Positions 1 through 64,000 of a DNA stretch of 64,000 nucleotides are shown one piece after another. Position 1 is the first letter of the stretch. Each line of letters starts with the position of its first letter. The position numbers were made by a program, and so were the translations under genes. The stretch is from Paenibacillus sp. OV219 (GTDB lineage: Bacteria > Bacillota > Bacilli > Paenibacillales > Paenibacillaceae). The stretch lies in contig NZ_FOCJ01000001.1 in NCBI RefSeq assembly GCF_900110075.1, positions 124,001-188,000 of the forward strand, read 5' to 3'. A model generated the notes under the pieces. The model was not told where the DNA came from, made no database searches, and saw only the letters and a program-made list of their open reading frames with translations.

Positions 1-2
1 AA

Positions 3-1202
3 ATATTGATTACGACAGATACATTTTCCCCCGTCGTAAATGGGGTTGTCACTTCAGTCCTAAACCTATACCGCGAGCTTAAAAACGCCGGTCATGATGT
101 GCGGATTCTTACCTTGTCGAATACGGGAAGAGAGAGTATTTCTGGTGATGTCTATTATGTCAGATCCCTGCGTATCGGTGTTTATCCAGATGCTAGAATT
201 AAGCAGCCATTCTTCAATCGACTTCTGAAGAGAATCATAGAATGGGGTCCAGACATTCTACATTCGCAAACCGAATTCTCTATGATGCTAGCTTCGAGAA
301 CGATTGCGAATAAATTGTGTATTCCTCATATTCATACTTACCACACGATGTATGAAAATTACTTAGATTATGTACTGGGTGGGAGAATCATTACACCAAC
401 TGTTGCAGCGTTTATTACAAAGTCTATGTTCAATCGGTTGGACGGTATCATTACGGCTTCACTGAAAACCAAGAGAGCACTACTCCGCTATGGAGTGAAT
501 ACTCCACTACACATCATTCCGACTGGTATTGCTGTAGACAGCTTCCAACTCCCATTCGATGAAGAAGACCGAGCAAATTTACTCGCGCAGCTGAACATTA
601 GCACTAATAACCGTATTCTTGCATTCGTTGGTAGAATCGCTGAGGAGAAAAACATTGTCGAGCTACTAGAGTTACTACCTGACGTTATTCAGTCACATTC
701 GAATGTAAAACTGCTTATCGTCGGTGGTGGTCCCTACTTGGATGAGTTAAAAAAACAAATTACGACGCGAGAGCTAGAGCGATATGTAATGCTAACTGGA
801 ATGGTAGCTCCGGAAGAAGTGTACAAGTATTATCACTTGGCAGACGTCTTCGTCAACGCGTCTACTAGCGAAACTCAGGGACTGACTTATATTGAAGCTC
901 TGAGCAGCGGATGTCCTGTTGTGTGCAAATATGATCCATGCATTGATGGAGTGGTTGAGCAAGGATTCAATGGATTCACATACACATCACGGAATCAATT
1001 CGCACCTTATATAGACGAGCTGCTGAGGAACAATGAAATGCGAAGACAAATGAGCTGTCATGCTTCTTCGACGGCAAGAAAGTACTCTGGCAGTGTGTTC
1101 GCAAATCAGATTGAGGACTTATATAATAACCTGTTACGCGTTAACAAGATAAGCAGAGCACCGTTTGAACGGATCATTCGCTATATAACCAAGAAGAGAT
1201 AA
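3..1202 (+). CDS. GT4 family glycosyltransferase, 5' end outside window
   Basis: The open frame runs off the left edge: the visible residues begin ILITTDTFSPVVNGV, which in this family normally follows a start of only a few residues, so probably two or three codons are missing. The N-terminal half has the donor-family pattern (TDTF...NGVVTSV, then HIHTYHTMYENY). The C-terminal half has the GT-B retaining signature: GRIAEEKN near residue 210 and an E-x7-E motif (ETQGLTYIE) near 289-297. Relatives transfer sugars from nucleotide donors to lipids, for example diacylglycerol glucosyltransferases. The substrate here is not shown by sequence. It is cytoplasmic or membrane-peripheral and converges on the flippase-like gene. 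Confidence 0.85.
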   Translation: MLITTDTFSPVVNGVVTSVLNLYRELKNAGHDVRILTLSNTGRESISGDVYYVRSLRIGVYPDARIKQPFFNRLLKRIIEWGPDILHSQTEFSMMLASRTIANKLCIPHIHTYHTMYENYLDYVLGGRIITPTVAAFITKSMFNRLDGIITASLKTKRALLRYGVNTPLHIIPTGIAVDSFQLPFDEEDRANLLAQLNISTNNRILAFVGRIAEEKNIVELLELLPDVIQSHSNVKLLIVGGGPYLDELKKQITTRELERYVMLTGMVAPEEVYKYYHLADVFVNASTSETQGLTYIEALSSGCPVVCKYDPCIDGVVEQGFNGFTYTSRNQFAPYIDELLRNNEMRRQMSCHASSTARKYSGSVFANQIEDLYNNLLRVNKISRAPFERIIRYITKKR

Positions 1203-1227
1203 TATCTAACTTATTTCATATATGTAC

Positions 1228-1256
1228 AAAGCCCGACCTAACGGATCGGGCACTTT
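1228..1256. terminator. Bidirectional terminator between convergent genes
   Basis: Inverted repeat GCCCGACC / GGATCGGGC with a short loop, flanked by an A-run on the left and TTTT on the right. It sits in the 58-bp gap between the converging glycosyltransferase and flippase-like genes. Confidence 0.75.
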
Positions 1257-1260
1257 TGCG

Positions 1261-2289
1261 TTAATTTTGATGACCGGTAGCTGACTCTTTAGATTTCGTC
1301 CATGACAGTGCAAATATGCTGCTAAAAGAGATAGCGGTGTAGTAGGAGAGAAGACGCCAGACAAACAAAGCAGTAAGTAAGGTATTGGAAGGAAAGTATA
1401 AGCTGTAGATAAAGTAAAATCCACCTTCAGCTCCACCGGCCGCCCCTGGAAGCGGGATTGCAGCCATAAAATTGGATAAAAATATCTGGGCACAAATTAA
1501 ACTCCACAACTCAGCTGAATGAAGTCCGAAACTACGATAGATGCAGTAAGGAACTGAGAAATAAGCGGCATATTGCAAGCAAGTGAAAATCGATGCGTAG
1601 ATGCAAACCCGGATCTTTTTGGATAAGTACACAGCATTGGCGTGGAAATGTTCGACTTCCAAGTTTAGTTTCTGATAAACGACATCAGGATTCTTCACAA
1701 GTCGTATCCGGTATAGCATTCTCAAACATGCAGCAAGTATTCGCTTTGTTAGCGATTGATTGATAAGCACCAATACCGAGAAGATCAGAACGGCCGTGTG
1801 TACAGCTAGCCCAAGGCCGCAAAGATAAGTGAAGTAATGCACTTTCTGCTCGAAATAATGGTAAGTAAGCAGAGTCGATATCGTGAAAATAATAATGTTG
1901 ACGACTTGATGGATCATGAATTTAATCATCAGCATCGATCCCGCTTCGCCAACTGGGATTCCGTTCTTCTTCATTGTGAATAGTTGCGCAGGGTGGCTGC
2001 CTGCTGAGAATGGAGAAATGGCACCGAAGAATTGACCTACCATCTGGAACTTGAACGCTTTGAGCAGTGAATTCTTAGCGTGCTGGCTATCCTTAAGAAT
2101 TGTGTATAGGACAAGCATTTCGAATATCCAGCTCAGCATAATTAGACTTGCTGCTAACTCGATCCAGTCTTGATGAAGCGTTCTAACTGTTACCATCATC
2201 GTGCCTAATCCTTGATGAGCGGTGAAGAACGAGAAGAATACACCAAAAGTAATCACGACGATGACGATGTTGAATCGTTTGTTTATCAT
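1261..2289 (-). CDS. Flippase-like / LPG-synthase-type membrane protein (UPF0104)
   Basis: A 342-residue polytopic protein with about eight hydrophobic segments. It has the pattern of the lysylphosphatidylglycerol synthase transmembrane / UPF0104 family, including an early Gx-SPFSAGSHPAQL-like segment and a late PLPGAAGGAEGGF loop, both typical. I chose the ATG at 2289 because it overlaps the TGA of the upstream glycosyltransferase (ATGA), implying translational coupling; an earlier in-frame ATG at 2328 lies inside that gene. The catalytic synthase domain of MprF is absent, so a lipid- or glycolipid-flipping role is inferred from family and from the coupled GT4 gene. Confidence 0.8.
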   Translation of the reverse strand: MINKRFNIVIVVITFGVFFSFFTAHQGLGTMMVTVRTLHQDWIELAASLIMLSWIFEMLVLYTILKDSQHAKNSLLKAFKFQMVGQFFGAISPFSAGSHPAQLFTMKKNGIPVGEAGSMLMIKFMIHQVVNIIIFTISTLLTYHYFEQKVHYFTYLCGLGLAVHTAVLIFSVLVLINQSLTKRILAACLRMLYRIRLVKNPDVVYQKLNLEVEHFHANAVYLSKKIRVCIYASIFTCLQYAAYFSVPYCIYRSFGLHSAELWSLICAQIFLSNFMAAIPLPGAAGGAEGGFYFIYSLYFPSNTLLTALFVWRLLSYYTAISFSSIFALSWTKSKESATGHQN

Positions 2290-3314
2290 AATTGTTCGGT
2301 GCAAATTCGATCGTAGAATGCTCTCCATAACGAAGCAACACGCTTCTCAGAGTAATATTCATGACACTTCCAGGACTGATCACTCCAATAATCATAAGTT
2401 CCATCCTTGATCTGGAGCGTAGAAATAATCGATACGAAAGAGTCTACAGAGTCGCCCTTTAAGTAGTGATCAAACAGGATAGCTGGATACAATTCCAAAT
2501 CCCGCAATAGCACAGGGATCCGCAAAGCTATTGCTTCAAGAATGGACATGGGAAAAAGTTCACTGTGAGAAGGTAGAAACATGAGATCAGCAACGTTGTA
2601 TAAATCGTTCATTTCCTCCCGTTCGACAATACCTGTAAAAGTGACATTAGCCGGAGGATCGTCCACCCATTTCTTAAGTTCTGTGTATCCCTCAGTTATT
2701 GCCCCGAACGAGAAACCGCCTGCCCACACGAAACAAATGTGAGGAAGACGCTTCGCAGTCTCGATGAAATCCATAACCCCTTTGCGTGTCTGAACTTGAC
2801 CAACTCCCAGTACGATGAACGGATTATTTGGCAAACCGTACTTATGCTTTAACTTGGCGATATTAGCAGCCGGTTGGCGGAAGAAGCGTTCTTCCGAGAC
2901 GAAATTTGGGATATAGGTCACTTTCTGCTCGCTAATTCCCAACGTTTTAAGTACATCAATGAAATATGGATTAACCACGACAATATGGTCGACGGAGCGA
3001 TAAAACCTGAGCATGTAGGCATAGAAAATCTTTTTGACAAGTGGAGGAAGCTTCAGACTCTCTTCAATTGTTTCGGGTACAAAATGGACGTATGCGACAG
3101 TTTTTCCAAACAACTTAGCTAATGGGAGGCTTAGAAAAAATTTGAAGTCGATGGTGTGATAATGGGTTATTTTACCAGGAATCCAATGGTTCTTAACGAC
3201 CTGATAGGTGTCAAACAACTCGGTTTCAACCAATTTGACTTGCTCAATATAAGCGGATAATACGCCTTGGCCTTTCACTTTGTGAGCGGAAGATAGCATG
3301 TTAATAGTCGGCAT
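2286..3314 (-). CDS. GT4 family glycosyltransferase
   Basis: A 342-residue GT-B fold protein. The N-terminal domain opens MPTINMLSSAHKVKGQGV. The C-terminal donor domain has VLGVGQVQTRKGVMDF near 170 and the E-x7-E motif ELFPMSILE near 255. No signal peptide or membrane segment is seen, so it should act at the inner membrane face. A GAGGAA site lies just upstream of the ATG. Its stop overlaps the start of the flippase-like gene by 4 nt, so the two form one unit: probably one makes a glycolipid or lipid-linked sugar and the other moves it. The acceptor is unknown. Confidence 0.82.
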   Translation of the reverse strand: MPTINMLSSAHKVKGQGVLSAYIEQVKLVETELFDTYQVVKNHWIPGKITHYHTIDFKFFLSLPLAKLFGKTVAYVHFVPETIEESLKLPPLVKKIFYAYMLRFYRSVDHIVVVNPYFIDVLKTLGISEQKVTYIPNFVSEERFFRQPAANIAKLKHKYGLPNNPFIVLGVGQVQTRKGVMDFIETAKRLPHICFVWAGGFSFGAITEGYTELKKWVDDPPANVTFTGIVEREEMNDLYNVADLMFLPSHSELFPMSILEAIALRIPVLLRDLELYPAILFDHYLKGDSVDSFVSIISTLQIKDGTYDYWSDQSWKCHEYYSEKRVASLWRAFYDRICTEQL

Positions 3315-3509
3315 ACCAGATTCCTCATTTCTTACGAATGTAGCGTTCCATGCAGACCATCATACACGATAAAATGCTGAATTCACGCGTCGCATAGAAA
3401 TTTAATCTGACTTAAGAAAATGTTAAGACAAGTTTCATTTTTGCTTGATGTTATGGAACTACAGTAGTAATTGCCTATACAAGGACGACAAACTAGTTAG
3501 GGAGAGTGT

Positions 3510-4361
3510 GTGCTCATTATGCAAGACATATTTACTGCCATCGTGCAAGGGATCGTGGAAGGACTTACCGAGTTTCTGCCAGTCTCTTCAACGGGGCACC
3601 TAATCCTGAGCGGTAAACTTTTAGGCTTCTCCGGTGAGAAGGCGGACACTTTTGAAATCATCATCCAGCTCGGCGCTATTTTAGCTGTAGCAGTCGTTTA
3701 CTGGCGTCGAATCTTGAACTTACTCGGATTGATTCGGTTAAAGCCAAGCGTTATTAAGTCTAACCAGTCTGAAGAATCTATTCACTCCAAACACAAACTC
3801 AATCTTCTCCATGTTATTTTGGCTTGTTTTCCGGCCATGCTACTAGGATTGATCTTGCATTCAGTTATCAAGAATTACTTATTTTCTCCTTATACGGTAC
3901 TTGCTGGTCTAGTTCTTGGCGGTATCTTCATGCTCATTGGTCAGAAGAAACAAGCACCGGTAGAAGCGGAGGGTATCGATCAAATTTCATACAGACAGGC
4001 CATACTTATCGGATTGTACCAATGCCTCGCCCTATGGCCAGGGTTCTCCAGATCCGGAGCAACAATTGCAGGTGGTTTATTGTCGAACGTCAGTTACCGA
4101 GCAGCGACGAATTTCTCATTCTTGATTGCAATTCCCATGATGGTCGCAGCAAGTGGATACGAACTGCTTAAAAGCTACGATACACTAACATCTTCTGACA
4201 TTGGTTTCTTTTTAACTGGGTTCGTTGTCGCTTTCATCGTAGCGCTAGTTGCGGTCATCACGTTCTTGAAATTGCTTGAACGATTTAAGCTCGCTCCATT
4301 CGCCTATTACCGGTTCGTTCTTGCTATCGTTTTCCTGGCTTACATGTTGATGACAGCATGA
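3510..4361 (+). CDS. uppP: Undecaprenyl-diphosphatase (BacA/UppP family)
   Basis: It removes one phosphate from undecaprenyl diphosphate to regenerate the lipid carrier for peptidoglycan and other wall polymers. The 283-residue length fits the family. Both catalytic regions are visible: EFLPVSSTGHL at residues 21-31 and PGFSRSGAT near 178-186, with about eight membrane segments. The start may be GTG 3510, five bases after GGGAG, or ATG 3519; spacing slightly favours GTG. It is followed after 41 bp by a DedA gene, and the pair fits carrier recycling. Bacitracin resistance is a known consequence of raised UppP activity in other species. Confidence 0.93.
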   Translation: MLIMQDIFTAIVQGIVEGLTEFLPVSSTGHLILSGKLLGFSGEKADTFEIIIQLGAILAVAVVYWRRILNLLGLIRLKPSVIKSNQSEESIHSKHKLNLLHVILACFPAMLLGLILHSVIKNYLFSPYTVLAGLVLGGIFMLIGQKKQAPVEAEGIDQISYRQAILIGLYQCLALWPGFSRSGATIAGGLLSNVSYRAATNFSFLIAIPMMVAASGYELLKSYDTLTSSDIGFFLTGFVVAFIVALVAVITFLKLLERFKLAPFAYYRFVLAIVFLAYMLMTA

Positions 4362-4402
4362 GAAGCATATAAGAGATAAATCAGTGGAGGGGAGAGAATA
4401 AT

Positions 4403-5014
4403 ATGCATCAGATCGTTGAATGGTTGTCCAATACCGCCGTTCACTGGATCAGTGCGCTTGGACTTACGGGAGTATTTATAACCATGGTGCTGGAGAGCGC
4501 TTGTATACCGTTACCAAGCGAAGTGATTTTACTTAGCGGAGGTGCCGCAGTCGCAAGCGGCTCCATGTCATATGTAGGTGTTGTTGTAGCAGGTGTACTC
4601 GGCAATGTCGTCGGTTCCGTTATTGCATATTTCGTAGGATCAAGGGGTGGAAGAAAGCTTCTTGAGCGATATGGGAAATACGTACTGTTTAATCAAGCAC
4701 ACTTTGATCAGGCTCAGCGTTGGTTTGATAGGCATGGAGAAAGTACCGTGTTCTTCTCGAGAAATTTGCCATTCGTGCGGACATTCATTTCACTTCCTGC
4801 AGGGATTGCAGGGATGAACTTCCGAAGGTTCACTTTGTTTACCTTCGTCGGTTGTATTCCTTGGAATATGGCATTAACTTACGCCGGCTACAAATTAGGC
4901 TCTAACATGGATGCCGTTGAGAGGTTCCTGCATCCGTTAAGTTATGGACTTGCCGGGTTTGCGTGCTTGCTGCTACTTTACTGGCTCTTACGGAAGAGAA
5001 GGAAGACAGCATAA
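4403..5014 (+). CDS. DedA family membrane protein
   Basis: A 203-residue VTT/SNARE-associated domain protein. Visible family marks are the ESACIPLPSE motif near 31-40, a GSRGGR loop near 79-84, and FSRNLPFVRTFISLPAG near 119-135 with the conserved arginines. Five to six hydrophobic segments are present. A GGAGGGGAG ribosome site precedes the ATG. DedA proteins are known in Firmicutes as undecaprenyl-phosphate translocases (UptA type) and in other lipid-flip roles. Lying directly after uppP it is a good candidate to return carrier to the inner leaflet, but that is inference from position. Confidence 0.88.
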   Translation: MHQIVEWLSNTAVHWISALGLTGVFITMVLESACIPLPSEVILLSGGAAVASGSMSYVGVVVAGVLGNVVGSVIAYFVGSRGGRKLLERYGKYVLFNQAHFDQAQRWFDRHGESTVFFSRNLPFVRTFISLPAGIAGMNFRRFTLFTFVGCIPWNMALTYAGYKLGSNMDAVERFLHPLSYGLAGFACLLLLYWLLRKRRKTA

Positions 5015-5601
5015 TGCCGGCTCTAGTCGTTGTACCTGTCGCAGCCACGGCGGTAATGTCAGACCTTGTTATTGAACGCTATGATTACGCCTTTGACGAA
5101 GCGGGTCAGCCGATTATCAAACTGACGGTTCAGAATCCAGACGCAAAAGCGCTGTACGGCGATATTGGCATTAACGTTAGTCAAGCAATTGAGTCTGCTC
5201 AAAACGAGTACGTCTACAAAAATATTTCGAAAACAAAAGGACCAAGAAACTTTGGGTTTCTGCCTGGCAAAGAACAAATCATATTCATCCGCAAAGGGCC
5301 ACTATTAGTGCCAGGTATGTATGAGGCCGAGATTAGATTGGAAGGACAGGATGAACTTAAATCTCAGCGATATGATTTCCAGGTCTCAAATGCAGCGTAC
5401 GAACAAGCGATGGTGAGAAGGGGAGATAAGAGAAGTGCTTCTCTCCCTAAAAACCCGCAGTATACTGCCATTCGAGATATTTCGTTCATCGTATTATCTG
5501 GATTAATCGTACTCGTCGGAATCAAAAATTTGTGGAAGGCCGTGCTCGAGAAGAAGCGGCGCGGCAGCCGAGACAAGAATCAAAAACTTGATAGTAGATG
5601 A
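5014..5601 (+). CDS. Membrane-anchored protein, possible WxL-interacting-like (DUF3324) domain
   Basis: The start ATG shares one base with the DedA stop (TAATG). The 195-residue product has a weak hydrophobic N-terminus (ALVVVPVAATAV) and a predicted beta-sandwich (ERYDYAFDEAGQPIIKL...VQNPDAKALYG...VPGMYEAEIRL). A single C-terminal membrane segment near 158-175 is followed by a basic tail rich in K and R. The order of asparagine-rich strand, xPGxY strand, transmembrane helix and basic tail resembles the host-binding half of WxL-interacting proteins (DUF916/DUF3324), but the first half is missing. The match is by eye only. The extracellular domain would face the wall. Confidence 0.5.
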   Translation: MPALVVVPVAATAVMSDLVIERYDYAFDEAGQPIIKLTVQNPDAKALYGDIGINVSQAIESAQNEYVYKNISKTKGPRNFGFLPGKEQIIFIRKGPLLVPGMYEAEIRLEGQDELKSQRYDFQVSNAAYEQAMVRRGDKRSASLPKNPQYTAIRDISFIVLSGLIVLVGIKNLWKAVLEKKRRGSRDKNQKLDSR

Positions 5602-5642
5602 GAGTAAGCCTCAATTGTCTTCCCGGAAGGAGTCCATGTATC

Positions 5643-6098
5643 TTGAGCATTACGCCATATCTGCCGTTAATTGCGGCACTGATCGCCATCTTGGTGGCTC
5701 AACTCGTCAAAATCCCGATTAACTTCTTTACTCACTTGGAGATCGATTGGCGGCGTGCAATTAGCACAGGTGGTATGCCAAGCTCGCATTCCGCAGCGGT
5801 TGCCGCACTGACAACTGGAGTCGGTATGAAAGAAGGCTTTTCCTCCAGCTTGTTTGCAATAGCTTTCGTCTTCGGCGTTATAACGATGTATGATGCAGCC
5901 GGAGTTCGGAGACATGCTGGTACACATGCATCACTACTTAACCGAATAACAAGAAGACTCGCAATAGAGCAAAACGATAATCAAAAGCTAAAATATCCGT
6001 TACTAAAGGAAATGTTAGGGCATCGGCCTATTGAAGTACTCGCAGGGGCAGTGCTCGGAATCATAATCAGCCTATTGCTTTGGCTTGCTTTTGCCTGA
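5643..6098 (+). CDS. PAP2-like divergent acid phosphatase membrane protein (YuiD family)
   Basis: I chose TTG 5643 because GGAAGGAG lies 10 bases upstream and the resulting 151-residue protein starts MSITPYLPLIAAL, close to the usual family length. A longer frame from ATG 5598 overlaps the previous stop by 4 nt and cannot be excluded. Family motifs are GGMPSSHSA near 43-51, YDAAGVRRHAG near 82-92, and a late GHRPIEVLAGA. Four membrane segments are seen. Relatives are of the divergent PAP2 (DUF212) group; phosphatase activity on a prenyl or lipid phosphate is plausible next to uppP and dedA but unproven. Confidence 0.82.
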   Translation: MSITPYLPLIAALIAILVAQLVKIPINFFTHLEIDWRRAISTGGMPSSHSAAVAALTTGVGMKEGFSSSLFAIAFVFGVITMYDAAGVRRHAGTHASLLNRITRRLAIEQNDNQKLKYPLLKEMLGHRPIEVLAGAVLGIIISLLLWLAFA

Positions 6099-6148
6099 AG
6101 AAACCTTAGCAGATCATTTCAAGTAACCTTCTCGGAAAGGAACCATGA

Positions 6149-7075
6149 ATGTCTACATTACCAATCGCACTTACTCGGATTGCACTAACTGCTATTAGCC
6201 TTACAATCATCTCTGGCTGCAGTTGGATTGGTGAAGAAAAAAAGTTAAGTCCAATCTCAAGTGAGTCATCGGATATACCGAATGCAACCACGACCAAAGA
6301 GGAAAACACTTCTAAACAGCTAGCAGAGGTTAGTGTTGAACACATAGTAATTGTTGTGGAAGAGAATCACTCGTATAAGCAAATTGTCGGCAGTTCGAAC
6401 GCTCCGTATATGAATGCTTTAATCAAACAAGGCGCTTTGTTTACGAGCGCATATGCAATCACTCACCCGAGCCAACCCAATTATCTGGCTCTCTTCTCTG
6501 GATCGACTCAAGGTTTGAAGGATGACGGATGCCACAAGCCGTTCCGTACTGATAACCTTGGCGCAGAACTCCTTAAATCCGGATTGACCTTCACGGGGTT
6601 CTCTGAGGATATGCCGAAAACGGGGTTTACTGGCTGCTGGGCAGGGGGATATGGGCGCAAACATAATCCTTGGGTTCAATTCTCGAATATACCTGCAAAG
6701 CTAAACAAACCTTATAAAGCTTTTCCGAAGGATTATAGCAAGCTTCCGAATGTCTCATTCGTCATCCCGAACCATCAGAACGACATGCACGATGGAACGG
6801 TTAAGGAAGCAGATGATTGGCTGAAGACAAACATTCGTGATTATGCAAAATGGGCTCAAACACATCAAAGTTTGTTGATTGTCACTTGGGATGAAGACGA
6901 CTTCTCCAAGAAGAATCAGATTCCAATTATCATGGTCGGTTCAATGATAAAGCCTGGTAAATCTGAACAGCGAATCAATCATTATTCCGTATTGCGAATG
7001 ATTGAGGAAATGTACGATATACCGTTGCTTGGAGGAAGTCGAACTGCAGCGCCGATCGAGGGCATTTGGAAGTGA
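6149..7075 (+). CDS. Lipoprotein phosphoesterase (acid phosphatase / phospholipase C superfamily)
   Basis: The first 24 residues form a lipoprotein signal with lipobox ISGC, so the mature protein should be membrane-anchored outside. The rest fits the alkaline-phosphatase-like phosphoesterase family PF04185: VVEENHSY near 71-78, HPSQPNYLALFSGS near 107-120, PNHQNDMHDG near 209-218 and TWDEDD near 249-254, all metal- or phosphate-binding regions. The start ATG has GGAAAGGA seven bases upstream. The natural substrate is unknown; it could release phosphate from nucleotides or from wall or lipid phosphates. Confidence 0.82.
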   Translation: MSTLPIALTRIALTAISLTIISGCSWIGEEKKLSPISSESSDIPNATTTKEENTSKQLAEVSVEHIVIVVEENHSYKQIVGSSNAPYMNALIKQGALFTSAYAITHPSQPNYLALFSGSTQGLKDDGCHKPFRTDNLGAELLKSGLTFTGFSEDMPKTGFTGCWAGGYGRKHNPWVQFSNIPAKLNKPYKAFPKDYSKLPNVSFVIPNHQNDMHDGTVKEADDWLKTNIRDYAKWAQTHQSLLIVTWDEDDFSKKNQIPIIMVGSMIKPGKSEQRINHYSVLRMIEEMYDIPLLGGSRTAAPIEGIWK

Positions 7076-7120
7076 CGGTGGAATCATGCTTGGCAAACCA
7101 CAATTGAGAGGGGTAAGAGT

Positions 7121-8326
7121 GTGTCGACAACAAACCAAAGCAAGTTGAATCAACTCTTTAGTAAAGTACCTCAAGTAACCATATTCTTCTGGATCATCAA
7201 AGTATTGTGTACGACGGTTGGAGAAACATTTTCTGACTTTTTGAGCATTAACGTCGGGTTAGGATTACCACTGACCACTTTACTTATGGGAATTGCTTTT
7301 GTTGTCGTCTTGTTCATCCAATTTAGATCAACTAAATATATTCCGCTTGTTTATTGGCTAACTGTAGTGCTCATCAGTGTATTTGGTACATTACTAACCG
7401 ACAATTTAACTGACGGATTTGGAGTGCCGCTTGAACAAAGCACCATTGCCTTTAGTATTTTATTAGCAGCTACGTTTCTACTATGGTTCGCAAGTGAGAA
7501 AACGTTATCCATCCATTCCATCTACACGGCGAAGAGAGAAGCATTCTATTGGTTAACGATTCTGTTTACGTTTGCACTCGGTACAGCGGTAGGAGATCTT
7601 TATTCTGAGCAGCTTGGCGTTGGTTATTTAGGTACTGGCATTATTGTCATTGTCATCATTGCCTGTGTGTTCTTAGCATGGAAGCTTAAGCTCAATGAAA
7701 TTTTGGCATTTTGGATCGTTTATATTCTTACACGACCACTAGGGGCTTCGCTTGGAGATTATTTGTCTCAATCGAAAACAAACGGTGGATTGGCTCTAGG
7801 TGCCACAATAACTAGTGTCATCTTCCTGATTGCCATCTTGGCCATCATCGTTTTCCTTGCCGTTTCTAAGCTTGACTTGATTTCGAAAGAAAAAGCTACA
7901 CCAACGATCGAGCCGAAAGACAATACGAAGCGTGTATGGACACAGACAATATCAGTCATTATTGTATTCCTGGTCGTCGGAATTGGCGGTTATATATGGT
8001 GGAATCAAAATATTGTTCCTGAAGTCGATTCTTCACAGACGACGTTGAGCGGACAGTTAAACGATTTTATTACCATTGAAAAGGGCATCCTCGATAATAT
8101 CAATGGGAATAATGTGAGTACAGCAAAGTCGAAAGCAGATGACTTGGAGCATGATTGGGACCAGAATGAACCGAAGCTTAGAAAGATTGATCGTAAGACT
8201 TGGACTGATATTGACGGTACGATCGATGAGGTGCTCGCAGCTGTTCGCACCAAGAGCCCTGACGTTAATAAGTGTAAATCTGTGATTCAGAACTCACTTG
8301 ATGTCCTGAACACATCAAATCAATAA
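7121..8326 (+). CDS. DUF347/COG4705-type membrane protein with extra C-terminal domain
   Basis: It starts at GTG 7121, eight bases after GAGAGGGG. Residues 15-265 hold about eight membrane segments in two similar halves, marked by the repeated phrase KVLCTTVGETFSDFL / FALGTAVGDLYSEQLG / TRPLGASLGDYLSQ, typical of COG4705. A ninth segment near 275-295 is followed by an extracytoplasmic tail of about 105 residues with helical, charged sequence (ISTNNGN... is absent; VSTAKSKADDLEHDWDQ is seen). The function of the family is unknown. The tail resembles small metal-dependent or coiled helical domains only loosely. Confidence 0.72.
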   Translation: MSTTNQSKLNQLFSKVPQVTIFFWIIKVLCTTVGETFSDFLSINVGLGLPLTTLLMGIAFVVVLFIQFRSTKYIPLVYWLTVVLISVFGTLLTDNLTDGFGVPLEQSTIAFSILLAATFLLWFASEKTLSIHSIYTAKREAFYWLTILFTFALGTAVGDLYSEQLGVGYLGTGIIVIVIIACVFLAWKLKLNEILAFWIVYILTRPLGASLGDYLSQSKTNGGLALGATITSVIFLIAILAIIVFLAVSKLDLISKEKATPTIEPKDNTKRVWTQTISVIIVFLVVGIGGYIWWNQNIVPEVDSSQTTLSGQLNDFITIEKGILDNINGNNVSTAKSKADDLEHDWDQNEPKLRKIDRKTWTDIDGTIDEVLAAVRTKSPDVNKCKSVIQNSLDVLNTSNQ

Positions 8327-8351
8327 TCCAGATGCAGGCAGGAAGATGTTT

Positions 8352-10040
8352 ATGCAGCATGTAAAGTCGATATTGACACAAGAGAAACTCATGATACGTT
8401 ACGCCTTAGTCCTTATTCTTTTGTATTCCTTGCCACTGATCGTATTAGGAGATAACGCCCATATTCGCGTACATGATAATTTGGACTCGAACATTGCTTG
8501 GTATAAAGTGCTCATTCGGAGTAATGAGCTCTTCGGATCAATGAATGCAACGATTCCTCAAGTCATCAACGGGCTGCCGCGAGGGGTCTTCGGGACGGAA
8601 TTTAGTGGAATCGTTTGGCTGCATGCCCTGTTTCCTACGATGGTCGCTTATACGCTTAGCCAGATGATAACGAGGTTATTCGCTTTTATCGGAATGCACT
8701 TGTTGTTAAAGAAGCATTTCATTAAGGGAGCGGATACAAGCCTCATTCGTGTTGGCGTGTCTTTAGCTTTCGCTTTAACACCATTCTGGCCATCGGGCAT
8801 GCTGAGTACACTCGGTCAGCCTCTAGCGTTTTGGGCGTTTTTAAATATTCGAAATCGAGAGCGATCATGGAAATCGTGGCTAGTACTTTTGTTACTGCCA
8901 TTCTATTCAAGCTTCGTTTTAGGCTTTTTCTTTTTCTTGACTGCAATGGGACTGCTTTGGCTGAAGGATGTAATCAAGAAACGAGTATGGAATCCTTTAT
9001 TCGCTTGCAGTATCGCACTTATGACGCTGATCTACCTGGCAATTGAATATCGGCTCGTGTTTGGGCTTGTCCTTTCGGAGGCACCTAACAGCAGAATGGA
9101 GTTTGTGAATTCTACCCTCGGTTTCTGGCATTCGGTATATCTTGCATTCGTGAATTTTATTTTTGGGCATGGTCATGTGCTGACGATCCACACTTTGGTT
9201 ATTCTACCTATCCTATTTATTGCGCTGCAGGTTGCAATGAAGCGACAAAATCGACAAGAGAATAGTCAATTTATTTGGCTGCTTATACTCAACTTTGTTT
9301 TATCCGTTTGGTACGCCTTCTGGTACTACAAAGGATGGGAGCCACTGAAGGAACAATTCACGCTATTGAACACGTTTAATTTTGCCCGATTTCATTTCTT
9401 GCGTCCGCTTGTCATTTACCTTGGTTTTGCACTCGGGCTCCATATTCTTTGGAAAAAGAGTGAGAATTGGCAGAAGCGTGTTCGCATTTGCATCGCTCTG
9501 CAAATTATTATTCTTTTCTTCTGCAATGATGAGATCGTATATCGCGTATACGGCGAGCCGACAGTGAAGCAGTTCTATTCGGTCGATCTGTTTCAACAAA
9601 TCAAGAATTATATCGGACAGCCGAAGCAGTCGTATCGGGTTGCCAGCATCGGTATCCACCCTGCGATCGCACAATACAATGGCTTCTACACATTAGACAC
9701 GTACAACAACTATTATCCGCTTACCTACAAGCATGAATTTCGGCAAATCATTGCTAAGGAGCTGGATAAGAGCCCAGCGCTGCGAACGTACTTCGATACA
9801 TGGGGTGGCCGTTGTTACTTATTCGTTAGTGAGTTAGGGCAGAATTACGAATTCAAGAAGAATTCAACCACACGAATCCATCATCTCGAATTGAACATGG
9901 AGGTTTTCAAGAAGATGGGGGGACGGTATATATTCTCCGCCGTGCCGATCTTGAATGCCGAAGAAGATGGACTTCGACTACTGAAGGTGTTCGATAATTC
10001 TGAATCTGCATGGAGAATATACCTTTATCAAGCAAAATGA
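8352..10040 (+). CDS. Large polytopic membrane protein, DUF6044-like, possible GT-C enzyme
   Basis: ATG 8352 has AGGA eight bases upstream; ATG 8346 is the alternative. About eleven membrane segments cover residues 15-400. The first extracellular loop contains GDNAHIRVHDNLDSN, an acidic pair in a position typical of GT-C glycosyltransferases that use lipid-phosphate sugars. The C-terminal 150 residues are soluble and extracytoplasmic. I recognise it as resembling DUF6044 proteins of Paenibacillus and Bacillus, without a proven function. Next to a GT2/GtrA pair it is a candidate for the final sugar-transfer component (compare YfhO with CsbB and GtcA in Bacillus). Confidence 0.65.
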   Translation: MQHVKSILTQEKLMIRYALVLILLYSLPLIVLGDNAHIRVHDNLDSNIAWYKVLIRSNELFGSMNATIPQVINGLPRGVFGTEFSGIVWLHALFPTMVAYTLSQMITRLFAFIGMHLLLKKHFIKGADTSLIRVGVSLAFALTPFWPSGMLSTLGQPLAFWAFLNIRNRERSWKSWLVLLLLPFYSSFVLGFFFFLTAMGLLWLKDVIKKRVWNPLFACSIALMTLIYLAIEYRLVFGLVLSEAPNSRMEFVNSTLGFWHSVYLAFVNFIFGHGHVLTIHTLVILPILFIALQVAMKRQNRQENSQFIWLLILNFVLSVWYAFWYYKGWEPLKEQFTLLNTFNFARFHFLRPLVIYLGFALGLHILWKKSENWQKRVRICIALQIIILFFCNDEIVYRVYGEPTVKQFYSVDLFQQIKNYIGQPKQSYRVASIGIHPAIAQYNGFYTLDTYNNYYPLTYKHEFRQIIAKELDKSPALRTYFDTWGGRCYLFVSELGQNYEFKKNSTTRIHHLELNMEVFKKMGGRYIFSAVPILNAEEDGLRLLKVFDNSESAWRIYLYQAK

Positions 10041-10148
10041 TCACTTACATGTATTAGTTAATAAATTTTTAATGATTATCCGTTAACATCGTGCGTGGGC
10101 AAATGATTACCCTAGCATGGTGTTGCATTCAGGGAGGAAGTGCACCGC

Positions 10149-11114
10149 TTGGATAAACCGACTCTAGCTATCGTAGTTCCATGTTATAACGAGAATGATG
10201 TCCTGAATGAAACGGCGAAGCAGCTCAAGAATGTACTTATTGGACTTATAGACGAAGCTCTTGTCACGGCGAATAGTAAGATTGTGTTTGTTGATGATGG
10301 AAGTAAAGATGGTACCTGGAGCTTAATCGAACAGGAAAGAGCAGCTAGCTCATCTATTTCAGGCGTGAAATTATCCCGGAACTTTGGTCATCAAGGAGCT
10401 CTTCTAGCAGGTATCCATTCAGCTAAGGCTTGGACGGACTGTATAATCACAATCGATGCGGATCTTCAGGATGATATTCTTGTCATTCGCGAGTTTGTTT
10501 TACGTTATCTGAATGGTGCGGAAATTGTATACGGAGTACGAAGAAGCAGAGAAACGGACTCTATATTCAAAAGAGCAACTGCCCAAGCGTACTACAAATT
10601 CATGCGTAAGCTCGGAATTGATTTAATCTATAACCACGCTGATTTCCGATTGATGAGTAAACGAGCCGTAACCGAGCTTGAAGGCTTTGAGGAACGCAAT
10701 ATGTTTCTTCGCGGCATTGTTCCGATGTTGGGGCTTAAGAACGACGTCGTCTATTATGATCGCAAGGAACGGTTTGCAGGAGAGACGAAGTATCCGCTGA
10801 AGAAAATGATTGCATTTGCTTTCAATGGGCTGACTTCTTTCAGTGTAGTACCGATTCGTCTAGTCTCGATTATCGGCTTTCTGTCCTTTTGTTTGAGTGG
10901 TTTGGCTGGTGTGTATGCCGTTATTCAAAAGCTGCTTGGACATACGGAATCAGGCTGGACGTCCATCATCATTTCGGTATGGATTATTGGCGGCTTGATG
11001 TTGATGAGTATGGGTCTAATTGGCGAGTACATCGGTAAAATCTATTGGGAAACAAAACGCCGGCCGGCCTATATCATCGAGTCGGAGCTTACTCACGATG
11101 TCCATCATTCGTAA
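10149..11114 (+). CDS. GT2 family glycosyltransferase with two C-terminal membrane helices (GtrB/CsbB type)
   Basis: TTG 10149 is preferred: GGGAGGA lies ten bases upstream and the product opens MDKPTLAIVVPCYNE; GTG 10140 is too close to that site. The GT-A catalytic parts are clear: VFVDDGSKDGTW near 45-56, DADLQDD near 100-106, and a QAYYKFMRKLG / HADFRLMS segment near 150-175. Two membrane segments lie at about 235-260 and 270-295. Relatives charge undecaprenyl phosphate with a sugar on the cytoplasmic side. It overlaps the GtrA gene by 17 nt, so both are probably made together. Confidence 0.9.
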   Translation: MDKPTLAIVVPCYNENDVLNETAKQLKNVLIGLIDEALVTANSKIVFVDDGSKDGTWSLIEQERAASSSISGVKLSRNFGHQGALLAGIHSAKAWTDCIITIDADLQDDILVIREFVLRYLNGAEIVYGVRRSRETDSIFKRATAQAYYKFMRKLGIDLIYNHADFRLMSKRAVTELEGFEERNMFLRGIVPMLGLKNDVVYYDRKERFAGETKYPLKKMIAFAFNGLTSFSVVPIRLVSIIGFLSFCLSGLAGVYAVIQKLLGHTESGWTSIIISVWIIGGLMLMSMGLIGEYIGKIYWETKRRPAYIIESELTHDVHHS

Positions 11115-11547
11115 GGCAATCAATGAGAAGCCATTCATCCGTTTCCTTCTAGTTGGCGGATTGAATACACTTGTCGGGCTAAGTATCACATATGTACTGC
11201 TGCATATATGCAACTTTTCCTATTGGGGTGCGACAATAACCGGAAATTCGACAGGTGCGATTTTCAGCTATGTAATGAACAGAACGTTTACTTTTAAGAG
11301 TAGAGCGTCAATGCCGCGATCGATCTTGCGGTTTGCTTTTGTCATTCTATGTTGTTACTTCCTTTCGTTTTATCTGGGACTTCTTCTTGCAAATAGGATG
11401 GAAGCTATTTGGAGTAATCACATCGGAACGATTGTCAAAGATGCAGCTGTCGTTATCAGCACCGGTATATACACGATCACGAATTACTTCGGGCAAAAGC
11501 TTATTGTGTTTCGGGAAACGGAGAACCAATATGATGCTGAAGCTTAA
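11098..11547 (+). CDS. GtrA family flippase-like membrane protein
   Basis: A 149-residue protein with four membrane segments and the family pattern FIRFLLVGGLNTLVG near 12-26 and SYVMNRTFTFKS near 57-68. GtrA/GtcA proteins are thought to flip undecaprenyl-phosphate-linked sugars to the outside. I chose ATG 11098, with GGAG ten bases upstream, inside the end of the GT2 gene; a longer frame from 11020 would duplicate GT2 coding. It overlaps the next gene by 17 nt as well, so GT2, GtrA and the polytopic protein form a tightly packed unit. Confidence 0.9.
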   Translation: MSIIRKAINEKPFIRFLLVGGLNTLVGLSITYVLLHICNFSYWGATITGNSTGAIFSYVMNRTFTFKSRASMPRSILRFAFVILCCYFLSFYLGLLLANRMEAIWSNHIGTIVKDAAVVISTGIYTITNYFGQKLIVFRETENQYDAEA

Positions 11548-12985
11548 AAAATCACTTCCTATTCTATACCTGCTCTTGCCTGTATTCGTTATTGTCATGA
11601 TGTTCCCATCCAATGCCTACAACGATCCGGATACGTTCTGGCACATTGAACTTGGCAATTACATGCTTGAGCACCACACGGTATTGCATCATGCCATTCA
11701 TACGTTCTATAATGATAAGCTACCGTATGTGCCACATGAGTTTGGGTTCCAACTCATCGTCGCCAGCCTATATGATATATTGGGGTGGCCCGGTACGTAC
11801 TTGCTCACTGCAATCTGCTTATTCATCCTAATAATCGGTTTATATAGACTAACTAGCATATCCCGCAAAGAATTAGGACTTGGTGAGCATCACTTTCTGC
11901 TGTTCCTGATCGTATTGCTCGTTGCGGTTTGCGTCTATTATTATTATTTCACTTCACGGCCACAGATGATTTCGTCGTTCCTCATCGTCTGGTTCTTTGT
12001 CTACTTGAGGGAATTTAATCTCCGGCAGACGAAGGGATATGCGATTGCGCTAATTGCGATTTCAATTGGCATTGCGAATATACACGCTGGAGTCTGGCCT
12101 GTAATTGCAGTATTCACTGTGATGGCATTGCTGGAAGCCTTATTTGAACGCAGTCTCTCACGTGGGAAGTTAGTAACTTTCCTATTAATTATCGTGATGG
12201 GATTCGTCAACGTAGGCGGGTACAAAAGCATATTTTATATTTTCACTGTGACGAAAAATCACTTTAATCTGATGATCAACGAATGGCAGCCGATTAATTT
12301 CGCCAGTCCGACGGAGCCGAGAACTATTCTGCTTCTTGTTTTCGCGATGCTGCTGCCTTTCTGTATTCACCGTAAACCATTTAGATTCATGCTGATGCTC
12401 GGTATTATCTTCCTTGGCGTGTCGTCTTATAAACAAAATCTGTTTATGTGGCTTTTCTTCCCTTATTTTGCCGGTACGGTAGTAGATCTCATACCTTATA
12501 ATCGACTGGTTAATATTCCTTATAAAAGGTATGTGTTTATGCTGGGCATAACAGTAGGACTTTCCGCAAACATCTTCTATGTGTTCATCTCACCACCAAC
12601 GATTGACTCCAAAAAGTATCCCGTAGATGAGATGGATTATGTCCTTGCTCATACACCAGGTGGTGTGCGTCCGAAAGTGCTAGCCCCTTATGGTAGTTCG
12701 GGGTATGTCATGTCACATGGGGCAGATGTGCTGTGTGATGGAAGGCAGGATCCTTTTGTGACAGATGAGACAAAGGGCGTATTTAATTACACAGCATTCG
12801 AGCGGTCAATGAAGGGCTTCTCCGAGATATTGCCTGATATCGTTGCATATGATAAGCCGGATTACGTTCTTGTAAGAAACAATAGCTCGAGCCGAATGTA
12901 TCAAGGCTGGGTCTCGGCTTTCGGCACTCCAGTATTCAAAGGCCGATATGGAAGCGTCTTTAAAATCGATTCGGTGAAGATGTGA
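11531..12985 (+). CDS. Polytopic membrane protein, possible GT-C glycosyltransferase
   Basis: ATG 11531 follows GGAG and overlaps GtrA by 17 nt; the open frame extends further upstream but only through other genes. The 484-residue product has about ten membrane segments and a first outer loop NAYNDPDTFWHIELG. An acidic-plus-histidine motif in loop 1 is typical of GT-C and oligosaccharyltransferase-like proteins. The last 110 residues are extracytoplasmic (GSSGYVMSHGADVLCDGRQDPF). I do not recognise a named family with confidence. Its place in the GT2-GtrA unit suggests it transfers the flipped sugar to a wall polymer or protein. Confidence 0.65.
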   Translation: MMLKLKKSLPILYLLLPVFVIVMMFPSNAYNDPDTFWHIELGNYMLEHHTVLHHAIHTFYNDKLPYVPHEFGFQLIVASLYDILGWPGTYLLTAICLFILIIGLYRLTSISRKELGLGEHHFLLFLIVLLVAVCVYYYYFTSRPQMISSFLIVWFFVYLREFNLRQTKGYAIALIAISIGIANIHAGVWPVIAVFTVMALLEALFERSLSRGKLVTFLLIIVMGFVNVGGYKSIFYIFTVTKNHFNLMINEWQPINFASPTEPRTILLLVFAMLLPFCIHRKPFRFMLMLGIIFLGVSSYKQNLFMWLFFPYFAGTVVDLIPYNRLVNIPYKRYVFMLGITVGLSANIFYVFISPPTIDSKKYPVDEMDYVLAHTPGGVRPKVLAPYGSSGYVMSHGADVLCDGRQDPFVTDETKGVFNYTAFERSMKGFSEILPDIVAYDKPDYVLVRNNSSSRMYQGWVSAFGTPVFKGRYGSVFKIDSVKM

Positions 12986-13016
12986 TTAAACATAGTGGTG
13001 ACAAATTCAATTTTTA

Positions 13017-13053
13017 TTGCCCCATCATACGTTTTTAGTGATAATGATTATTA
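13017..13053 (+). promoter_or_regulatory. Promoter with overlapping Fur-like box
   Basis: TTGCCC at 13017 and GATAAT at 13040 are 17 bases apart. The stretch TGATAATGATTATTA at 13039-13053 matches the 7-1-7 Fur box TGATAATNATTATCA at all but one base and covers the -10 element. No protein-coding gene follows on this strand. Confidence 0.45.
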
Positions 13054-13147
13054 TTATTAATTAAAGCAAGTAGACCTTGTGCAAAGGTCAACTTCGCAGA
13101 AATAACCCCAGTCAAGTGTGATAGCATTTGATTAGGGGTTATTTTTG
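13052..13147 (+). ncRNA. Candidate Fur-controlled small RNA of about 95 nt
   Basis: Starting some seven bases after the -10, the transcript would contain a hairpin GACCTT-gtgca-AAGGTC near 13072-13088, a C-rich single-stranded piece, and a strong terminator at 13100-13147. Size, Fur control and the isolated position between convergent genes recall FsrA of Bacillus subtilis, an iron-sparing small RNA. No sequence similarity to FsrA was established. The same DNA could simply be a terminator with a chance AT-rich box. Confidence 0.35.
13100..13147. terminator. Bidirectional terminator
   Basis: Arms AATAACCCC (13101-13109) and GGGGTTATT (13135-13143), with further partial pairing inside and a T-run on the right and A-rich sequence on the left. 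It can end transcripts arriving from both sides, including the candidate small RNA. Confidence 0.75.
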
Positions 13148-13150
13148 TGA

Positions 13151-13822
13151 TTAATCAAGGACGTGAATGGTTTTGATATGATCAGTACTTATATAGACTG
13201 TAGTTCCATTTAAATTTGTAATGTGAACAACATTTTCATCCATTTGAACGATTTTACCAACGTTGAATACTGGGGCCCCCTGATTAAAAATGGCGACTTT
13301 TCCAGTAGATTTGGACAAGCGGTCTATAAATTTAACGTGTTCGGCTTCAGCCGATTTTAACTTTGGTAATTTCTTCATTTCAGGTAACGGAGTCGAGGGT
13401 GAAGAGGAAGATGCGATAACGAGACCTTTGATATGTTTGGTTGGAATATAAAGATCACCTAGAACAATGGATTGAAAATGGATGTAATCATCAAAAATAT
13501 GAAGGATGTATCCATGGATTCCAATTCCGCCGAATACCATGACTTGCAGCATCTTGCCACGCGCATTCATGAATATTTCTTTAGTTGAAATGACTTTGGT
13601 ATTATCAAAGAATGGGCTTTGCGGAGGGGTGTTAATCTGCTCCTCCTCATTCCATTGGCATATTCGAACCTCTTGAATGTGTTCATCAAGCAAATAGAAA
13701 AATTCCATATTCGTGTAAATTACGATAAAATCTGTCCCTACATCATATAACTTACCTTTAATTGTGTTTCCGGCAAGTTTGATTTCTACGAGTTTGTCCT
13801 TCAAGTGCTCGTAAGATTTCAT
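13151..13822 (-). CDS. Three-repeat DUF2642-like (Sm-fold-like) protein
   Basis: The product contains three copies of a unit of about 50 residues ending in the pattern Y-IxxxHIK-I: VEIKLAGNTIKGKLYDVGTD...LLDEHIQEVRI, GKMLQVMVFGG...YIPTKHIKGLVI and GKVAIFNQG...YISTDHIKTIHVL. The hydrophobic spacing and the YIPxxHI ending resemble DUF2642 proteins of spore-forming Bacillales. I prefer ATG 13822 because AAGGAG lies ten bases upstream. GTG 13900 would add 26 charged residues and has no ribosome site but lies just after a TATAAT. No signal peptide is seen. Function unknown; a spore-associated role is only a family-based guess. Confidence 0.6.
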   Translation of the reverse strand: MKSYEHLKDKLVEIKLAGNTIKGKLYDVGTDFIVIYTNMEFFYLLDEHIQEVRICQWNEEEQINTPPQSPFFDNTKVISTKEIFMNARGKMLQVMVFGGIGIHGYILHIFDDYIHFQSIVLGDLYIPTKHIKGLVIASSSSPSTPLPEMKKLPKLKSAEAEHVKFIDRLSKSTGKVAIFNQGAPVFNVGKIVQMDENVVHITNLNGTTVYISTDHIKTIHVLD

Positions 13823-13957
13823 ATCATTTAGGCTCCTTCGCAACTTCTTGATTCTAGCTTTCTCTTTGTCAGGGGTCTTGGCTATATTATATTCCTTCAC
13901 TAATTGAAGGGTACTGAACGATTATAAAGGAGAAATATTTAATAACTTCACCAAGCC

Positions 13958-13980
13958 CTTATGTTTTAAACTTATGTTTT
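13958..13980 (+). promoter_or_regulatory. Direct repeat upstream of response regulator gene
   Basis: CTTATGTTTT occurs at 13958-13967 and again at 13971-13980, a 13-bp period, about 75 bases before the response-regulator start. Direct repeats are the usual form of OmpR-family sites, so autoregulation is possible. Confidence 0.3.
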
Positions 13981-14053
13981 TTTTCATGTTTATTTCAGAA
14001 TTGATTGGTACATTTTTTATCTATGATGTCTTTTGCAAGGGGGATAGTTAATT

Positions 14054-14737
14054 ATGCGAATATTACTTGCTGAGGACGATGAGACGCTAGGTGAGCTAAC
14101 CGAGCATCAGTTGAAACGGCAATATCATGTTGTCGATTGGATGAAAGATGGCCACCAGGCGAAGGAAGCAATATCTACTGGTCGCTATGACGTATATGTA
14201 CTAGATTGGATGTTGCCTGAGTTGACCGGTTTAGAACTTGTAAGGGAGATCCGCAGGAAGGAAGATCATACTCCGATTCTGCTATTGACGGCTCGAGATG
14301 CAGTTCAAGACCGAGTGGAGGGGTTACGCGCAGGGGCAGATGACTACATGATTAAGCCTTTTGCATTTGAGGAACTGGAAGCAAGGTTATTCGCCTTGTT
14401 CAGGCGGCAGGATCGGGGGTACCATTCATCGGATACACTCAGCTTAGGAGATATAACGGCAAACATGAGCCGATTCGAAGTAACCCGTAGAGGAACGGCA
14501 ATTATATTGACAAGGCGCGAATTTCAATTGCTCGTCTGTTTGATGCGCCATGCTGGACAAGTCCTTTCACGAGAGCAACTGCTTGATCAAGTATGGGGGC
14601 TTGCGTCGGATGTGACGCTTAACGTCGTCGACGCTACAATAAGATTACTTCGCAAAAAAATGGACGGACCTTATGAAACAAAATGCATCCAAAGCGTTTA
14701 TGGCGCTGGATACCGGTTTATGATAGGTGGGGAATGA
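14054..14737 (+). CDS. OmpR/PhoB-family response regulator
   Basis: A 227-residue two-domain regulator. The receiver has acidic residues near 8-10 (AEDDE), the phosphoacceptor aspartate in VLDWMLPE near residue 52, and the lysine in MIKPF near 102. The C-terminal winged helix contains TRREFQLLVCLM and the transactivation loop, ending GAGYRF. AGGGGG precedes the ATG. Its stop overlaps the kinase start by 4 nt, and a secreted repeat protein follows, so that protein may be one target. Confidence 0.92.
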   Translation: MRILLAEDDETLGELTEHQLKRQYHVVDWMKDGHQAKEAISTGRYDVYVLDWMLPELTGLELVREIRRKEDHTPILLLTARDAVQDRVEGLRAGADDYMIKPFAFEELEARLFALFRRQDRGYHSSDTLSLGDITANMSRFEVTRRGTAIILTRREFQLLVCLMRHAGQVLSREQLLDQVWGLASDVTLNVVDATIRLLRKKMDGPYETKCIQSVYGAGYRFMIGGE

Positions 14738-16101
14738 GATCCATGTTTAAACGGACACGAACTCGGCTAACGCGAGAGTTCTCACTTACTATTGGTATTA
14801 TTCTGATGATCTCCGCCATTTTTTCTTTATGGATGGTACAGCAAATGTTGACAACGACAGAAGACAATCAACTTAAATCTTTAAGCAATCAGTATGAGGC
14901 TGAGCTTCAGAAGCTAATCGAGTCTCCAAAAGGAAATGCGTTGTTCGATCCTTCGGTGGAAAGGGAGAAAGTAAACTCGTTTTACGAACCAGGAGGCTTA
15001 CAGCTTAACCAAATGGCATGGTTGCTCGATCCGAACGGTGAAATGATATTTCAATCCTCACCATCTAACAAGAACTCGTCTGGGGTGAACTTTCCACTAA
15101 CGGCGCTCCTACCTAGCCTCCACGCGGAACCAGATAATGTTTACCGAAATGTAAGCGCTAATGGAAGAACCTTTCGTATCGGTGGAACTATACTTTCAAA
15201 TAGTAAAATCAACGACTATAGAATAATTGTTGCACAGGAAGTCACCAGTGATACCGATCTTTTAAGTCAGCTACGATGGGCGTTTGCAGGGTTCGCCTTG
15301 CTTATGTTAGCCGCCGGAGGGGCTGCCGGTTATATATTGGCGGGGCGCGCGATGGGACCGATATCACAAGCGTTCCATCGACAGGAACAATTCACTTCCG
15401 ATGCGTCGCATGAACTTCGGACACCGCTTAGTATTTTGAAATCTGCCTACGAGGTACTAGACGAGGAGAGCGACAAACTGCCTGATTTCCATCGTAATGT
15501 ATTTATGAAGACTGGGCGGGAAATCCATCATATGAGCCGGTTAGTCGATAATTTGCTTGTGCTTGCGCGAAGTGATAGCGGACGGATTGAGTTGGTCTTA
15601 TCACGATTTTCTCTGCGTCATACAATCCTCCAAGTAATGGAACAATTAGAGCCCATTGCGACTTCAAAGCATGTGAAGTTGATATGGGAGAATCGCCAAA
15701 GTGGATCAGGAGTGGACGATGCAATGATTCAAGCGGATGAGGTGCGCATCCGTCAGCTTATCTTAATTGTGATCGAGAATGCGATTCAGTACAACAGGGA
15801 AGGCGGCAGTGTTATCGTCTCCTTGGAAACGAATCCTCAGAAAGTATCCTTTATTGTCAGAGATACGGGTATTGGTATTGAGAATGAGCACCTGCCTCGT
15901 ATTTTCGAACGATTTTATCGAATGGATAAAGCCCGGACACGCCGGTCGGAAGGAACTGGCCTCGGCCTTGCGATTGCGAAACAAATTGTTGACGCACATC
16001 GGGCAAAAATAGAAGTGTGGAGTACACCTCAGGTCGGTACGACGTTTCGTGTATCACTTCCGAGTATTTCAGATTCTTTTCAGAATGTTTCTTTATCTTA
16101 A
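14734..16101 (+). CDS. Membrane sensor histidine kinase
   Basis: A 455-residue kinase with two membrane segments near 13-35 and 180-205 enclosing a sensor domain of about 145 residues. It has the H-box DASHELRTPLS near 228-238 and an ATPase domain with N-box IENAIQYN, G1 DTGIGIE, F-box IFERFYR and G2 GTGLGLAI. The start ATG 14734 overlaps the regulator stop (ATGA); ATG 14743 is also possible. A short linker after TM2 (GRAMGPISQAF) stands in for a full HAMP domain. The signal is unknown. Confidence 0.92.
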   Translation: MRSMFKRTRTRLTREFSLTIGIILMISAIFSLWMVQQMLTTTEDNQLKSLSNQYEAELQKLIESPKGNALFDPSVEREKVNSFYEPGGLQLNQMAWLLDPNGEMIFQSSPSNKNSSGVNFPLTALLPSLHAEPDNVYRNVSANGRTFRIGGTILSNSKINDYRIIVAQEVTSDTDLLSQLRWAFAGFALLMLAAGGAAGYILAGRAMGPISQAFHRQEQFTSDASHELRTPLSILKSAYEVLDEESDKLPDFHRNVFMKTGREIHHMSRLVDNLLVLARSDSGRIELVLSRFSLRHTILQVMEQLEPIATSKHVKLIWENRQSGSGVDDAMIQADEVRIRQLILIVIENAIQYNREGGSVIVSLETNPQKVSFIVRDTGIGIENEHLPRIFERFYRMDKARTRRSEGTGLGLAIAKQIVDAHRAKIEVWSTPQVGTTFRVSLPSISDSFQNVSLS

Positions 16102-16159
16102 ACCATGTAGCCTCCTGATTATATGGATGGCAAATTCAAGAAGAAGAAGGGATAATACA

Positions 16160-17578
16160 ATGAAGAAAAATTGGAAGCTCGCTGGCGCAGCGCTGCTAAT
16201 CGCGATCGCAGTGCCGGTAACCGCTTATGCGGCAGACAACCTAAATGGAAAATCACAGGATGACAAGAAGGCAAGCTATGCAGATGCTCAGAAGACAAAG
16301 CCAGCTGGTAAGGAAGGAGAGAAACCAAGTCCAGGAAAAGACGATAAGTTAAAATTAGATTTGGAAACAATCGCTAAATCTAAGCTCGGCCTGAATCAAG
16401 AAGCTTTCGAACATGCTAAGAAAGCAGGTAAATCGCTTGCAGATATCGCGAAAGAAAAAGGTAAAGCGCTTCAGCCGCTGATTGATGAGCTAACGAAGGA
16501 GATTAGTGATGCGATATTAGCGCATCTCGATCCTAAGGATCTTACAGCTCAGGAGAAGGAGAATGTGAATGTGAAGAAGAAGGCATCAATGGAAGCAGAA
16601 CGCATCTTCACAGAACCGCTTAACAAGGAGAGTACTAAGCAAGAAGGTAGCGACTGGAATCTAGCAGCAGCACTAAAATTAATCGGAATCGACAAGGCTG
16701 CATTCGCTGAAAAGGTTCATGCGGGTAAATCATTCGTCGATATTGCGAAGGATCACGGTGTAACGCGTCAGCAGTTAATCGATGCGCTATTGTCCGAAGT
16801 AAACGCCAAAATCGATGAAGGTAAGACAAACGGTGATATTACTCAAGAACAAGCAAATGAGAAGAAGCAGGCAGTACTTAAAGAAGTTGAAGATTTCGTC
16901 GACCATACACAGACGCTATTTAAGAAGAAAGAGAGCTTTGCAGCTGCACAGGGCAAGGATGGTAAACGAAACCCGGACGAAGGAATTAGAATTGATTTTC
17001 AACAAATCGCTACTTCTAAGCTTGGTCTAGATAAAGAAGCTTTCCAGAAGGCACTTGAAGCGGGTAAGTCGCTAGCTGACATTGCGAAAGAGAAGGGCAT
17101 TGCGCTCCAGCCGTTGGTTGATGGGTTAACAAAGGAAATTAGTGATGAAATTCTGGCGAAGAATTCAAAGGATCTTACAGCTGATGAAAAGGAGAACGTG
17201 AAGAAAAAAGCCGCGATGGAAGCAGAGCGTATCTTCACAACTCCTCTTAATAAAGAGCAAGAAGAAAAAGAGCAGGGCATTGGTGAATTTAACTTGCAAG
17301 CTGCTTTAAAACTGCTCGGCATAGACAAAGCAACTTTCGCTGATCAGGTCCAAGGAGGCAAATCGTTTGCCGATATCGCTAAGGATCATGGTGTCTCACG
17401 TCAAAAGCTAATCGAAGCGCTTATGTCCGATTTCACTGCGAAAATCGATGCAGTTAAAGCAGAAGGCGATATTACACAAGAGCAAGCAGATCAGAAGAAG
17501 CAAGCAGTACAGAAGGAAGTTGAAGATTTCGTCGATCATACACAGACGATGTTTAAAATAAAAGAAGAGAAGAAATAG
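16160..17578 (+). CDS. Secreted helical protein with ABAB internal repeats
   Basis: A clear signal peptide (KKNWKLAGAALLIAIAVPVTAYA) begins at ATG 16160. The mature part is rich in K, E, D and A. It contains two alternating unit types. Type A (SKLGL..EAF...AGKSLADIAKEKG) begins near residues 64 and 276. Type B (ALKLIGIDKAAF...GKSFVDIAKDHGV) begins near 166 and 377. Each A and B carries an xxIAKxxG turn typical of small helical repeats in Paenibacillus secreted proteins. It lies 58 bp after the kinase gene and ends at a strong terminator, so it is probably cotranscribed. Function unknown. Confidence 0.75.
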   Translation: MKKNWKLAGAALLIAIAVPVTAYAADNLNGKSQDDKKASYADAQKTKPAGKEGEKPSPGKDDKLKLDLETIAKSKLGLNQEAFEHAKKAGKSLADIAKEKGKALQPLIDELTKEISDAILAHLDPKDLTAQEKENVNVKKKASMEAERIFTEPLNKESTKQEGSDWNLAAALKLIGIDKAAFAEKVHAGKSFVDIAKDHGVTRQQLIDALLSEVNAKIDEGKTNGDITQEQANEKKQAVLKEVEDFVDHTQTLFKKKESFAAAQGKDGKRNPDEGIRIDFQQIATSKLGLDKEAFQKALEAGKSLADIAKEKGIALQPLVDGLTKEISDEILAKNSKDLTADEKENVKKKAAMEAERIFTTPLNKEQEEKEQGIGEFNLQAALKLLGIDKATFADQVQGGKSFADIAKDHGVSRQKLIEALMSDFTAKIDAVKAEGDITQEQADQKKQAVQKEVEDFVDHTQTMFKIKEEKK

Positions 17579-17590
17579 GTTTTGAATGAA

Positions 17591-17616
17591 GGCTGCCGGT
17601 GAAGGCAGCCTTTTTT
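17591..17616 (+). terminator. Rho-independent terminator
   Basis: GGCTGCC and GGCAGCC separated by six bases, followed by six T. It closes the two-component and repeat-protein unit. Confidence 0.9.
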
Positions 17617-17704
17617 GTGGTCGAATATCCAGTAACATGAAATATCTAAGATTATGCATAAACGTGAAAGAAATTCGCAAGAAGGTTAACGCCAGCATAA
17701 TAGA

Positions 17705-17737
17705 AACCGCCGGCATCCATAGGGGAGGCCGGCGGTT
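17705..17737 (-). terminator. Possible terminator of the aldehyde dehydrogenase gene
   Basis: AACCGCCGG and CCGGCGGTT form a 9-bp perfect stem with a 15-base loop, 10 bp beyond the aldehyde dehydrogenase stop on the minus strand. The T-run after it is weak. Confidence 0.5.
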
Positions 17738-17747
17738 CGTCGTAGGA

Positions 17748-19202
17748 TTACTTGATGACAATAGATTTGAGCTGCGTAAACTCATAGATGCCGTCTACGC
17801 CGCCTTCTCTGCCGATGCCGCTCTTCTTGTACCCGCCGAACGGCCGGCTTTCGGAGCCTCGCGGCAAGTAGTCGTTGATATAAACTTGGCCAGCTTCGAT
17901 ACGCTTCGCGACGCGCAGCGCGCGGTGGATGTTGGTCGTCCATACAGCCGACACGAGTCCGAACTCGGTCTCGTTGGCGAGCGCGATCGCCTCTTCTTCG
18001 GTATCGAACGGAATGATCGACAGTACGGGACCGAAGATTTCCTCCCGGGCGATCGTCATCGCATTCGATACGTTCTTGAATACCGTAGGCTCTACGAAGA
18101 AGCCGTTCGCGTATGCGCCATCGGTCAGTCGGTTGCCGCCGCACACGAGCTCGGCGCCTTCGTCTTGGCCAACCTGAATATAATGCTGGATACGTTGCAA
18201 TTGCTTCTCGGAGATAACCGGACCGATCGTCGGATTGTCGAGTCCGTCGCCGATCTTGACTTGCTTCGCGGCCGTGCCGATCGTTGCCGCAAGCTCGTCC
18301 ACGATGGAGCGCTGCGCGAGCAGACGCGTGCCCGCTGCGCACACTTGACCGCTATTGAGGACGAACCCTCTGAGCGAGGCTATCGCCGCCGCTTGCAGAT
18401 CCGCGTCCTCGAATACGATGTTAGGCGACTTGCCGCCTAGCTCGAGCAGCACGGGGACGATACGCTCCGCGGCGGCCTTCATGATGTTCTGGCCGGTCTG
18501 TACCGATCCCGTGAAGGCGATCTTGCGCACGTCCGGATGGTTAACGAGCGCGGAACCGGCTTCGTTGCCGTAGCCCGTCACAACGTTGACGACTCCTGCC
18601 GGCATGCCGGCTTCCATGCACAGTCTCGCGAGCTCGAGCGTCGTGATGTTCGTATGCTCGGCGACCTTAATGACCATAGAGTTACCTGCGGCAAGCGCCG
18701 ATGCCAGTCCTCTGGAAGCGATCGTGAGAGGACCGTTCCAAGGCGTGATGTGCGCGGTTACGCCGTAAGGCTCGCGGGTCGTGAAGGACAACGAATTGTT
18801 GCCGTCCGGAATGACCGTTCCGAATATTTTATCCGCCATGCCCGCCGTATATTCGATCGTCGTAGCGCAGCCGAGCACTTCGTGGGTAGCTATGGCGAGC
18901 GGCTTGCCGGTATCGACGGATTCCCAGTAGGCGAGAGCTTCCTTGTTGTCGCGGAGCAGTTGAGCGAGCTTCATCAGCGTTCTGCCGCGCGTCGCGCCGT
19001 CCAGCGCGTACCAGGCTTTATAGCCCTCGACGGCGCTTTGAACGGCCAAGTTTACATCATCTTCATCGCCGCGAGCGAACGAAGCGAGCTTCGCGCCCGT
19101 GGATGGATTATATTCGTCGAAGTAGCGACCGTTCACCGGGGCATGCCACTCGCCGCCGTAGAAATGACCGTACTTCTCTTGCATAGGGTACAATTGAGTC
19201 AT
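17748..19202 (-). CDS. NAD(P)-dependent aldehyde dehydrogenase
   Basis: A full-length 484-residue member of the ALDH superfamily, oxidising an aldehyde to its acid. The catalytic glutamate lies in LLELGGKSPN near 258 and the catalytic cysteine in SGQVCAAGTR near 292. PWNGPL near 155 and the EEIFGPVLS stretch near 385 are also present. GGAGG lies seven bases before ATG 19202. It is 17 bp behind the broken alcohol dehydrogenase gene, an arrangement that would oxidise an alcohol in two steps. The region from 17.75 to 21.2 kb is visibly richer in G and C than its surroundings. This gene looks intact; the substrate is unknown. Confidence 0.92.
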   Translation of the reverse strand: MTQLYPMQEKYGHFYGGEWHAPVNGRYFDEYNPSTGAKLASFARGDEDDVNLAVQSAVEGYKAWYALDGATRGRTLMKLAQLLRDNKEALAYWESVDTGKPLAIATHEVLGCATTIEYTAGMADKIFGTVIPDGNNSLSFTTREPYGVTAHITPWNGPLTIASRGLASALAAGNSMVIKVAEHTNITTLELARLCMEAGMPAGVVNVVTGYGNEAGSALVNHPDVRKIAFTGSVQTGQNIMKAAAERIVPVLLELGGKSPNIVFEDADLQAAAIASLRGFVLNSGQVCAAGTRLLAQRSIVDELAATIGTAAKQVKIGDGLDNPTIGPVISEKQLQRIQHYIQVGQDEGAELVCGGNRLTDGAYANGFFVEPTVFKNVSNAMTIAREEIFGPVLSIIPFDTEEEAIALANETEFGLVSAVWTTNIHRALRVAKRIEAGQVYINDYLPRGSESRPFGGYKKSGIGREGGVDGIYEFTQLKSIVIK

Positions 19203-19219
19203 ATTTATTCCTCCGTAGG

Positions 19220-20317
19220 TTAGGCGTTCACGACGATGGACGCGCGCGTTACTTCGCGGTTAAGGGATTTCTCGATGGCTGTCGGAACTTCCTCCAGCGA
19301 GAAGGTTGCGTCGATCAGTTCATTGAACGGATATTTGTTCACGTTTCTTTCCAAGAATTGAAGCGCTTTGTACAGGTAAGACGGCTCGTATCCGGCTACG
19401 CCGATAATCTCGATGCACTTGTGGACGATAAAGGCGGGATCGACTTCGATTTTGCGACCCATGCTAATATTGCCCATGACCATATACTTAGCGCCGGTGC
19501 GGAGCAAGTAGGGACCTTGCGCGAAGGCGATCGGAATGCCGGCGACCTCGATGCCGACATCGGCTCCGAGTCCGTTCGTCAGTTCCTTCACGCGGGCGAC
19601 GACTTTGTCGAACGTGTCCGTCGCACCGTCCGACAGGTTGATCATATGGTCGGCGCCGAAGCGTTTAGCCATTTCCAGTCGGGAGGCAACGCCGTCGACG
19701 ATGATGACCGTAGCTCCGTGTTCCTTAGCAACGGCGCATGCATTAAGGCCGAGACCGCCCGCGCCTTGAATCAGGACGGTGTCGCCGGGCTTCACGCCGG
19801 CTTTGTCGATCGCGCAGTACACTTGGCTGAGCGCGCAGTTGACGCTCGATGCTTCCGCGTTCGTAACGTTATCCGGCACTTTGTAGAAATATTGATCGTG
19901 GTGCACGTAATAGTGGGTCGCGTAAGTCGCGCCGTGGAAGTGCGGGGCAACCTCTTGTTTTTGTAGCATGTATTTGCTGGCGTTGACGCAGCGGGCATAC
20001 AGTCCCTTCAAGCAGAACGTTCAGTTGTTGCAAGTGACTAAGTAGCAAGGTACGACGCGATCGCCGACCTTAAGCGGGTTGCCGGCGCTATCGGTCTGTC
20101 TGCGATCGCCCATCTCGATGACACGTCCGACCATTTCATGCCCGATGCCTCCATTGCACAGATGCGGCATGTCGCCCTTGGCGATATGCAGATCCGATCC
20201 GCAGACGTTCGTCTGAAGCACTTCCAGCAGCACCGCTTCCGGTTCGACTTTCGGAAGGTCGTACTCACGGATTTCGAATTTCATAGGCTCGGTCATCCAA
20301 ACCAATTGGCCTTTCAT
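19220..20317 (-). pseudogene. Zinc alcohol dehydrogenase interrupted by one in-frame TGA
   Basis: A medium-chain dehydrogenase in one continuous frame with a TGA at 20021-20023, codon 99. The N-terminal part has catalytic-zinc residues (TNVCGSD, GGIGHE). The C-terminal part has the NAD-binding GAGGLGLNA and ends normally at 19220. The stop falls inside the structural-zinc motif: CNN-stop-TFC followed by seven residues and C, exactly C-x2-C-x2-C-x7-C with the second cysteine replaced. TGC or TGT to TGA is a single-base change. ATG 20317 has AAGGAG nine bases upstream. A sequencing error or recoding as selenocysteine are the alternatives. Confidence 0.85.
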
Positions 20318-20403
20318 ATAGAACATCTCCTTAAAGTAGGGTGAGAGGTAGATTGAATGCGTCCTTATTATAAATCCGCGGTTGGATGCTGTATAATACG
20401 TAA

Positions 20404-20427
20404 GATCAATATGATATTGGGTTGATC
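20404..20427. promoter_or_regulatory. Candidate LysR-type operator
   Basis: GATCAA and TTGATC with a 12-base spacer lie between the divergent dehydrogenase and LysR genes, 23 bp before the regulator start. A TATAAT at 20392-20397 lies just upstream. The symmetry and position fit a LysR-type site. Confidence 0.45.
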
Positions 20428-20449
20428 CTATTAGGGAAGGAAATGCGGG

Positions 20450-21225
20450 ATGGAGCTGCTGCAGCTAAAATATTTTCAAACCGTAGCGCGCCTCGAGCAT
20501 ATGACGAAGGCGGCGGAGGAACTGAATATCGCTCAACCGTCTCTTAGTCAGACGATCGCCCGGTTGGAAGAGGATATCGGAGTCGCGCTGTTCGACCGGA
20601 AAGGACGGGCGATTCGCTTGAACCGATTCGGCCAAGTGTTCCTTGAGCGCGTGGAGCACATTCTGCAATCGATCGACGAGAGCGTACGGGAAGTGCGGGA
20701 CATGTCGGGGATGAACCGGGGCATTATCAAGCTGGCGGCATCGATCACGGGAAAGTCGATCTGTGTATCACCCAGTCTCCTATGGAAGGCGCCCATCTGG
20801 AGTGGAGTCTCCTTAGGACGGAAGCGATATATTTGATCGTATCGAAGGAGCACCAGTTGTCGCAACGTAAGAGCGTGTCCATCAAGGAACTGGAGAACGA
20901 GCGATTCATCAGCATGCATCGGGGATATTGGTCGAGGGAAATGATTGAGGAGTATTGCCGCAATGAAGGGTTCGTACCGAACTTCGCGATCGAGGTGGGG
21001 GAACCGGATGCGATGGTGCCCTTGGTCAAGCAGGGTCTAGGCGTTACCCTGGTTCCCGAACTAGGTTGGCTAAGGTGGCGGGATCAGCTGCCCCATCGGA
21101 TTCGAATTTCCGATCCAGGCTGCGTATCGCATTGGGGCTTAGTCTGGTCGAGTAAGCACTATATGCCCCCGGAGGTTCGGCTGTTCCGTCAATTCGTTAT
21201 TGCGTATTTCAATAAGCTTCCTTAA
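20450..21225 (+). pseudogene. LysR-type regulator with internal out-of-frame deletion
   Basis: The first 100 codons encode a normal LysR winged helix (LLQLKYFQTVARLEHMTKAA) up to KLAASIT. At about 20750 the coding shifts frame, resuming as GKVDLCITQSPMEG and running to a normal end at 21225. In intact relatives roughly 35 to 40 residues separate those two points, so about 110 bases appear lost from the effector domain. The remaining frame would give a truncated protein of 128 residues with only the DNA-binding part. It is divergent from the dehydrogenase genes it presumably controlled. Confidence 0.85.
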
Positions 21226-21291
21226 TAGGCGTCAACTTGGCTTACTTGAGAAACACGGAATTAAGTTATCGTATTTGCGGTGCCCAAGGAT

Positions 21292-22302
21292 TTATTGATC
21301 TACCGTTTTCCCAATATTTCTAAGATCGCGGAAGCTGACGAACGAATGGTTAGTTTCGTCCCATAAGTGGTAATGAATCGACTTGAAACTCGTTCCGAGC
21401 GTAACCGTTGTCACCTTCTGCAGGGGCGGAGAAGCATGATGGGCTTTCTCCAGATTGTAATTCGGTACTTTCGGACATAAATGGTGAACATGATGGAAAC
21501 CGATATTGCCTGTAATCCATTGCAGCGGCTTAGGCAGCTTGTAGTATGAGCTTCCGTCAATAGCGGCCTGGACGAAGCTCCATTCTTCGTCTTTTTCGTA
21601 GTAGGAATCCTCAAACTGATGTTGAACGTAGAACAACCACACGCCGAGCAATCCGGATATAAGAAAAGCGGGACCTTGTATCATGAGGAGAGCCTCCCAG
21701 CCAACAACCCAAGTCAAAACCGCATATAAAGCAATAACAGAAGCATTGGTAATAAACGTGTTCAAGCGTTCTTTACGTTTAGCTGTTTTACGGTTGAATC
21801 TGTTTTTGAGAAGGAAAACGGCGATCGGACCGATTAAGAACATCACGAATGGATGTCTATACATGCGGTAGAAAAGCTTTGTTCGTAGCGGAGCTGAACA
21901 ATATTCCTGAATGGTAAGCAGCCATATATCGCCGGTTCCACGCTTATCCAAATTACCGCTAGTTGCATGATGAATGGAATGGCTATGCTTCCATTGTTGG
22001 TAAGGAAAGAGAGTTATAACACCTAATATCATTCCAAGAATGTCGTTGGCTTTACTGTTTTTAAAAAAGGCATGATGACAACAATCGTGAAAAATGATGA
22101 ATGTCCGGACTAAAAATCCAGCAATTATAAATGTCAGCGGGAGCGTAATCCAATAGGAATAGGATAGACTCGCATAGGCAGCATACCAAAGAAAAAGAAG
22201 CGGGACTAGAGTATTGGCAAGCTGTCTAACACTTGTTTTTAGTTCAGGTTTCTCGAAAGGCGAAATCGATTGTTTCAGTTGCGAAATTTTAACTTGATTC
22301 AT
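21292..22302 (-). CDS. Acyl-lipid fatty acid desaturase
   Basis: A 336-residue di-iron membrane desaturase. The three histidine boxes are HDCCHHAFF near 72-80, HSIHHA near 108-113 and HHVHH near 272-276, with hydrophobic segments between. It resembles Des of Bacillus subtilis, which puts a double bond into membrane phospholipid acyl chains and is induced by cold. The ATG has GGAGG upstream. A second copy of that start region with a mini reading frame occurs 135 bp further upstream. No DesK/DesR pair lies in the window. Confidence 0.9.
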   Translation of the reverse strand: MNQVKISQLKQSISPFEKPELKTSVRQLANTLVPLLFLWYAAYASLSYSYWITLPLTFIIAGFLVRTFIIFHDCCHHAFFKNSKANDILGMILGVITLFPYQQWKHSHSIHHATSGNLDKRGTGDIWLLTIQEYCSAPLRTKLFYRMYRHPFVMFLIGPIAVFLLKNRFNRKTAKRKERLNTFITNASVIALYAVLTWVVGWEALLMIQGPAFLISGLLGVWLFYVQHQFEDSYYEKDEEWSFVQAAIDGSSYYKLPKPLQWITGNIGFHHVHHLCPKVPNYNLEKAHHASPPLQKVTTVTLGTSFKSIHYHLWDETNHSFVSFRDLRNIGKTVDQ

Positions 22303-22401
22303 TGTGTGCGGCCTCCATATATTTCATCGGGTTTGTAAATTATATTGATGATTTTGCTAGTGCGAGTACGGTCATAAACATTAATTAGTACTAAGTAATG
22401 T

Positions 22402-22437
22402 TTAATAGCTATTTATGAAAAAACGAACACACGTCAT
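22402..22437 (-). other. Mini reading frame in the desaturase leader
   Basis: A possible 11-residue peptide, MTCVRFFINSY, with AAAGGAGG 11 bases upstream. Its start region (GGAGGCCCGCACACCATG) is nearly identical to that of the desaturase (GGAGGCCGCACACAATG). A CACAC/GTGTG hairpin surrounds its ATG. It may be a leader peptide, or a duplicated start fragment without function. The rest of the 313-bp gap up to the VanZ gene shows no gene. Confidence 0.3.
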
Positions 22438-22614
22438 GGTGTGCGGGCCTCCTTTTATACCAACGCGTGAGTATCATATTCTGAACTAATCATATTATAG
22501 TTTGATTCCCGGCGAATCCGCCGCAAGTTCTTGTAACATCCTCGACTCTAGACGGGGATTCGTGCTCATACTAATCATTAATCTCGGCGTTAAGATGAAA
22601 AAAAGGGAGCTATT

Positions 22615-23166
22615 ATGAATAAACGAATACGATTACAAACCGTTATTTTATATGGTGTTTTCATCTGTTACATCTTTTTGCTCATTAAAATATTGTTCTT
22701 ATCGAGAGTTTCGATTACGGAGTTATTTAGTAGCCAAAGGACTGTAGTTCGGTCAATCAATCTCATTCCTTTTTATAGCATAAGTGAATTCATATCCGGC
22801 AGCTCTGCTAATTTAAAAAAATTCGCTTTTGGGAATGTGGCTGGAAATATCTTTATTTTTATTCCCTTTGGCTTATATTTGTCTGTATTTAAGAAGAATA
22901 AAAGGGTCATAGACAATCTGTTGTTTATATTCATAGTGAGTTTATTTGTTGAATTGATACAGGGACTTCTCGGCATAGGAACAGCCGATATTGATGATAT
23001 CATTCTAAATGGTTTAGGTGGATGGATTGGCATTATAGCGTATAAGTGTTTCCGATTTATATTACGAGATGAGAAAAAAGTACATACTGCAATCACAGTT
23101 TTATCGGTTATCATAGGATTACCCGTTATCTATTATTATTTATTCATGATAAAGATGAAGTTTTAA
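22615..23166 (+). CDS. VanZ family membrane protein
   Basis: A 183-residue protein with five hydrophobic segments and the VanZ pattern: NLIPFYSI near 48-55, GNVAGNIFIFIPFGLYL near 73-89, and the acidic ELIQGLLGIGTADIDDIILNGLGG spanning 113-136. AGGGAG precedes the ATG. VanZ gives low-level teicoplanin resistance in enterococci, but most relatives have no assigned role. It stands alone, ending at a terminator. Confidence 0.85.
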   Translation: MNKRIRLQTVILYGVFICYIFLLIKILFLSRVSITELFSSQRTVVRSINLIPFYSISEFISGSSANLKKFAFGNVAGNIFIFIPFGLYLSVFKKNKRVIDNLLFIFIVSLFVELIQGLLGIGTADIDDIILNGLGGWIGIIAYKCFRFILRDEKKVHTAITVLSVIIGLPVIYYYLFMIKMKF

Positions 23167-23180
23167 ATATACGAAAAATC

Positions 23181-23218
23181 AGGGCCTGAAGGAGTTACTT
23201 CTTCAAGGTCCTTTTTTT
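23181..23218 (+). terminator. Terminator of the VanZ gene
   Basis: AGGGCCTGAAG pairs with CTTCAAGGTCC (one bulge) and is followed by seven T. Confidence 0.8.
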
Positions 23219-23261
23219 ATGGTTTCAAAAGCAGCTGCACATCGAGGCTCGACGAGGCATG

Positions 23262-23310
23262 AAAAAACGCCGCCCCATGCAATTCTAATAAGAATTGCAT
23301 CGGGCGGCGT
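23262..23310 (-). terminator. Terminator of the propeller-protein gene
   Basis: Two 20-base arms at 23267-23286 and 23291-23310, mismatched at one position, with a 4-base loop. On the minus strand six T follow. Confidence 0.9.
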
Positions 23311-23320
23311 AAGAAATTAA

Positions 23321-25780
23321 TTAATTCACTGGAGAGGTAATGTCTATATTTCCGGTTTTCGCATCCCACTTCACAGATGCTTTCAGCGCTTCACTGATGA
23401 AGCGAAGCGGTACAAAGGTGGTCCCATTCTTGGCAAACGACGCTTGTTGCAGCGTAGCTTGCTGTCCGTTAATGAGGGCTTTTTTGCTGCCGAGCGTTAA
23501 TGAGATCGTAGTTGTACCTCTAAAAGCGGTAATTTTCTTCGTGGCCTGGTCCCATTTGACTGTCGCGTGGAGTGCCTCGAAAATGCCTCGCATCGGAACA
23601 AATGTCATTCCATTGATTTGAATAGGGCTCGTGCCGAAATTCTGGGCTTTCCCATTGATAAAGACCGTGTTTCGCGCACCGGAAGTTGCGCCTGCTCCTT
23701 GTGCCGGCTGGCCGGGTGTGGTAGAAGTCGGTGTCTCTACACTCGTGTTCTTCGCTCCGATGACAATTGTAAATTCCCGTTTCGTATCGGTAACTTTAAG
23801 GTTTGCCGTAGTCTGTTCGGTTAGCCCGTAGTTCGATGCTTGAATCGTCAGGGATGTGCCGGAAGGGACATTAGTTACCGTTGCTATGCCATTTTCGTCG
23901 ACCTGAGGGCCGACCATGCCTACATCTAGGTTATACAGTTGGGCATATCGAACGGGATTTCCATCTCCATCCACGACTTTAATGGTTATGGATGGCGCAA
24001 CTAGCATCTCATCAACAAACAATGGGAAGTACTTGGAGCTATACGGACCATCGGAATGGGACACAAATCCTTGCTTCTCTACCTTTACTGAAAATTCCCC
24101 ATCATCAGGTAAATTGTAGAAGGTGGCCGAGCCAGTGCTGTCGGACACCGAGGTGAATTCAGCGCCAGTATCTGTGAAGACGATCGTCACTTTCACATCT
24201 GATATTGCAGCCTTACTGCTAGGATCTGTAACAAGAACGCCAAACAGAGGTCCCGTAAAGATCTCTTTCATCATGATACCTACTCCACGGCTTTGACCAA
24301 GAAGCAGTCTTGCTTGAACCGACGAAGCTTCATACCCTTCTTGCGAAGCACGTATCGTATAGAGGCCTTCTTTTTCAAGCGTGAACGAAGCATTGCCTCC
24401 CGCATCTGTTACACCTGTAGCAGCAACTTCGCCTGCCTCGTTAATGACTTCTATCTTCGCGTTCGCAATAAGATATTTTGAATGATCAACCACTCCGACT
24501 AGAAACTTGCCGGTCGTTGCTGTTACATAAGAGGGTTCAGGGATGATCCGCGGGTTGGGAGGCGTACCGCCTTGATCTCCAAGCGCGATTAACTGACGAG
24601 GGTACCCTCCGACTATGTTTCCAGGATGCTGCTCGTCAGCCATGACGAGTTCCTCCGAACTGACATACAGCGTACCATCCGGGCCAAGTGCGACAGAAGG
24701 GATGATGCCGAGCTCAAAGTAGCTGTGATCCCACACTTGACCGTAATGAAAGACCGCTCCCGTTCCGGCAAAATACATCCATTTCAGTTTACCAGCGGCG
24801 TCAACGGCATAGACATGCTCGTCATAGCTGCCGAAATAGATTGTGCCGTCAGGACCGATGACAGGTCTGCTGAGTTCAGCGCGGCCTTTATCGAGAAAAG
24901 TAACTCCTTCTGCGGTAATAAAGGTCCACTTTAGCTTTCCTTCCGCATCATAGGCCTTCATCTGATCGCCGTCGCCGATATACACGCTTCCGTCTTTCGC
25001 TACCGTGAATACCGGAGCTAAAGGACCAAAGCCGGGCTCGCGATATTGTATTCTTCGCTTCTCCGTACCATCTGGCGCGATTAAGTTAATATCCCCCCAA
25101 GAATCGTAGGCGTATATCGTTCCGTCGGCGCCGACGTATGGAGCGTCTCCGGTCTTTGGATTGTTCCATTTGACGGTTCCGTCTGGCGCAATCGCCGTTA
25201 AACCATCGCCGTCGGTTCCAATATATACGGTTCCATCGGAAGAGAAAACAGGCATCGTTTTGAATTCATAGATGTTGCCGTGATCGATGGACCATTTAAC
25301 AGTGCCGTCCGGGTTAAGGGCGGCAAGCTCTTTGCCACTTTGTACGTAAACGGTACCGTCCGGGCTGACGGCAGGAGCCGTTAATCGGGTTGTCGAACTG
25401 TACGTCCATTTGAGTGTACCGTCGGGATTGACGGCTGCCAAATCATTATGGGGATCCCCCGTGAATCCATTAAATGAAATATAAATAGTGCCATCTCGGC
25501 CGATTGCCGGTTTCGTGCTGTGATAATTGACATTTGGCAAATCAAAATACCACAATACTTGTCCTGACGGCGAGATCGCGTTTAGCCCTTCACCGCCCGA
25601 ATAGATCGTACCGTCATTCCCGAAGACGACGGGATCCCTGCTATTCATATCCAATGTCCATTTCTTAATAGGATTACTTGGACCTATTCCGCTCGAAGCT
25701 GCTGCTGCGTGTCCTTCTATTGCTGTGTTTCCTGTTAGCCAGAACAGAATCACAGTCAACATGATTGCCAGTCGTTTCAA
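23321..25780 (-). CDS. Secreted beta-propeller protein with Ig-like/CNA-like repeats and copper-amine-oxidase-type C-terminal domain
   Basis: TTG 25780 lies seven bases after AGGAGG and gives a signal peptide KRLAIMLTVILFWLTGNTAIEG. Residues about 45-390 are PQQ-like propeller blades, each with a DGT(I/V)Y phrase seen more than ten times. Three carboxypeptidase-regulatory-like or B-type Ig segments follow to about 630, marked VDHSKY, VTDPSSKAAISDV and VKVVDGDGNPV. After a T/P/G-rich linker, two copies of the copper-amine-oxidase N-terminal-like unit (VPMRGIFEALHATVKWD, VPLRFISEALKASVKWD) end the protein. These units are common wall-attached modules in Paenibacillus and carry no oxidase activity. 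The ligand is unknown. Confidence 0.88.
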   Translation of the reverse strand: MKRLAIMLTVILFWLTGNTAIEGHAAAASSGIGPSNPIKKWTLDMNSRDPVVFGNDGTIYSGGEGLNAISPSGQVLWYFDLPNVNYHSTKPAIGRDGTIYISFNGFTGDPHNDLAAVNPDGTLKWTYSSTTRLTAPAVSPDGTVYVQSGKELAALNPDGTVKWSIDHGNIYEFKTMPVFSSDGTVYIGTDGDGLTAIAPDGTVKWNNPKTGDAPYVGADGTIYAYDSWGDINLIAPDGTEKRRIQYREPGFGPLAPVFTVAKDGSVYIGDGDQMKAYDAEGKLKWTFITAEGVTFLDKGRAELSRPVIGPDGTIYFGSYDEHVYAVDAAGKLKWMYFAGTGAVFHYGQVWDHSYFELGIIPSVALGPDGTLYVSSEELVMADEQHPGNIVGGYPRQLIALGDQGGTPPNPRIIPEPSYVTATTGKFLVGVVDHSKYLIANAKIEVINEAGEVAATGVTDAGGNASFTLEKEGLYTIRASQEGYEASSVQARLLLGQSRGVGIMMKEIFTGPLFGVLVTDPSSKAAISDVKVTIVFTDTGAEFTSVSDSTGSATFYNLPDDGEFSVKVEKQGFVSHSDGPYSSKYFPLFVDEMLVAPSITIKVVDGDGNPVRYAQLYNLDVGMVGPQVDENGIATVTNVPSGTSLTIQASNYGLTEQTTANLKVTDTKREFTIVIGAKNTSVETPTSTTPGQPAQGAGATSGARNTVFINGKAQNFGTSPIQINGMTFVPMRGIFEALHATVKWDQATKKITAFRGTTTISLTLGSKKALINGQQATLQQASFAKNGTTFVPLRFISEALKASVKWDAKTGNIDITSPVN

Positions 25781-25893
25781 TAAAATGCCTCCTAGAGTAT
25801 GGATGTAATACCAAATCATTTAAACATAGGCGTTTCCAGATGTCTATATGAAATGCATTAACCCTCGTAAAGGAGTCTTAGGGAGTATCCATC

Positions 25894-25929
25894 AAAAAAG
25901 AAGCCATCCTCATACTTGAAGGATGGCTT
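25894..25929 (-). terminator. Terminator of the quinol oxidase operon
   Basis: AAGCCATCC (25901-25909) and GGATGGCTT (25921-25929) form a perfect stem; on the minus strand a T-run follows. Confidence 0.88.
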
Positions 25930-25943
25930 TAATAATCAATAAC

Positions 25944-26282
25944 CTAATACATCTTATTATGATCCATAATCCAAATGGAACCATATATGACCACAATTAC
26001 GATGATCAACCCAAGAATGAGCGTTACGAGGTTATAACGCGGCCCTTTCTCTTCTCGCAAGTGCATGAAGAACAGCAGCTGCACCGCAAATTGCAAAACC
26101 GCCGTGGCGAGCAGTAAGATGATCGTCGCTGTCCTCCCCATCCAATTATCCACGACAGCAAGTATCGGGATAACAGTCAGGATTATGGACAGCAGAAATC
26201 CTATAACGTACTCTCCCAGCGAGCCGTGGTGCCCAGCATGGCCTCCCTGATTTCCATGTCCGATTGTATGATTTTGCGCCAA
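25944..26282 (-). CDS. cyoD: Quinol oxidase subunit IV
   Basis: A 112-residue protein with three membrane segments, a histidine-rich N-terminus (HGNQGGHAGHHG) and the family motif VLQFAVQLLFFMHLREE near 61-77. It is the small accessory subunit of haem-copper quinol oxidases (CyoD, or QoxD of Bacillus). It begins one base after the subunit III stop and ends the operon. Confidence 0.9.
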   Translation of the reverse strand: MAQNHTIGHGNQGGHAGHHGSLGEYVIGFLLSIILTVIPILAVVDNWMGRTATIILLLATAVLQFAVQLLFFMHLREEKGPRYNLVTLILGLIIVIVVIYGSIWIMDHNKMY

Positions 26283-26283
26283 G

Positions 26284-26898
26284 TCACATCACTCCCATTA
26301 AATAGACGAACGTGAAGACGAAGATCCAGACAGCGTCAAGAAAGTGCCAATACAAGCTTGTAATATGTACTTTTCGCTGTGTGACCGGTGTAATTCCGTG
26401 ACGGGATAACTGGATAATCAATGCGGTGATCCAGCAGATGCCAAGTGAGACATGCAGCCCGTGCGTACCAACAAGCGTGAAGAAGCCGGACAGAAACGCG
26501 CTGGAATGAATCGTATGCCCCTCGTGTACAAGCTTCAGAAATTCAGTCACTTCCATACCGATAAAGCAGGCACCGAGCAGGATCGTTACAACAAGCCAGC
26601 CTAACAGTCCCTTCCGACTGCCCGCATTCATGGCTAGCACAGCCAGACCGCTTGTGAAGCTGCTCGTCAGAAGGATGAACGTTTCGACGATGACGCCTGG
26701 CAATTCGAAGATTTCTTTGGCCCCAGGTCCGCCTGCCGTATTCTCGTGAAGGACGAGAAAGGTTGCAAACAGAGTAGCGAACAAGATACAGTCGGTGATC
26801 AGGAATATCCAGAAGCCGAATTTACGAAGCTCCTCCAAATCGTGATGGCCATCATGGCCTCCCTCGTGCGTCAAACTATGATTGTGAGCGTGCGCCAT
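26284..26898 (-). CDS. cyoC: Quinol oxidase subunit III
   Basis: A 204-residue protein, the same length as CyoC and QoxC, with five membrane segments and the conserved LVGTHGLHVSLGICW near 146-160. A histidine-rich N-terminus (HAHNHSLTHEGGHDGHHD) is present. Its ATG shares one base with the subunit I stop (TGATG). It is a structural subunit of the proton-pumping terminal oxidase. Confidence 0.93.
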   Translation of the reverse strand: MAHAHNHSLTHEGGHDGHHDLEELRKFGFWIFLITDCILFATLFATFLVLHENTAGGPGAKEIFELPGVIVETFILLTSSFTSGLAVLAMNAGSRKGLLGWLVVTILLGACFIGMEVTEFLKLVHEGHTIHSSAFLSGFFTLVGTHGLHVSLGICWITALIIQLSRHGITPVTQRKVHITSLYWHFLDAVWIFVFTFVYLMGVM

Positions 26899-28868
26899 CA
26901 GACAACCCTCCCTGCCTTTGCTTCCGTGTGCTTGATTTCATCTACAGGTATATAGTAATCGGTATCGTAGTTGAACGAATGTGCCAGCATCGTCAGCGCA
27001 ATGCCAATGAAACCGGGGATCGCGATCCAGAGCCAGTGAAACACAAGACCAAAGCCAACTGTAAACCAACAGATAGATTGGATAAAAGGAATCGGCGAAT
27101 TCTTCGGCATATGAATAGGCTCGAGCGCTGGCTTCGCCTTAGGCATTGTACCTGCGGCGATGCGTTCCTTCTCCTCCCACCAATCATCTCGGTCTGTAAC
27201 GAGAGGGGTGGTCGCAAAGTTATAGAGCGGCGCTGGCGATGGAATTGACCATTCCAGCGTGCGGGCTCCCCACGGATCGCCAGTCGTGTCTCTCTCCATA
27301 AACTTGATACTATGTGCGATCTGCCACACCTGGAACAGGAAGCCAATGCCCATAAGGAAGCCGCCGATGGTCGACGTGAAATTAAGCGCCCACCAGCCCG
27401 TATCCCAGCCGTACGAATTGATTCGGCGGGTCATGCCGTCGAGACCGACCACATACTGAGGCATAAAGCACACATAGAAGCCGATGTTCCATATCCAGAA
27501 CGCCCATTTGCCGATCGTTTCATTCAGTTTGAAGCCGAACATCTTCGGCCACCAATAATACAAGCCTGCAAAGTAACCGAAAGCAACCCCGCCGATGAGT
27601 ACCTGGTGGAAGTGAGCAATTAAGAAATAGCTGTTATGGAACTGGAAATCCGCAGGCGCTACCGAAAGCATCACACCAGTCATGCCGCCGACGACGAAGC
27701 ATGGAATGAATGCGATCGTCCATAGCATCGGTGTTTGGAACGAGATCCGGCCGCGGAACATCGTGAACAGCCAGTTGAATATTTTCACGCCTGTCGGAAT
27801 CGCAATGATCATCGTTGATATCGCGAAGAAAATATTGACGTTGGCTCCTGAACCCATCGTGAAGAAATGATGGAGCCACGTGAAATACGCCATGAGACTA
27901 ATGCTCAACATCGCAAACACCATGGATCCGTAGCCAAACAAGCGCTTCTTCGAGAACGTAGCAACGACTTCGGAGAAAATGCCGAAGGCGGGCAGAACGA
28001 CGATGTAAACCTCCGGATGGCCCCACATCCATATGAGGTTAACGTACATCATGGCGTTGCCGCCGCCGTCCATCGTGAAGAAGTGCGCCCCTAGAAAGCG
28101 GTCCAAGAACAGCAGCGCCAGTGTGACCGTCAGGACAGGGAACGCAACTATGATCGCAATGCAGCTGGAGAGTACCGACCACGTAAAGATCGGCACCCTC
28201 GACCAGGTCATCCCGGGAGCTCGCATTTTGACAATGGTAACGATGAAGTTAATTCCCGTCATCAACGATCCGATACCGGAAATTTGAACGCCCCAGATGT
28301 AGAAGTCTTCGCCAACACCCGGGCTGCCCGTCATCTCTGAGAGCGGCGGGTAGGAGAGCCAACCGGCATTCGCCGAGCCGCCGATGACGAATGACATATT
28401 GAACAGCATCGCGCCGATAAAGAACAGCCAGAAGCTAAGCGAGTTCAGGAACGGGAATGCAACGTCACGCGCTCCCAATTGCAGCGGTACGGCGATGTTG
28501 AATAGGCCGAACATGAGCGGCATCGCCATGAACAGGATCATGATGACGCCATGCGTGGTGAATACCTCGTTGTAGTGCTCCGGCGATAGAAATTTCAAAT
28601 CGGGAAAAGCGAGCTGCGTCCGCATCAAGAGCGCATCGACGCCGCCGCGGAACAGCATAAGCAGCGAAGCGATGATATACATAATCCCGACGCGCTTATG
28701 ATCGACAGTCGTCAGCCATTCCCGCCACAGCCAGCCCCATTTGCCAAAATAGCTGAGCACGAAGACGATCGCCGCCGTCGTCAGCGAGATCGCCACATCC
28801 GCACCGTAAATCAACGGATCGCCCGTGACAAAGAACCACGAGACGAAATCTGTTATTTGGTCAATCAT
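26898..28868 (-). CDS. cyoB: Quinol oxidase subunit I (haem-copper catalytic subunit)
   Basis: A 656-residue catalytic subunit reducing oxygen to water and pumping protons. ATG 28868 sits after GAGAGGAGAGG; an upstream in-frame ATG at 28886 overlaps the subunit II stop. Haem and CuB ligands are visible in FTTHGVIMI near 100, in WGHPEVYIVVLPAFG near 280, HH in TWLHHFF near 330, and HFHQVL near 415. The quinol-site pattern R-x3-D (RGGVDALLMR) is present, with HYNE in place of the E. coli HYDQ, as in Bacillus QoxB. Confidence 0.95.
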   Translation of the reverse strand: MIDQITDFVSWFFVTGDPLIYGADVAISLTTAAIVFVLSYFGKWGWLWREWLTTVDHKRVGIMYIIASLLMLFRGGVDALLMRTQLAFPDLKFLSPEHYNEVFTTHGVIMILFMAMPLMFGLFNIAVPLQLGARDVAFPFLNSLSFWLFFIGAMLFNMSFVIGGSANAGWLSYPPLSEMTGSPGVGEDFYIWGVQISGIGSLMTGINFIVTIVKMRAPGMTWSRVPIFTWSVLSSCIAIIVAFPVLTVTLALLFLDRFLGAHFFTMDGGGNAMMYVNLIWMWGHPEVYIVVLPAFGIFSEVVATFSKKRLFGYGSMVFAMLSISLMAYFTWLHHFFTMGSGANVNIFFAISTMIIAIPTGVKIFNWLFTMFRGRISFQTPMLWTIAFIPCFVVGGMTGVMLSVAPADFQFHNSYFLIAHFHQVLIGGVAFGYFAGLYYWWPKMFGFKLNETIGKWAFWIWNIGFYVCFMPQYVVGLDGMTRRINSYGWDTGWWALNFTSTIGGFLMGIGFLFQVWQIAHSIKFMERDTTGDPWGARTLEWSIPSPAPLYNFATTPLVTDRDDWWEEKERIAAGTMPKAKPALEPIHMPKNSPIPFIQSICWFTVGFGLVFHWLWIAIPGFIGIALTMLAHSFNYDTDYYIPVDEIKHTEAKAGRVV

Positions 28869-28882
28869 GGAAGCCTCTCCTC

Positions 28883-29923
28883 TCATTTGCCATGATACAT
28901 ATGCTTGTTGTCCAATTTATGATAGGAATGCCCGGAGCCGAAGCTGCCTACGTCAGGGGAATCCTTCTGTGCGTTATTGCCGGGCGGCAGCTGGCCGCCT
29001 TCAGAATGCTCGGCTGCTTTTTCTCCACTGAGTGTTTGTGCCTTCCGGGTGTATCCCGGTGGTGCACCGCGGCTCATGGAGTAGACATGGACAATTCTCT
29101 CGAACAAGCCGGACGGGATAGAAGCGAAGGTCATCCGGTCAGAAGTCCCGGGCTTTGCAAGATTCTGATACCCATCCTCGGATAGCGCATTCCCGCTTGC
29201 CTTCGCCTCATACACCCATTTATCGAAGTCCGTCTGATTGATCGCTTTGGCGGTAAAGCCCATTTTCGCGAAATCACGTCCTGTAAAGTTAGCTCCGGTA
29301 CCCATATAATTACCGGTCTCATCGGCTTGAAGATACATCGTTGTCGCCATGCCAGACATCGTGTAGATCATTCCCCCAAGCTGCGGCACCCAGAACGAGT
29401 TCATCGGGCCATCCGAGGTAAGCTCGAACTTAATCGGCGTACGCTCCGGAATGACCAGATAGTTGACGGTTGCGATACCTTGATCCGGATACTGGAACAG
29501 CCATTTCCAGTCTAGCGACGTTGCCTGAATTGTGATCGCCTTATTATCGGACGTAATCGGTTTAGCCGGATCCAGCGCATACGTGTAGCGTGCAGTCACA
29601 ATGGCCAAGATCAAGATGACGATGATCGGGATGCTCCACCAGATGGTTTCTAGTTTGGTGCTATGGGACCATATCGGCTGGTATGGCGCATTGTTGCCCT
29701 TCTTGTCACGGAAGCGCCATACGATCCAGGCTGCTATTAGTAACACTGGAACCACTATGATTAGACATAGCAGCATTGTGATATAGATCAGGTCGCGCTG
29801 CTGGTGGCCGATAGGCCCCTTCGGATCGAAGACAATCATCGACTTGCAACCCGATGTAAGCATGATGGCGCTTGCTATGACGCCGATTGTGGCGGGCAGC
29901 CGCATGATCTTTGAGTTATTCAT
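28883..29923 (-). CDS. cyoA: Quinol oxidase subunit II, lipoprotein
   Basis: Residues 1-26 form a lipoprotein signal with lipobox LTSGC. Two membrane segments follow, then a cupredoxin domain. The positions that hold CuA ligands in cytochrome c oxidases have no cysteines here (MNSFWVPQLGGMIY, ANFTGRDFAKMGF), so the donor is quinol, presumably menaquinol in this group. The 346 residues include an extra proline- and glycine-rich C-terminal tail with histidines. It is first in the operon cyoABCD (named qoxABCD in Bacillus). Confidence 0.94.
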   Translation of the reverse strand: MNNSKIMRLPATIGVIASAIMLTSGCKSMIVFDPKGPIGHQQRDLIYITMLLCLIIVVPVLLIAAWIVWRFRDKKGNNAPYQPIWSHSTKLETIWWSIPIIVILILAIVTARYTYALDPAKPITSDNKAITIQATSLDWKWLFQYPDQGIATVNYLVIPERTPIKFELTSDGPMNSFWVPQLGGMIYTMSGMATTMYLQADETGNYMGTGANFTGRDFAKMGFTAKAINQTDFDKWVYEAKASGNALSEDGYQNLAKPGTSDRMTFASIPSGLFERIVHVYSMSRGAPPGYTRKAQTLSGEKAAEHSEGGQLPPGNNAQKDSPDVGSFGSGHSYHKLDNKHMYHGK

Positions 29924-30024
29924 AAGCTCCTCATCTCCTAAACATCACCTCGGATTAACTTAATTTTCCCCGGAATGCGGATCAATATTACAGCGGCTTT
30001 TGTTGTGGGTCATTTCAATAAAAG

Positions 30025-30058
30025 AAGGACTGCTTCCATTGTGTTGGAAACAGCCCTT
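30025..30058 (-). terminator. Terminator of the small membrane-protein gene
   Basis: AAGGACTGCTTCC and GGAAACAGCCCTT pair with two wobble positions; T-rich sequence follows on the minus strand. It separates the small gene from the oxidase operon. Confidence 0.7.
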
Positions 30059-30085
30059 ATTCGAATTCAATAGCTATGAAGTTGC

Positions 30086-30346
30086 TCATTCGGATTCAGT
30101 TTTGCGTTTGTGCACGAGGTTGATCGCCGTACCAATTGTATAGATGAACACACTGCCGACCAAAAAGCCGATTCCAGCCATTAATGATCTGTTATTGTCG
30201 CTGAAATCATCATAATTGACCAGACACAACACCACACCGATTATAAGGGATAACCATGCTGCAATTTTCATGGTTAGGAACAGAGAGTTACCTTCTCGTT
30301 CTGTTTTTTGATCAGCTGCTGATTTTGTCATCAATAAACGCTTCAC
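30086..30346 (-). CDS. Small membrane protein of unknown function
   Basis: An 86-residue product with two membrane segments (MKIAAWLSLIIGVVLCLVN and AGIGFLVGSVFIYTIGTAI) joined by a short DDFSDNN loop. Start is uncertain: GTG 30346, TTG 30334 or ATG 30331 are all possible behind GAGGAA. It is on the oxidase strand but separated by a terminator. Family not recognised. Confidence 0.55.
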   Translation of the reverse strand: MKRLLMTKSAADQKTEREGNSLFLTMKIAAWLSLIIGVVLCLVNYDDFSDNNRSLMAGIGFLVGSVFIYTIGTAINLVHKRKTESE

Positions 30347-30451
30347 TTCCTCATAACAAATATGTTGGATATGGTTTCCTTATATAGTATGAACACATTT
30401 ATGTTTTTTTAGATCAAGCCAAAGAATGAATGCTGCGAGCTATCATTTCTG

Positions 30452-30467
30452 ACATGTACATACAAGT
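30452..30467. promoter_or_regulatory. AraR operator upstream of araR
   Basis: ACATGTACATACAAGT, an imperfect palindrome of the AraR type, lies 52 bp before araR and overlaps the likely -35 of a promoter with TATACT at about 30479. This suggests autorepression. Confidence 0.7.
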
Positions 30468-30518
30468 GAGTGTGATGCTATACTAATTAGAGCAGACAAG
30501 TGAACAGGGGACGAGCGG

Positions 30519-31616
30519 ATGAAAGAGAAACAGCTTCCTAAGTATGTACAGCTTAAGAAAGAGATATTGGATTTGATGGGTAAGGGGAAGCTTCAGCCTG
30601 ATGATCAGATGCCGTCCGAGAACGAGATAGCGGAGCAGTTCGGGATGAGCCGGCAGACAGTGAGGCAGGCGCTCGGCGAGCTGGAGCAGGAAGGCCGGTT
30701 ATATAGGATGCAAGGGAAGGGGACATTTGTTGCTAATCCGAAGGACGAGCATTATGCAGAAGCAAAGACGATTGGTTTAGTAACGACATACATTTCCGAT
30801 TATATATTCCCGCATATCGTACGCGGAGCTGAGGCGGCTGTGCGGGCCAGAGGCTACAGCTTGCTGCTCTCCAGCACGGACAATGACAAGGGCAGGGAGC
30901 GGGAAAGTCTCTCGATGTTGACTAGCCAACCGCTTAGCGGCCTGATCATTGAGCCGACCAAGAGTGCGGAGGGAAATCCGAACCTCGCCTATTTCCTAGC
31001 CCTTAACAACCGGCGTATCCCCTATGTAATGATTAACGCCAGATATCCAGAGATCAGCTGCCCAACGCTTGTCATTGACGATGAAGAAGGCGGATTTACA
31101 GCGGCGGAGCATTTGCTTCATCTGGGGCATCGTCATATCGCGGGCTTTTTTAAAACAGATGATTTGCAAGGGATTCTGCGTTTGAAAGGATTCATGCGAG
31201 CGCATCAGGAAGAAAGTGCGGAGCTTCATCCTGACTTTGTTGTCTCTTATCGTACAGAGGAGAAGGCAGGTCGGGTTATTGAAATCGCGGAAGAGCTGCT
31301 TGGTCGCCCTGAAGGCAAGCGTCCAACGGCGCTCGTCTGTTACAACGATGAGCTTGCTCTTCGGCTGCTCGAGGTGATCAGGAAGGCGGGCTTATCTGTT
31401 CCGCAAGATGTATCCATTGTGGGATTCGATGATTCCTGGCTGGCTACGGCAACCGAGATGAAGCTGACGACACTCACTCATCCGAAGCTTGCGATGGGAG
31501 AGGATGCCGCGAACATGCTCTTTGAGCTTATTGAGAGCGGCGGAGCATCCATTCCAGCTTCCCGAATCTATAAACCTGAGTTGGTCATTAGGGAAACTAC
31601 CCAGAGGATAGAATGA
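30519..31616 (+). CDS. araR: Arabinose repressor, GntR/LacI chimera
   Basis: A 365-residue repressor. Residues 5-70 are a GntR winged helix (PSENEIAEQFGMSRQTVRQAL). Residues 80-360 are a LacI-type sugar-binding domain (IGLVTTYISDYIFPHIVRGAE, VIDDEEGGFTAAEHL, VSIVGFDDSW). This exact combination defines AraR of Bacillus, which leaves its operators when L-arabinose binds. GGGGA precedes the ATG. Three matching operators lie in this cassette. Confidence 0.93.
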   Translation: MKEKQLPKYVQLKKEILDLMGKGKLQPDDQMPSENEIAEQFGMSRQTVRQALGELEQEGRLYRMQGKGTFVANPKDEHYAEAKTIGLVTTYISDYIFPHIVRGAEAAVRARGYSLLLSSTDNDKGRERESLSMLTSQPLSGLIIEPTKSAEGNPNLAYFLALNNRRIPYVMINARYPEISCPTLVIDDEEGGFTAAEHLLHLGHRHIAGFFKTDDLQGILRLKGFMRAHQEESAELHPDFVVSYRTEEKAGRVIEIAEELLGRPEGKRPTALVCYNDELALRLLEVIRKAGLSVPQDVSIVGFDDSWLATATEMKLTTLTHPKLAMGEDAANMLFELIESGGASIPASRIYKPELVIRETTQRIE

Positions 31617-31649
31617 CAAGTTCAACATATGCGGAATTAGATCTGGAAT

Positions 31650-31672
31650 AATTGTACGTACAAGTTTATAAT
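31650..31672 (+). promoter_or_regulatory. AraR operator and -10 element upstream of araD
   Basis: AATTGTACGTACAAGT at 31650-31665 has a perfect TTGTACGTACAA core. TATAAT follows at 31667-31672, so the repressor would cover the spacer of the promoter. Confidence 0.8.
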
Positions 31673-31709
31673 TTGAATAGGAAGAAAGCTAGACGAGAGG
31701 ATGAACCTT

Positions 31710-32402
31710 GTGCTGGAACGGTTAAAGCAAGAAGTGCTGGAGGCCAATCTGGATTTGCCGAAGTACAATCTCGTTACATTTACTTGGGGCAATGTCAGCG
31801 GTATCGACAGGGAAAGAGGCTTGGTCGTCATTAAGCCAAGCGGAGTGCCTTACGCGAAGCTGAAGCTTAGCGATCTTGTCGTCGTCGATCTTGAGGGGAA
31901 GAAGGTGGAAGGGGAACTGAAGCCGTCCTCGGATACGCCGACACATCTTGTCCTCTATAAAGCCTTCGCACAGATCGGCGGTATCGTACATACCCACTCG
32001 CCATGGGCGACAAGCTGGGCGCAAGCGGGAAGGCCGATTCCGGCGCTCGGTACGACGCATGCCGATTATTTCTATGGCGAGATTCCGGTGACTCGTCCGA
32101 TGACTCGCGAGGAAATCGAGAACGGCTATGAGCTGGAAACCGGTAACGTCATCGTCGAGACGTTCAAGGATCGTGATCCATCGCAGGTGCCAAGCGTGCT
32201 TGTGAACAGCCATGCGCCGTTCAATTGGGGCAAGGACCCTCATGAGGCCGTACATAATGCGGTTGTGCTCGAGGAAGTCGCCAAGATGGCGCTGCATACT
32301 TTTGCGCTCAACCCGGGGATCGGTCCGATGGATCAGGCATTGCTGGACAAACACTTTTTACGGAAGCATGGTGCAGGGGCTTATTACGGTCAGACGAAGT
32401 AG
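31710..32402 (+). CDS. araD: L-ribulose-5-phosphate 4-epimerase
   Basis: A class II aldolase-family enzyme converting L-ribulose 5-phosphate to D-xylulose 5-phosphate. GTG 31710 is preferred: GAGAGG lies nine bases upstream and the product begins like known AraD ([13 protein letters not shown]). ATG 31701 lies too close to that site. Metal ligands are visible in HTHSPWAT near 94-101 and in the TTHADYF stretch near 112. The 230-residue length is normal. Confidence 0.94.
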
Positions 32403-32451
32403 GTAGAAGGAAGTTCATCATTATATAATCATACGCTATGGAGGTATTCTA

Positions 32452-34050
32452 ATGAGTCTCGGAGTGACAGAAGCGATCAGAAGCGGTAATACCGTACTTG
32501 GCATTGAATTTGGTTCAACCCGGATTAAAGCGGTGCTAATAGGCAGCGACCACGAAACGATAGCATCCGGCAGCCATGATTGGGAGAATAGCTATGTCAA
32601 TCAGATCTGGACATATAGCTTAGAAGATATTTGGAAGGGCTTACAAGACAGCTATTCCAAAATGGCAAACGATGTGAAGGAGAAATACGGAGTCACTTTA
32701 CAGACCGTCGGAGCTATCGGGTTCAGCGGCATGATGCATGGCTATATGGCTTTTGACGAAGCGGGCGAACTGCTCACTCCGTTCCGTACGTGGCGAAACA
32801 ATATTACGCAGCAGGCTTCGGAAGTGCTGAGTGAGACGTTTAAGTTTAGTATTCCACAGCGCTGGAGTATTGCTCATCTCTATCAATCCGTTCTGAATCA
32901 AGAAGAGCATGTAACGGACATTCATTTCATGACTACACTTGCAGGATACATCCACTGGAAGCTGACCGGTCAAAAGGTGCTCGGTGTTGGCGAAGCATCC
33001 GGCGTATTCCCGATCGACATTCAGACGAAGAGCTATCATGAAACGATGGTGAGTCAGTTTAATGACCTGGTTGCTTCAGAGAACCTTCCTTGGCGGCTTG
33101 AAAATATTGTTCCGACCGTGCTCGTAGCTGGCGATGGTGCCGGTACCCTCACTGAAGAAGGGGCGAAGCTTCTTGATGTGAGTGGTAAGCTGCAAGCAGG
33201 TATCCCACTTTGTCCGCCTGAGGGCGATGCAGGTACAGGGATGGTTGCCACCAATAGTGTAGAGCAGCGCACAGGTAATGTCTCAGCGGGCACGTCTGTT
33301 TTTGCAATGATTGTGCTTGAGAAAGAATTGTCCAAAGCCTATAGCGAGATTGACCTTGTTACGACACCTTCGGGAAGCCTTGTCGCGATGGCGCATTCCA
33401 ACAACTGCTCGTCGGATTTGAATGAATGGGTTGGCTTGTTCGGCCAATTTGCGCGAGCGATGGGGATGGACGTTCAGTCAGATAAGCTGTACGGCACTTT
33501 GTACAACCTGGCATTAGAAGGGGATGCGGATTGCGGCGGATTACTTGCTTACGGTTATCTCTCCGGAGAGCATATGACCCATTTTGAAGAAGGACGGCCT
33601 CTATTCGTGCGCTCGTCGGATAGCAATTTCAACTTGGCGAATTTCATGCGTGTTCATTTATTTACGGCACTGGGTGCGCTTAAGATCGGCATGGATATTT
33701 TGCTCAAGCAGGAGAATGTGAAGCTGGATGAGATTCTAGGTCACGGAGGCTTGTTTAAAACCGCTGGCGTGGGACAACGGATTATGGCGGCTGCTCTTAA
33801 CACTCCAGTCTCCGTTATGGAAACAGCGGGAGAAGGCGGGGCTTGGGGTATTGCTCTGCTCGCATCTTACATGCTGAACAAGTCAGATGATGAAACGTTA
33901 GAAGTGTACTTGAAAGAGCGCGCATTTGCTGGAAAAGCAGGTGCGACAATCTCGCCTGATCCGAAGGATGTAGCAGGTTTTGAGGCGTTTATGGAGCGTT
34001 ACACGAAGGGACTTGCGATCGAAAGAGCGGCAGTGGAGCACTTTAATTAA
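32452..34050 (+). CDS. FGGY-family kinase, probable ribulokinase (AraK type)
   Basis: A 532-residue FGGY sugar kinase: [15 protein letters not shown] near 18-32 (phosphate loop), [13 protein letters not shown] near 88-100, [10 protein letters not shown] near 262, and a C-terminal [24 protein letters not shown] precedes the ATG. It does not look like AraB; it resembles the xylulokinase-like proteins that serve as ribulokinase in arabinose clusters of Clostridium (AraK). Sitting between araD and araA under AraR, it should phosphorylate L-ribulose. Confidence 0.85.
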
Positions 34051-34060
34051 CGAATTAACG

Positions 34061-34076
34061 ACATGTATGTACAAGT
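34061..34076. promoter_or_regulatory. AraR operator upstream of araA
   Basis: ACATGTATGTACAAGT lies in the 79-bp gap before araA and shares TACAAGT with the other two sites. A TTTGACG follows at once and could be a -35 element. Confidence 0.7.
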
Positions 34077-34129
34077 TGTTTGACGAGCACTCATTAATCG
34101 AAAATTAGAAGCCGAAAGGGGTATGTACG

Positions 34130-35608
34130 ATGTTGAACGTAAAGCCTTATGAGTTTTGGTTTTTGACGGGGAGCCAGCACCTGTATGGTGTTGAAACGCT
34201 GCAAGAAGTAGAAGCCCATTCCAAGGAAATGGTAGAGGGGCTGAATGTGGACGCATCCCTCTCCTATAAGATTGTGTTCAAGGCGCTTCTGACTACTCCT
34301 GAAGATATTCGAACTACGTTGATTCAGGCGAATAGCGATGAGCATTGTGCGGGAGTCATCACGTGGATGCATACGTTCTCCCCATCGAAAATGTGGATCG
34401 GCGGATTGTCGCAGCTGAACAAGCCGCATTTGCATTTCGCGACGCAGTATAACCGGGAAATCCCGTGGAGCACAATCGACATGGATTTCATGAACACGAA
34501 TCAAGCAGCCCATGGCGATCGGGAGCACGGTTTTATTGGCACGCGTATGGGACGTTCCCGTAAAGTGGTGTTCGGCCATTGGGAAGATGCAGCGGTTCGC
34601 GCGCAGATTGGCAGCTGGCAGCGGACATCCGTCGCATTCTGCGAGAGCAAGACGCTTAAAGTCGCTCGTTTCGGCGACAATATGCGGCAGGTTGCGGTAA
34701 CGGAAGGCGATAAAGTAGAGGCGGAAATTCGTTTTGGCTGGTCGGTCAACACGTATGGCGTTGGCGATCTGGTGCAGCGTGTAAATGCGGTACCGCAAGA
34801 AGCGGTTGATCAGCTCGTAGCCGAGTACAAGGAGCTGTACACCTTGGTAGCGGATACCGAGGAGAAACAGCATTCGATTGCGTATCAGGCGCGGCTTGAG
34901 CTTGGCATGCGGAGCTTCCTCGAAGAGGGCGGCTTCACGGCGTTTACGACAACCTTCGAGGACTTGCATGGCCTTACGCAATTGCCGGGTCTTGCGGTGC
35001 AGCGATTGATGGCAGATGGTTACGGGTTTGGCGGCGAAGGGGATTGGAAGACTTCTGCTCTCGTTCGGCTGATGAAAATTATGGCTGATGGCAAAGGCAC
35101 TTCATTCATGGAGGATTATACGTATCATCTGGAGCCGGGCAATGAACTGGTTCTTGGCGCGCATATGTTGGAGATTTGTCCGACAATTGCGGACGGGAAG
35201 CCGCGTATTGAGGTCCATCCGCTAGGAATCGGCGGCAAGGCAGATCCGGCACGCATGGTATTCAACGGCCGAAGCGGTGCGGCGATCAACGCAAGCATCG
35301 TCGATCTTGGGCATCGTTTCCGCTTGCTCGTCAATAAAGTGAATGCGGTTGAGGTGGCGGAGGAGATGCCGCAGCTGCCTGTCGCGCGTGTACTGTGGCA
35401 AGTGCTGCCGAATCTGAAAGAAGGTGTCGAGGCGTGGATTTTGGCCGGCGGAGCACATCATACCGGATTCTCGTATGAGGTTTCCATGGAGCAAATGATT
35501 GATTTTGCTGAGATGTTCGGCATTGAAGCGGTTGTTATTGACGAGCGTACGGACCGGTTCAGCTTCCCTAATCAGCTCCGTTTGAGCCAGTCGGCTTGGA
35601 GAGTGTAG
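34130..35608 (+). CDS. araA: L-arabinose isomerase
   Basis: It interconverts L-arabinose and L-ribulose. The 492-residue length matches Bacillus AraA. Family marks are [11 protein letters not shown] near 7-17, [16 protein letters not shown] near 74-89, and the metal-site glutamates and histidines in [23 protein letters not shown] and [19 protein letters not shown] lies upstream of the ATG. It ends the ara cluster; no arabinose transporter is present here. Confidence 0.96.
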
Positions 35609-35692
35609 ACGTTTTGTTGTGATGATAGAAGCCGATTGGAGAGCCAAGCTTCTTGGGCGCAATCGGAAAAATAGGCGGGCTCTACAGCAGAG

Positions 35693-35921
35693 GGGTACTT
35701 CGTGTACCCCTCTTTGATTTATGTTCGCAGGTTGCTCACAAAAGAAGGGTACCTGGTACCCTACTTTTACTCAAACTCCCTGATTTCCTCCAATGTAGGG
35801 TACCTAATACCCTTCTTTGGCCCAACCTCCCTGATTTCCTCCAATGTAGGGTACCTAGTACCCTTCTTTGGCCCAACCTCCTTGATTTCCTCCAATGTAG
35901 GGTACCTAGTACCCTTCTTTG
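35693..35921. repeat. Tandem array 1, 51-bp period, hairpin-bearing
   Basis: Units begin at 35747, 35798, 35849 and 35900, each exactly 51 bp apart, with a diverged unit starting at 35693. Each unit opens with GGGTAC-CTA-GTACCC or a close form, a small hairpin, followed by TTCTTTGG and CCTGATTTCCTCCAATGTA. The last copy is partial. Because 51 is divisible by three, several frames stay open across it; I see no ribosome site and do not call a gene. Confidence 0.9.
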
Positions 35922-35976
35922 ACTCTGTTCGGTGAAATCTCGCTGATGTAGTGCTAGTGAGTATCCTTATTAGCGA

Positions 35977-36282
35977 GAAGTCCAGCAAACCAGCTACATT
36001 CGCTCAATCCGCCGGATCTCCGCCAATGAAGTCCAGCAAACCAGCTACATTCGCTCAATCCGCTGGTTTTCCGCCAATGAAGTCCAGTAAACCAGCTACA
36101 TTCGCTCAATCCGCTGGTTTTCCGCCAATGAAGTCCAGCAAACCAGCTACATTCGCTCAATCCGCCGGATTTCCGCCAATGAAGTCCAGCAAACCAGCTA
36201 CATTCGCTCACTCCGCCGGATTTCCGCCAATGAAGTCCAGCAAACCAACTACATTCGCTCAATCCGCTGGTTATCCACCAAT
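35977..36282. repeat. Tandem array 2, 51-bp period, six copies
   Basis: Units begin at 35977, 36028, 36079, 36130, 36181 and 36232. Each starts GAAGTCCAGCAAACCAGCTA and ends TTTCCGCCAAT, with few substitutions between copies. Its sequence is unrelated to array 1, 56 bp away, but the period is the same. Open frames exist on both strands with a 17-residue period and no convincing start. The remaining bases to 36440 hold a stray TTTCCGCCAAT at 36354 and no gene. Confidence 0.92.
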
Positions 36283-36441
36283 TTGTATCCCTGGAGGACT
36301 CTCTTTACCTCAATCCCCCGATATTCCGCTCTCTTCACCTCACCCGAGCCTGTTTTCCGCCAATCATATATTAAGATGGTTTTTTCTCATTAAGGGTTCA
36401 GTGCCGCTCTTTTGCATATGATGGCCAGAGCTTGCCTGCTT

Positions 36442-36458
36442 CTTCATTTTATCTTCAT
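36442..36458 (+). promoter_or_regulatory. Direct repeat upstream of second response regulator
   Basis: CTTCAT-N5-CTTCAT, an 11-bp period, about 90 bp before the regulator ATG. The same arrangement (CTTTAT-N5-CTTCAT) lies before the amidase gene at 39150, suggesting one OmpR-type regulator binds both. Confidence 0.45.
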
Positions 36459-36547
36459 CTGATCTGGATTTGTTCTTGATCTGCTTCCAGTATAATGAGA
36501 AATGGTTGGATAAACTAATTTTACATCCACGAAATGGGAGCAGCCCA

Positions 36548-37231
36548 ATGAAAACGATATTAATTGTCGAAGATGAGGAAATATTGCGTGAAATAAGCAA
36601 GGATTACTTTCTGAGCGAAGGCTATAAAGTGCTGGAGGCAGCAGACGGGAAGGCGGCGCTGTTGTTGTTTCAAGAACATGAAGTCGATCTGATCGTGCTG
36701 GATATTATGCTGCCGGAATTGGACGGATGGTCGGTATGCCGCCGTATTCGCAAATCCTCTGACGTCCCGATCATCATGCTCACTGCCCGCGTCGATGAAG
36801 ACGACACGCTGCTTGGGTTTGAGCTTGGCGCAGACGACTATGTGACGAAACCGTATAGTCCGCCTGTTCTACTCGCAAGGGCGAAGCGCCTGCTTGAAAG
36901 CCGCAGCAAGAATGGCAAGCCGGCTAAGCCGGACGATTCCATAGAAGTGCGTGGTATTAAGGTTCATTTTCCATCGCGGACGGTTATGATTGACGGGACT
37001 TTAGTTAACTTCACTCATACCGAATTCGAAATCCTCACTTACCTTATGGAGAATCAGGGTATCGTCATTACGCGCGAGCAGCTGATTACCAAGATTTGGG
37101 GTTATGAGTATGCGGGGGATGACCGCACAGTGAACACGCATATCCGTAACCTGCGTACGAAGCTTGGCGATAAAGCCACGATGATTGTCACGATTGTACG
37201 GACAGGCTATAAGTTCGAGGCTCATGCATGA
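36548..37231 (+). CDS. OmpR-family response regulator
   Basis: ATG 36548 follows GGGAG; upstream in-frame codons are not supported by a ribosome site. The 227-residue product has acidic residues VEDEE near 7-11, the phosphoacceptor in IVLDIMLPELDG near 51, YVTKPY near 100, and a winged helix (FTHTEFEILTYLME ... DRTVNTHIRNLRTKLG). The kinase start overlaps its stop by 4 nt. Repeat motifs suggest it acts on its own promoter and on the amidase/ABC unit. Confidence 0.93.
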   Translation: MKTILIVEDEEILREISKDYFLSEGYKVLEAADGKAALLLFQEHEVDLIVLDIMLPELDGWSVCRRIRKSSDVPIIMLTARVDEDDTLLGFELGADDYVTKPYSPPVLLARAKRLLESRSKNGKPAKPDDSIEVRGIKVHFPSRTVMIDGTLVNFTHTEFEILTYLMENQGIVITREQLITKIWGYEYAGDDRTVNTHIRNLRTKLGDKATMIVTIVRTGYKFEAHA

Positions 37232-39039
37232 GAAGCTCCATTGTGGTCAAATTGTTTATACTGACGACTACGTTGTGCATGCTCATCTTAGCAGTCGTTT
37301 ATTTCGGCCAAACTTATTTCTTCAAAGACTATTATGCGAATCGCAAAGTGAGCGACTTGCAAGCGAAGATGGAGGCGTTCAAGACGGCCTACATGGATGC
37401 TGGGGGGAATTCGCTTGCCATCCAATCGCTTGAGCAAGATTTCTATAGGAATAACAATGTAACGATTACAGGCTTGGATCACAACGGCAATCTTAAGGAT
37501 GTCAACGACTTCTACCTGGAAATCCGTATGCTCAAGGCTTTGACAAAAGCAGAAGAAAAGGAGCGAACTAAAGTCCCCCTCTATCAGCTTATGAACATGG
37601 AGGAGGCTGCTTCGGGACAAGCGTTAATTGCAATTGGAGAGCAATTAATTGTTACTGGGGTAAAAAGCAATTCCATACTGACTCCCATTGTGGTGCAGCA
37701 TCCGTCCGGGGAATTGTTGTATGCCAATGAGCTATTCAAGCGTAAATTTTACAAGGGCAGTGAGAAAGCTGGCTCTATGGAAAAAAGGAAGCCACTTGAA
37801 TCAGATCAAACGTCATTGGTGAATCTATTTGGAGTTGTCACAGACGTCCGACTTCCAAATGGCGGAGGTTCGTCAGACTTTATCTATTCCAATAAGCTCT
37901 TCTTGGAACAAATCAATGCATTTCAAGAGAAGCTATTATTCGAGGAACTCCAGCTTACGGATTCACTTGTCATTCAGGATTATGAGCAAAATAACGTAAA
38001 ATACAAGCTGTTCATCCAGCCGGTTCATTACGACAATGGTACGACCAACTATATCTTCGCCATGGCATCGCTCCAGCCGGTAGACGAAGCGGTACAAATG
38101 ATGAAGGACTACTATGTCTATATCATCGTATTTGTCATTGTGCTCATTCTAATTGCGGCGCTGTACTTCTCCATGAAGATCGCAAGGCCGCTGCTGCGCA
38201 TCAATCAAACGACGAAGAAAATAGCGAATCTCGATTTCTCGGAGACGATTCCGATAAAGTCTAAGGACGAGATCGGAGATTTGTCGCGCAATATCAACCA
38301 GTTATCCGCTACACTGCATTCGTATATCGGCAAGCTGCAGGAGGATATCGCGAGAGAGAAGCAGCTCGAGACGACGAGGAAAGAGTTCATCTCCGGTGTA
38401 TCCCATGAGTTGAAGACGCCGCTGAGCGTTATGAAGAGCTGCATATCGATCCTCAAGGACGGTGTAGCCGCGCATAAGAAAGACCATTACTTCGAAGCGA
38501 TGGAGAAAGAAGTCGATAAGATGGACCATCTCATTGTCGACATGCTGGAGCTCGCGAAATACGAATCCGGTACGTACAGGATGCAGATGGATGCGTTCTT
38601 CGTTGATAAGTTGATCGAGTCCGTCTGTGAGCAGCTGGCGCATGAAATCGCGGCGAAACAATTGCGGGTAAGCATTCAGCTCGTTCCTGCTCTTGTCGTT
38701 GCCAACCAACATCGGATTGAACAGGTGATTACGAATTTCATGACGAATGCGATCCGATACACGCCGGAAGGGCAAGAAATCGTTATTTCGACGACCGATG
38801 AGGCGAACCATGTCGTCGTCTGCGTCGAGAACAAAGGTGCACGAATCCCTGAGGAGCAGCTTGATAAAGTGTGGGATCGCTTCTATCGGGGCGATACGGC
38901 GAGGCAGCGATCCGATGGCGGCACGGGGCTCGGACTTGCCATCTCCAAGAATATACTGGAGCTGCATGGAGCAAGGTATGGAGCAGCCAATACGAAGGAT
39001 GGCGTTGCTTTCTTCTTCTGCTTGAATAAACAAAGTTAA
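37228..39039 (+). CDS. Membrane sensor histidine kinase with HAMP domain
   Basis: A 603-residue kinase. TM1 lies near 7-30, a large extracytoplasmic sensor domain of about 260 residues follows, TM2 is near 295-317, and HAMP near 318-370 (ARPLLRINQTTKKIANLD). The H-box is GVSHELKTPLS near 391-401. ATPase motifs are NFMTNAIRY, VENKGARIPEE, VWDRFYRG and GTGLGLAIS. The G1 box reads ENKGARI instead of D-x-G-x-G, a form seen in VanS-like kinases. Start is an ATGA overlap. Ligand unknown. Confidence 0.93.
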   Translation: MRSSIVVKLFILTTTLCMLILAVVYFGQTYFFKDYYANRKVSDLQAKMEAFKTAYMDAGGNSLAIQSLEQDFYRNNNVTITGLDHNGNLKDVNDFYLEIRMLKALTKAEEKERTKVPLYQLMNMEEAASGQALIAIGEQLIVTGVKSNSILTPIVVQHPSGELLYANELFKRKFYKGSEKAGSMEKRKPLESDQTSLVNLFGVVTDVRLPNGGGSSDFIYSNKLFLEQINAFQEKLLFEELQLTDSLVIQDYEQNNVKYKLFIQPVHYDNGTTNYIFAMASLQPVDEAVQMMKDYYVYIIVFVIVLILIAALYFSMKIARPLLRINQTTKKIANLDFSETIPIKSKDEIGDLSRNINQLSATLHSYIGKLQEDIAREKQLETTRKEFISGVSHELKTPLSVMKSCISILKDGVAAHKKDHYFEAMEKEVDKMDHLIVDMLELAKYESGTYRMQMDAFFVDKLIESVCEQLAHEIAAKQLRVSIQLVPALVVANQHRIEQVITNFMTNAIRYTPEGQEIVISTTDEANHVVVCVENKGARIPEEQLDKVWDRFYRGDTARQRSDGGTGLGLAISKNILELHGARYGAANTKDGVAFFFCLNKQS

Positions 39040-39060
39040 TATCGAATGCTGTCCTCGTTG

Positions 39061-39107
39061 CCGCATGTCTTGAAGGTGAATTTCGCCTGATCGACATGCG
39101 GTTTTTA
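39061..39107 (+). terminator. Terminator after the kinase gene
   Basis: CCGCATGTC (39061-39069) and GACATGCGG (39093-39101), then TTTTTATT. It separates the two-component genes from the amidase unit. Confidence 0.8.
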
Positions 39108-39149
39108 TTATATTGAAATTCAAGAATTTATAAGTTTCACCTTTGAAAT

Positions 39150-39166
39150 CTTTATTTCATCTTCAT
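39150..39166 (+). promoter_or_regulatory. Direct repeat upstream of amidase gene
   Basis: CTTTAT-N5-CTTCAT with an 11-bp period, 45 bp before the amidase start, matching the repeat in front of the response regulator at 36442. A TATGAT close to 39199 could be the -10. Confidence 0.45.
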
Positions 39167-39210
39167 TTCTGCTCCATTTCGTCTTAACCGGCTGTCGTTA
39201 TGATGTACCT

Positions 39211-39906
39211 ATGAAAACTACTACTAGATATTTAGCCATAGCAATTGTCGGAGTCATATTGTCAGCGGGTCTCTTCCAAATTCAAACCGAAGGAGCAACG
39301 AAAGCGAAGTCAAGTGTTAGTAAGTCAACAACAACAACAATAGGGTCGAGTAAAGTGATGAATTTGCCGTTGAGAGGCAAAACGATCGTTCTCGATCCCG
39401 GCCATGGCGGCAAGGATGTCGGTTCGACCGGCGGCAGAGGAACGTACGAGAAAGACGTTACGCTGCGTACAGCGCTAAATGTGAGAGAGAAGCTGGTCCA
39501 GGAAGGCGCGACCGTGGTGATGACGCGCGATGCCGATACGACAATCTCGCTGAAAGAAAGAACGGCTGTAGCGCAAACGGAGAACGCAGACTTATTCATT
39601 AGCATCCACTTCGATGCTTATCAAACCGGCGATGTGTATGGGATGACGACGTACTTTAACAAGCCGCAGGATCAGGAGATCGCAGAGAAGATACATGACC
39701 AAATATTCAAACAGGATATGAATACGAAGGATAGAGGCGTAAGGTTCGGCGACTATCATGTGATCCGCGAGAATGCGAAGCCGGCTGTTCTGCTGGAGCT
39801 CGGTTACATTTCCAATAAGAACGAAGAAACAAGAATGCAGTCCCAGTCGTTTCAAGATCAAGTATCGACGGCCATCGCAAGCGGCGTTGTCAACAGCCTT
39901 CGTTAA
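39211..39906 (+). CDS. Secreted N-acetylmuramoyl-L-alanine amidase (Amidase_3)
   Basis: It cleaves the bond between MurNAc and L-alanine in peptidoglycan. A signal peptide (TTRYLAIAIVGVILSAGLF) is followed by a serine/threonine-rich linker. The zinc enzyme domain from residue 55 has DPGHGG, the zinc glutamate in GTYEKD, the second histidine in FISIHFDA, and the catalytic glutamate in LLELGYISN. No wall-binding domain is present. No good ribosome site precedes ATG 39211, so the transcript leader may be very short. The ABC/HlyD genes follow at once. Confidence 0.93.
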   Translation: MKTTTRYLAIAIVGVILSAGLFQIQTEGATKAKSSVSKSTTTTIGSSKVMNLPLRGKTIVLDPGHGGKDVGSTGGRGTYEKDVTLRTALNVREKLVQEGATVVMTRDADTTISLKERTAVAQTENADLFISIHFDAYQTGDVYGMTTYFNKPQDQEIAEKIHDQIFKQDMNTKDRGVRFGDYHVIRENAKPAVLLELGYISNKNEETRMQSQSFQDQVSTAIASGVVNSLR

Positions 39907-39930
39907 CAGGTGAAGGGAGAGAGACAGGCC

Positions 39931-40800
39931 ATGTTACGTAAAATCATGCGGCGACACAGCGTCGTTGCCATCTGGTTTCTTGCCCCCAGCGCGTTCGGAT
40001 TCTTAGTCTTCTACTTGATTCCATTTGCGATGGGTGTATGGTACTCCTTTATGGATCGACCGAATGATGGCTCATTCGTCGGATTTGCTAATTATAAGGA
40101 ACTGCTGGCGAGTGATTCTTTCCGGAAAGCAGCCAAGAATACGTTTCTGTTTACTTCAGTCAGCGTTCCAATCACGATCGCAATATCCTTATTGTTAGCC
40201 TTGTTATTGAATCAAAGCATCTACTTCCGCAATTGGCTCAGAACCGCTTACGTATTGCCGCTTGTCGTGCCTGTCGCTTCAGTCGTTCTCATCTGGCAAG
40301 TGCTGTTCGACTGGAACGGAGCTGTGAATAGCTGGCTTCACGAATTCAACCTGTCGCGGATCGATTGGATGAAGTCGGAATGGGCGAGAGGCGTACTATC
40401 TGTCGTCTATGCCTGGAAGAACATGGGGTACAACCTCATCTTGTTCTTAGCCGGCTTGCAGAATATCCCGAAGGATTATTACGAGACGGCTGACCTTGAA
40501 GGTGCAAGCTCATTCCATAAGTTAATCCGCATTACGCTCGTTTATTTGACGCCGACCTTGTTTTTCGTTGTCTTGATGGGGCTCATTAGCTCGTTTCGGA
40601 TATTCAGGGAAACGTATTTGATCGCGGGGGATTATCCCCACGACAGCATTTATATGCTGCAGCATTACATGAACAATATGTTCTTGGCGCTTGATATCCA
40701 GAAGCTGACGTCCGCCGCTTCAGTCATGGTGGTATGCCTGCTAGTGCTGGTGTCCGGAATGTTTGCACTAGAACGTCGCTTTACGAAAGACTTGGACTAA
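39931..40800 (+). CDS. Sugar-type ABC transporter permease (MalF family)
   Basis: ATG 39931 is chosen over GTG 39910 because AAGGGAGAGAG lies between them. The 289-residue protein has six membrane segments and the EAA loop YETADLEGASSFHKLIRITLVYLTP near 185-209, written in part only. It starts 24 bp after the amidase stop. Carbohydrate uptake 1 permeases normally bring in oligosaccharides; here no ATPase gene is nearby, as with systems that share MsmX. Confidence 0.9.
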   Translation: MLRKIMRRHSVVAIWFLAPSAFGFLVFYLIPFAMGVWYSFMDRPNDGSFVGFANYKELLASDSFRKAAKNTFLFTSVSVPITIAISLLLALLLNQSIYFRNWLRTAYVLPLVVPVASVVLIWQVLFDWNGAVNSWLHEFNLSRIDWMKSEWARGVLSVVYAWKNMGYNLILFLAGLQNIPKDYYETADLEGASSFHKLIRITLVYLTPTLFFVVLMGLISSFRIFRETYLIAGDYPHDSIYMLQHYMNNMFLALDIQKLTSAASVMVVCLLVLVSGMFALERRFTKDLD

Positions 40801-40819
40801 AGGTGGAGGAGGATTGAAG

Positions 40820-41692
40820 TTGAAAGTTGCCCTTACGAAAGGAGCGATCACGTTCGTTCTTGCCCTCCTTGCGACGCTGATGCTGCTGCCGATTATTGTT
40901 TCCTTCACTAATTCGCTTATGACGGAACAGGAGGTCGGATCGAATTATGATTTGATCGGGCAAATGACGAACGCAGCAATGAGCGGCAAGGATGCATTCG
41001 TCAACTTAAAGCTTATACCTGACTGGGTATCGTTGGACCAGTACTACAAAGTGTTGATCGCGACGCCAATCTATTTGAACCTGTTCTGGAATTCGGTCTA
41101 TATGGTTGCGCTCATCATCGCGGGGCAGGTCATCGTCGGCGCACTTGCGGCTTATGCCTTTGCCAAGCTCCGCTTTCGGGGGCGAGACCGAATGTTCTTC
41201 GTTTACTTGATCGCCATGTTAATGCCGTTTCAAGTGACGCTGGTACCGAACTATATCATTGCGGATAAGCTAGGGCTGCTTAACAGTGCGAGTGCCATCA
41301 TTCTACCTGGTATCTTCGGCGCATTCGGCGTGTTCATGCTACGGCAATTCATGCTGTCGATTCCGAACGCTTACGTTGAAGCTGCTTATATGGATGGAGC
41401 CGGACATTTTCGCATCTTTCATCAAATCATCATCCCGCTTATCAAACCAGGCTTTGCGGCGCTCGTCGTTCTCTTGTTCGTCGATTATTGGAATATGGTG
41501 GAGCAGCCGCTTATTTTTCTGGAGGACGACTTCAAACAGCCGCTGTCTGTCTATCTTTCCGTCGTCCAGCAAGAGGCGAGAGGCGTAGGCTTTGCAGCAT
41601 CTGTTTTCTACATGCTTCCGATGGTGCTGTTATTTATATATGCGGAGTCTTATTTTATCGAGGGCGTTCAAATGTCCGGCATCAAAGGGTAG
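40820..41692 (+). CDS. Sugar-type ABC transporter permease (MalG family)
   Basis: TTG 40820 lies seven bases after AGGAGG; TTG 40814 is too close. The 290-residue protein has six membrane segments and the EAA loop EAAYMDGAGHFRIFHQIIIP near 192-211. An extracytoplasmic loop of about 55 residues follows the first segment, longer than in simple MalG. The spacing of 19 bp to the previous gene supports one transcript. Substrate unknown. Confidence 0.9.
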   Translation: MKVALTKGAITFVLALLATLMLLPIIVSFTNSLMTEQEVGSNYDLIGQMTNAAMSGKDAFVNLKLIPDWVSLDQYYKVLIATPIYLNLFWNSVYMVALIIAGQVIVGALAAYAFAKLRFRGRDRMFFVYLIAMLMPFQVTLVPNYIIADKLGLLNSASAIILPGIFGAFGVFMLRQFMLSIPNAYVEAAYMDGAGHFRIFHQIIIPLIKPGFAALVVLLFVDYWNMVEQPLIFLEDDFKQPLSVYLSVVQQEARGVGFAASVFYMLPMVLLFIYAESYFIEGVQMSGIKG

Positions 41693-41704
41693 GAGGTTAA
41701 CCAA

Positions 41705-42820
41705 TTGGGAAGGCAAGATATCGAGCACGCAGTCACTGGTAAGAAGAAGAGGTTTCGATTGATTGCTGCTCTGTTTGTTAGTGGATTGATCGTATTCACT
41801 TTATACAGCAACACGCTGCAATCGCTGACTTTAACGAAGGTGTGGACAACCATCGGGCGACAAGGGGCGCTCGTTCAGAGCTATACCGGAAGCGGGGTAC
41901 TGGAGCCGATTACGGAAGCAGCGTTATCGAACAAGGCAGGTTGGGCCATCCAGAGTGTCAAAGTCAAAGCAGGAGATGTCGTTCATAAGGGGCAGACGCT
42001 TGTCGTTTACGAAAGCGATGAAGCCGAGAACCGCTATCTGGATGCAAAAGCGCAGCTGGAGCAGCAGTCCTTGTCCATTCAAGGCTTGCAAGACCGATAT
42101 GTTGAAGCCGCATCTAGCGGTGATGATATTCAATTGCGCAGTGCGAAGCGGGATCTTAAGAGTGCGCATCTGACAATGGAGATGCAGCAGCGGAATCTGA
42201 ACAGCATGAAGGCTGATTTGGTCAGCAATCGAGAGCTGAAAGCGCCGTTCGAAGGTATTGTGACGATGGTGGGTGCTGTGGTTGGGATGGCCTCAGCCGG
42301 TGCCGGTCCCGATGTTCAAATCACTTCCTCATCTAACGGATATCAAGTGGCCGTACAGGTGCCAGCCGCCATTAGCGAGCATCTGCGGATTGGCCAGAAG
42401 CTGGACGTCCAGGTTAGTCAAGCGGAAAGCGCGACAACGATGGAGGGGATCATTTCAGGAATCGAGAACAAGGAATCCCAAATCAACATCGTCATTAAAG
42501 TGCGAGATGCATCCCTCCGAGGAGGCGAACAAGCGCATCTTGACCTTCGGTTTGATTCAGCGGGCACGGGCGGCGGAATCCTGGTTCCGAGCAGCGCAAT
42601 TCATAAGCAAGGCCAAGAAACGTATGTTTACGTCATCGAGGAGCGTAAAGGTCCGCTCGGGGATACAAGCCATGTTCGCAAGATGCCGGTCAAAACAGGC
42701 GATTCCAACGACTCCGATACGGTGGTGCTGCAAGGAATATTCCCGGATGCGCCGATTATCCTGGAAAGCAGCGAACCAGCTTTGATGGACGGAGAGCGTG
42801 TTCGGGTCATGACGAAATAA
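41705..42820 (+). CDS. HlyD-family efflux adaptor-like protein
   Basis: TTG 41705 lies six bases after AGGAGGT. One N-terminal membrane anchor (IAALFVSGLIVFTLYS) is followed by a biotinyl-lipoyl-like domain (VKAGDVVHKGQTLVVYES), a coiled-coil hairpin near 115-180, the second lipoyl half (KAPFEGIVTMVGAVVG), a beta-barrel and a membrane-proximal domain. This is the membrane-fusion-protein plan used with efflux pumps such as MacB or RND. No pump is nearby; it is flanked by importer permeases and a solute-binding protein. Confidence 0.88.
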   Translation: MGRQDIEHAVTGKKKRFRLIAALFVSGLIVFTLYSNTLQSLTLTKVWTTIGRQGALVQSYTGSGVLEPITEAALSNKAGWAIQSVKVKAGDVVHKGQTLVVYESDEAENRYLDAKAQLEQQSLSIQGLQDRYVEAASSGDDIQLRSAKRDLKSAHLTMEMQQRNLNSMKADLVSNRELKAPFEGIVTMVGAVVGMASAGAGPDVQITSSSNGYQVAVQVPAAISEHLRIGQKLDVQVSQAESATTMEGIISGIENKESQINIVIKVRDASLRGGEQAHLDLRFDSAGTGGGILVPSSAIHKQGQETYVYVIEERKGPLGDTSHVRKMPVKTGDSNDSDTVVLQGIFPDAPIILESSEPALMDGERVRVMTK

Positions 42821-42850
42821 TAATCATCTAATCAGAAAGAAGGAATGAAT

Positions 42851-44299
42851 ATGAAAAAAGTACTGATCCTCATGTTGAGCTGTTTAATGCTCATTTGCCT
42901 AACAGCATGTAATGGAAACGACAATAGCAATGGCAATATTGGCGCTACTGGGAAATCATCGCAATCCGACACGCAAGAACCACAAAAAAATACAAATGAT
43001 GAATCAATCGCCGCAGCAAATACTGAAGCTGACGCAACTCCACAGGGGTTGGAACCGCTAGACGATAAGCCCAAAACGATTGTCGTATCCATTCTGGGCG
43101 TAACCCCTTTCTACAAGCTTGCAAAAGAAAAATACGAAGCGCTGCATCCGAATACAACGATTCAATTCAAAGAATTTACTTCAGGCGCCATGATGAGTGC
43201 TTCCGAAGTCGAGAAGTATATCAAATCGACGACTACCGAGGTGTTATCAGGTAAAGGAGCGGATTTGTTCGCGTTTACGACTGTCGAATTACCCATCGAT
43301 AAGTACGTTAAACATGGTGCGTTCGAGAACGTGGATGATTGGATAAAGCGGGATGCTGAATTCAATCAACAGCAGTATCAGATGAACATTATGGAAGGCT
43401 CGAAGATGAACGGCGGACTCTACATAATGCCTATCGAGTACTACTTGGAAGCGATGTTTGGCAATGCTGACGAGATCCAAAAAGCTGGCGTCACAATTGA
43501 CGATAAAAACTGGACGTGGAGCCAGTTCGCCGATATTAGCAAGCAACTAGCAGGTAAGAAGGGACATCCCTATGCCATGGGACTTTGGGCTCCTGAGATT
43601 ATGGTCAATAACTTGGTTTCTGACAATTATGCTCGATTAATCGATGGAGCAAACGGTAAGGCATCGTTCGACACACCTTTTTTCACTGAACTGCTGACAC
43701 AAGTTAAGAAAATGTACGACGATAAGGTAATAAGCGCTGATTTCGTTGATTTTAAAGAAAGCGACTTCTACTATTCATTGATTACGTCCCCAAGCGATTA
43801 TCTTCTGCGGGCCGGCATGTATTTTGAGAATGGAAAGCTCTATCAGAAGCCGCATGCTGCAGATCAGAAATCAGGCATTTCGTTTCTTCTGACGAATCAA
43901 ATCGCCATGAACGCAAATTCGGAGGTTAAAAGGGATGCTTGGGAGTTTATGAAGTTTCTGCTGTCTGAAGAGATGCAATCTTATCCGAAGTATGCGGGAG
44001 CTTCAGGCTTCTCGATGAATAAAGCGGTGAATGAAAAGGCGATCGAGGATGTAAAGGCGAATGGAATTGATAAGAATGTAGCTGCTAAAGGTGGAGGTGC
44101 AGTGATCAAAATAACAGATGAGAATCTTGATGCTCTCCGGGACATGCTGTCCGAAGCCAGCTTAAGAAATATGGGCTATGAAACGACAGTTCAGAAAATC
44201 ATTGCAGAAGAAGTTAAAGCATTCTTCGCGGGGCAGAAATCGGCTGATGACGTAGCCAAGCTGATACAGAATCGGATCACGACTTATTTGAATGAATAA
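42851..44299 (+). CDS. Extracellular solute-binding lipoprotein (ABC, family 1 type)
   Basis: ATG 42851 is preferred, after AGAAAGAAGGAA. The lipobox is LTAC near residue 18, then an N/S/T-rich linker of about 50 residues. The binding fold has TIVVSILGVTPFYKLAKEKYE near 73-93 (first 20 only are meant as the strand-helix start), LFAFTTVELPID, TWSQFADISKQL and a late AWEFMKFLL. It resembles the carbohydrate-binding proteins of MalF/MalG-type systems. It is last in the unit, whereas such proteins usually come first. Ligand unknown. Confidence 0.88.
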   Translation: MKKVLILMLSCLMLICLTACNGNDNSNGNIGATGKSSQSDTQEPQKNTNDESIAAANTEADATPQGLEPLDDKPKTIVVSILGVTPFYKLAKEKYEALHPNTTIQFKEFTSGAMMSASEVEKYIKSTTTEVLSGKGADLFAFTTVELPIDKYVKHGAFENVDDWIKRDAEFNQQQYQMNIMEGSKMNGGLYIMPIEYYLEAMFGNADEIQKAGVTIDDKNWTWSQFADISKQLAGKKGHPYAMGLWAPEIMVNNLVSDNYARLIDGANGKASFDTPFFTELLTQVKKMYDDKVISADFVDFKESDFYYSLITSPSDYLLRAGMYFENGKLYQKPHAADQKSGISFLLTNQIAMNANSEVKRDAWEFMKFLLSEEMQSYPKYAGASGFSMNKAVNEKAIEDVKANGIDKNVAAKGGGAVIKITDENLDALRDMLSEASLRNMGYETTVQKIIAEEVKAFFAGQKSADDVAKLIQNRITTYLNE

Positions 44300-44318
44300 A
44301 GGGATGAGGCATATGAAA

Positions 44319-44348
44319 AAGGTGACTTCGGAGGAAGTCACCTTTCTT
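44319..44348. terminator. Bidirectional terminator
   Basis: AAGGTGACTTC and GAAGTCACCTT with a 4-base loop, A-run before and T-rich after. It lies between the converging solute-binding and GH18 genes. Confidence 0.88.
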
Positions 44349-44398
44349 GCAATTCGAAACCATCGAACCTTATTTCAAGAAGTCATTCTTGATATTCA

Positions 44399-46030
44399 TT
44401 AAGAAAAGCGATAAGTGCTAAACCGAATTGCATTATGCACACTAGTCCAGACATCGTTACTCTCTCCGCCCATATACCAATAACCGTATCCTGCAATGCC
44501 GTGCATTTCGCCCAGGCTTATTTTTTGGGATAAAGAACGTCCATCCTCCAGCCACATTCGATTAGGCACGCCAGAATCATAATATCCTCCGTAATATTGG
44601 CTCAGCTGATCGTCCCACTGCAGCATGACGTTCTTCGCCAATACAAGCTGGTTCTGCTGAACGAGGCTAATATCATGCGATTTAATGGTGCCATCGCCAT
44701 TCATGGCCCAGCTGCGCGTATACAGCGGCAGAGCGAGGATCACTTTATTCGCAGGTGCTTTCATCAGCAGTGTTTCTAGCCCTTTGCGCACCCAGGGCAG
44801 TGAAGAGACCGATCCTCCCTCAGGATGACCGCCCCAATGCTCGTCATAGCCCATCAGAACGATATAATCGGATTGCTTCGCCAAAGCAGCATAATCGAAC
44901 ACGTCTGTCCAATCCGTGCCGCTATCAGGCGAGACGTTGACGGACAGTACGGCTGGAATAGCCTTCAATTCATCATGCAGCGCCTTTATAAAAGCAGTGA
45001 AGGAATCTCGATCCTCCGGTAGCATGTTCTCGAAATCAATATTTAATCCATCAATGCCATTTATCCGGACACGGGTTGCCAGTTGACTTACGAATGCTTG
45101 TCGCTGAGACTGGCTCGCTAACATCGTATGTGTTGCGACTTGATCCGAGTGATTGCCGACCATCGCCCACACGGACTTCCCTTGTTCATGGGACCAAGTC
45201 AAGAGAGAAGCGTCCATATGATCCTCGATGCTACCTGCCTTACTTAAATAGAACCAAAGCGAGGATAATGTATTTACTTCCGACTTCGCAACCTGCTGTT
45301 CAAATTGCTTAGTTGTTTGGCCGTATTGCCAGCCTAGTTGAATGCGTGACGGCTGCGAAGCCTGCAATTGCGCTGTCCACCCGCTATGCGTCCATGCTCG
45401 GTTCAGCAGCACGGCGGCTTCCTGTCTTGTAATGAGGTCCTGCGGCAAGAAGTGACCCTCATTGCCCGCAATCAGGCCGATTCGAGACAGCTGATAGACG
45501 GAGGACTTCGCCCAAGCACTGATCTGGTCCTGATCCAGAAACAGCTTATCCGGCATGTTCTGCGAGGAGTCTAAAGTCTGCTTCAAGGCACGCGCCATTA
45601 TGACGGCAGCTTCCTCGCGAGTTACAGATCGGCTAGGCTCGAACAGTACAGCGGTAGTTCCTTTCGCGATGTTCAGTTGTACAGCAGACTGTATCCATTC
45701 ATAGTACCAAGCGGTCTTCGGCACATCCGCAAAGGCAGGAAGAGGGCTGGCAACAGGCTTTACACCGAGCAGCCGATCAATCATCGTTATGAATTCCGCC
45801 CTTGTAATCGGTTTGAGCGGTGCAAATTGACGGCTTCCCATTCCGTTCATGATGTGGTTCTTCGTCATGTTTATAATGGCAGCTTGCGCATAATTAGGGC
45901 GAATATCGTCATAGGGAAGTGCGCTGGCAGCTCCCGCAGATGTAGGATGAGGATAAGTCGTTAGCGCGATACTAAGTAAGATAATAAAGGGAATGACCGG
46001 TAATTGGATCCACTTGTTGATATGCAGCAT
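44399..46030 (-). CDS. GH18 glycoside hydrolase with three SLH domains
   Basis: ATG 46030 has AAAGGTGAG ten bases upstream; GTG 46045 lies on the ribosome site itself. A signal peptide is followed by three S-layer-homology units near 38-85, 100-150 and 165-205 (ITRAEFITMIDRLLG, VTREEAAVIMARAL, ITRQEAAVLLNRAW). The GH18 barrel follows, with the catalytic DGLNIDFE near 330-337 and a late GYGYWYMGG. It resembles spore and wall enzymes of the YaaH/chitinase group that cut GlcNAc linkages. SLH units should hold it on the wall. It converges on the ABC/HlyD unit. Confidence 0.93.
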   Translation of the reverse strand: MLHINKWIQLPVIPFIILLSIALTTYPHPTSAGAASALPYDDIRPNYAQAAIINMTKNHIMNGMGSRQFAPLKPITRAEFITMIDRLLGVKPVASPLPAFADVPKTAWYYEWIQSAVQLNIAKGTTAVLFEPSRSVTREEAAVIMARALKQTLDSSQNMPDKLFLDQDQISAWAKSSVYQLSRIGLIAGNEGHFLPQDLITRQEAAVLLNRAWTHSGWTAQLQASQPSRIQLGWQYGQTTKQFEQQVAKSEVNTLSSLWFYLSKAGSIEDHMDASLLTWSHEQGKSVWAMVGNHSDQVATHTMLASQSQRQAFVSQLATRVRINGIDGLNIDFENMLPEDRDSFTAFIKALHDELKAIPAVLSVNVSPDSGTDWTDVFDYAALAKQSDYIVLMGYDEHWGGHPEGGSVSSLPWVRKGLETLLMKAPANKVILALPLYTRSWAMNGDGTIKSHDISLVQQNQLVLAKNVMLQWDDQLSQYYGGYYDSGVPNRMWLEDGRSLSQKISLGEMHGIAGYGYWYMGGESNDVWTSVHNAIRFSTYRFS

Positions 46031-46211
46031 AGCTCGTAAACTCACCTTTCTATGACTAACATGTAGGTTCTAATAGTAATCAAATGTCTCGCGTTAGCCT
46101 AGTCTTAATTATTGGTATTGCTCTGATCTGTGACTTTTGATAAGATGATCAGGACTTATTAAACGATTTTAAAAAGTAGATACATATGGATATAGAGGGG
46201 GGTTGACCGTG

Positions 46212-47228
46212 ATGACGAATGAGCTTAAGACGCCAAAAGAACGTTTGATTTATCGGATACGCGCAGGACTCATCATGCTGGGAAGCGCCACGAAAGCAGA
46301 GCTCAGTCAGCGGCTTGGAATCAGCTTCCCGACAATTAGCAAGTTCATCGCACAGATGGAGAAGGACGGAGAAATCCGTTATTCAGGAGACGATGATTCC
46401 AGCGGAGGCAGAAGGGCAAGACGGTATTCCTATGATACCGAGTATATGCTTGGGTTAGCAGTCTTCGTCGAGAAGGATGAGACCAAATACTCGATATTTA
46501 ACTGTGTCGGAGACATTATCGAACAAGGAACGAATCCAAGCGTGCTGCAGGAGGATACGGAGCTGCTCGCTAGCCTGATTGAAGATTTGATCGAGAAATA
46601 CCCAAGGCTGCGTTCGGTCGCGATCGGTGTACCCGGCGCTGTAGATAATGGCAGAATTATCTATATACCGCCGTATAAGCAGTACCAGGATTATGATTTG
46701 AAAGAGGAATTCGAGGCCAGATTCCAAATCCCGTTCGTCGTAGAGAACGATATGAATGCTTCGGTGCTGGGGTATGCGTCGAACTTCGAGCTTGAGAACG
46801 AGTCGCTTGTGTATTTGTACTTCGGACAATACGGACCGGGTTCTGGAATCATGATTAATGGCGATGTCGTGCGTGGGAGCACGTTCTTCTCCGGTGAGAT
46901 CTCACTCGTCCCGCAGTACGATAGCCATAATTTCCTGCAAGCGCTGCAGGGGGATGAGCCTCATCGCCGAATTGTACTTTCCGGGGACAATCAGATTGAT
47001 GCCGTCGCCCGCTTAATCGCCACATTGGGCGCTATCCTCAACCCCCGGGCAGTTATCTTTAACGATGATGAGGTAGATGAAGAGCTGCTGGCAAGAATCG
47101 CAGAACGAAGCGTTGCATATATTCCACAAAAGCATTTGCCAACGCTCTTGATGAGCAACTGGAGGCAGGATTACTTGTCCGGCTTGCAGCATCTGGCGCT
47201 TAATCTCATGATTACGGAATGTTGCTAG
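46212..47228 (+). CDS. ROK-family transcriptional regulator
   Basis: The N-terminal 70 residues are a winged helix (KAELSQRLGISFPTISKFIAQME), followed by a ROK kinase-like sugar-sensing domain: VAIGVPGAVDNGRI near 138-151, VENDMNASVLGY near 177-188, and YLYFGQYGPGSGIMINGDVV. The usual ROK zinc cysteines (CxCGxxGC) are not visible, and the domain probably only binds ligand. GAGGGGGG precedes; GTG 46209 and ATG 46212 are both possible. The transporter gene starts 14 bp after its stop, so it may control that gene. Confidence 0.85.
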   Translation: MTNELKTPKERLIYRIRAGLIMLGSATKAELSQRLGISFPTISKFIAQMEKDGEIRYSGDDDSSGGRRARRYSYDTEYMLGLAVFVEKDETKYSIFNCVGDIIEQGTNPSVLQEDTELLASLIEDLIEKYPRLRSVAIGVPGAVDNGRIIYIPPYKQYQDYDLKEEFEARFQIPFVVENDMNASVLGYASNFELENESLVYLYFGQYGPGSGIMINGDVVRGSTFFSGEISLVPQYDSHNFLQALQGDEPHRRIVLSGDNQIDAVARLIATLGAILNPRAVIFNDDEVDEELLARIAERSVAYIPQKHLPTLLMSNWRQDYLSGLQHLALNLMITECC

Positions 47229-47242
47229 GGGGGAGCTTGACG

Positions 47243-48502
47243 ATGGCAACTATTTTTCTCGTATTGATCTATTTAGCGTTTATTAGCCTTGGAATTCCGG
47301 ACTCGCTGCTTGGATCGGCGTGGCCTGTCATGCGGCCTGACCTTGGCGCAACATTTGGCTTCGCGGGAGTCTTGTCGATGGTTGTCGCTGGTGGGACAAT
47401 CGTATCCAGTCTTGCATGCGGGAGCTTGGTTCAGCGTATGGGGACGGGAAGACTTACACTTGTCAGCTGCTGCCTGACCGCAGGAGCGCTGCTTGGTTTC
47501 TCCGTAGCACCTTCGCTAATTTGGTTCATCTTGCTGGCCATTCCACTGGGACTTGGCGCAGGCGCTATTGATGCGGCACTGAATCATTATGTAGCGGAGA
47601 ACTATAAGGCCCATCACATGTCCTGGCTGCACTGCTTCTGGGGCGTGGGAGCAACGATGGGACCGATTATTATGAGCTATTATATTGCAGAGCATAACTC
47701 CTGGAGAAATGGCTACACAGCGGTATCGATCATCCAGTTCTCACTTGCCTTCCTGTTGCTCGTTACGCTCCCGTTATGGAAACGAGTCGCGAAGATTAGG
47801 GAGGCGCAGCGCCTAGGCAGCAAGAGCAAGGGTTCGCAGCTAGGTGACGACGGTGGTGAGGAATCCTCGGAATCCGCTCACGTTCTGCCAGTGGCAGGCA
47901 GCAGCTCCAAAGCAGGTGTGCTTCGGATAAAAGGGGTCAAACAGACGTTGATTGCCTTCTTCTTCTATTGTGGCGTTGAAGCTACGGTAGGGTTATGGGG
48001 CGCTAGCTATCTTGTCGGTGCGAGGGATATGACCGCCGAGTCAGCTGCTGGCTGGGTCTCGATATATTTTGGCGGAATTACAGTTGGCAGGTTAATTACC
48101 GGTTTCATTACGATGAAGATCCACAATCGGGTACTGATCCGGTGCGGACAGATGGTTGCCATTGCAGGCGGCCTTATGCTGTTTCTTCCTCTGCCGCAGC
48201 TCTTCTTGGTAGGGCTCGTTCTAATTGGGCTTGGGCTTGCTCCGATCTATCCCGGCTTGCTTCATGAAACGCCAGCGCGTTTCGGACGAGAGAGTGCTGC
48301 CAAGCTAATCGGATACCAGATGGCCGCCGCGTATACGGGAATCACATTGCTCCCGCCGCTATTCGGCTTTATTGCTTCACAGACGAACATCACGATTTTC
48401 CCATTCATTGTAGTTGCATTCCTTGTCATCATGCTGCTGAGCGCTGAGAAAGTGAACAGCTTGTTGAAACGAACACAGAACTTATCGACTATATCTAAAT
48501 AA
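47243..48502 (+). CDS. Major facilitator superfamily transporter
   Basis: ATG 47243 follows GGGGGGAG and gives a 419-residue protein with twelve predicted membrane segments and a charged, serine-rich central loop near 190-225 (SKSKGSQLGDDGGEESSESA). It begins like fucose/sugar permeases of the FucP-like group (FISLGIPDSLLGSAWPVM). The ROK gene directly before it suggests a sugar or sugar derivative as substrate, which is inference. Confidence 0.88.
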   Translation: MATIFLVLIYLAFISLGIPDSLLGSAWPVMRPDLGATFGFAGVLSMVVAGGTIVSSLACGSLVQRMGTGRLTLVSCCLTAGALLGFSVAPSLIWFILLAIPLGLGAGAIDAALNHYVAENYKAHHMSWLHCFWGVGATMGPIIMSYYIAEHNSWRNGYTAVSIIQFSLAFLLLVTLPLWKRVAKIREAQRLGSKSKGSQLGDDGGEESSESAHVLPVAGSSSKAGVLRIKGVKQTLIAFFFYCGVEATVGLWGASYLVGARDMTAESAAGWVSIYFGGITVGRLITGFITMKIHNRVLIRCGQMVAIAGGLMLFLPLPQLFLVGLVLIGLGLAPIYPGLLHETPARFGRESAAKLIGYQMAAAYTGITLLPPLFGFIASQTNITIFPFIVVAFLVIMLLSAEKVNSLLKRTQNLSTISK

Positions 48503-48527
48503 ATCAAATCTTATTCAAGCTAAAAAT

Positions 48528-48562
48528 AGGCGGGTCTCCTTGTTTGAAGGGGATCCGCCTTT
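48528..48562. terminator. Bidirectional terminator
   Basis: AGGCGGGTCTCCTT and AAGGGGATCCGCCT, paired with two wobble positions, A-rich left flank and TTTATTT right flank, between converging genes. Confidence 0.85.
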
Positions 48563-48572
48563 ATTTGTGTAG

Positions 48573-49814
48573 TTAGCCAAGTTGCACATAGAATGTGGTT
48601 TTCTCGCCCTGCATGCTCTTCGCATGAATTTTGCCCCGGTGATGCTCGACGATGGACTTTGCGATGGCGAGGCCAAGGCCGTAGCTGCCGTTCTTGCGGG
48701 TGCGAGAGGCGTCTCCTCGGTAGAAGCGATCGAAGATTTTGTCGATCTGATCGGCAGGAATGCCGGGACCGGTGTTGGTCATGGATAGCTGGATATGACC
48801 TTGATGTCGTTTGAGTGCAAGCTGAATGGAGCCGTTCGGGTTCGAGTATTTGATCGCATTATCAAGCAGGATCATGACGACTTGCTTCATCTGTTCACAA
48901 TTGCCTGTAACGGACAGGTTCGGCTCAATGTCGTAATCCAAGTTAAGCTCCTTCTCGAATATGACGGCTTCCATCGTGAGAATGACGCTTTCCACCGCTT
49001 CGCTGAAGTCGAAAGGCACCTGAATCATACGCTCCCTGGCATCATCCATCTGAGTCAGATAGAGCAGATCATTCGTGAGCGTCTTCATCCGTTCGGTCTC
49101 CGATTTGATATGATGCAGCCACTTTACCTGCGTGTTGATCGTATCTTCGCCATTGGCAAGCAGCACATCTGCGTTCGTATTGATGACAGCCAGTGGGGTC
49201 TTCAGCTCGTGGGAAGCATCGGCGATAAACCGCTTCTGCTTCTCGAAAGCCTCCTTGACCGGAGCGATCGAGCGTCCAGCGAAGTAACGGCTAGCGAGAT
49301 AGATAACACCAAGCATAACAACAGCTACTAAGGAGAATGTATAAGTCAGGGTCGTGAGAATGCTGTGCTGCGGCGTGACATCCATATAGTAAATCACATA
49401 GCCAGAAGGTACACTCGCTACGGTATATGCCCAGCGGCTGCCGGCTGTCGTAAACTGGCCGAACTCGGCAGGATCTGCCTCTGCTTTCTTCACGGCAGTC
49501 GTATAGAGGTCGCTATCCAGCTCGAAGCGAGATTCCTTGTGCGTAATGTTCCAACCCTTATCCGTTCGGATGGAGAAGGAGAGGGATGGCTCATGAAAAT
49601 CCTTCGGAAAATTACCGTCCATTTTAGGATGATCATCCTTAGGACCACCGCCGTTCATTTTGCCAACATCGGCCATGCGCCTGATATCCATATGGATATC
49701 GTTCTGTACATTACGGTACGTGAACGCATAGATGGTTCCGAAGGCAGCGAGCATAATGAACGAGATAATGATCATGTTCATAAGCAGGAATCGGTTGCGA
49801 AGCTTGTTAAACAT
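48573..49814 (-). CDS. Membrane sensor histidine kinase
   Basis: A 413-residue kinase: TM1 near 12-32, a sensor loop of about 115 residues, TM2 near 150-172, H-box DASHELKTPLA near 199-209, N-box LLDNAIKYSN, G1 NTGPGIP, F-box IFDRFYRG and G2 SYGLGLAIA. The start ATG shares one base with the regulator stop (TAATG). No HAMP is evident. The unit is divergent from the VTC/DUF4956/Cthe_2159 genes, which are plausible targets. Confidence 0.93.
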   Translation of the reverse strand: MFNKLRNRFLLMNMIIISFIMLAAFGTIYAFTYRNVQNDIHMDIRRMADVGKMNGGGPKDDHPKMDGNFPKDFHEPSLSFSIRTDKGWNITHKESRFELDSDLYTTAVKKAEADPAEFGQFTTAGSRWAYTVASVPSGYVIYYMDVTPQHSILTTLTYTFSLVAVVMLGVIYLASRYFAGRSIAPVKEAFEKQKRFIADASHELKTPLAVINTNADVLLANGEDTINTQVKWLHHIKSETERMKTLTNDLLYLTQMDDARERMIQVPFDFSEAVESVILTMEAVIFEKELNLDYDIEPNLSVTGNCEQMKQVVMILLDNAIKYSNPNGSIQLALKRHQGHIQLSMTNTGPGIPADQIDKIFDRFYRGDASRTRKNGSYGLGLAIAKSIVEHHRGKIHAKSMQGEKTTFYVQLG

Positions 49815-50494
49815 TATGAAGTCGCCTCCTCAAGCACATACCCGACGCCGCGAATCGTGTTGATCCGAACCGATGAATGGAGAAAAGCAAGCTTTTTCCG
49901 CAGAAACGAGATGTAAACCTCCACGTTATTGTGCTCCGCCTCTGAGTCAAAGCCCCACAGCTTCTCGATAATTTGCTCCTTAGACGTTACCGATTGTTTT
50001 CTCGTCATCATCAGCTCGAGCAGCTGGCTTTCTTTCAATATAATCTTCAATTCTTTGCCTTTGCAGGTGAGCTTCAGATGCCCCGGATTCAGCTCGATGT
50101 CACCGAATCGGGGGCCGTCCTCCGGCACCACCTCGCCTTTGCGCCTTAGCGCAGCACGCATTCGTGCGAGCAGTTCACCGGTCGAGAAGGGCTTGGCCAC
50201 ATAATCGTCCGCTCCGTAATCGAGCCCGGCAATTTTATCAGGCTCCTCGCCTTTTGCCGTCAGCAGGATAACCGGCACCGGATTTCCTTGCTTTCGAAGC
50301 GACTTGAGCAGCGTTATTCCATCCATGCCAGGAAGCATAATATCCAGCAATATTAAATCGTGAATGCCGCTCAGCGCATGATCGAGTCCCTCAAGACCGT
50401 CATGAGCGACATCAACCGCATAATTCTCCTTCATTAATATCTGCGTGAGCGCCTCCGCGAGATTAACCTCGTCTTCTACTATAAGGATCCGCAT
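49814..50494 (-). CDS. OmpR-family response regulator
   Basis: ATG 50494 lies after AAGGAGGAGG; GTG 50503 falls inside that site region. The product is 226 residues, with VEDEVN near 7-12, the phosphoacceptor in ILLDIMLPGMDG near 51, YVAKPFSTGE near 98-107 and a winged helix ending GVGYVLE. It should act with the following kinase. Confidence 0.93.
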   Translation of the reverse strand: MRILIVEDEVNLAEALTQILMKENYAVDVAHDGLEGLDHALSGIHDLILLDIMLPGMDGITLLKSLRKQGNPVPVILLTAKGEEPDKIAGLDYGADDYVAKPFSTGELLARMRAALRRKGEVVPEDGPRFGDIELNPGHLKLTCKGKELKIILKESQLLELMMTRKQSVTSKEQIIEKLWGFDSEAEHNNVEVYISFLRKKLAFLHSSVRINTIRGVGYVLEEATS

Positions 50495-50525
50495 AGCTCC
50501 CACCTCCTCCTTAAGTCATGCTTCT

Positions 50526-50640
50526 ACCTTAAATAAGAAACCTTTAATCTACCTTAAGTTATTATAGATGGCTTGCTGTTCATGTTCCAATGGCCATGCT
50601 GCAGAAAAATGTTTACACCGCCTTAACAATTTAAGTTTCG
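50526..50640. promoter_or_regulatory. Intergenic region with repeated CCTTAA boxes
   Basis: ACCTTAA or ACCTTTAA occurs at 50526, 50540 and 50551, and CCTTAACA...TTTAAG...GTTAAAGG lies near 50621-50645. The spacing is near 11 to 14 bp. The region separates the divergent regulator/kinase and VTC units, so the boxes are candidate sites for that regulator. They vaguely recall PhoP-type TTAACA repeats. Confidence 0.35.
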
Positions 50641-50720
50641 TTAAAGGTTCGCGCTTTAAGCTACAGACATGGAAAGGCGGCGGAAACGCCAAAGAGGAAC
50701 AGGAAGGGAGCTTAGGGCAA

Positions 50721-51503
50721 ATGGCGATTGAAGTATTTAACCGATACGAGAACAAGTACTTGATGGATACGAGCACCTTCAAGAACCTTTATAACCGATT
50801 GATGGCTCATATGGAGCTGGACGCGTACAACAAGAACGATCAGTACTATTCCATTAGTAATCTGTATTATGACACCGAGCATCATTCGCTCATTCGAACG
50901 AGTTTATCAAAGACGAAGTACAGGGAGAAGCTGCGTGTTCGAGCATACGGCGTGCCGGAAGCGGATGCGAAAGTATACCTGGAGTTGAAAAAGAAAGTGT
51001 TCGGTCTCGTCAATAAACGGCGGACATCGCTTACGCTGAGTGAGGCGTATGACTTCGTTCGGACCGGGCAAGCGCCGGCGTATCGGGAAGGGATGAATCG
51101 GCAGGTTATTCAGGAGATCGAGTACTTCTTATCAAGATACGAGCTGCAGCCCATGATGTATCTGGCTTATGACCGAATCGCGATGTTCTGTAGAGGGAAT
51201 CGGGGCTTGCGAATTACGTTCGATACGAATATCCGCTCGCGGCGCTATGATTTGCAGCTGGAGGCAGGCGACTACGGTGATCAGTTGATGGAGGAAGGCC
51301 AGTGGCTCATGGAAGTGAAGGCGGAGAAGACGATTCCAGTATGGCTGTCTAAGCTGTTGTCTGAGCTTCAGATGTACCGGACCAGCTTCTCGAAATATGG
51401 CAACGAATATAAAAAGTCGATTCGCGGCGCGAAAGCGGATGCGGTAACGAGTGCAAGCATAATGAACGACCAATCAATCCAAAAGGAGCTAATTCTCATA
51501 TGA
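50721..51503 (+). CDS. VTC-domain protein, polyphosphate-polymerase type
   Basis: ATG 50721 follows GGAAGGGAG; an upstream open stretch lacks support. The 260-residue product is a CYTH-like tunnel-fold VTC domain: FNRYENKYLMD near 6-16, SISNLYYDTE near 46-55, the basic TKYREKLRVRAYG near 66-78, LELKKKV near 88-94, and IMEVKAEK-like LMEVKAEKTIP near 196-206. Yeast VTC makes polyphosphate from ATP; bacterial relatives often sit with DUF4956 membrane proteins, as here. Confidence 0.87.
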   Translation: MAIEVFNRYENKYLMDTSTFKNLYNRLMAHMELDAYNKNDQYYSISNLYYDTEHHSLIRTSLSKTKYREKLRVRAYGVPEADAKVYLELKKKVFGLVNKRRTSLTLSEAYDFVRTGQAPAYREGMNRQVIQEIEYFLSRYELQPMMYLAYDRIAMFCRGNRGLRITFDTNIRSRRYDLQLEAGDYGDQLMEEGQWLMEVKAEKTIPVWLSKLLSELQMYRTSFSKYGNEYKKSIRGAKADAVTSASIMNDQSIQKELILI

Positions 51504-52177
51504 TCGAATCACTATTCTCCACAACCGCAGGAGCGGAGCTAACCTTTGCCGATGCGATCTTATCTTTTGCGATCGCGATCCTGCTTGGAGGCATTATTAG
51601 TTTCACCTATATGAAGACCCAGCGTACGTACTCCCCCAGCTTCACGCTTACGATGATGATATTACCGGTAATTGTTGCCATTATCATTATGCTGATCGGC
51701 AGCAATATTGCCCGCGCCTTCAGTCTTGCCGGGGCATTCTCGATTATTCGGTTCCGCAGTGCGCCAGGGGATTCCAAGGATATCTCGTACGTGTTGTTCT
51801 CAATGGCGGCAGGACTCGCTTGCGGCGTAGGCGCTTACGGTTATGCTGTGCTATTCATCGTTCTGTTATGTGTATTGATGTTTGTTCTGAATGCATTGAA
51901 GTTCGGGGCGAACAAGGAGCTTTACAAAACATTGAAGGTGACGATTCCGGAAAACTTGGGCTACGAGGAAGCGCTAGGCGAGGTTTTCGTGAAGCATGAT
52001 GTTGAATACGAACTGAAAAAAGTACGCACGACCGAGCTTGGCAGTCTGTATGAGCTTGTTTATTCTGTGAAGCTTGGTCCGAATACGAATCAGAAGGAAC
52101 TGCTCGACGCCGTTCGAACGCGTAATGGCAATCTGGATATAACGCTTACTATGAGTCCTGTTGTCCAGGACTACTAA
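51500..52177 (+). CDS. DUF4956 membrane protein
   Basis: The 225-residue protein overlaps the VTC gene by 4 nt (ATGA). Four membrane segments lie in the first 135 residues, with the family stretch GAFSIIRFRSAPGDSKDISY near 76-95, followed by a soluble alpha/beta C-terminal domain (LKVTIPENLGYEEALGEVF). DUF4956 proteins are tightly linked to VTC genes and may form a channel or scaffold for the polymer. That role is inferred from linkage. Confidence 0.88.
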   Translation: MIESLFSTTAGAELTFADAILSFAIAILLGGIISFTYMKTQRTYSPSFTLTMMILPVIVAIIIMLIGSNIARAFSLAGAFSIIRFRSAPGDSKDISYVLFSMAAGLACGVGAYGYAVLFIVLLCVLMFVLNALKFGANKELYKTLKVTIPENLGYEEALGEVFVKHDVEYELKKVRTTELGSLYELVYSVKLGPNTNQKELLDAVRTRNGNLDITLTMSPVVQDY

Positions 52178-52193
52178 GAGAGGTTGATTATAA

Positions 52194-54413
52194 ATGAAAC
52201 GATTGAATAGTCCAAAAATGATTTCGATATTGCTATTTAGTGCGATATTGGCGGCAGGGTGCAGCTCGAATGATCCGAACATAGCCGGAAGTTCTAACAC
52301 AACCAACACGGCTGTAGCTGCTGACGCTGGTGTTGAGACGGCTTCAGCTTCCGCTTCGGCGGCGCAGCGGGCGGAATCGTCTGCTGCAGCAATTAAGTTG
52401 GCTAGCGAGGATGTGAGCAAGCTCGCAGGCTTTGACGAGAATGATGCGCTCACTGGCTGGAGCGCGGATAGCTCGACGGCAATTGCGTTTAGCGGCGCAA
52501 GTGCCAGTGTCAGCGGATCTGGGGCGAGCGCCGATCGCGGCGTCGTTACGATCAAGGAAGCGGGTACTTATGTCGTGAACGGTGCAGTATCGGCTGGGCA
52601 GCTAGTCGTGGAAGCGCCTGAGGATGCGGTTGTTCATCTTGTTTTGAACGGGACGCAGATTACGAATAACAATGGTCCTGCAATCTATGTGAAAGAAGCG
52701 GAGAAGACGATTGTGACGCTGCAGGATGGCACAGACAACCAGGTGGTTGATGGTGCCACGTACGTAGACACGTCGGAGGAAGCGCCTACTGCGACAATCT
52801 ACAGCAAAGGTGATCTGACATTTAACGGCAAGGGTAAGCTGAGTGTTCAAGGCAGCGCGAAAGACGGGATTACAAGCAAGGATGATTTGAAGATCATGAG
52901 CGGTACTTTTGAAGTGAAGTCGGCGGATGATGGTATTGTCGGCCGTGACTTGCTAGCTGTGAAGGATGGCTCGATGATTACTGTGGCTGCCGGCGGAGAT
53001 GGTATGAAGACTACGAATGACGCTGATGATAAAGACAAAGGCTATGTTGCAATAGCAGGCGGGACATTCAACATCAAGTCTGCAAAAGACAGCATACAGG
53101 CGGCTTCTTCCATTCTAATCGGCGAAGGTACATTTGAACTTGTAGCTGGCGGCGGCAGCGCGGCTTCCACAAAGGTGCATGAGGACGACCGGATGCGCGG
53201 TGGCTTCGGTCAGATGCAGTCGGGCAAGGATAAGGATGCGAAAGTGGCTACGGGTGTAAGTGTGAAAGCAAGTGCGGATTCGGGTGCAAATGTAAAATCA
53301 GACACGGATTCCGCAACAGCTGCTGCGGAAACGGAAGCTTCCGGTGCGAAGGCAATAAAGGCCGCAGTTAATGTTGCGATTGCCGGCGGCAGTTTCAAGA
53401 TTGACGCGGCGGATGATGCCGTTCACAGCAATGACAATGTTGTGCTAGCAGGCGGCGACTATCAAATTGCATCCGGGGATGATGGCTTGCATGCAGATGG
53501 CGTCACTTCGATTGCAGGCGGAACGGTGAACATCACCAAGAGCTATGAAGGAATTGAAGGCGCGGATATTACGATTTCTGGCGGCGATACTCATGTAACT
53601 GCAAGCGATGACGGCGTCAATGTGGGCGGCGGCAATGACAGCTCCGGCGGTGGCGGCGGAGATATGTTCAGCGCTACTGACGGCATGCTGACTATTAGCG
53701 GTGGTTACCTATATGTAGATGCGGCAGGCGATGGCCTAGATTCCAACGGCTCCGCTGTCATGACAGGCGGTACGGCAGTCGTGAACGGGCCGACGGAGAA
53801 CAATAATGCTCCGCTCGATTTTAACGGCAACTTCGTGCAATCAGGCGGCAAGCTCATTGCAGCGGGCAGTGCGGGCATGGCGCAAGCACCATCCGAGACA
53901 TCCTCGCAGCTTGCAGTCATGATGACATTCCCGAGTACGCTGGAAGCGGGCACGACTGTAACGCTTACCGATAGTGCGGGTGCAGTCATTGCCGTATTCC
54001 AGCCGTCGAAGACGTTCAGGAGCATCGTCATCTCTTCGCCTGAACTGAAGAGCGGCGAGTCGTACACGATTTCGACTGGCGGTACAGCAAGCGGTACACC
54101 GACTGATGGATTGTACGATAGCGCTTCGGTTAGCGCCAGCACCAAAGTCGTTACATTCAAGATGGGCGACAAAGTCACCTATGTGAATGAATCCGGTGTA
54201 ACAACAGCCAATTCGGGCGGCTTCGGCGGCGGTCCCGGAGGCGGCCGCGGCGGTCAAGGCGGACCAGATGGACAAGGCGGTCCCGGTGGACCGGACGGAC
54301 AAGGCGGTCCGGGTGGACCAGACAGTCAAGGCGGTCAAGGTGCGCCAGATGCGCCGCCTGAAGCATCAAGTGGCGGCACGAGTGATTCGACAGGCACGGA
54401 TTCGGCTGCCTGA
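52194..54413 (+). CDS. Cthe_2159-type carbohydrate-binding lipoprotein
   Basis: The lipobox is LAAGC near residue 23, followed by a long A/S/T-rich stretch. Residues about 120-600 hold many parallel-helix turns with phrases such as GGTFNIKSAKDSIQA, SADDGI and ASDDGVNVGGG, the calcium-binding beta-helix pattern of Cthe_2159, which binds acidic plant polysaccharide. A wall-like extension of G, P, Q and D repeats (GGPGGPDGQGG) ends the protein. It follows the DUF4956 gene by 16 bp. The substrate here is unknown. Confidence 0.87.
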   Translation: MKRLNSPKMISILLFSAILAAGCSSNDPNIAGSSNTTNTAVAADAGVETASASASAAQRAESSAAAIKLASEDVSKLAGFDENDALTGWSADSSTAIAFSGASASVSGSGASADRGVVTIKEAGTYVVNGAVSAGQLVVEAPEDAVVHLVLNGTQITNNNGPAIYVKEAEKTIVTLQDGTDNQVVDGATYVDTSEEAPTATIYSKGDLTFNGKGKLSVQGSAKDGITSKDDLKIMSGTFEVKSADDGIVGRDLLAVKDGSMITVAAGGDGMKTTNDADDKDKGYVAIAGGTFNIKSAKDSIQAASSILIGEGTFELVAGGGSAASTKVHEDDRMRGGFGQMQSGKDKDAKVATGVSVKASADSGANVKSDTDSATAAAETEASGAKAIKAAVNVAIAGGSFKIDAADDAVHSNDNVVLAGGDYQIASGDDGLHADGVTSIAGGTVNITKSYEGIEGADITISGGDTHVTASDDGVNVGGGNDSSGGGGGDMFSATDGMLTISGGYLYVDAAGDGLDSNGSAVMTGGTAVVNGPTENNNAPLDFNGNFVQSGGKLIAAGSAGMAQAPSETSSQLAVMMTFPSTLEAGTTVTLTDSAGAVIAVFQPSKTFRSIVISSPELKSGESYTISTGGTASGTPTDGLYDSASVSASTKVVTFKMGDKVTYVNESGVTTANSGGFGGGPGGGRGGQGGPDGQGGPGGPDGQGGPGGPDSQGGQGAPDAPPEASSGGTSDSTGTDSAA

Positions 54414-54420
54414 GGCAGGA

Positions 54421-54457
54421 AAGCCATTTCCCAGAGATTCGGGGAAATGGCTTTTTG
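54421..54457 (+). terminator. Terminator after the Cthe_2159-type gene
   Basis: AAGCCATTTCCC and GGGGAAATGGCTT with an 8-base loop, then TTTTT. Confidence 0.9.
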
Positions 54458-54523
54458 TTTGCGGCGGCAGCGTTATGAAGTGAAAAGTGGCTCGCTGGAA
54501 GTGGGGGAGTGTGAATCGGGTGA

Positions 54524-54948
54524 TGAGAGGATGTGTCCTCTCTCAGGTGCGAGAGCGGCGTGGGGGCCGGAAAAGCGGTAATCGCGTGATGAGAGAGGGA
54601 ATATCCTCTCTCGGGTCCGATGGCGGTAATGGCGGCGGTTAGCTAGCAACTGAGAGATCATATACGTTCTCTCGTGTGAGAAATCACGGGACAATCGTGC
54701 TGAGAGAACATATACGTGCTCTCGGAGTAAGAAAGGGTCTCGAAAGGTATTGAAAGACTGCCGAGAGAACACATATGTGCTCTCAGCAAAAAATAGCCGG
54801 AGAAAGTACGCTGAGAGCACAAATAGGTTCTCTCAGTGAGCAATACACACTGGAAACGAGGTTAGCGTGCAGCTGAGAGTCATGAAACATGACTTTCGAG
54901 TGGCGCAGCAGACGAAATCACGTGTGAGAGTCGTGAAACCCGACTCTC
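54524..54948. repeat. Array of eight hairpins sharing GAGAG/CTCTC ends
   Basis: Hairpins begin at 54525, 54591, 54652, 54702, 54763, 54813, 54875 and 54926; gaps are 66, 61, 50, 61, 50, 62 and 51. All end in GAGAG and CTCTC (one CTTTC), but inner stem bases change together: GAGAGGA/TCCTCTC, GAGAGAGG/CCTCTCTC, GAGAGTCATG/CATGACTTTC, GAGAGTCG/CGACTCTC. Most are preceded by AATCG or a CGTG-like stretch. The 747-bp gap between convergent genes otherwise holds no gene up to the terminator at 55103. Confidence 0.9.
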
Positions 54949-55102
54949 AGCCAATGAGGTTCGTTTAGCGTGCAGCTTAATCCGGAGGGCGGTGTTCCAA
55001 TCCAAGAGGGTATGCGGAGTTAAGTAGTCTGATGAACGAGCTGGCGCTCGAGGCTATAGAGGCGCATAAATCCACCTCGGGCAAGCCGTCCACTCCAAAT
55101 GC

Positions 55103-55138
55103 AAAAAAGCTTAGAGTCGCATTGACTCTAAGCTTTTT
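55103..55138. terminator. Bidirectional terminator
   Basis: AAAAAGCTTAGAGTC and GACTCTAAGCTTTTT with a short loop; it ends the nitroreductase transcript on the minus strand. Confidence 0.9.
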
Positions 55139-55159
55139 CGCATACTACGGGCATCATAA

Positions 55160-55663
55160 TTAAGGTAAATGAGTCATTTTGGAGGCAATCGGAGTTCTTG
55201 GTCTCGCGACCGGCTCTTCTGCGGGATATCCAACGCCAAGGATGCCGATTACGTCGTATCCTTCTTGAACGCTAAGGAGAGCACGATTGTGAGGTAGCGC
55301 GCCGAGTGAAGCCCAATACACGCCGGCGCCTGCTTCGTGGGCGCCCAGCAAGAAGTTCTGAACGAAACAGGATACAGCCATGACATTCTCGTCGCGCTCG
55401 AAAGGCGTTGCGGCAGGTTTGGACAGAACCGCAAGTAGGACCGGCGCATTGCCGAAGTTCGTCTTGTGGTTTAATTTCGCCCTCGTCTCCGGTCCGATCA
55501 AGAGAATTTCCCAAGGCTCGTTCATCCGGTGGTTAGGTGCGAAGCTTGCCGCTTCTAGCCAGGCGATTAAGTCCGCCTCGCGAATCGGATCCGGCTTGAA
55601 TGATTTAATTGTGCGGCGTGTTCGTATGGCTTCAATTATGCTCGTCGTATTTGTCATCGACAT
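55160..55663 (-). CDS. Nitroreductase family flavoprotein
   Basis: A protein of about 167 residues with FMN-binding phrases RTRRTIKSFKPD near 14-25, ASFAPNHRMNEPWE near 41-54, and GVGYPAEEP near the end. ATG 55663 is preferred behind GGAG; other ATG codons lie at 55678, 55672, 55669 and 55657. It resembles the compact YdjA group. Such enzymes reduce nitro compounds or quinone-like substrates with NAD(P)H; the true substrate is unknown. Confidence 0.88.
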   Translation of the reverse strand: MSMTNTTSIIEAIRTRRTIKSFKPDPIREADLIAWLEAASFAPNHRMNEPWEILLIGPETRAKLNHKTNFGNAPVLLAVLSKPAATPFERDENVMAVSCFVQNFLLGAHEAGAGVYWASLGALPHNRALLSVQEGYDVIGILGVGYPAEEPVARPRTPIASKMTHLP

Positions 55664-55697
55664 TTTCATCATCTCCATTCATCTCATTCGCTTCTTC

Positions 55698-55738
55698 GTA
55701 TACATACGTATACAAAGAATGTATGTATACAAATGTAT
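55698..55738. promoter_or_regulatory. Palindromic GTATAC cluster upstream of nitroreductase
   Basis: GTATAC occurs at 55698, 55708 and 55725, with TGTATG copies beside them, 35 to 75 bp before the nitroreductase start. The first two form GTATAC-ATAC-GTATAC. This looks like a multi-site operator for an unlinked regulator. Confidence 0.45.
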
Positions 55739-55776
55739 GCCAACTGCGGCGAAGTCAAGCTGCTGCAAAGGTTCAG

Positions 55777-55815
55777 AAAAAACACCAGTTGCGCATCTTG
55801 AGATGCGAACTGGTG
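55777..55815 (-). terminator. Terminator of the GT2-GtrA gene
   Basis: CACCAGTT(G)CGCATCT and AGATGCGAACTGGTG form a long stem; six A before it become the T-run on the minus strand. Confidence 0.9.
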
Positions 55816-55827
55816 ATTTACAATGCA

Positions 55828-56895
55828 TTAAGAGGCATGCTTTCTCATGCGGCTTGCAGAGGATCCAGTAAGGCGTTCCGCCTGAAAGACGAATTGCCGC
55901 TGCGACCAGAAGCTGAATACGAACAAGGTTCCTTCTGTAAGCAGCTTGGCTACAATCAGGGGGAGTCCCAAGCTTTCATTATAGAGGTACATGAAGCCAT
56001 AATTGAACATCAAGATGAGAACGACGAGTGCAAAATATTTTGGTGCTGATGAGAGAACCGATGGCTTCTGCTTCTTATTAAAGACGAATCGCCGGTTCAT
56101 CGAGTAGTTAAAGACGGAGCTGCCTACCCTTGCGCCGGCTACCGATACGAGAAGACTGCCTGTAGCGAGCTGAAGAAGGAAGAGGAGCACAAAGTCGAGC
56201 AGTGCAGAGAGGACAGACGATGAGCAAAATTTCACAATTGGCGCATACACCTTAACCGAGTCGGCGATAGGGCGGAAATGCGATGATTTATTTTGCTCCA
56301 AATAGATCGTATCAATCGGCACCTCATACATCCGGATGCCCTCCTCCTGAACCGCCAGCAGCATGTTCATCTCATATTCGAAGCGCTCTCCGGGAATTTG
56401 GCATAGCCAATCCAGCATGGACGCGGAGAATCCGCGCAAGCCGGTCTGCGTATCCTGGATGCGGCATCCGGTCGTCAGCGTGTACACCATTCGGGTAGCG
56501 CTATTGCCGAAACGGCTGCGGAATGGGACCTTGCCTGTAAAATATCTGCAGCCCAGTATGAGCTCATTCGGATGTTCGTCCACAGCAGCTATGATTCGCA
56601 TAATATCAGAAGGCAGATGCTGCCCGTCGCTGTCTGCGCAGACGACGCCTTCTGTTGAGCCAATTTCAATTAAATGGTGGAAGCCCGTCTTTAGCGCTAG
56701 CCCCTTGCCTTGATTAGTCGGATGGATAAGCACGGTGCATCCGGCAGCACAGGCTATGTTAAATAGATCACGATAAGCCTCGCCGCTGCCGTCATCGACA
56801 ACGACGATATGCATGCTGCTATCCATCCTCTGTAAATTGGCAATTAATTCAAGAAGACGATGGTCAGGTTCATACGCTGGAATCAATACAGTCAT
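55828..56895 (-). CDS. Fused GT2 glycosyltransferase and GtrA domain protein
   Basis: Residues 1-210 are a GT-A fold glycosyltransferase (VLIPAYEPDHRLL, VVVDDGSGEAY, CADSDGQHLP, DTQTGLRGFSASML). Residues 225-345 are a four-helix GtrA domain (SALLDFVLLFLL, GSSVFNYSMNRRFVFNK, FWSQRQFVFQ). The two functions, which the 10-11.5 kb locus carries as separate genes, are joined here. AAGGAGGAAG precedes the ATG. It lies 14 bp after the phosphodiester glycosidase. It probably makes and flips a lipid-linked sugar. Confidence 0.9.
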   Translation of the reverse strand: MTVLIPAYEPDHRLLELIANLQRMDSSMHIVVVDDGSGEAYRDLFNIACAAGCTVLIHPTNQGKGLALKTGFHHLIEIGSTEGVVCADSDGQHLPSDIMRIIAAVDEHPNELILGCRYFTGKVPFRSRFGNSATRMVYTLTTGCRIQDTQTGLRGFSASMLDWLCQIPGERFEYEMNMLLAVQEEGIRMYEVPIDTIYLEQNKSSHFRPIADSVKVYAPIVKFCSSSVLSALLDFVLLFLLQLATGSLLVSVAGARVGSSVFNYSMNRRFVFNKKQKPSVLSSAPKYFALVVLILMFNYGFMYLYNESLGLPLIVAKLLTEGTLFVFSFWSQRQFVFQAERLTGSSASRMRKHAS

Positions 56896-56909
56896 TTGCT
56901 TCTTCCTCC

Positions 56910-57893
56910 TTATTCACCGAGATAGATAATATCGCTGACACCGCGCTCATTACCGTTGCTGCCTGGGCTGTTAACGACGCGGCCCATAAAGTACATCGTG
57001 GATGAACCGCCGCCGTCGAGATTGTAGGCTTCGGTTGCGCCTAGCCCCTTAAAGAGCTGAGCGAATTCATTCAGTGTTACACCTCTGCTGTCTTCTTGCC
57101 GACCATCGACGACAACGAAGACATAATGGTTCGGCGAGATGATACCAATGCCCGTACGCGGGTTCGCATCGTCGATCGAGCGGTTACCGAAGTTCGTATC
57201 AATCTTCACATTATCGAGATCCGTACTCGCTTCGCCATCCTTAATCAGTGCAGGGCCGAACGAGAACGTATTCGTGACGCCCGCGGCAAGCAGCTCATCA
57301 GCTGACACTTCTTCTTCGTTGTACGATTTCATCGTGCCGTCACTGTATAGCGCCAATCCCACTCGGGCTGGCTCGTTCCTATATAAAGTGCCGTTACGAA
57401 TGATGACTCCATCATTTCGGAAGCCATAATAATCGCCGTTTATCGCGAGAATCGCGTTATTCGATGATGCGATCTCCGAGGTAACCTCGGTAATGTTGCG
57501 CCCGAATGCGTTGTCTGCGAAGGCCGTCAGCAGATGTGTTGCATCCTTGGCCTGCACATCAGCGACATAATAGGTGACTTTGTCATCGCCTGATCCTGTC
57601 ACCACTTTCTTGATTGCAATGCTCATATCATCGCTGCTGTAGTTCCAATCGTCGCTCGTTGCATTTTTCGACCCAGCTTGATTGGTTGTTGATGTGCCTT
57701 CTGTTGCTGCCGAGGCTGTAGCAGAAGAAGCAGGAGCGGTCCCGCTCGCCTTCACAGGCTGAACGATAACCTCAACATGCTCGATCAAGTAGCGGTCCGC
57801 CAATCCATATAGGACTGTACCGACAATCGTTAAGGATAGGGTCAAGCCGATAATGAGTCTTCGCCGCGATTTTCTTTTCTTTGGATGATTCAT
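56910..57893 (-). CDS. Phosphodiester glycosidase family protein (NAGPA domain)
   Basis: ATG 57893 has GAGGAG ten bases upstream. After a basic start (HPKKRKSRRR) one membrane segment anchors the protein. A linker rich in A, S and T reaches about residue 85, and an NAGPA-type domain follows: ILAINGDYYGFRNDGV near 143-158, VVDGRQED near 261-268, and YNLDGGGSSTMYFMG near 285-299. Relatives remove GlcNAc from phosphodiester links; in Gram-positives they may trim wall polymers. It precedes the GT2-GtrA gene. Confidence 0.88.
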   Translation of the reverse strand: MNHPKKRKSRRRLIIGLTLSLTIVGTVLYGLADRYLIEHVEVIVQPVKASGTAPASSATASAATEGTSTTNQAGSKNATSDDWNYSSDDMSIAIKKVVTGSGDDKVTYYVADVQAKDATHLLTAFADNAFGRNITEVTSEIASSNNAILAINGDYYGFRNDGVIIRNGTLYRNEPARVGLALYSDGTMKSYNEEEVSADELLAAGVTNTFSFGPALIKDGEASTDLDNVKIDTNFGNRSIDDANPRTGIGIISPNHYVFVVVDGRQEDSRGVTLNEFAQLFKGLGATEAYNLDGGGSSTMYFMGRVVNSPGSNGNERGVSDIIYLGE

Positions 57894-58127
57894 CTGTAAG
57901 TCACTCCTCATAAGCCATAAGCTCTTGCGATACCTTTACAATAGGCGAGGTAACTTAAATGCAGCTTAAATGAAATTCCGAACGTCAAAAAGCCCGTCCA
58001 CTAGCATTAGCTGACCGGGATTTTGTATAATGAACAAGAGATGGACAATACTAGCAGATGGCAAACAAGGTCTTTGGTCTCGAAATGGCGTAATTGAAAA
58101 TAGTTATCAGTTAGAGGCGAAAAAGGC

Positions 58128-58156
58128 TTGACAAAAAGCCGTCTGAGAATTAATAT
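58128..58156 (+). promoter_or_regulatory. Sigma-A promoter of ahpCF
   Basis: TTGACA at 58128-58133 and TAATAT at 58151-58156, with an ideal 17-base spacer. Confidence 0.85.
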
Positions 58157-58160
58157 CAGT

Positions 58161-58175
58161 TTAGAATTATTTTAA
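58161..58175. promoter_or_regulatory. PerR-like box
   Basis: TTAGAATTATTTTAA matches TTATAATNATTATAA at 12 of 14 fixed positions and starts five bases after the -10 element, where a repressor would block transcription. ahpC and ahpF are known PerR targets in Bacillus. Confidence 0.7.
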
Positions 58176-58202
58176 ATAAACACTCTCTAGGAGGAAATAT
58201 CA

Positions 58203-58766
58203 ATGTCTCTAATCGGAAAAGAAGTACTACCATTTAAAGCTCAAGCTTTCCAAGGCGGAAAATTCATCGAAGTAACGGAACAGAACCTTAAAGGCCAATG
58301 GAGCGTTGTTTGCTTCTACCCAGCTGACTTCACATTCGTATGCCCAACTGAGCTTGGCGACCTGCAAGATCAGTATGCAACTTTGAAATCTCTTGGTGTT
58401 GAAGTGTACTCCGTATCGACAGATACTCACTTCACTCACAAAGCATGGCACGACAACTCGGATACAATCCGCAAAATCGAATACATTATGATCGGCGATC
58501 CTTCGCACACAATCTCCCGCAACTTCGACGTATTGATCGAAGAAGCTGGTCTGGCTGACCGCGGTACGTTCATCATCGATCCAGATGGCGTTATCCAAAC
58601 GGTTGAAATCAGCGCTGGCGGCATCGGCCGTGATGCAAGCACGCTCGTAAACAAAATCAAAGCAGCTCAATACGTTCGTAACAATCCAGGTGAAGTTTGC
58701 CCAGCGAAATGGCAAGAAGGCGGCGCTACACTTAAGCCGGGCCTTGACCTCGTAGGTAAAATCTAA
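58203..58766 (+). CDS. ahpC: Alkyl hydroperoxide reductase peroxiredoxin AhpC
   Basis: A 187-residue typical two-cysteine peroxiredoxin reducing hydrogen peroxide and organic peroxides. The peroxidatic cysteine is in [10 protein letters not shown] near residue 47, the resolving one in GEVCPAKW near 166. TAGGAGG lies just before the ATG. AhpF, encoded 12 bp downstream, regenerates it. It acts in the cytoplasm. Confidence 0.97.
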
Positions 58767-58778
58767 GGAGCGATCCTA

Positions 58779-60308
58779 ATGGTGTTAGATCCCGAGATTA
58801 AAGCACAATTACAACAGTATCTTGCTTTGATGGAAGGCGACGTGCTCATCAAAGTTCAAACCGGCGATGATCAAGTATCGAAAGATATCCTTGAGCTGAT
58901 GGATGAACTGACGAGCATGACTTCCCGCGTCAAGGTCGAGAAAGCGGATCTACCGAGAACGCCAAGCTTCAGTGTGAACCGTCCAGGTGAAGACACAGGC
59001 ATTGCGTTCGCCGGTATACCGCTCGGCCATGAGTTTACTTCTTTCGTGCTCGCGCTGCTGCAAGTCAGCGGCCGGGCTCCGAAAGTGGAGCAGGAAGTTA
59101 TCGATCAGATTAAGCGCATCAAAGGTGAATTCCAGTTTGAATCGTTCATCAGCTTAAGCTGCCATAACTGCCCGGATGTCGTGCAGGCGCTGAACTTGAT
59201 GAGTGTTCTCAATCCAGGGATTTCGCACACGATGATCGACGGCGCTGTATTTAAAGACGAAGCCGAGAGAAGAGACGTGATGGCTGTGCCATCCGTGTAT
59301 TTGAACGGCGAATTCTTCGGCGGCGGCCGTATGACGATCGAAGAGATTTTGGCGAAGGTCGACACGAACCGTGACGATTCGGAGCTGTTCAATAAAGAAC
59401 CGTACGACGTGCTCGTTGTCGGCGGCGGTCCTGCTGGCGCAAGCGCAGCGATCTATGCAGCCCGTAAAGGGATTCGCACAGGTATCGTCGCTGAGCGTTT
59501 CGGCGGCCAGGTGATGGACACTGTAGGCATCGAGAACTTCATTAGCTTGAAGTACACCGAAGGTCCGAAGCTTGCAGCAAGTCTCGAAGAGCATGTGAAG
59601 GAATACAACGTTGATGTGATGAAGCTTCAAAAGGCGAAACGTCTCGAGAAGAAGGAACTCATCGAGGTTGAGCTTGAGAACGGCGCTGTCCTGCGCAGTA
59701 AGACGGTTATCCTGTCCACAGGTGCCCGTTGGCGTAATGTTGGCGTTCCGGGTGAAGCGGAGTTCAAGAACAAGGGCGTAGCCTATTGCCCGCACTGCGA
59801 CGGCCCATTGTTTATCGGTAAGCGCGTAGCGGTCATCGGCGGCGGCAACTCCGGTATCGAGGCGGCAATCGACCTCGCGGGTATCGTCAGCCATGTTACT
59901 GTTCTGGAATTTCTTCCGGAGCTCAAGGCGGATGCGGTGCTTCAAGAGCGTCTGTACAGCCTGCCTAACGTAACGGTTCATAAGAACGTTCAGACGAAGG
60001 AAATTACGGGTACGGACAAAGTAAACGGAATTACCTACATCGAACGTGATACCGGCGGCGAGCAGCATGTCGAGCTCGAAGGCGTATTCGTTCAAATCGG
60101 TCTTGTTCCGAACACAGATTGGCTTGGCGAAGACATCGAGCGTACGCGCATGGGCGAAATCGTGGTGAACAGCCACGGCTCAACGACCGTTCCTGGCGTG
60201 TTCGCAGCAGGTGACTGCACGAACAGTCCTTTCAAGCAAATTATTATTTCGATGGGATCAGGCGCGACAGCAGCACTTGGCGCATTCGATTATCTAATCC
60301 GGAATTAA
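58779..60308 (+). CDS. ahpF: Alkyl hydroperoxide reductase flavoprotein AhpF
   Basis: A 509-residue NADH-dependent disulfide reductase for AhpC. The N-terminal double thioredoxin-like part carries CHNC near 128-131. The FAD domain begins [19 protein letters not shown] near 213. The second active pair is CPHC near 338-341, and the NADH site is [12 protein letters not shown] near 357-368. AAGGAG lies eight bases before ATG. It ends with [13 protein letters not shown], typical of the family. Confidence 0.97.
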
Positions 60309-60331
60309 TCTCTGACTTATATCGTATTGGG

Positions 60332-60366
60332 GCCGTCCCGCACTTTGGTGTGGGGCGGCTTTTTTA
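60332..60366 (+). terminator. Terminator of ahpCF
   Basis: GGCCGTCCCGCAC pairs with GTGTGGGGCGGC with a TTTG loop and mismatches, followed by six T. Confidence 0.85.
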
Positions 60367-60501
60367 GCTAGTCGGATCATTTTTATCCACTAAGAGAGCG
60401 GCAACTGCTAGTCATTGTCCACTTCGTTATGCTAAGGTGAAACCGTCGGCAATTTCTTCCATGCCGCGAATCGTCTTGCCAACAGAGGAGGAATACTAAT
60501 A

Positions 60502-60894
60502 ATGTCCAAAGCCATTTGGTCCGAACAAGCGCCGCAATTCCCATTGCCGTTCTCTCATGCAGTAATCGCAGGTGACTTCGTGTATGTAGCTGGGCAGGTC
60601 GGCGTATTCCCGTATACCCGTGAAATCGCAGGGAACACCATTGAGGAGCAAACGAAACAAACGATTGCTAACATCGAAATAATACTGAAGACAGTGGGGC
60701 TAACGCTCGACCACATTGTGAAGATGGATGTCCATTTAAGCAAATCGGAGGATTTACCAGCTTACAATAAAACCTATTCAGAGCTGTTCAATCAACCCTA
60801 TCCCGCCAGAACGACTGTTGTGAGCGGAATTGGCGACTATCTGATTGAAGTCGATTGTGTTGCTTATGCGCCGCAGCCGCGCAGCAGAGGATAA
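60502..60894 (+). CDS. RidA family enamine/imine deaminase
   Basis: A 130-residue YjgF/RidA protein with GDFVYVAGQVGVFP near 29-42, the catalytic arginine in YPARTTVVSG near 102-111, and VDCVAYAP at the end. RidA destroys reactive 2-aminoacrylate and related enamines. GAGGAGG precedes the ATG. It stands alone; a hairpin at 60911-60950 follows. Confidence 0.93.
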   Translation: MSKAIWSEQAPQFPLPFSHAVIAGDFVYVAGQVGVFPYTREIAGNTIEEQTKQTIANIEIILKTVGLTLDHIVKMDVHLSKSEDLPAYNKTYSELFNQPYPARTTVVSGIGDYLIEVDCVAYAPQPRSRG

Positions 60895-60910
60895 GGCTCG
60901 ACTTAGAAAG

Positions 60911-60950
60911 CGAGGCGTCAACGAGACTTTATTTGTTCTCGCGGATGCCT
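60911..60950 (+). terminator. Hairpin after the RidA gene
   Basis: GAGGCGTC..CGAGA and TCTCG..GATGCCTC pair with short internal loops. A T-run is weak, so termination is likely but not certain. Confidence 0.55.
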
Positions 60951-61068
60951 CTATTTCGCTGCGTCCTGGGCGATGCCCTCATAGTTATTTAGAATAGCGG
61001 AGCGGTGAGGGGTTGAAAAGAAGCTCATAACAAGGTTATTGTTAATATAACGATTGGGGGGAAGCAAA

Positions 61069-61719
61069 TTGGTGCTCGAAGTAAATTACGATGAGAGTAA
61101 AACGAAGCATATCCAGCGAAATAAAATATTGAATCAAGCGTTCCGTTTGTTTCTCGAGAAAGGCATTCAGAATGTGACGATGCAGGATATCGCAGAGGCA
61201 GCTTTCATTCAACGCCGGACGCTGTATTTTTATTACAAGAGTAAAGATGATGTCGCACTCGAATTAATTAAGTGTACGATGTCGGAATTCAGAAAGATAA
61301 CGTCAGAATTGAAGATTCCCACTTATTTAACGACAGGCTTTGCCCGAATTGAATTTATACTGAACGCTTACTTGGACTACTTCCTCCATAACGAAGAGCT
61401 TATTCTGTTCACCGTTCATTCCGATTATTATTTTCACAAAAGCTACAGCAATGAACATGAGGAATCATCCTTCACGTCCTTCTATGAAGAGAGCCGACGC
61501 TCGATTCAGCAAGAGCTAAACCGTGGCATTGAAGACGGAAGCATCAAAGAAAAGTACGCGAAAAATATCGAAGAAATATTTTTCATCTCAGCGTCTGCAA
61601 TTCTGTCACTTACACAACGCTTGCTTTATAGGGGAGAGATTATTAAGAGCGAATCCGGCTATGATCGAAAGAGCCTGTCGCTTCTGGTGGATGTCATATT
61701 GCAAGGTCTTAAAGCATGA
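61069..61719 (+). CDS. TetR/AcrR-family regulator
   Basis: TTG 61069 or GTG 61072 is the likely start behind GGGGGG; TTG 61054 lies on that site. Residues 15-65 are a TetR helix-turn-helix (ILNQAFRLFLEKGIQNVTM, IAEAAFIQRRTLYFYYKSK). The all-helical C-terminal domain binds an unknown ligand. It lies directly upstream of the GH20 gene in the same direction but with its own promoter region between, so control of that gene is possible. Confidence 0.87.
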   Translation: MVLEVNYDESKTKHIQRNKILNQAFRLFLEKGIQNVTMQDIAEAAFIQRRTLYFYYKSKDDVALELIKCTMSEFRKITSELKIPTYLTTGFARIEFILNAYLDYFLHNEELILFTVHSDYYFHKSYSNEHEESSFTSFYEESRRSIQQELNRGIEDGSIKEKYAKNIEEIFFISASAILSLTQRLLYRGEIIKSESGYDRKSLSLLVDVILQGLKA

Positions 61720-61846
61720 TGAAGAAGTCCATTTTAGAGATGGATTTTTTTACTCCTAAAAATATTCACAAAGTGAGAAAATATTATTGATTATTTGCTC
61801 TGTGTGGGATAATATAAAGACCTAAGATCAGGAGGGGGAACTATTT

Positions 61847-63463
61847 ATGCTTATGATTCCAAAATCCAATGGACCTGTTGTCACTAAAGAAGACAGTTTC
61901 GCACTTAAAGACGGTTTTAGCATTCATATCGGAACGTTTAATCAAGAAATTGTCGATGTTTTCTTAACGAGAATGAGAGAGCATTTTCAAATTAACGGTA
62001 CCGTAAGCGGTTCCATTCAAGATGTCGACATTATTTTGTCGCTTGATGAAGAGGCGGATCGCGAGGCTTATCATTTGGAAATTGACGGTCAAGGCATCCG
62101 TTTGGCAGCGAAGGACGATGCTGGCATGACGTGGGCGCTTGGGACACTTATTCATTTGACTGCAGAGGCCACAGCTAAGAACGAAGGCGTTCTTCCTCAT
62201 ACGACACTTCGAGACTGGCCTCAATATAAGTATCGTGGACTAATGGTCGACGTTTGCCGACATTTTTTCGATATCGATCAAATGAAGAGAATCATCGAAG
62301 AGATGTCGCTGTTCAAACTAAATGTGCTTCATTGGCATTTGACAGAAGACCAGGGCTGGCGTATTGAAAGCAAGGTATTCCCGAAGCTGCACGAAGTGGG
62401 CGGAAGAGGACAATACTATACGCAGGAGCAAATTCAAGAAATCGTCCGCTTTGCGACGGCACGAGGCATTGAAGTCATCCCTGAGATCAATATGCCTGGA
62501 CATTCCTCCGCGGCTATTTCGTCTTATCCGCATCTGGGCTGCTTCGATGAGCAAATCCAGGTCGCAGATAAGGCTGGAATTTTTAAAACGATTATTTGCG
62601 CAGGCAAAGAGAGCACGTATGAGTGGATTTATCAGCTGATGGATGAGGTGACTGCATTATTCCCGTCAAACCGGATACATCTGGGAGGGGACGAAGCTCC
62701 GAAGGAGAAATGGAATCAGTGTCCGCATTGCATTGCGTTCATGAAAGAAAACGGCATTCCTAACAGTGAGGAGCTGCAAGGCGTATTCACAGGCAAAGTC
62801 GCCGCTTATTTAAGAGCTAAAGGAAAAGAAGTTATTTGTTGGAATGACAGCTTGAAATCCGAGGAACTAGCTAAGGACATCACCGCTCAATATTGGATGG
62901 AAATATCGCAGGACAGCTATGTCTACCCGCACTTTGAGAAGGGTCGGAAGATGATCTTCTCGGAAACGTTCCATGCTTACTTTGACTATCCTTATTGCGT
63001 TGTGCCTCTTAAGAAAACCTATGAATATAGTCCTGAGATCAGACAGCATACGGGGCTGCAGGGAGACAACGTGCTTGGCATTGAAGGCTGCATCTGGACG
63101 GAACGCGTTCCGTCAAGCGACGTTCTGGAGGCAATGATTTCACCGCGTATTCAAGCTTTGGCTGAAGCGGCGTGGACGATTGATCGGAGCTATGACGATT
63201 TCTTGATCCGGCTGCAAGCTCAAATGTCTGAGTTCGGCTTGATTGGTTTGGCTTCGACGCCTTTCGTACAAGCAACAATCGAAGGAGAAGAGGCGAAAGC
63301 GCAGGCAATTGGCTTCTTGCAATCATTTATGGGTGCGATCTCAAGCTCGGATATCGAAATGGGGTTCACGCCGGAAGAGATGCAAGGGATGATGACCTTG
63401 TTTATCACCAATATTTTCGATGAGCAAACAGCAGGCGAGATTCTGAAATCATTACAGCACTAA
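61847..63463 (+). CDS. GH20 beta-N-acetylhexosaminidase, cytoplasmic
   Basis: A 538-residue enzyme removing terminal GlcNAc or GalNAc. An N-terminal GH20b-like domain spans 1-120. The barrel has GLMVDVCRHFFD near 130-141, LHWHLTEDQGWRIE near 164-177, PEINMPGHSSAA near 211-222 and the catalytic D-E pair in HLGGDEAPK near 277-285. No signal peptide is visible, so it should act on imported fragments. GGAGGGGG precedes the ATG. The symporter gene begins 36 bp downstream and probably supplies substrate. Confidence 0.93.
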   Translation: MLMIPKSNGPVVTKEDSFALKDGFSIHIGTFNQEIVDVFLTRMREHFQINGTVSGSIQDVDIILSLDEEADREAYHLEIDGQGIRLAAKDDAGMTWALGTLIHLTAEATAKNEGVLPHTTLRDWPQYKYRGLMVDVCRHFFDIDQMKRIIEEMSLFKLNVLHWHLTEDQGWRIESKVFPKLHEVGGRGQYYTQEQIQEIVRFATARGIEVIPEINMPGHSSAAISSYPHLGCFDEQIQVADKAGIFKTIICAGKESTYEWIYQLMDEVTALFPSNRIHLGGDEAPKEKWNQCPHCIAFMKENGIPNSEELQGVFTGKVAAYLRAKGKEVICWNDSLKSEELAKDITAQYWMEISQDSYVYPHFEKGRKMIFSETFHAYFDYPYCVVPLKKTYEYSPEIRQHTGLQGDNVLGIEGCIWTERVPSSDVLEAMISPRIQALAEAAWTIDRSYDDFLIRLQAQMSEFGLIGLASTPFVQATIEGEEAKAQAIGFLQSFMGAISSSDIEMGFTPEEMQGMMTLFITNIFDEQTAGEILKSLQH

Positions 63464-63499
63464 TTATATTATTATGAAATCCGCGTAGGAGGCTGCATC

Positions 63500-64000
63500 A
63501 TGACCAAACAATACGCCGCGACGCGGTTTGAACGAACAAGCTACGACTTGTTTTTCTCGGGGCAGAACATCGTATACTTTATACTGACTTCTTTCTTAAG
63601 CGTGTATTACACAGGAACGCTTGGAATTCCAGCAACGGCAGTCGCGGGTATTCTGCTCGCAGCGCGAATATGGGACGCATTTGTGGACCCGATGCTGGCA
63701 GCGGTCGTCGAACGATCGAATTTCAAGAGCGGTAAGTTCAGACCATGGGTACTGCTGGCTGCAATTACGGTTCCGTTCTTTACCATTCTTTGCTTCGGTT
63801 TTGACGGTTTTCTGCTTGATCAGAGCTTAAGCGTACGAATTGCTTATGCCGCCATTACCTATTTCCTCTGGGGGACCTTCTACGCGGCTGCGGATGCGCC
63901 TGCTTACGCGCTCTCGACCGTCATGACGCCATACCCTGAAGAAAGAAACCTACTGCTCACCTACAACAAAATAACGGGGCTCGTAGGCGGACTTGCCGGC
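63500..64000 (+). CDS. GPH-family sugar:cation symporter, 3' end outside window
   Basis: ATG 63500 lies seven bases after TAGGAGG and the frame stays open for 167 codons to the window edge. The product begins MTKQYAATRFERTSYDLFF and shows four to five membrane segments and the GPH phrases AARIWDAFVDPMLA near 54-67 and GKFRPWVLLAAI near 77-88, as in MelB-type carriers. The position after the GH20 gene suggests amino-sugar oligosaccharides as substrate, which is inference. Confidence 0.88.
   Translation, partial: MTKQYAATRFERTSYDLFFSGQNIVYFILTSFLSVYYTGTLGIPATAVAGILLAARIWDAFVDPMLAAVVERSNFKSGKFRPWVLLAAITVPFFTILCFGFDGFLLDQSLSVRIAYAAITYFLWGTFYAAADAPAYALSTVMTPYPEERNLLLTYNKITGLVGGLAG

Follow-up and report, generated by a model that had tools for sequence, protein, structure and literature searches.

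The closest described systems are the REP and BIME-2 arrays of enterobacteria and Xanthomonas, in which spaced extragenic palindromes occur in clusters and in hundreds of copies; a topological role has been proposed for them, and in particular for the BIME-2 arrays of E. coli, which bind gyrase (PMC2817692, PMC6379681). In these enterobacterial arrays transposase history, RNA roles and gyrase binding are entangled. Among Gram-positive bacteria, the staphylococcal STAR elements have a period of about 50 nt, spacers that vary between lineages and positions that are stable within a species; they expand and contract, and their function is given as unknown (PMC3532100). Inverted repeats near gene ends in E. 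coli are mostly parts of terminators, according to a further study (PMC6060812). We found no paper on arrays of the kind described below in Paenibacillus among open-licence PMC papers, and the term Paenibacillus was counted 0 times in PMC3733652 and PMC2817692, both of which deal with REP families.

We analysed a 64-kb window of the genome of Paenibacillus sp. OV219 (G000). An array of eight palindromes was found at 54525–54948, in the gap between two convergent open reading frames. The features of the gap are as follows, in window coordinates.

52194..54413, plus strand: left convergent open reading frame, 739 aa
54420..54454, plus strand: intrinsic terminator of the left gene, 5′ of the array, seen as an inverted repeat, as a terminator-like site in the consensus scan, and again in the scan of gene ends beside arrays
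54525..54544: hairpin 1, GAGAGGATGTGTCCTCTCTC, type D, 20 nt
54591..54612: hairpin 2, GAGAGAGGGAATATCCTCTCTC, type D
54613..54651: long linker, 39 bp
54652..54673: hairpin 3, type A, 22 nt
54674..54701: short linker, 28 bp
54702..54723: hairpin 4, type A, 22 nt
54724..54762: long linker, 39 bp
54763..54784: hairpin 5, type A, 22 nt
54785..54812: short linker, 28 bp, contains an A-tract
54813..54834: hairpin 6, type A, 22 nt, same sequence in the sister genome G001
54835..54874: long linker, 40 bp
54875..54897: hairpin 7, 23 nt, differs from the motif by a single base (CTTTC)
54898..54925: short linker, 28 bp
54926..54948: hairpin 8, type B, 23 nt
55099..55143: inverted repeat between A- and T-runs, read as a bidirectional terminator; absent from the consensus terminator scan
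55160..55678, minus strand: right convergent open reading frame, 172 aa

The hairpins start at 54525, 54591, 54652, 54702, 54763, 54813, 54875 and 54926 (54924 for the last in a looser scan), giving start-to-start spacings of 66, 61, 50, 61, 50, 62 and 51. The alternation near 61 and 50 bp that the first-pass annotation had reported after the first hairpin was therefore borne out. That annotation had also described eight stems sharing GAGAG/CTCTC at the base, with inner pairs that change on both arms together. Eight hairpins are present and seven contain an exact GAGAG-N8..14-CTCTC (one of them readable in two registers), but the seventh is a near copy that ends in CTTTC; the inner pairs it named hold for hairpins 1, 2, 7 and 8, and in hairpins 3–6 either pair 6 or pair 7 is mismatched. 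The window contained eight matches to GAGAG-N8..14-CTCTC at seven places, compared with 0.29 ± 0.57 (maximum 2) in 100 shuffles, and 11 matches to a two-site pattern (GAGAG-N10..13-CTCTC-N27..41-GAGAG, in which some sites are counted more than once), compared with 0 in 100 shuffles. Random sequence thus gives no comparable number of sites, chance or composition is ruled out as the origin of the array, and the observation is confirmed: the window array is real.

A 706-base query from the gap gave 157 matches in G000 (6.1 Mb in 38 contigs). Most of the matches listed were hairpin units, and a cluster of at least two exact sites was present in 36 of the 37 G000 loci fetched for query matches. The two-site pattern was counted 607 times in G000, 742 in G001, 299 in G006, 495 in G019, 701 in G021, 28 in G010 and 13 in G016, and 0–2 times in each of the remaining 15 genomes of the genus. 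The search of the genome for groups with 50/61 spacing, proposed with the first description of the array, was thus positive, with hundreds in its own genome and in four relatives. Across the family, 85 of 344 genomes had a two-site match, and hundreds (299–742) were found in just five (G000, G001, G006, G019 and G021); the remaining 339 had 0–28, and a reversed control pattern gave 0–5. Twelve named Paenibacillus genomes had 0–2 each. A full-length AhpF of at least 88% identity was present in precisely those seven genomes whose pattern count exceeded two, and the other 15 genomes of the genus gave no full-length AhpF match, which suggests that the seven array genomes form one clade. Two adjacent ahpC-ahpF pairs were seen at L241, L242 and L245 (G010, G016 and G019) and at L243 (G006), where one ahpC is partial. 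The array class is well supported; its function we infer.

The spacing of sites was analysed in 78 loci from seven genomes, 38 of G000 and 40 of relatives, all picked for arrays. Transitions between successive spacings were short-long in 163 cases, long-short in 149, short-short in 23 and long-long in 2, so that 312 of 337 follow the 50/61 alternation; 10 of the 23 short-short transitions came from G010. The linker was mostly 28 or 39 bp irrespective of whether it joined 22- or 23-nt hairpins. Between two 22-nt hairpins (n = 135) it measured 28 bp in 58 cases, 29 in 18 and 39 in 42; between two 23-nt hairpins (n = 87), 28 bp in 47 and 39 in 33; and in mixed pairs (n = 31), 28 bp in 12 and 39 in 11. 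Hairpins assigned a length of 20–21 nt had other linker lengths (28–46 bp), a departure due partly to GAGAGAG being readable in two registers and partly to a different palindrome in G010. Units of 111–113 bp repeat in tandem inside arrays. Site spacings of 50 and 61 bp correspond to 5 and 6 helical turns at about 10.2 bp per turn.

To examine linker composition, we removed linkers more than 60% identical, which left 48 of 198 short and 64 of 142 long linkers (gap exactly 28 or 39 bp; G010 excluded). In this non-redundant set the short linkers were A/T-rich at positions 8–11 and 18–21 and the long linkers at 19–21 and 30–31, and weakly at 9–10; both were G/C-rich between these tracts. The Fourier amplitudes of short and long linkers were 0.133 and 0.085, compared with 99.8% null limits of 0.042 and 0.031 from 500 shuffles, and among linkers at most 45% identical (13 short, 23 long) they were 0.122 and 0.075, compared with 0.080 and 0.044 for the largest of 1000 shuffles. 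When the stems were masked and the A/T-rich centre of the palindrome was counted in, a period of 10.1–10.3 bp fitted best and the centre was in phase. Linkers alone fitted periods from 10 to 11 bp about equally and so do not fix the period; the figure of 10.1–10.3 bp therefore rests on the hairpin spacing. Background DNA of the same loci had a weak W periodicity near 10.15 bp, and 9.75 bp for AA/TT, both computed without a null.

Both A and T were present in the tract columns shown, with G and C in the minority, a mix more suggestive of selection for weak pairs than of simple descent. TpA accounted for 12 of 199 and 11 of 223 WW steps in the tracts, compared with 17.6% in the background, and for 275 of 1478 in the hairpin centres. 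The scarcity of TpA in the linker tracts indicates that these are true A-tracts. Predicted curvature was modestly raised, at 39.6 degrees compared with 31.6 for shuffled linkers and 31.5 for background, and 104 of 153 units were predicted to bend more than their own shuffles; both figures come from a wedge model.

The stems were then compared base by base. In the 22-nt class, bases 1–5 were almost invariant, pair 6 had in most cases A or C in the left arm and T or G in the right, with the arms independent, pairs 7 and 8 covaried, and pairs 9–11 did not. Among the 22-mers of G000, Watson-Crick pairs were found in 69 of 119 at pair 7 (39.7 ± 4.9 expected) and in 112 of 119 at pair 8 (89.8 ± 2.3 expected) in a permutation that ignores relatedness; the covariation at each pair held when stratified by the other, and the 22-mers of G001 behaved alike. 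The 23-mers of G000, G006 and G019 covaried when unstratified, and this was mostly lost after stratification; those of G001 showed no covariation in the permutation test. G-U combinations made up 1–10% at pairs 7 and 8. When 151 homologous hairpin pairs within arrays were compared at these two pairs, 23 one-arm changes made or broke pairing, 5 one-sided changes were between non-pairs, 3 two-sided changes were compensated and 3 were not. Changes in bases 1–5 of homologous hairpins were seen in 3 of 355 cells for 22-mers and 23 of 400 for 23-mers. Compensated changes thus occur at two stem pairs across subfamilies and one-arm changes dominate among close copies, which, together with the low rate of change in bases 1–5, indicates that the literal GAGAG/CTCTC is kept best and the inner symmetry loosely. 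The first-pass annotation had proposed selection on the palindromes and not on the linear sequence. Selected palindromes were borne out; the second part was not, since the outer five bases are the most conserved, the arms of pair 6 vary independently and one-arm changes outnumber compensated ones by 23 to 3. Covariation, which it had put forward as a check, was found within genomes at pairs 7 and 8 in the test that ignores relatedness, but among close copies compensated changes were far outnumbered.

The placement of the window array between the open reading frames at 52194–54413 (+) and 55160–55678 (−) is convergent, as had been noted, and hence it is no promoter. The right frame, putatively nitroreductase-like, has its closest named relative in Paenibacillus phyllosphaerae (78%); the glycine-rich C-terminal end of the left frame contains a tandem 27-bp repeat at 54249–54349. 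With open reading frames called mechanically, 86 arrays lay between convergent frames in 44 cases, codirectional in 39 and divergent in 3, whereas the background of intergenic gaps longer than 80 bp in the same loci was convergent in 84 of 382 and divergent in 93 of 382 (Fisher test: convergent enrichment, p = 2e-7; divergent depletion, p = 1e-6). A first pass over 38 G000 arrays alone had given 21 convergent and 2 divergent. In a strict scan, a terminator lay between gene end and array at just 42 of 127 gene ends, so that read-through is possible elsewhere. A terminator-like hairpin AAAAAGCTTAGAGTC..GACTCTAAGCTTTTT recurs in array loci (window 55011–55139, L032 5484–5610, L033 6748–6783 and L159 9016–9061), in L032 together with about 80 bp of upstream sequence. 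The window array itself does not match the terminator-part pattern described for gene-end inverted repeats in the E. coli study (PMC6060812).

In the sister genome G001 the same gap, in the same gene order, contains an array; identity over 305 bp is about 77%. Type-D copies are more numerous there than in G000, one site differs on both arms and a second on a single arm, and one of the linkers has 5 bp fewer; these differences point to weak constraint on single sites. This locus was the only G001 comparison made without prior knowledge of an array there. Flanks common to a G000 array locus were found in 5 of the 13 G001 loci compared, and homologous arrays were in place in four of six G000/G001 comparisons (the window, L048/L162, L033/L159 and, with a difference of about 0.9 kb in one flank, L046/L154); because both sets of loci were picked for arrays, these counts give no rate of conservation. 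At L048/L162 the spacings were 50/61/50 and 51/61/50, and 66 of 96 linker and 72 of 88 hairpin positions were identical. At L067/L165 the two genomes have different arrays, and at L051/L156 arrays border about 5.6 kb that are absent from the matching G001 gap. The region L051 5888–12130 contains two arrays and L156 9750–10477 a single one, as after recombination between arrays or insertion. Copy number at a shared site differed, 12 compared with 4.

Among deeper relatives, G019 has an array where G000 has none, and G010 is without one present in G000. The window locus had no array in G016 or in P. methanolicus; in the latter the gene order is the same and the gap is without an array of this kind, but it shows no exact boundary and so gives no clean empty site. 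With MITEs in mind, which are marked by terminal inverted repeats and a target duplication, a recurrent end of one subfamily, AGAGTGTCGATTCAA, was found (at most one mismatch) at 8 places in G000 and 0 in four relatives, with a target duplication suggested once only. As a candidate transposon end it was set aside, the adjoining sequence containing no transposase by inspection alone. A subfamily end, TAGAGAGTGTCGATTCAATCGGCC, starts directly after the left half of a type-A hairpin (L031 5820–6190, L033 6000–6060, L193 1480–1560), as though an array had been inserted into an existing one.

Tandem arrays of similar period occur more widely, two of them in the window.

35746..35923: 51-bp array around a GGGTACC..GGTACCC palindrome
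35977..36282: 51-bp tandem array with AT content at 5 cycles per unit (p = 0.003), without a clear palindrome

Tandem Repeats Finder periods peaked at 51 (45 rows), 52 (10 rows) and 111–113 (56 rows), where rows may overlap and most arrays lie in loci picked for arrays. In 75 named loci, fetched by a neighbouring gene rather than for arrays, 8 of the 25 rows with a period of at least 30 were 51 or 52, one of them inside an open frame. AT power at 5 cycles per unit (p ≤ 0.05) was seen in 33 of 60 arrays of period 50–52, namely 25 of 41 in this genus, 6 of 11 in other genera and 2 of 8 in the named loci (both Neobacillus), and in 13 of 30 arrays without a GAGAG core; 27 of the 60 had no such AT phase. 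The 52-bp arrays at L103 5346–5635 and 9451–9667, L107 9608–9787 and L123 10657–10937, whose period is not a multiple of three, occur in Neobacillus cucumis, Paenibacillus silagei and Fredinandcohnia onubensis. A sequence-blind search for long-stem hairpin arrays in the 75 named loci and the window returned one 51-bp array (L110) and missed the window array, and so is a poor detector. It is conceivable, if doubtful, that the chromosomes of this family contain a class of DNA scaffold whose dimensions come in whole helical turns (5 or 6 for each site with its linker; 51 or 50+61 bp), its sequence free except for the dyad and phased A-tracts. Such a scaffold would serve a putative protein at convergent gene ends for nucleosome-like wrapping or for docking, and in other genera different palindromes would take the place of the dyad.

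Linkers of set length but unlike sequence, A-tracts confined to a single face of the helix, and convergent placement together argue that DNA structure is the selected trait, and the arrays probably shape DNA rather than make an RNA. The reading we favour, with a probability of about 0.45, is a DNA-level array of the BIME/STAR kind, its dyad sites set on phased linkers, that probably manages topology at gene ends by being bound or wrapped. Dyad sites GAGAG-N10..13-CTCTC, joined by alternating 28/39-bp linkers with A-tracts in phase with the site centres, would be recognised by a protein or assembly; the literal GAGAG/CTCTC dyads point to such a putative reader. The DNA between dyads would bend or wrap in one direction, and the resulting nucleoprotein element may handle or insulate supercoiling where two transcription units converge. 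Copies within an array would expand by tandem duplication. Of the options first put forward, those at the DNA level are the best. Two candidate partners were rejected: no histone-fold protein (PF00808) was found in 5 genomes, and HU, with 2–3 copies in all 22 genomes of the genus, did not track the arrays.

Gyrase itself could be the partner, the arrays being a Gram-positive counterpart of BIME-2 in which gyrase is bound in trains. Positive supercoils meet at convergent gene ends, and the arrays are placed at gene ends. Gyrase is a general enzyme, yet among 344 genomes of the family the GAGAG arrays reach high density in 5. The 130-bp gyrase motif of E. coli has periodic GC/AT arms, is over-represented in BIME-2 and is read as wrapping phased AT, which makes gyrase a serious candidate even though we consider this explanation unlikely; the arm period of 10.75 bp given in that study (PMC6379681) differs from the 10.1–10.3 bp of the array spacing, a difference that linkers alone cannot discriminate. 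Also improbable is that the arrays are REP-like selfish DNA, whose hairpins a transposase would recognise in single-stranded form and copy, and whose position at gene ends reflects tolerance only. High copy number, internally mismatched hairpins, clustering at extragenic sites, related units spread over several loci, array positions that differ in deeper relatives and a subfamily end within the hairpin of another array all fit such copying, but it has no use for set linker length and phased A-tracts, and no clean target duplication was established (one case was suggested). In addition, no Y1 (IS200/RAYT) transposase was found in the seven array genomes, and one weak match in the 22 genomes of the genus, when this one family was searched. 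A RAYT/IS200 origin was rejected on this ground, and the recombination element considered in the first-pass annotation found no link to a recombinase or transposase within the one family tested (Y1_Tnp).

Neutral tandem repeats, whose copies multiply by slippage and whose palindromes are maintained through template switching (quasipalindrome correction), would account for the repetition of 111–113-bp units, for the copy numbers of 12 and 4 at a shared site and for the common one-arm changes. We think this improbable, because pair 6 keeps its mismatches beside the well-paired 7 and 8, and because 28/39 alternation and A-tract phase are present in linkers not recognisably alike. An RNA element, either a repeat RNA or 3′-UTR hairpins with a role in transcript stability or termination, would fit the position at gene ends, the covariation at pairs 7 and 8 and the possible read-through where no terminator precedes the array. 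It would also fit the folding: on both strands the predicted fold of the array is stronger than that of shuffles (z = −8.3 and −9.5), with single hairpins from −0.55 (first) to −4.63 (last). In the window, however, both flanking genes have a terminator before the array, and no T-run directly follows the hairpins on the plus strand. Rfam gave 0 matches in the window at gathering score, and a known RNA family was rejected on this ground; five matches in the array region were far below the cut-offs, three of them to miRNA models. Phased A-tracts are a DNA feature that a transcript would not need and speak against the structured RNA suggested earlier; we regard an RNA element as very improbable.

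The preferred reading, a bound or wrapped DNA array, can be set against the known systems point by point. The GAGAG arrays share with REP and BIME sequences imperfect palindromes of 20–40 bp, extragenic position, more than 100 copies and regular spacing in clusters. Compared with BIME-2/REP, the sites are nearly symmetric and so have no head-tail orientation in which the alternation of the asymmetric REP units would show; alternation is seen in linker length. A GTAG or CGTC tag at the hairpin end is absent, the flanks being mostly GCT...AGC on both sides, and the linker profiles showed no other conserved tetranucleotide. The array genomes are also unlike those of BIME-2/REP in being without a Y1/RAYT transposase, and the linkers in having set length, unlike sequence and phased A-tracts. 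With CRISPR arrays they have in common palindromic repeats and spacers of set length; that reading is ruled out by two alternating spacer lengths, variable repeats, spacers that recur with the unit and many loci.

The 50–52-bp arrays of other genera and Neobacillus likewise have one core per 51–52 bp, and 8 of 19 have 5 AT cycles per unit; unlike the GAGAG arrays they have other cores and a single spacing. The STAR elements are similar as Gram-positive intergenic arrays with a period of about 50 nt, a short fixed motif, spacer turnover and positional stability (PMC3532100). Their motif is a 14-bp direct repeat of other sequence, and the available sections of that report make no mention of a counterpart to the 28/39 alternation or the A-tract phase (PMC3532100). 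The STAR motif T(G/A/T)TGTTG(G/T)GGCCC(C/A) had 3 matches at 2 mismatches in the window, compared with 2.05 expected, and none in the array. In this Gram-positive family, a helical-phase signal is combined with set linker length and unlike linkers in five genomes without a Y1 transposase, and shared sites together with gained or lost ones make selection of the arrays as DNA structure directly testable. The array is a variant of the BIME/STAR kind, and its helical-phase property makes the function testable.
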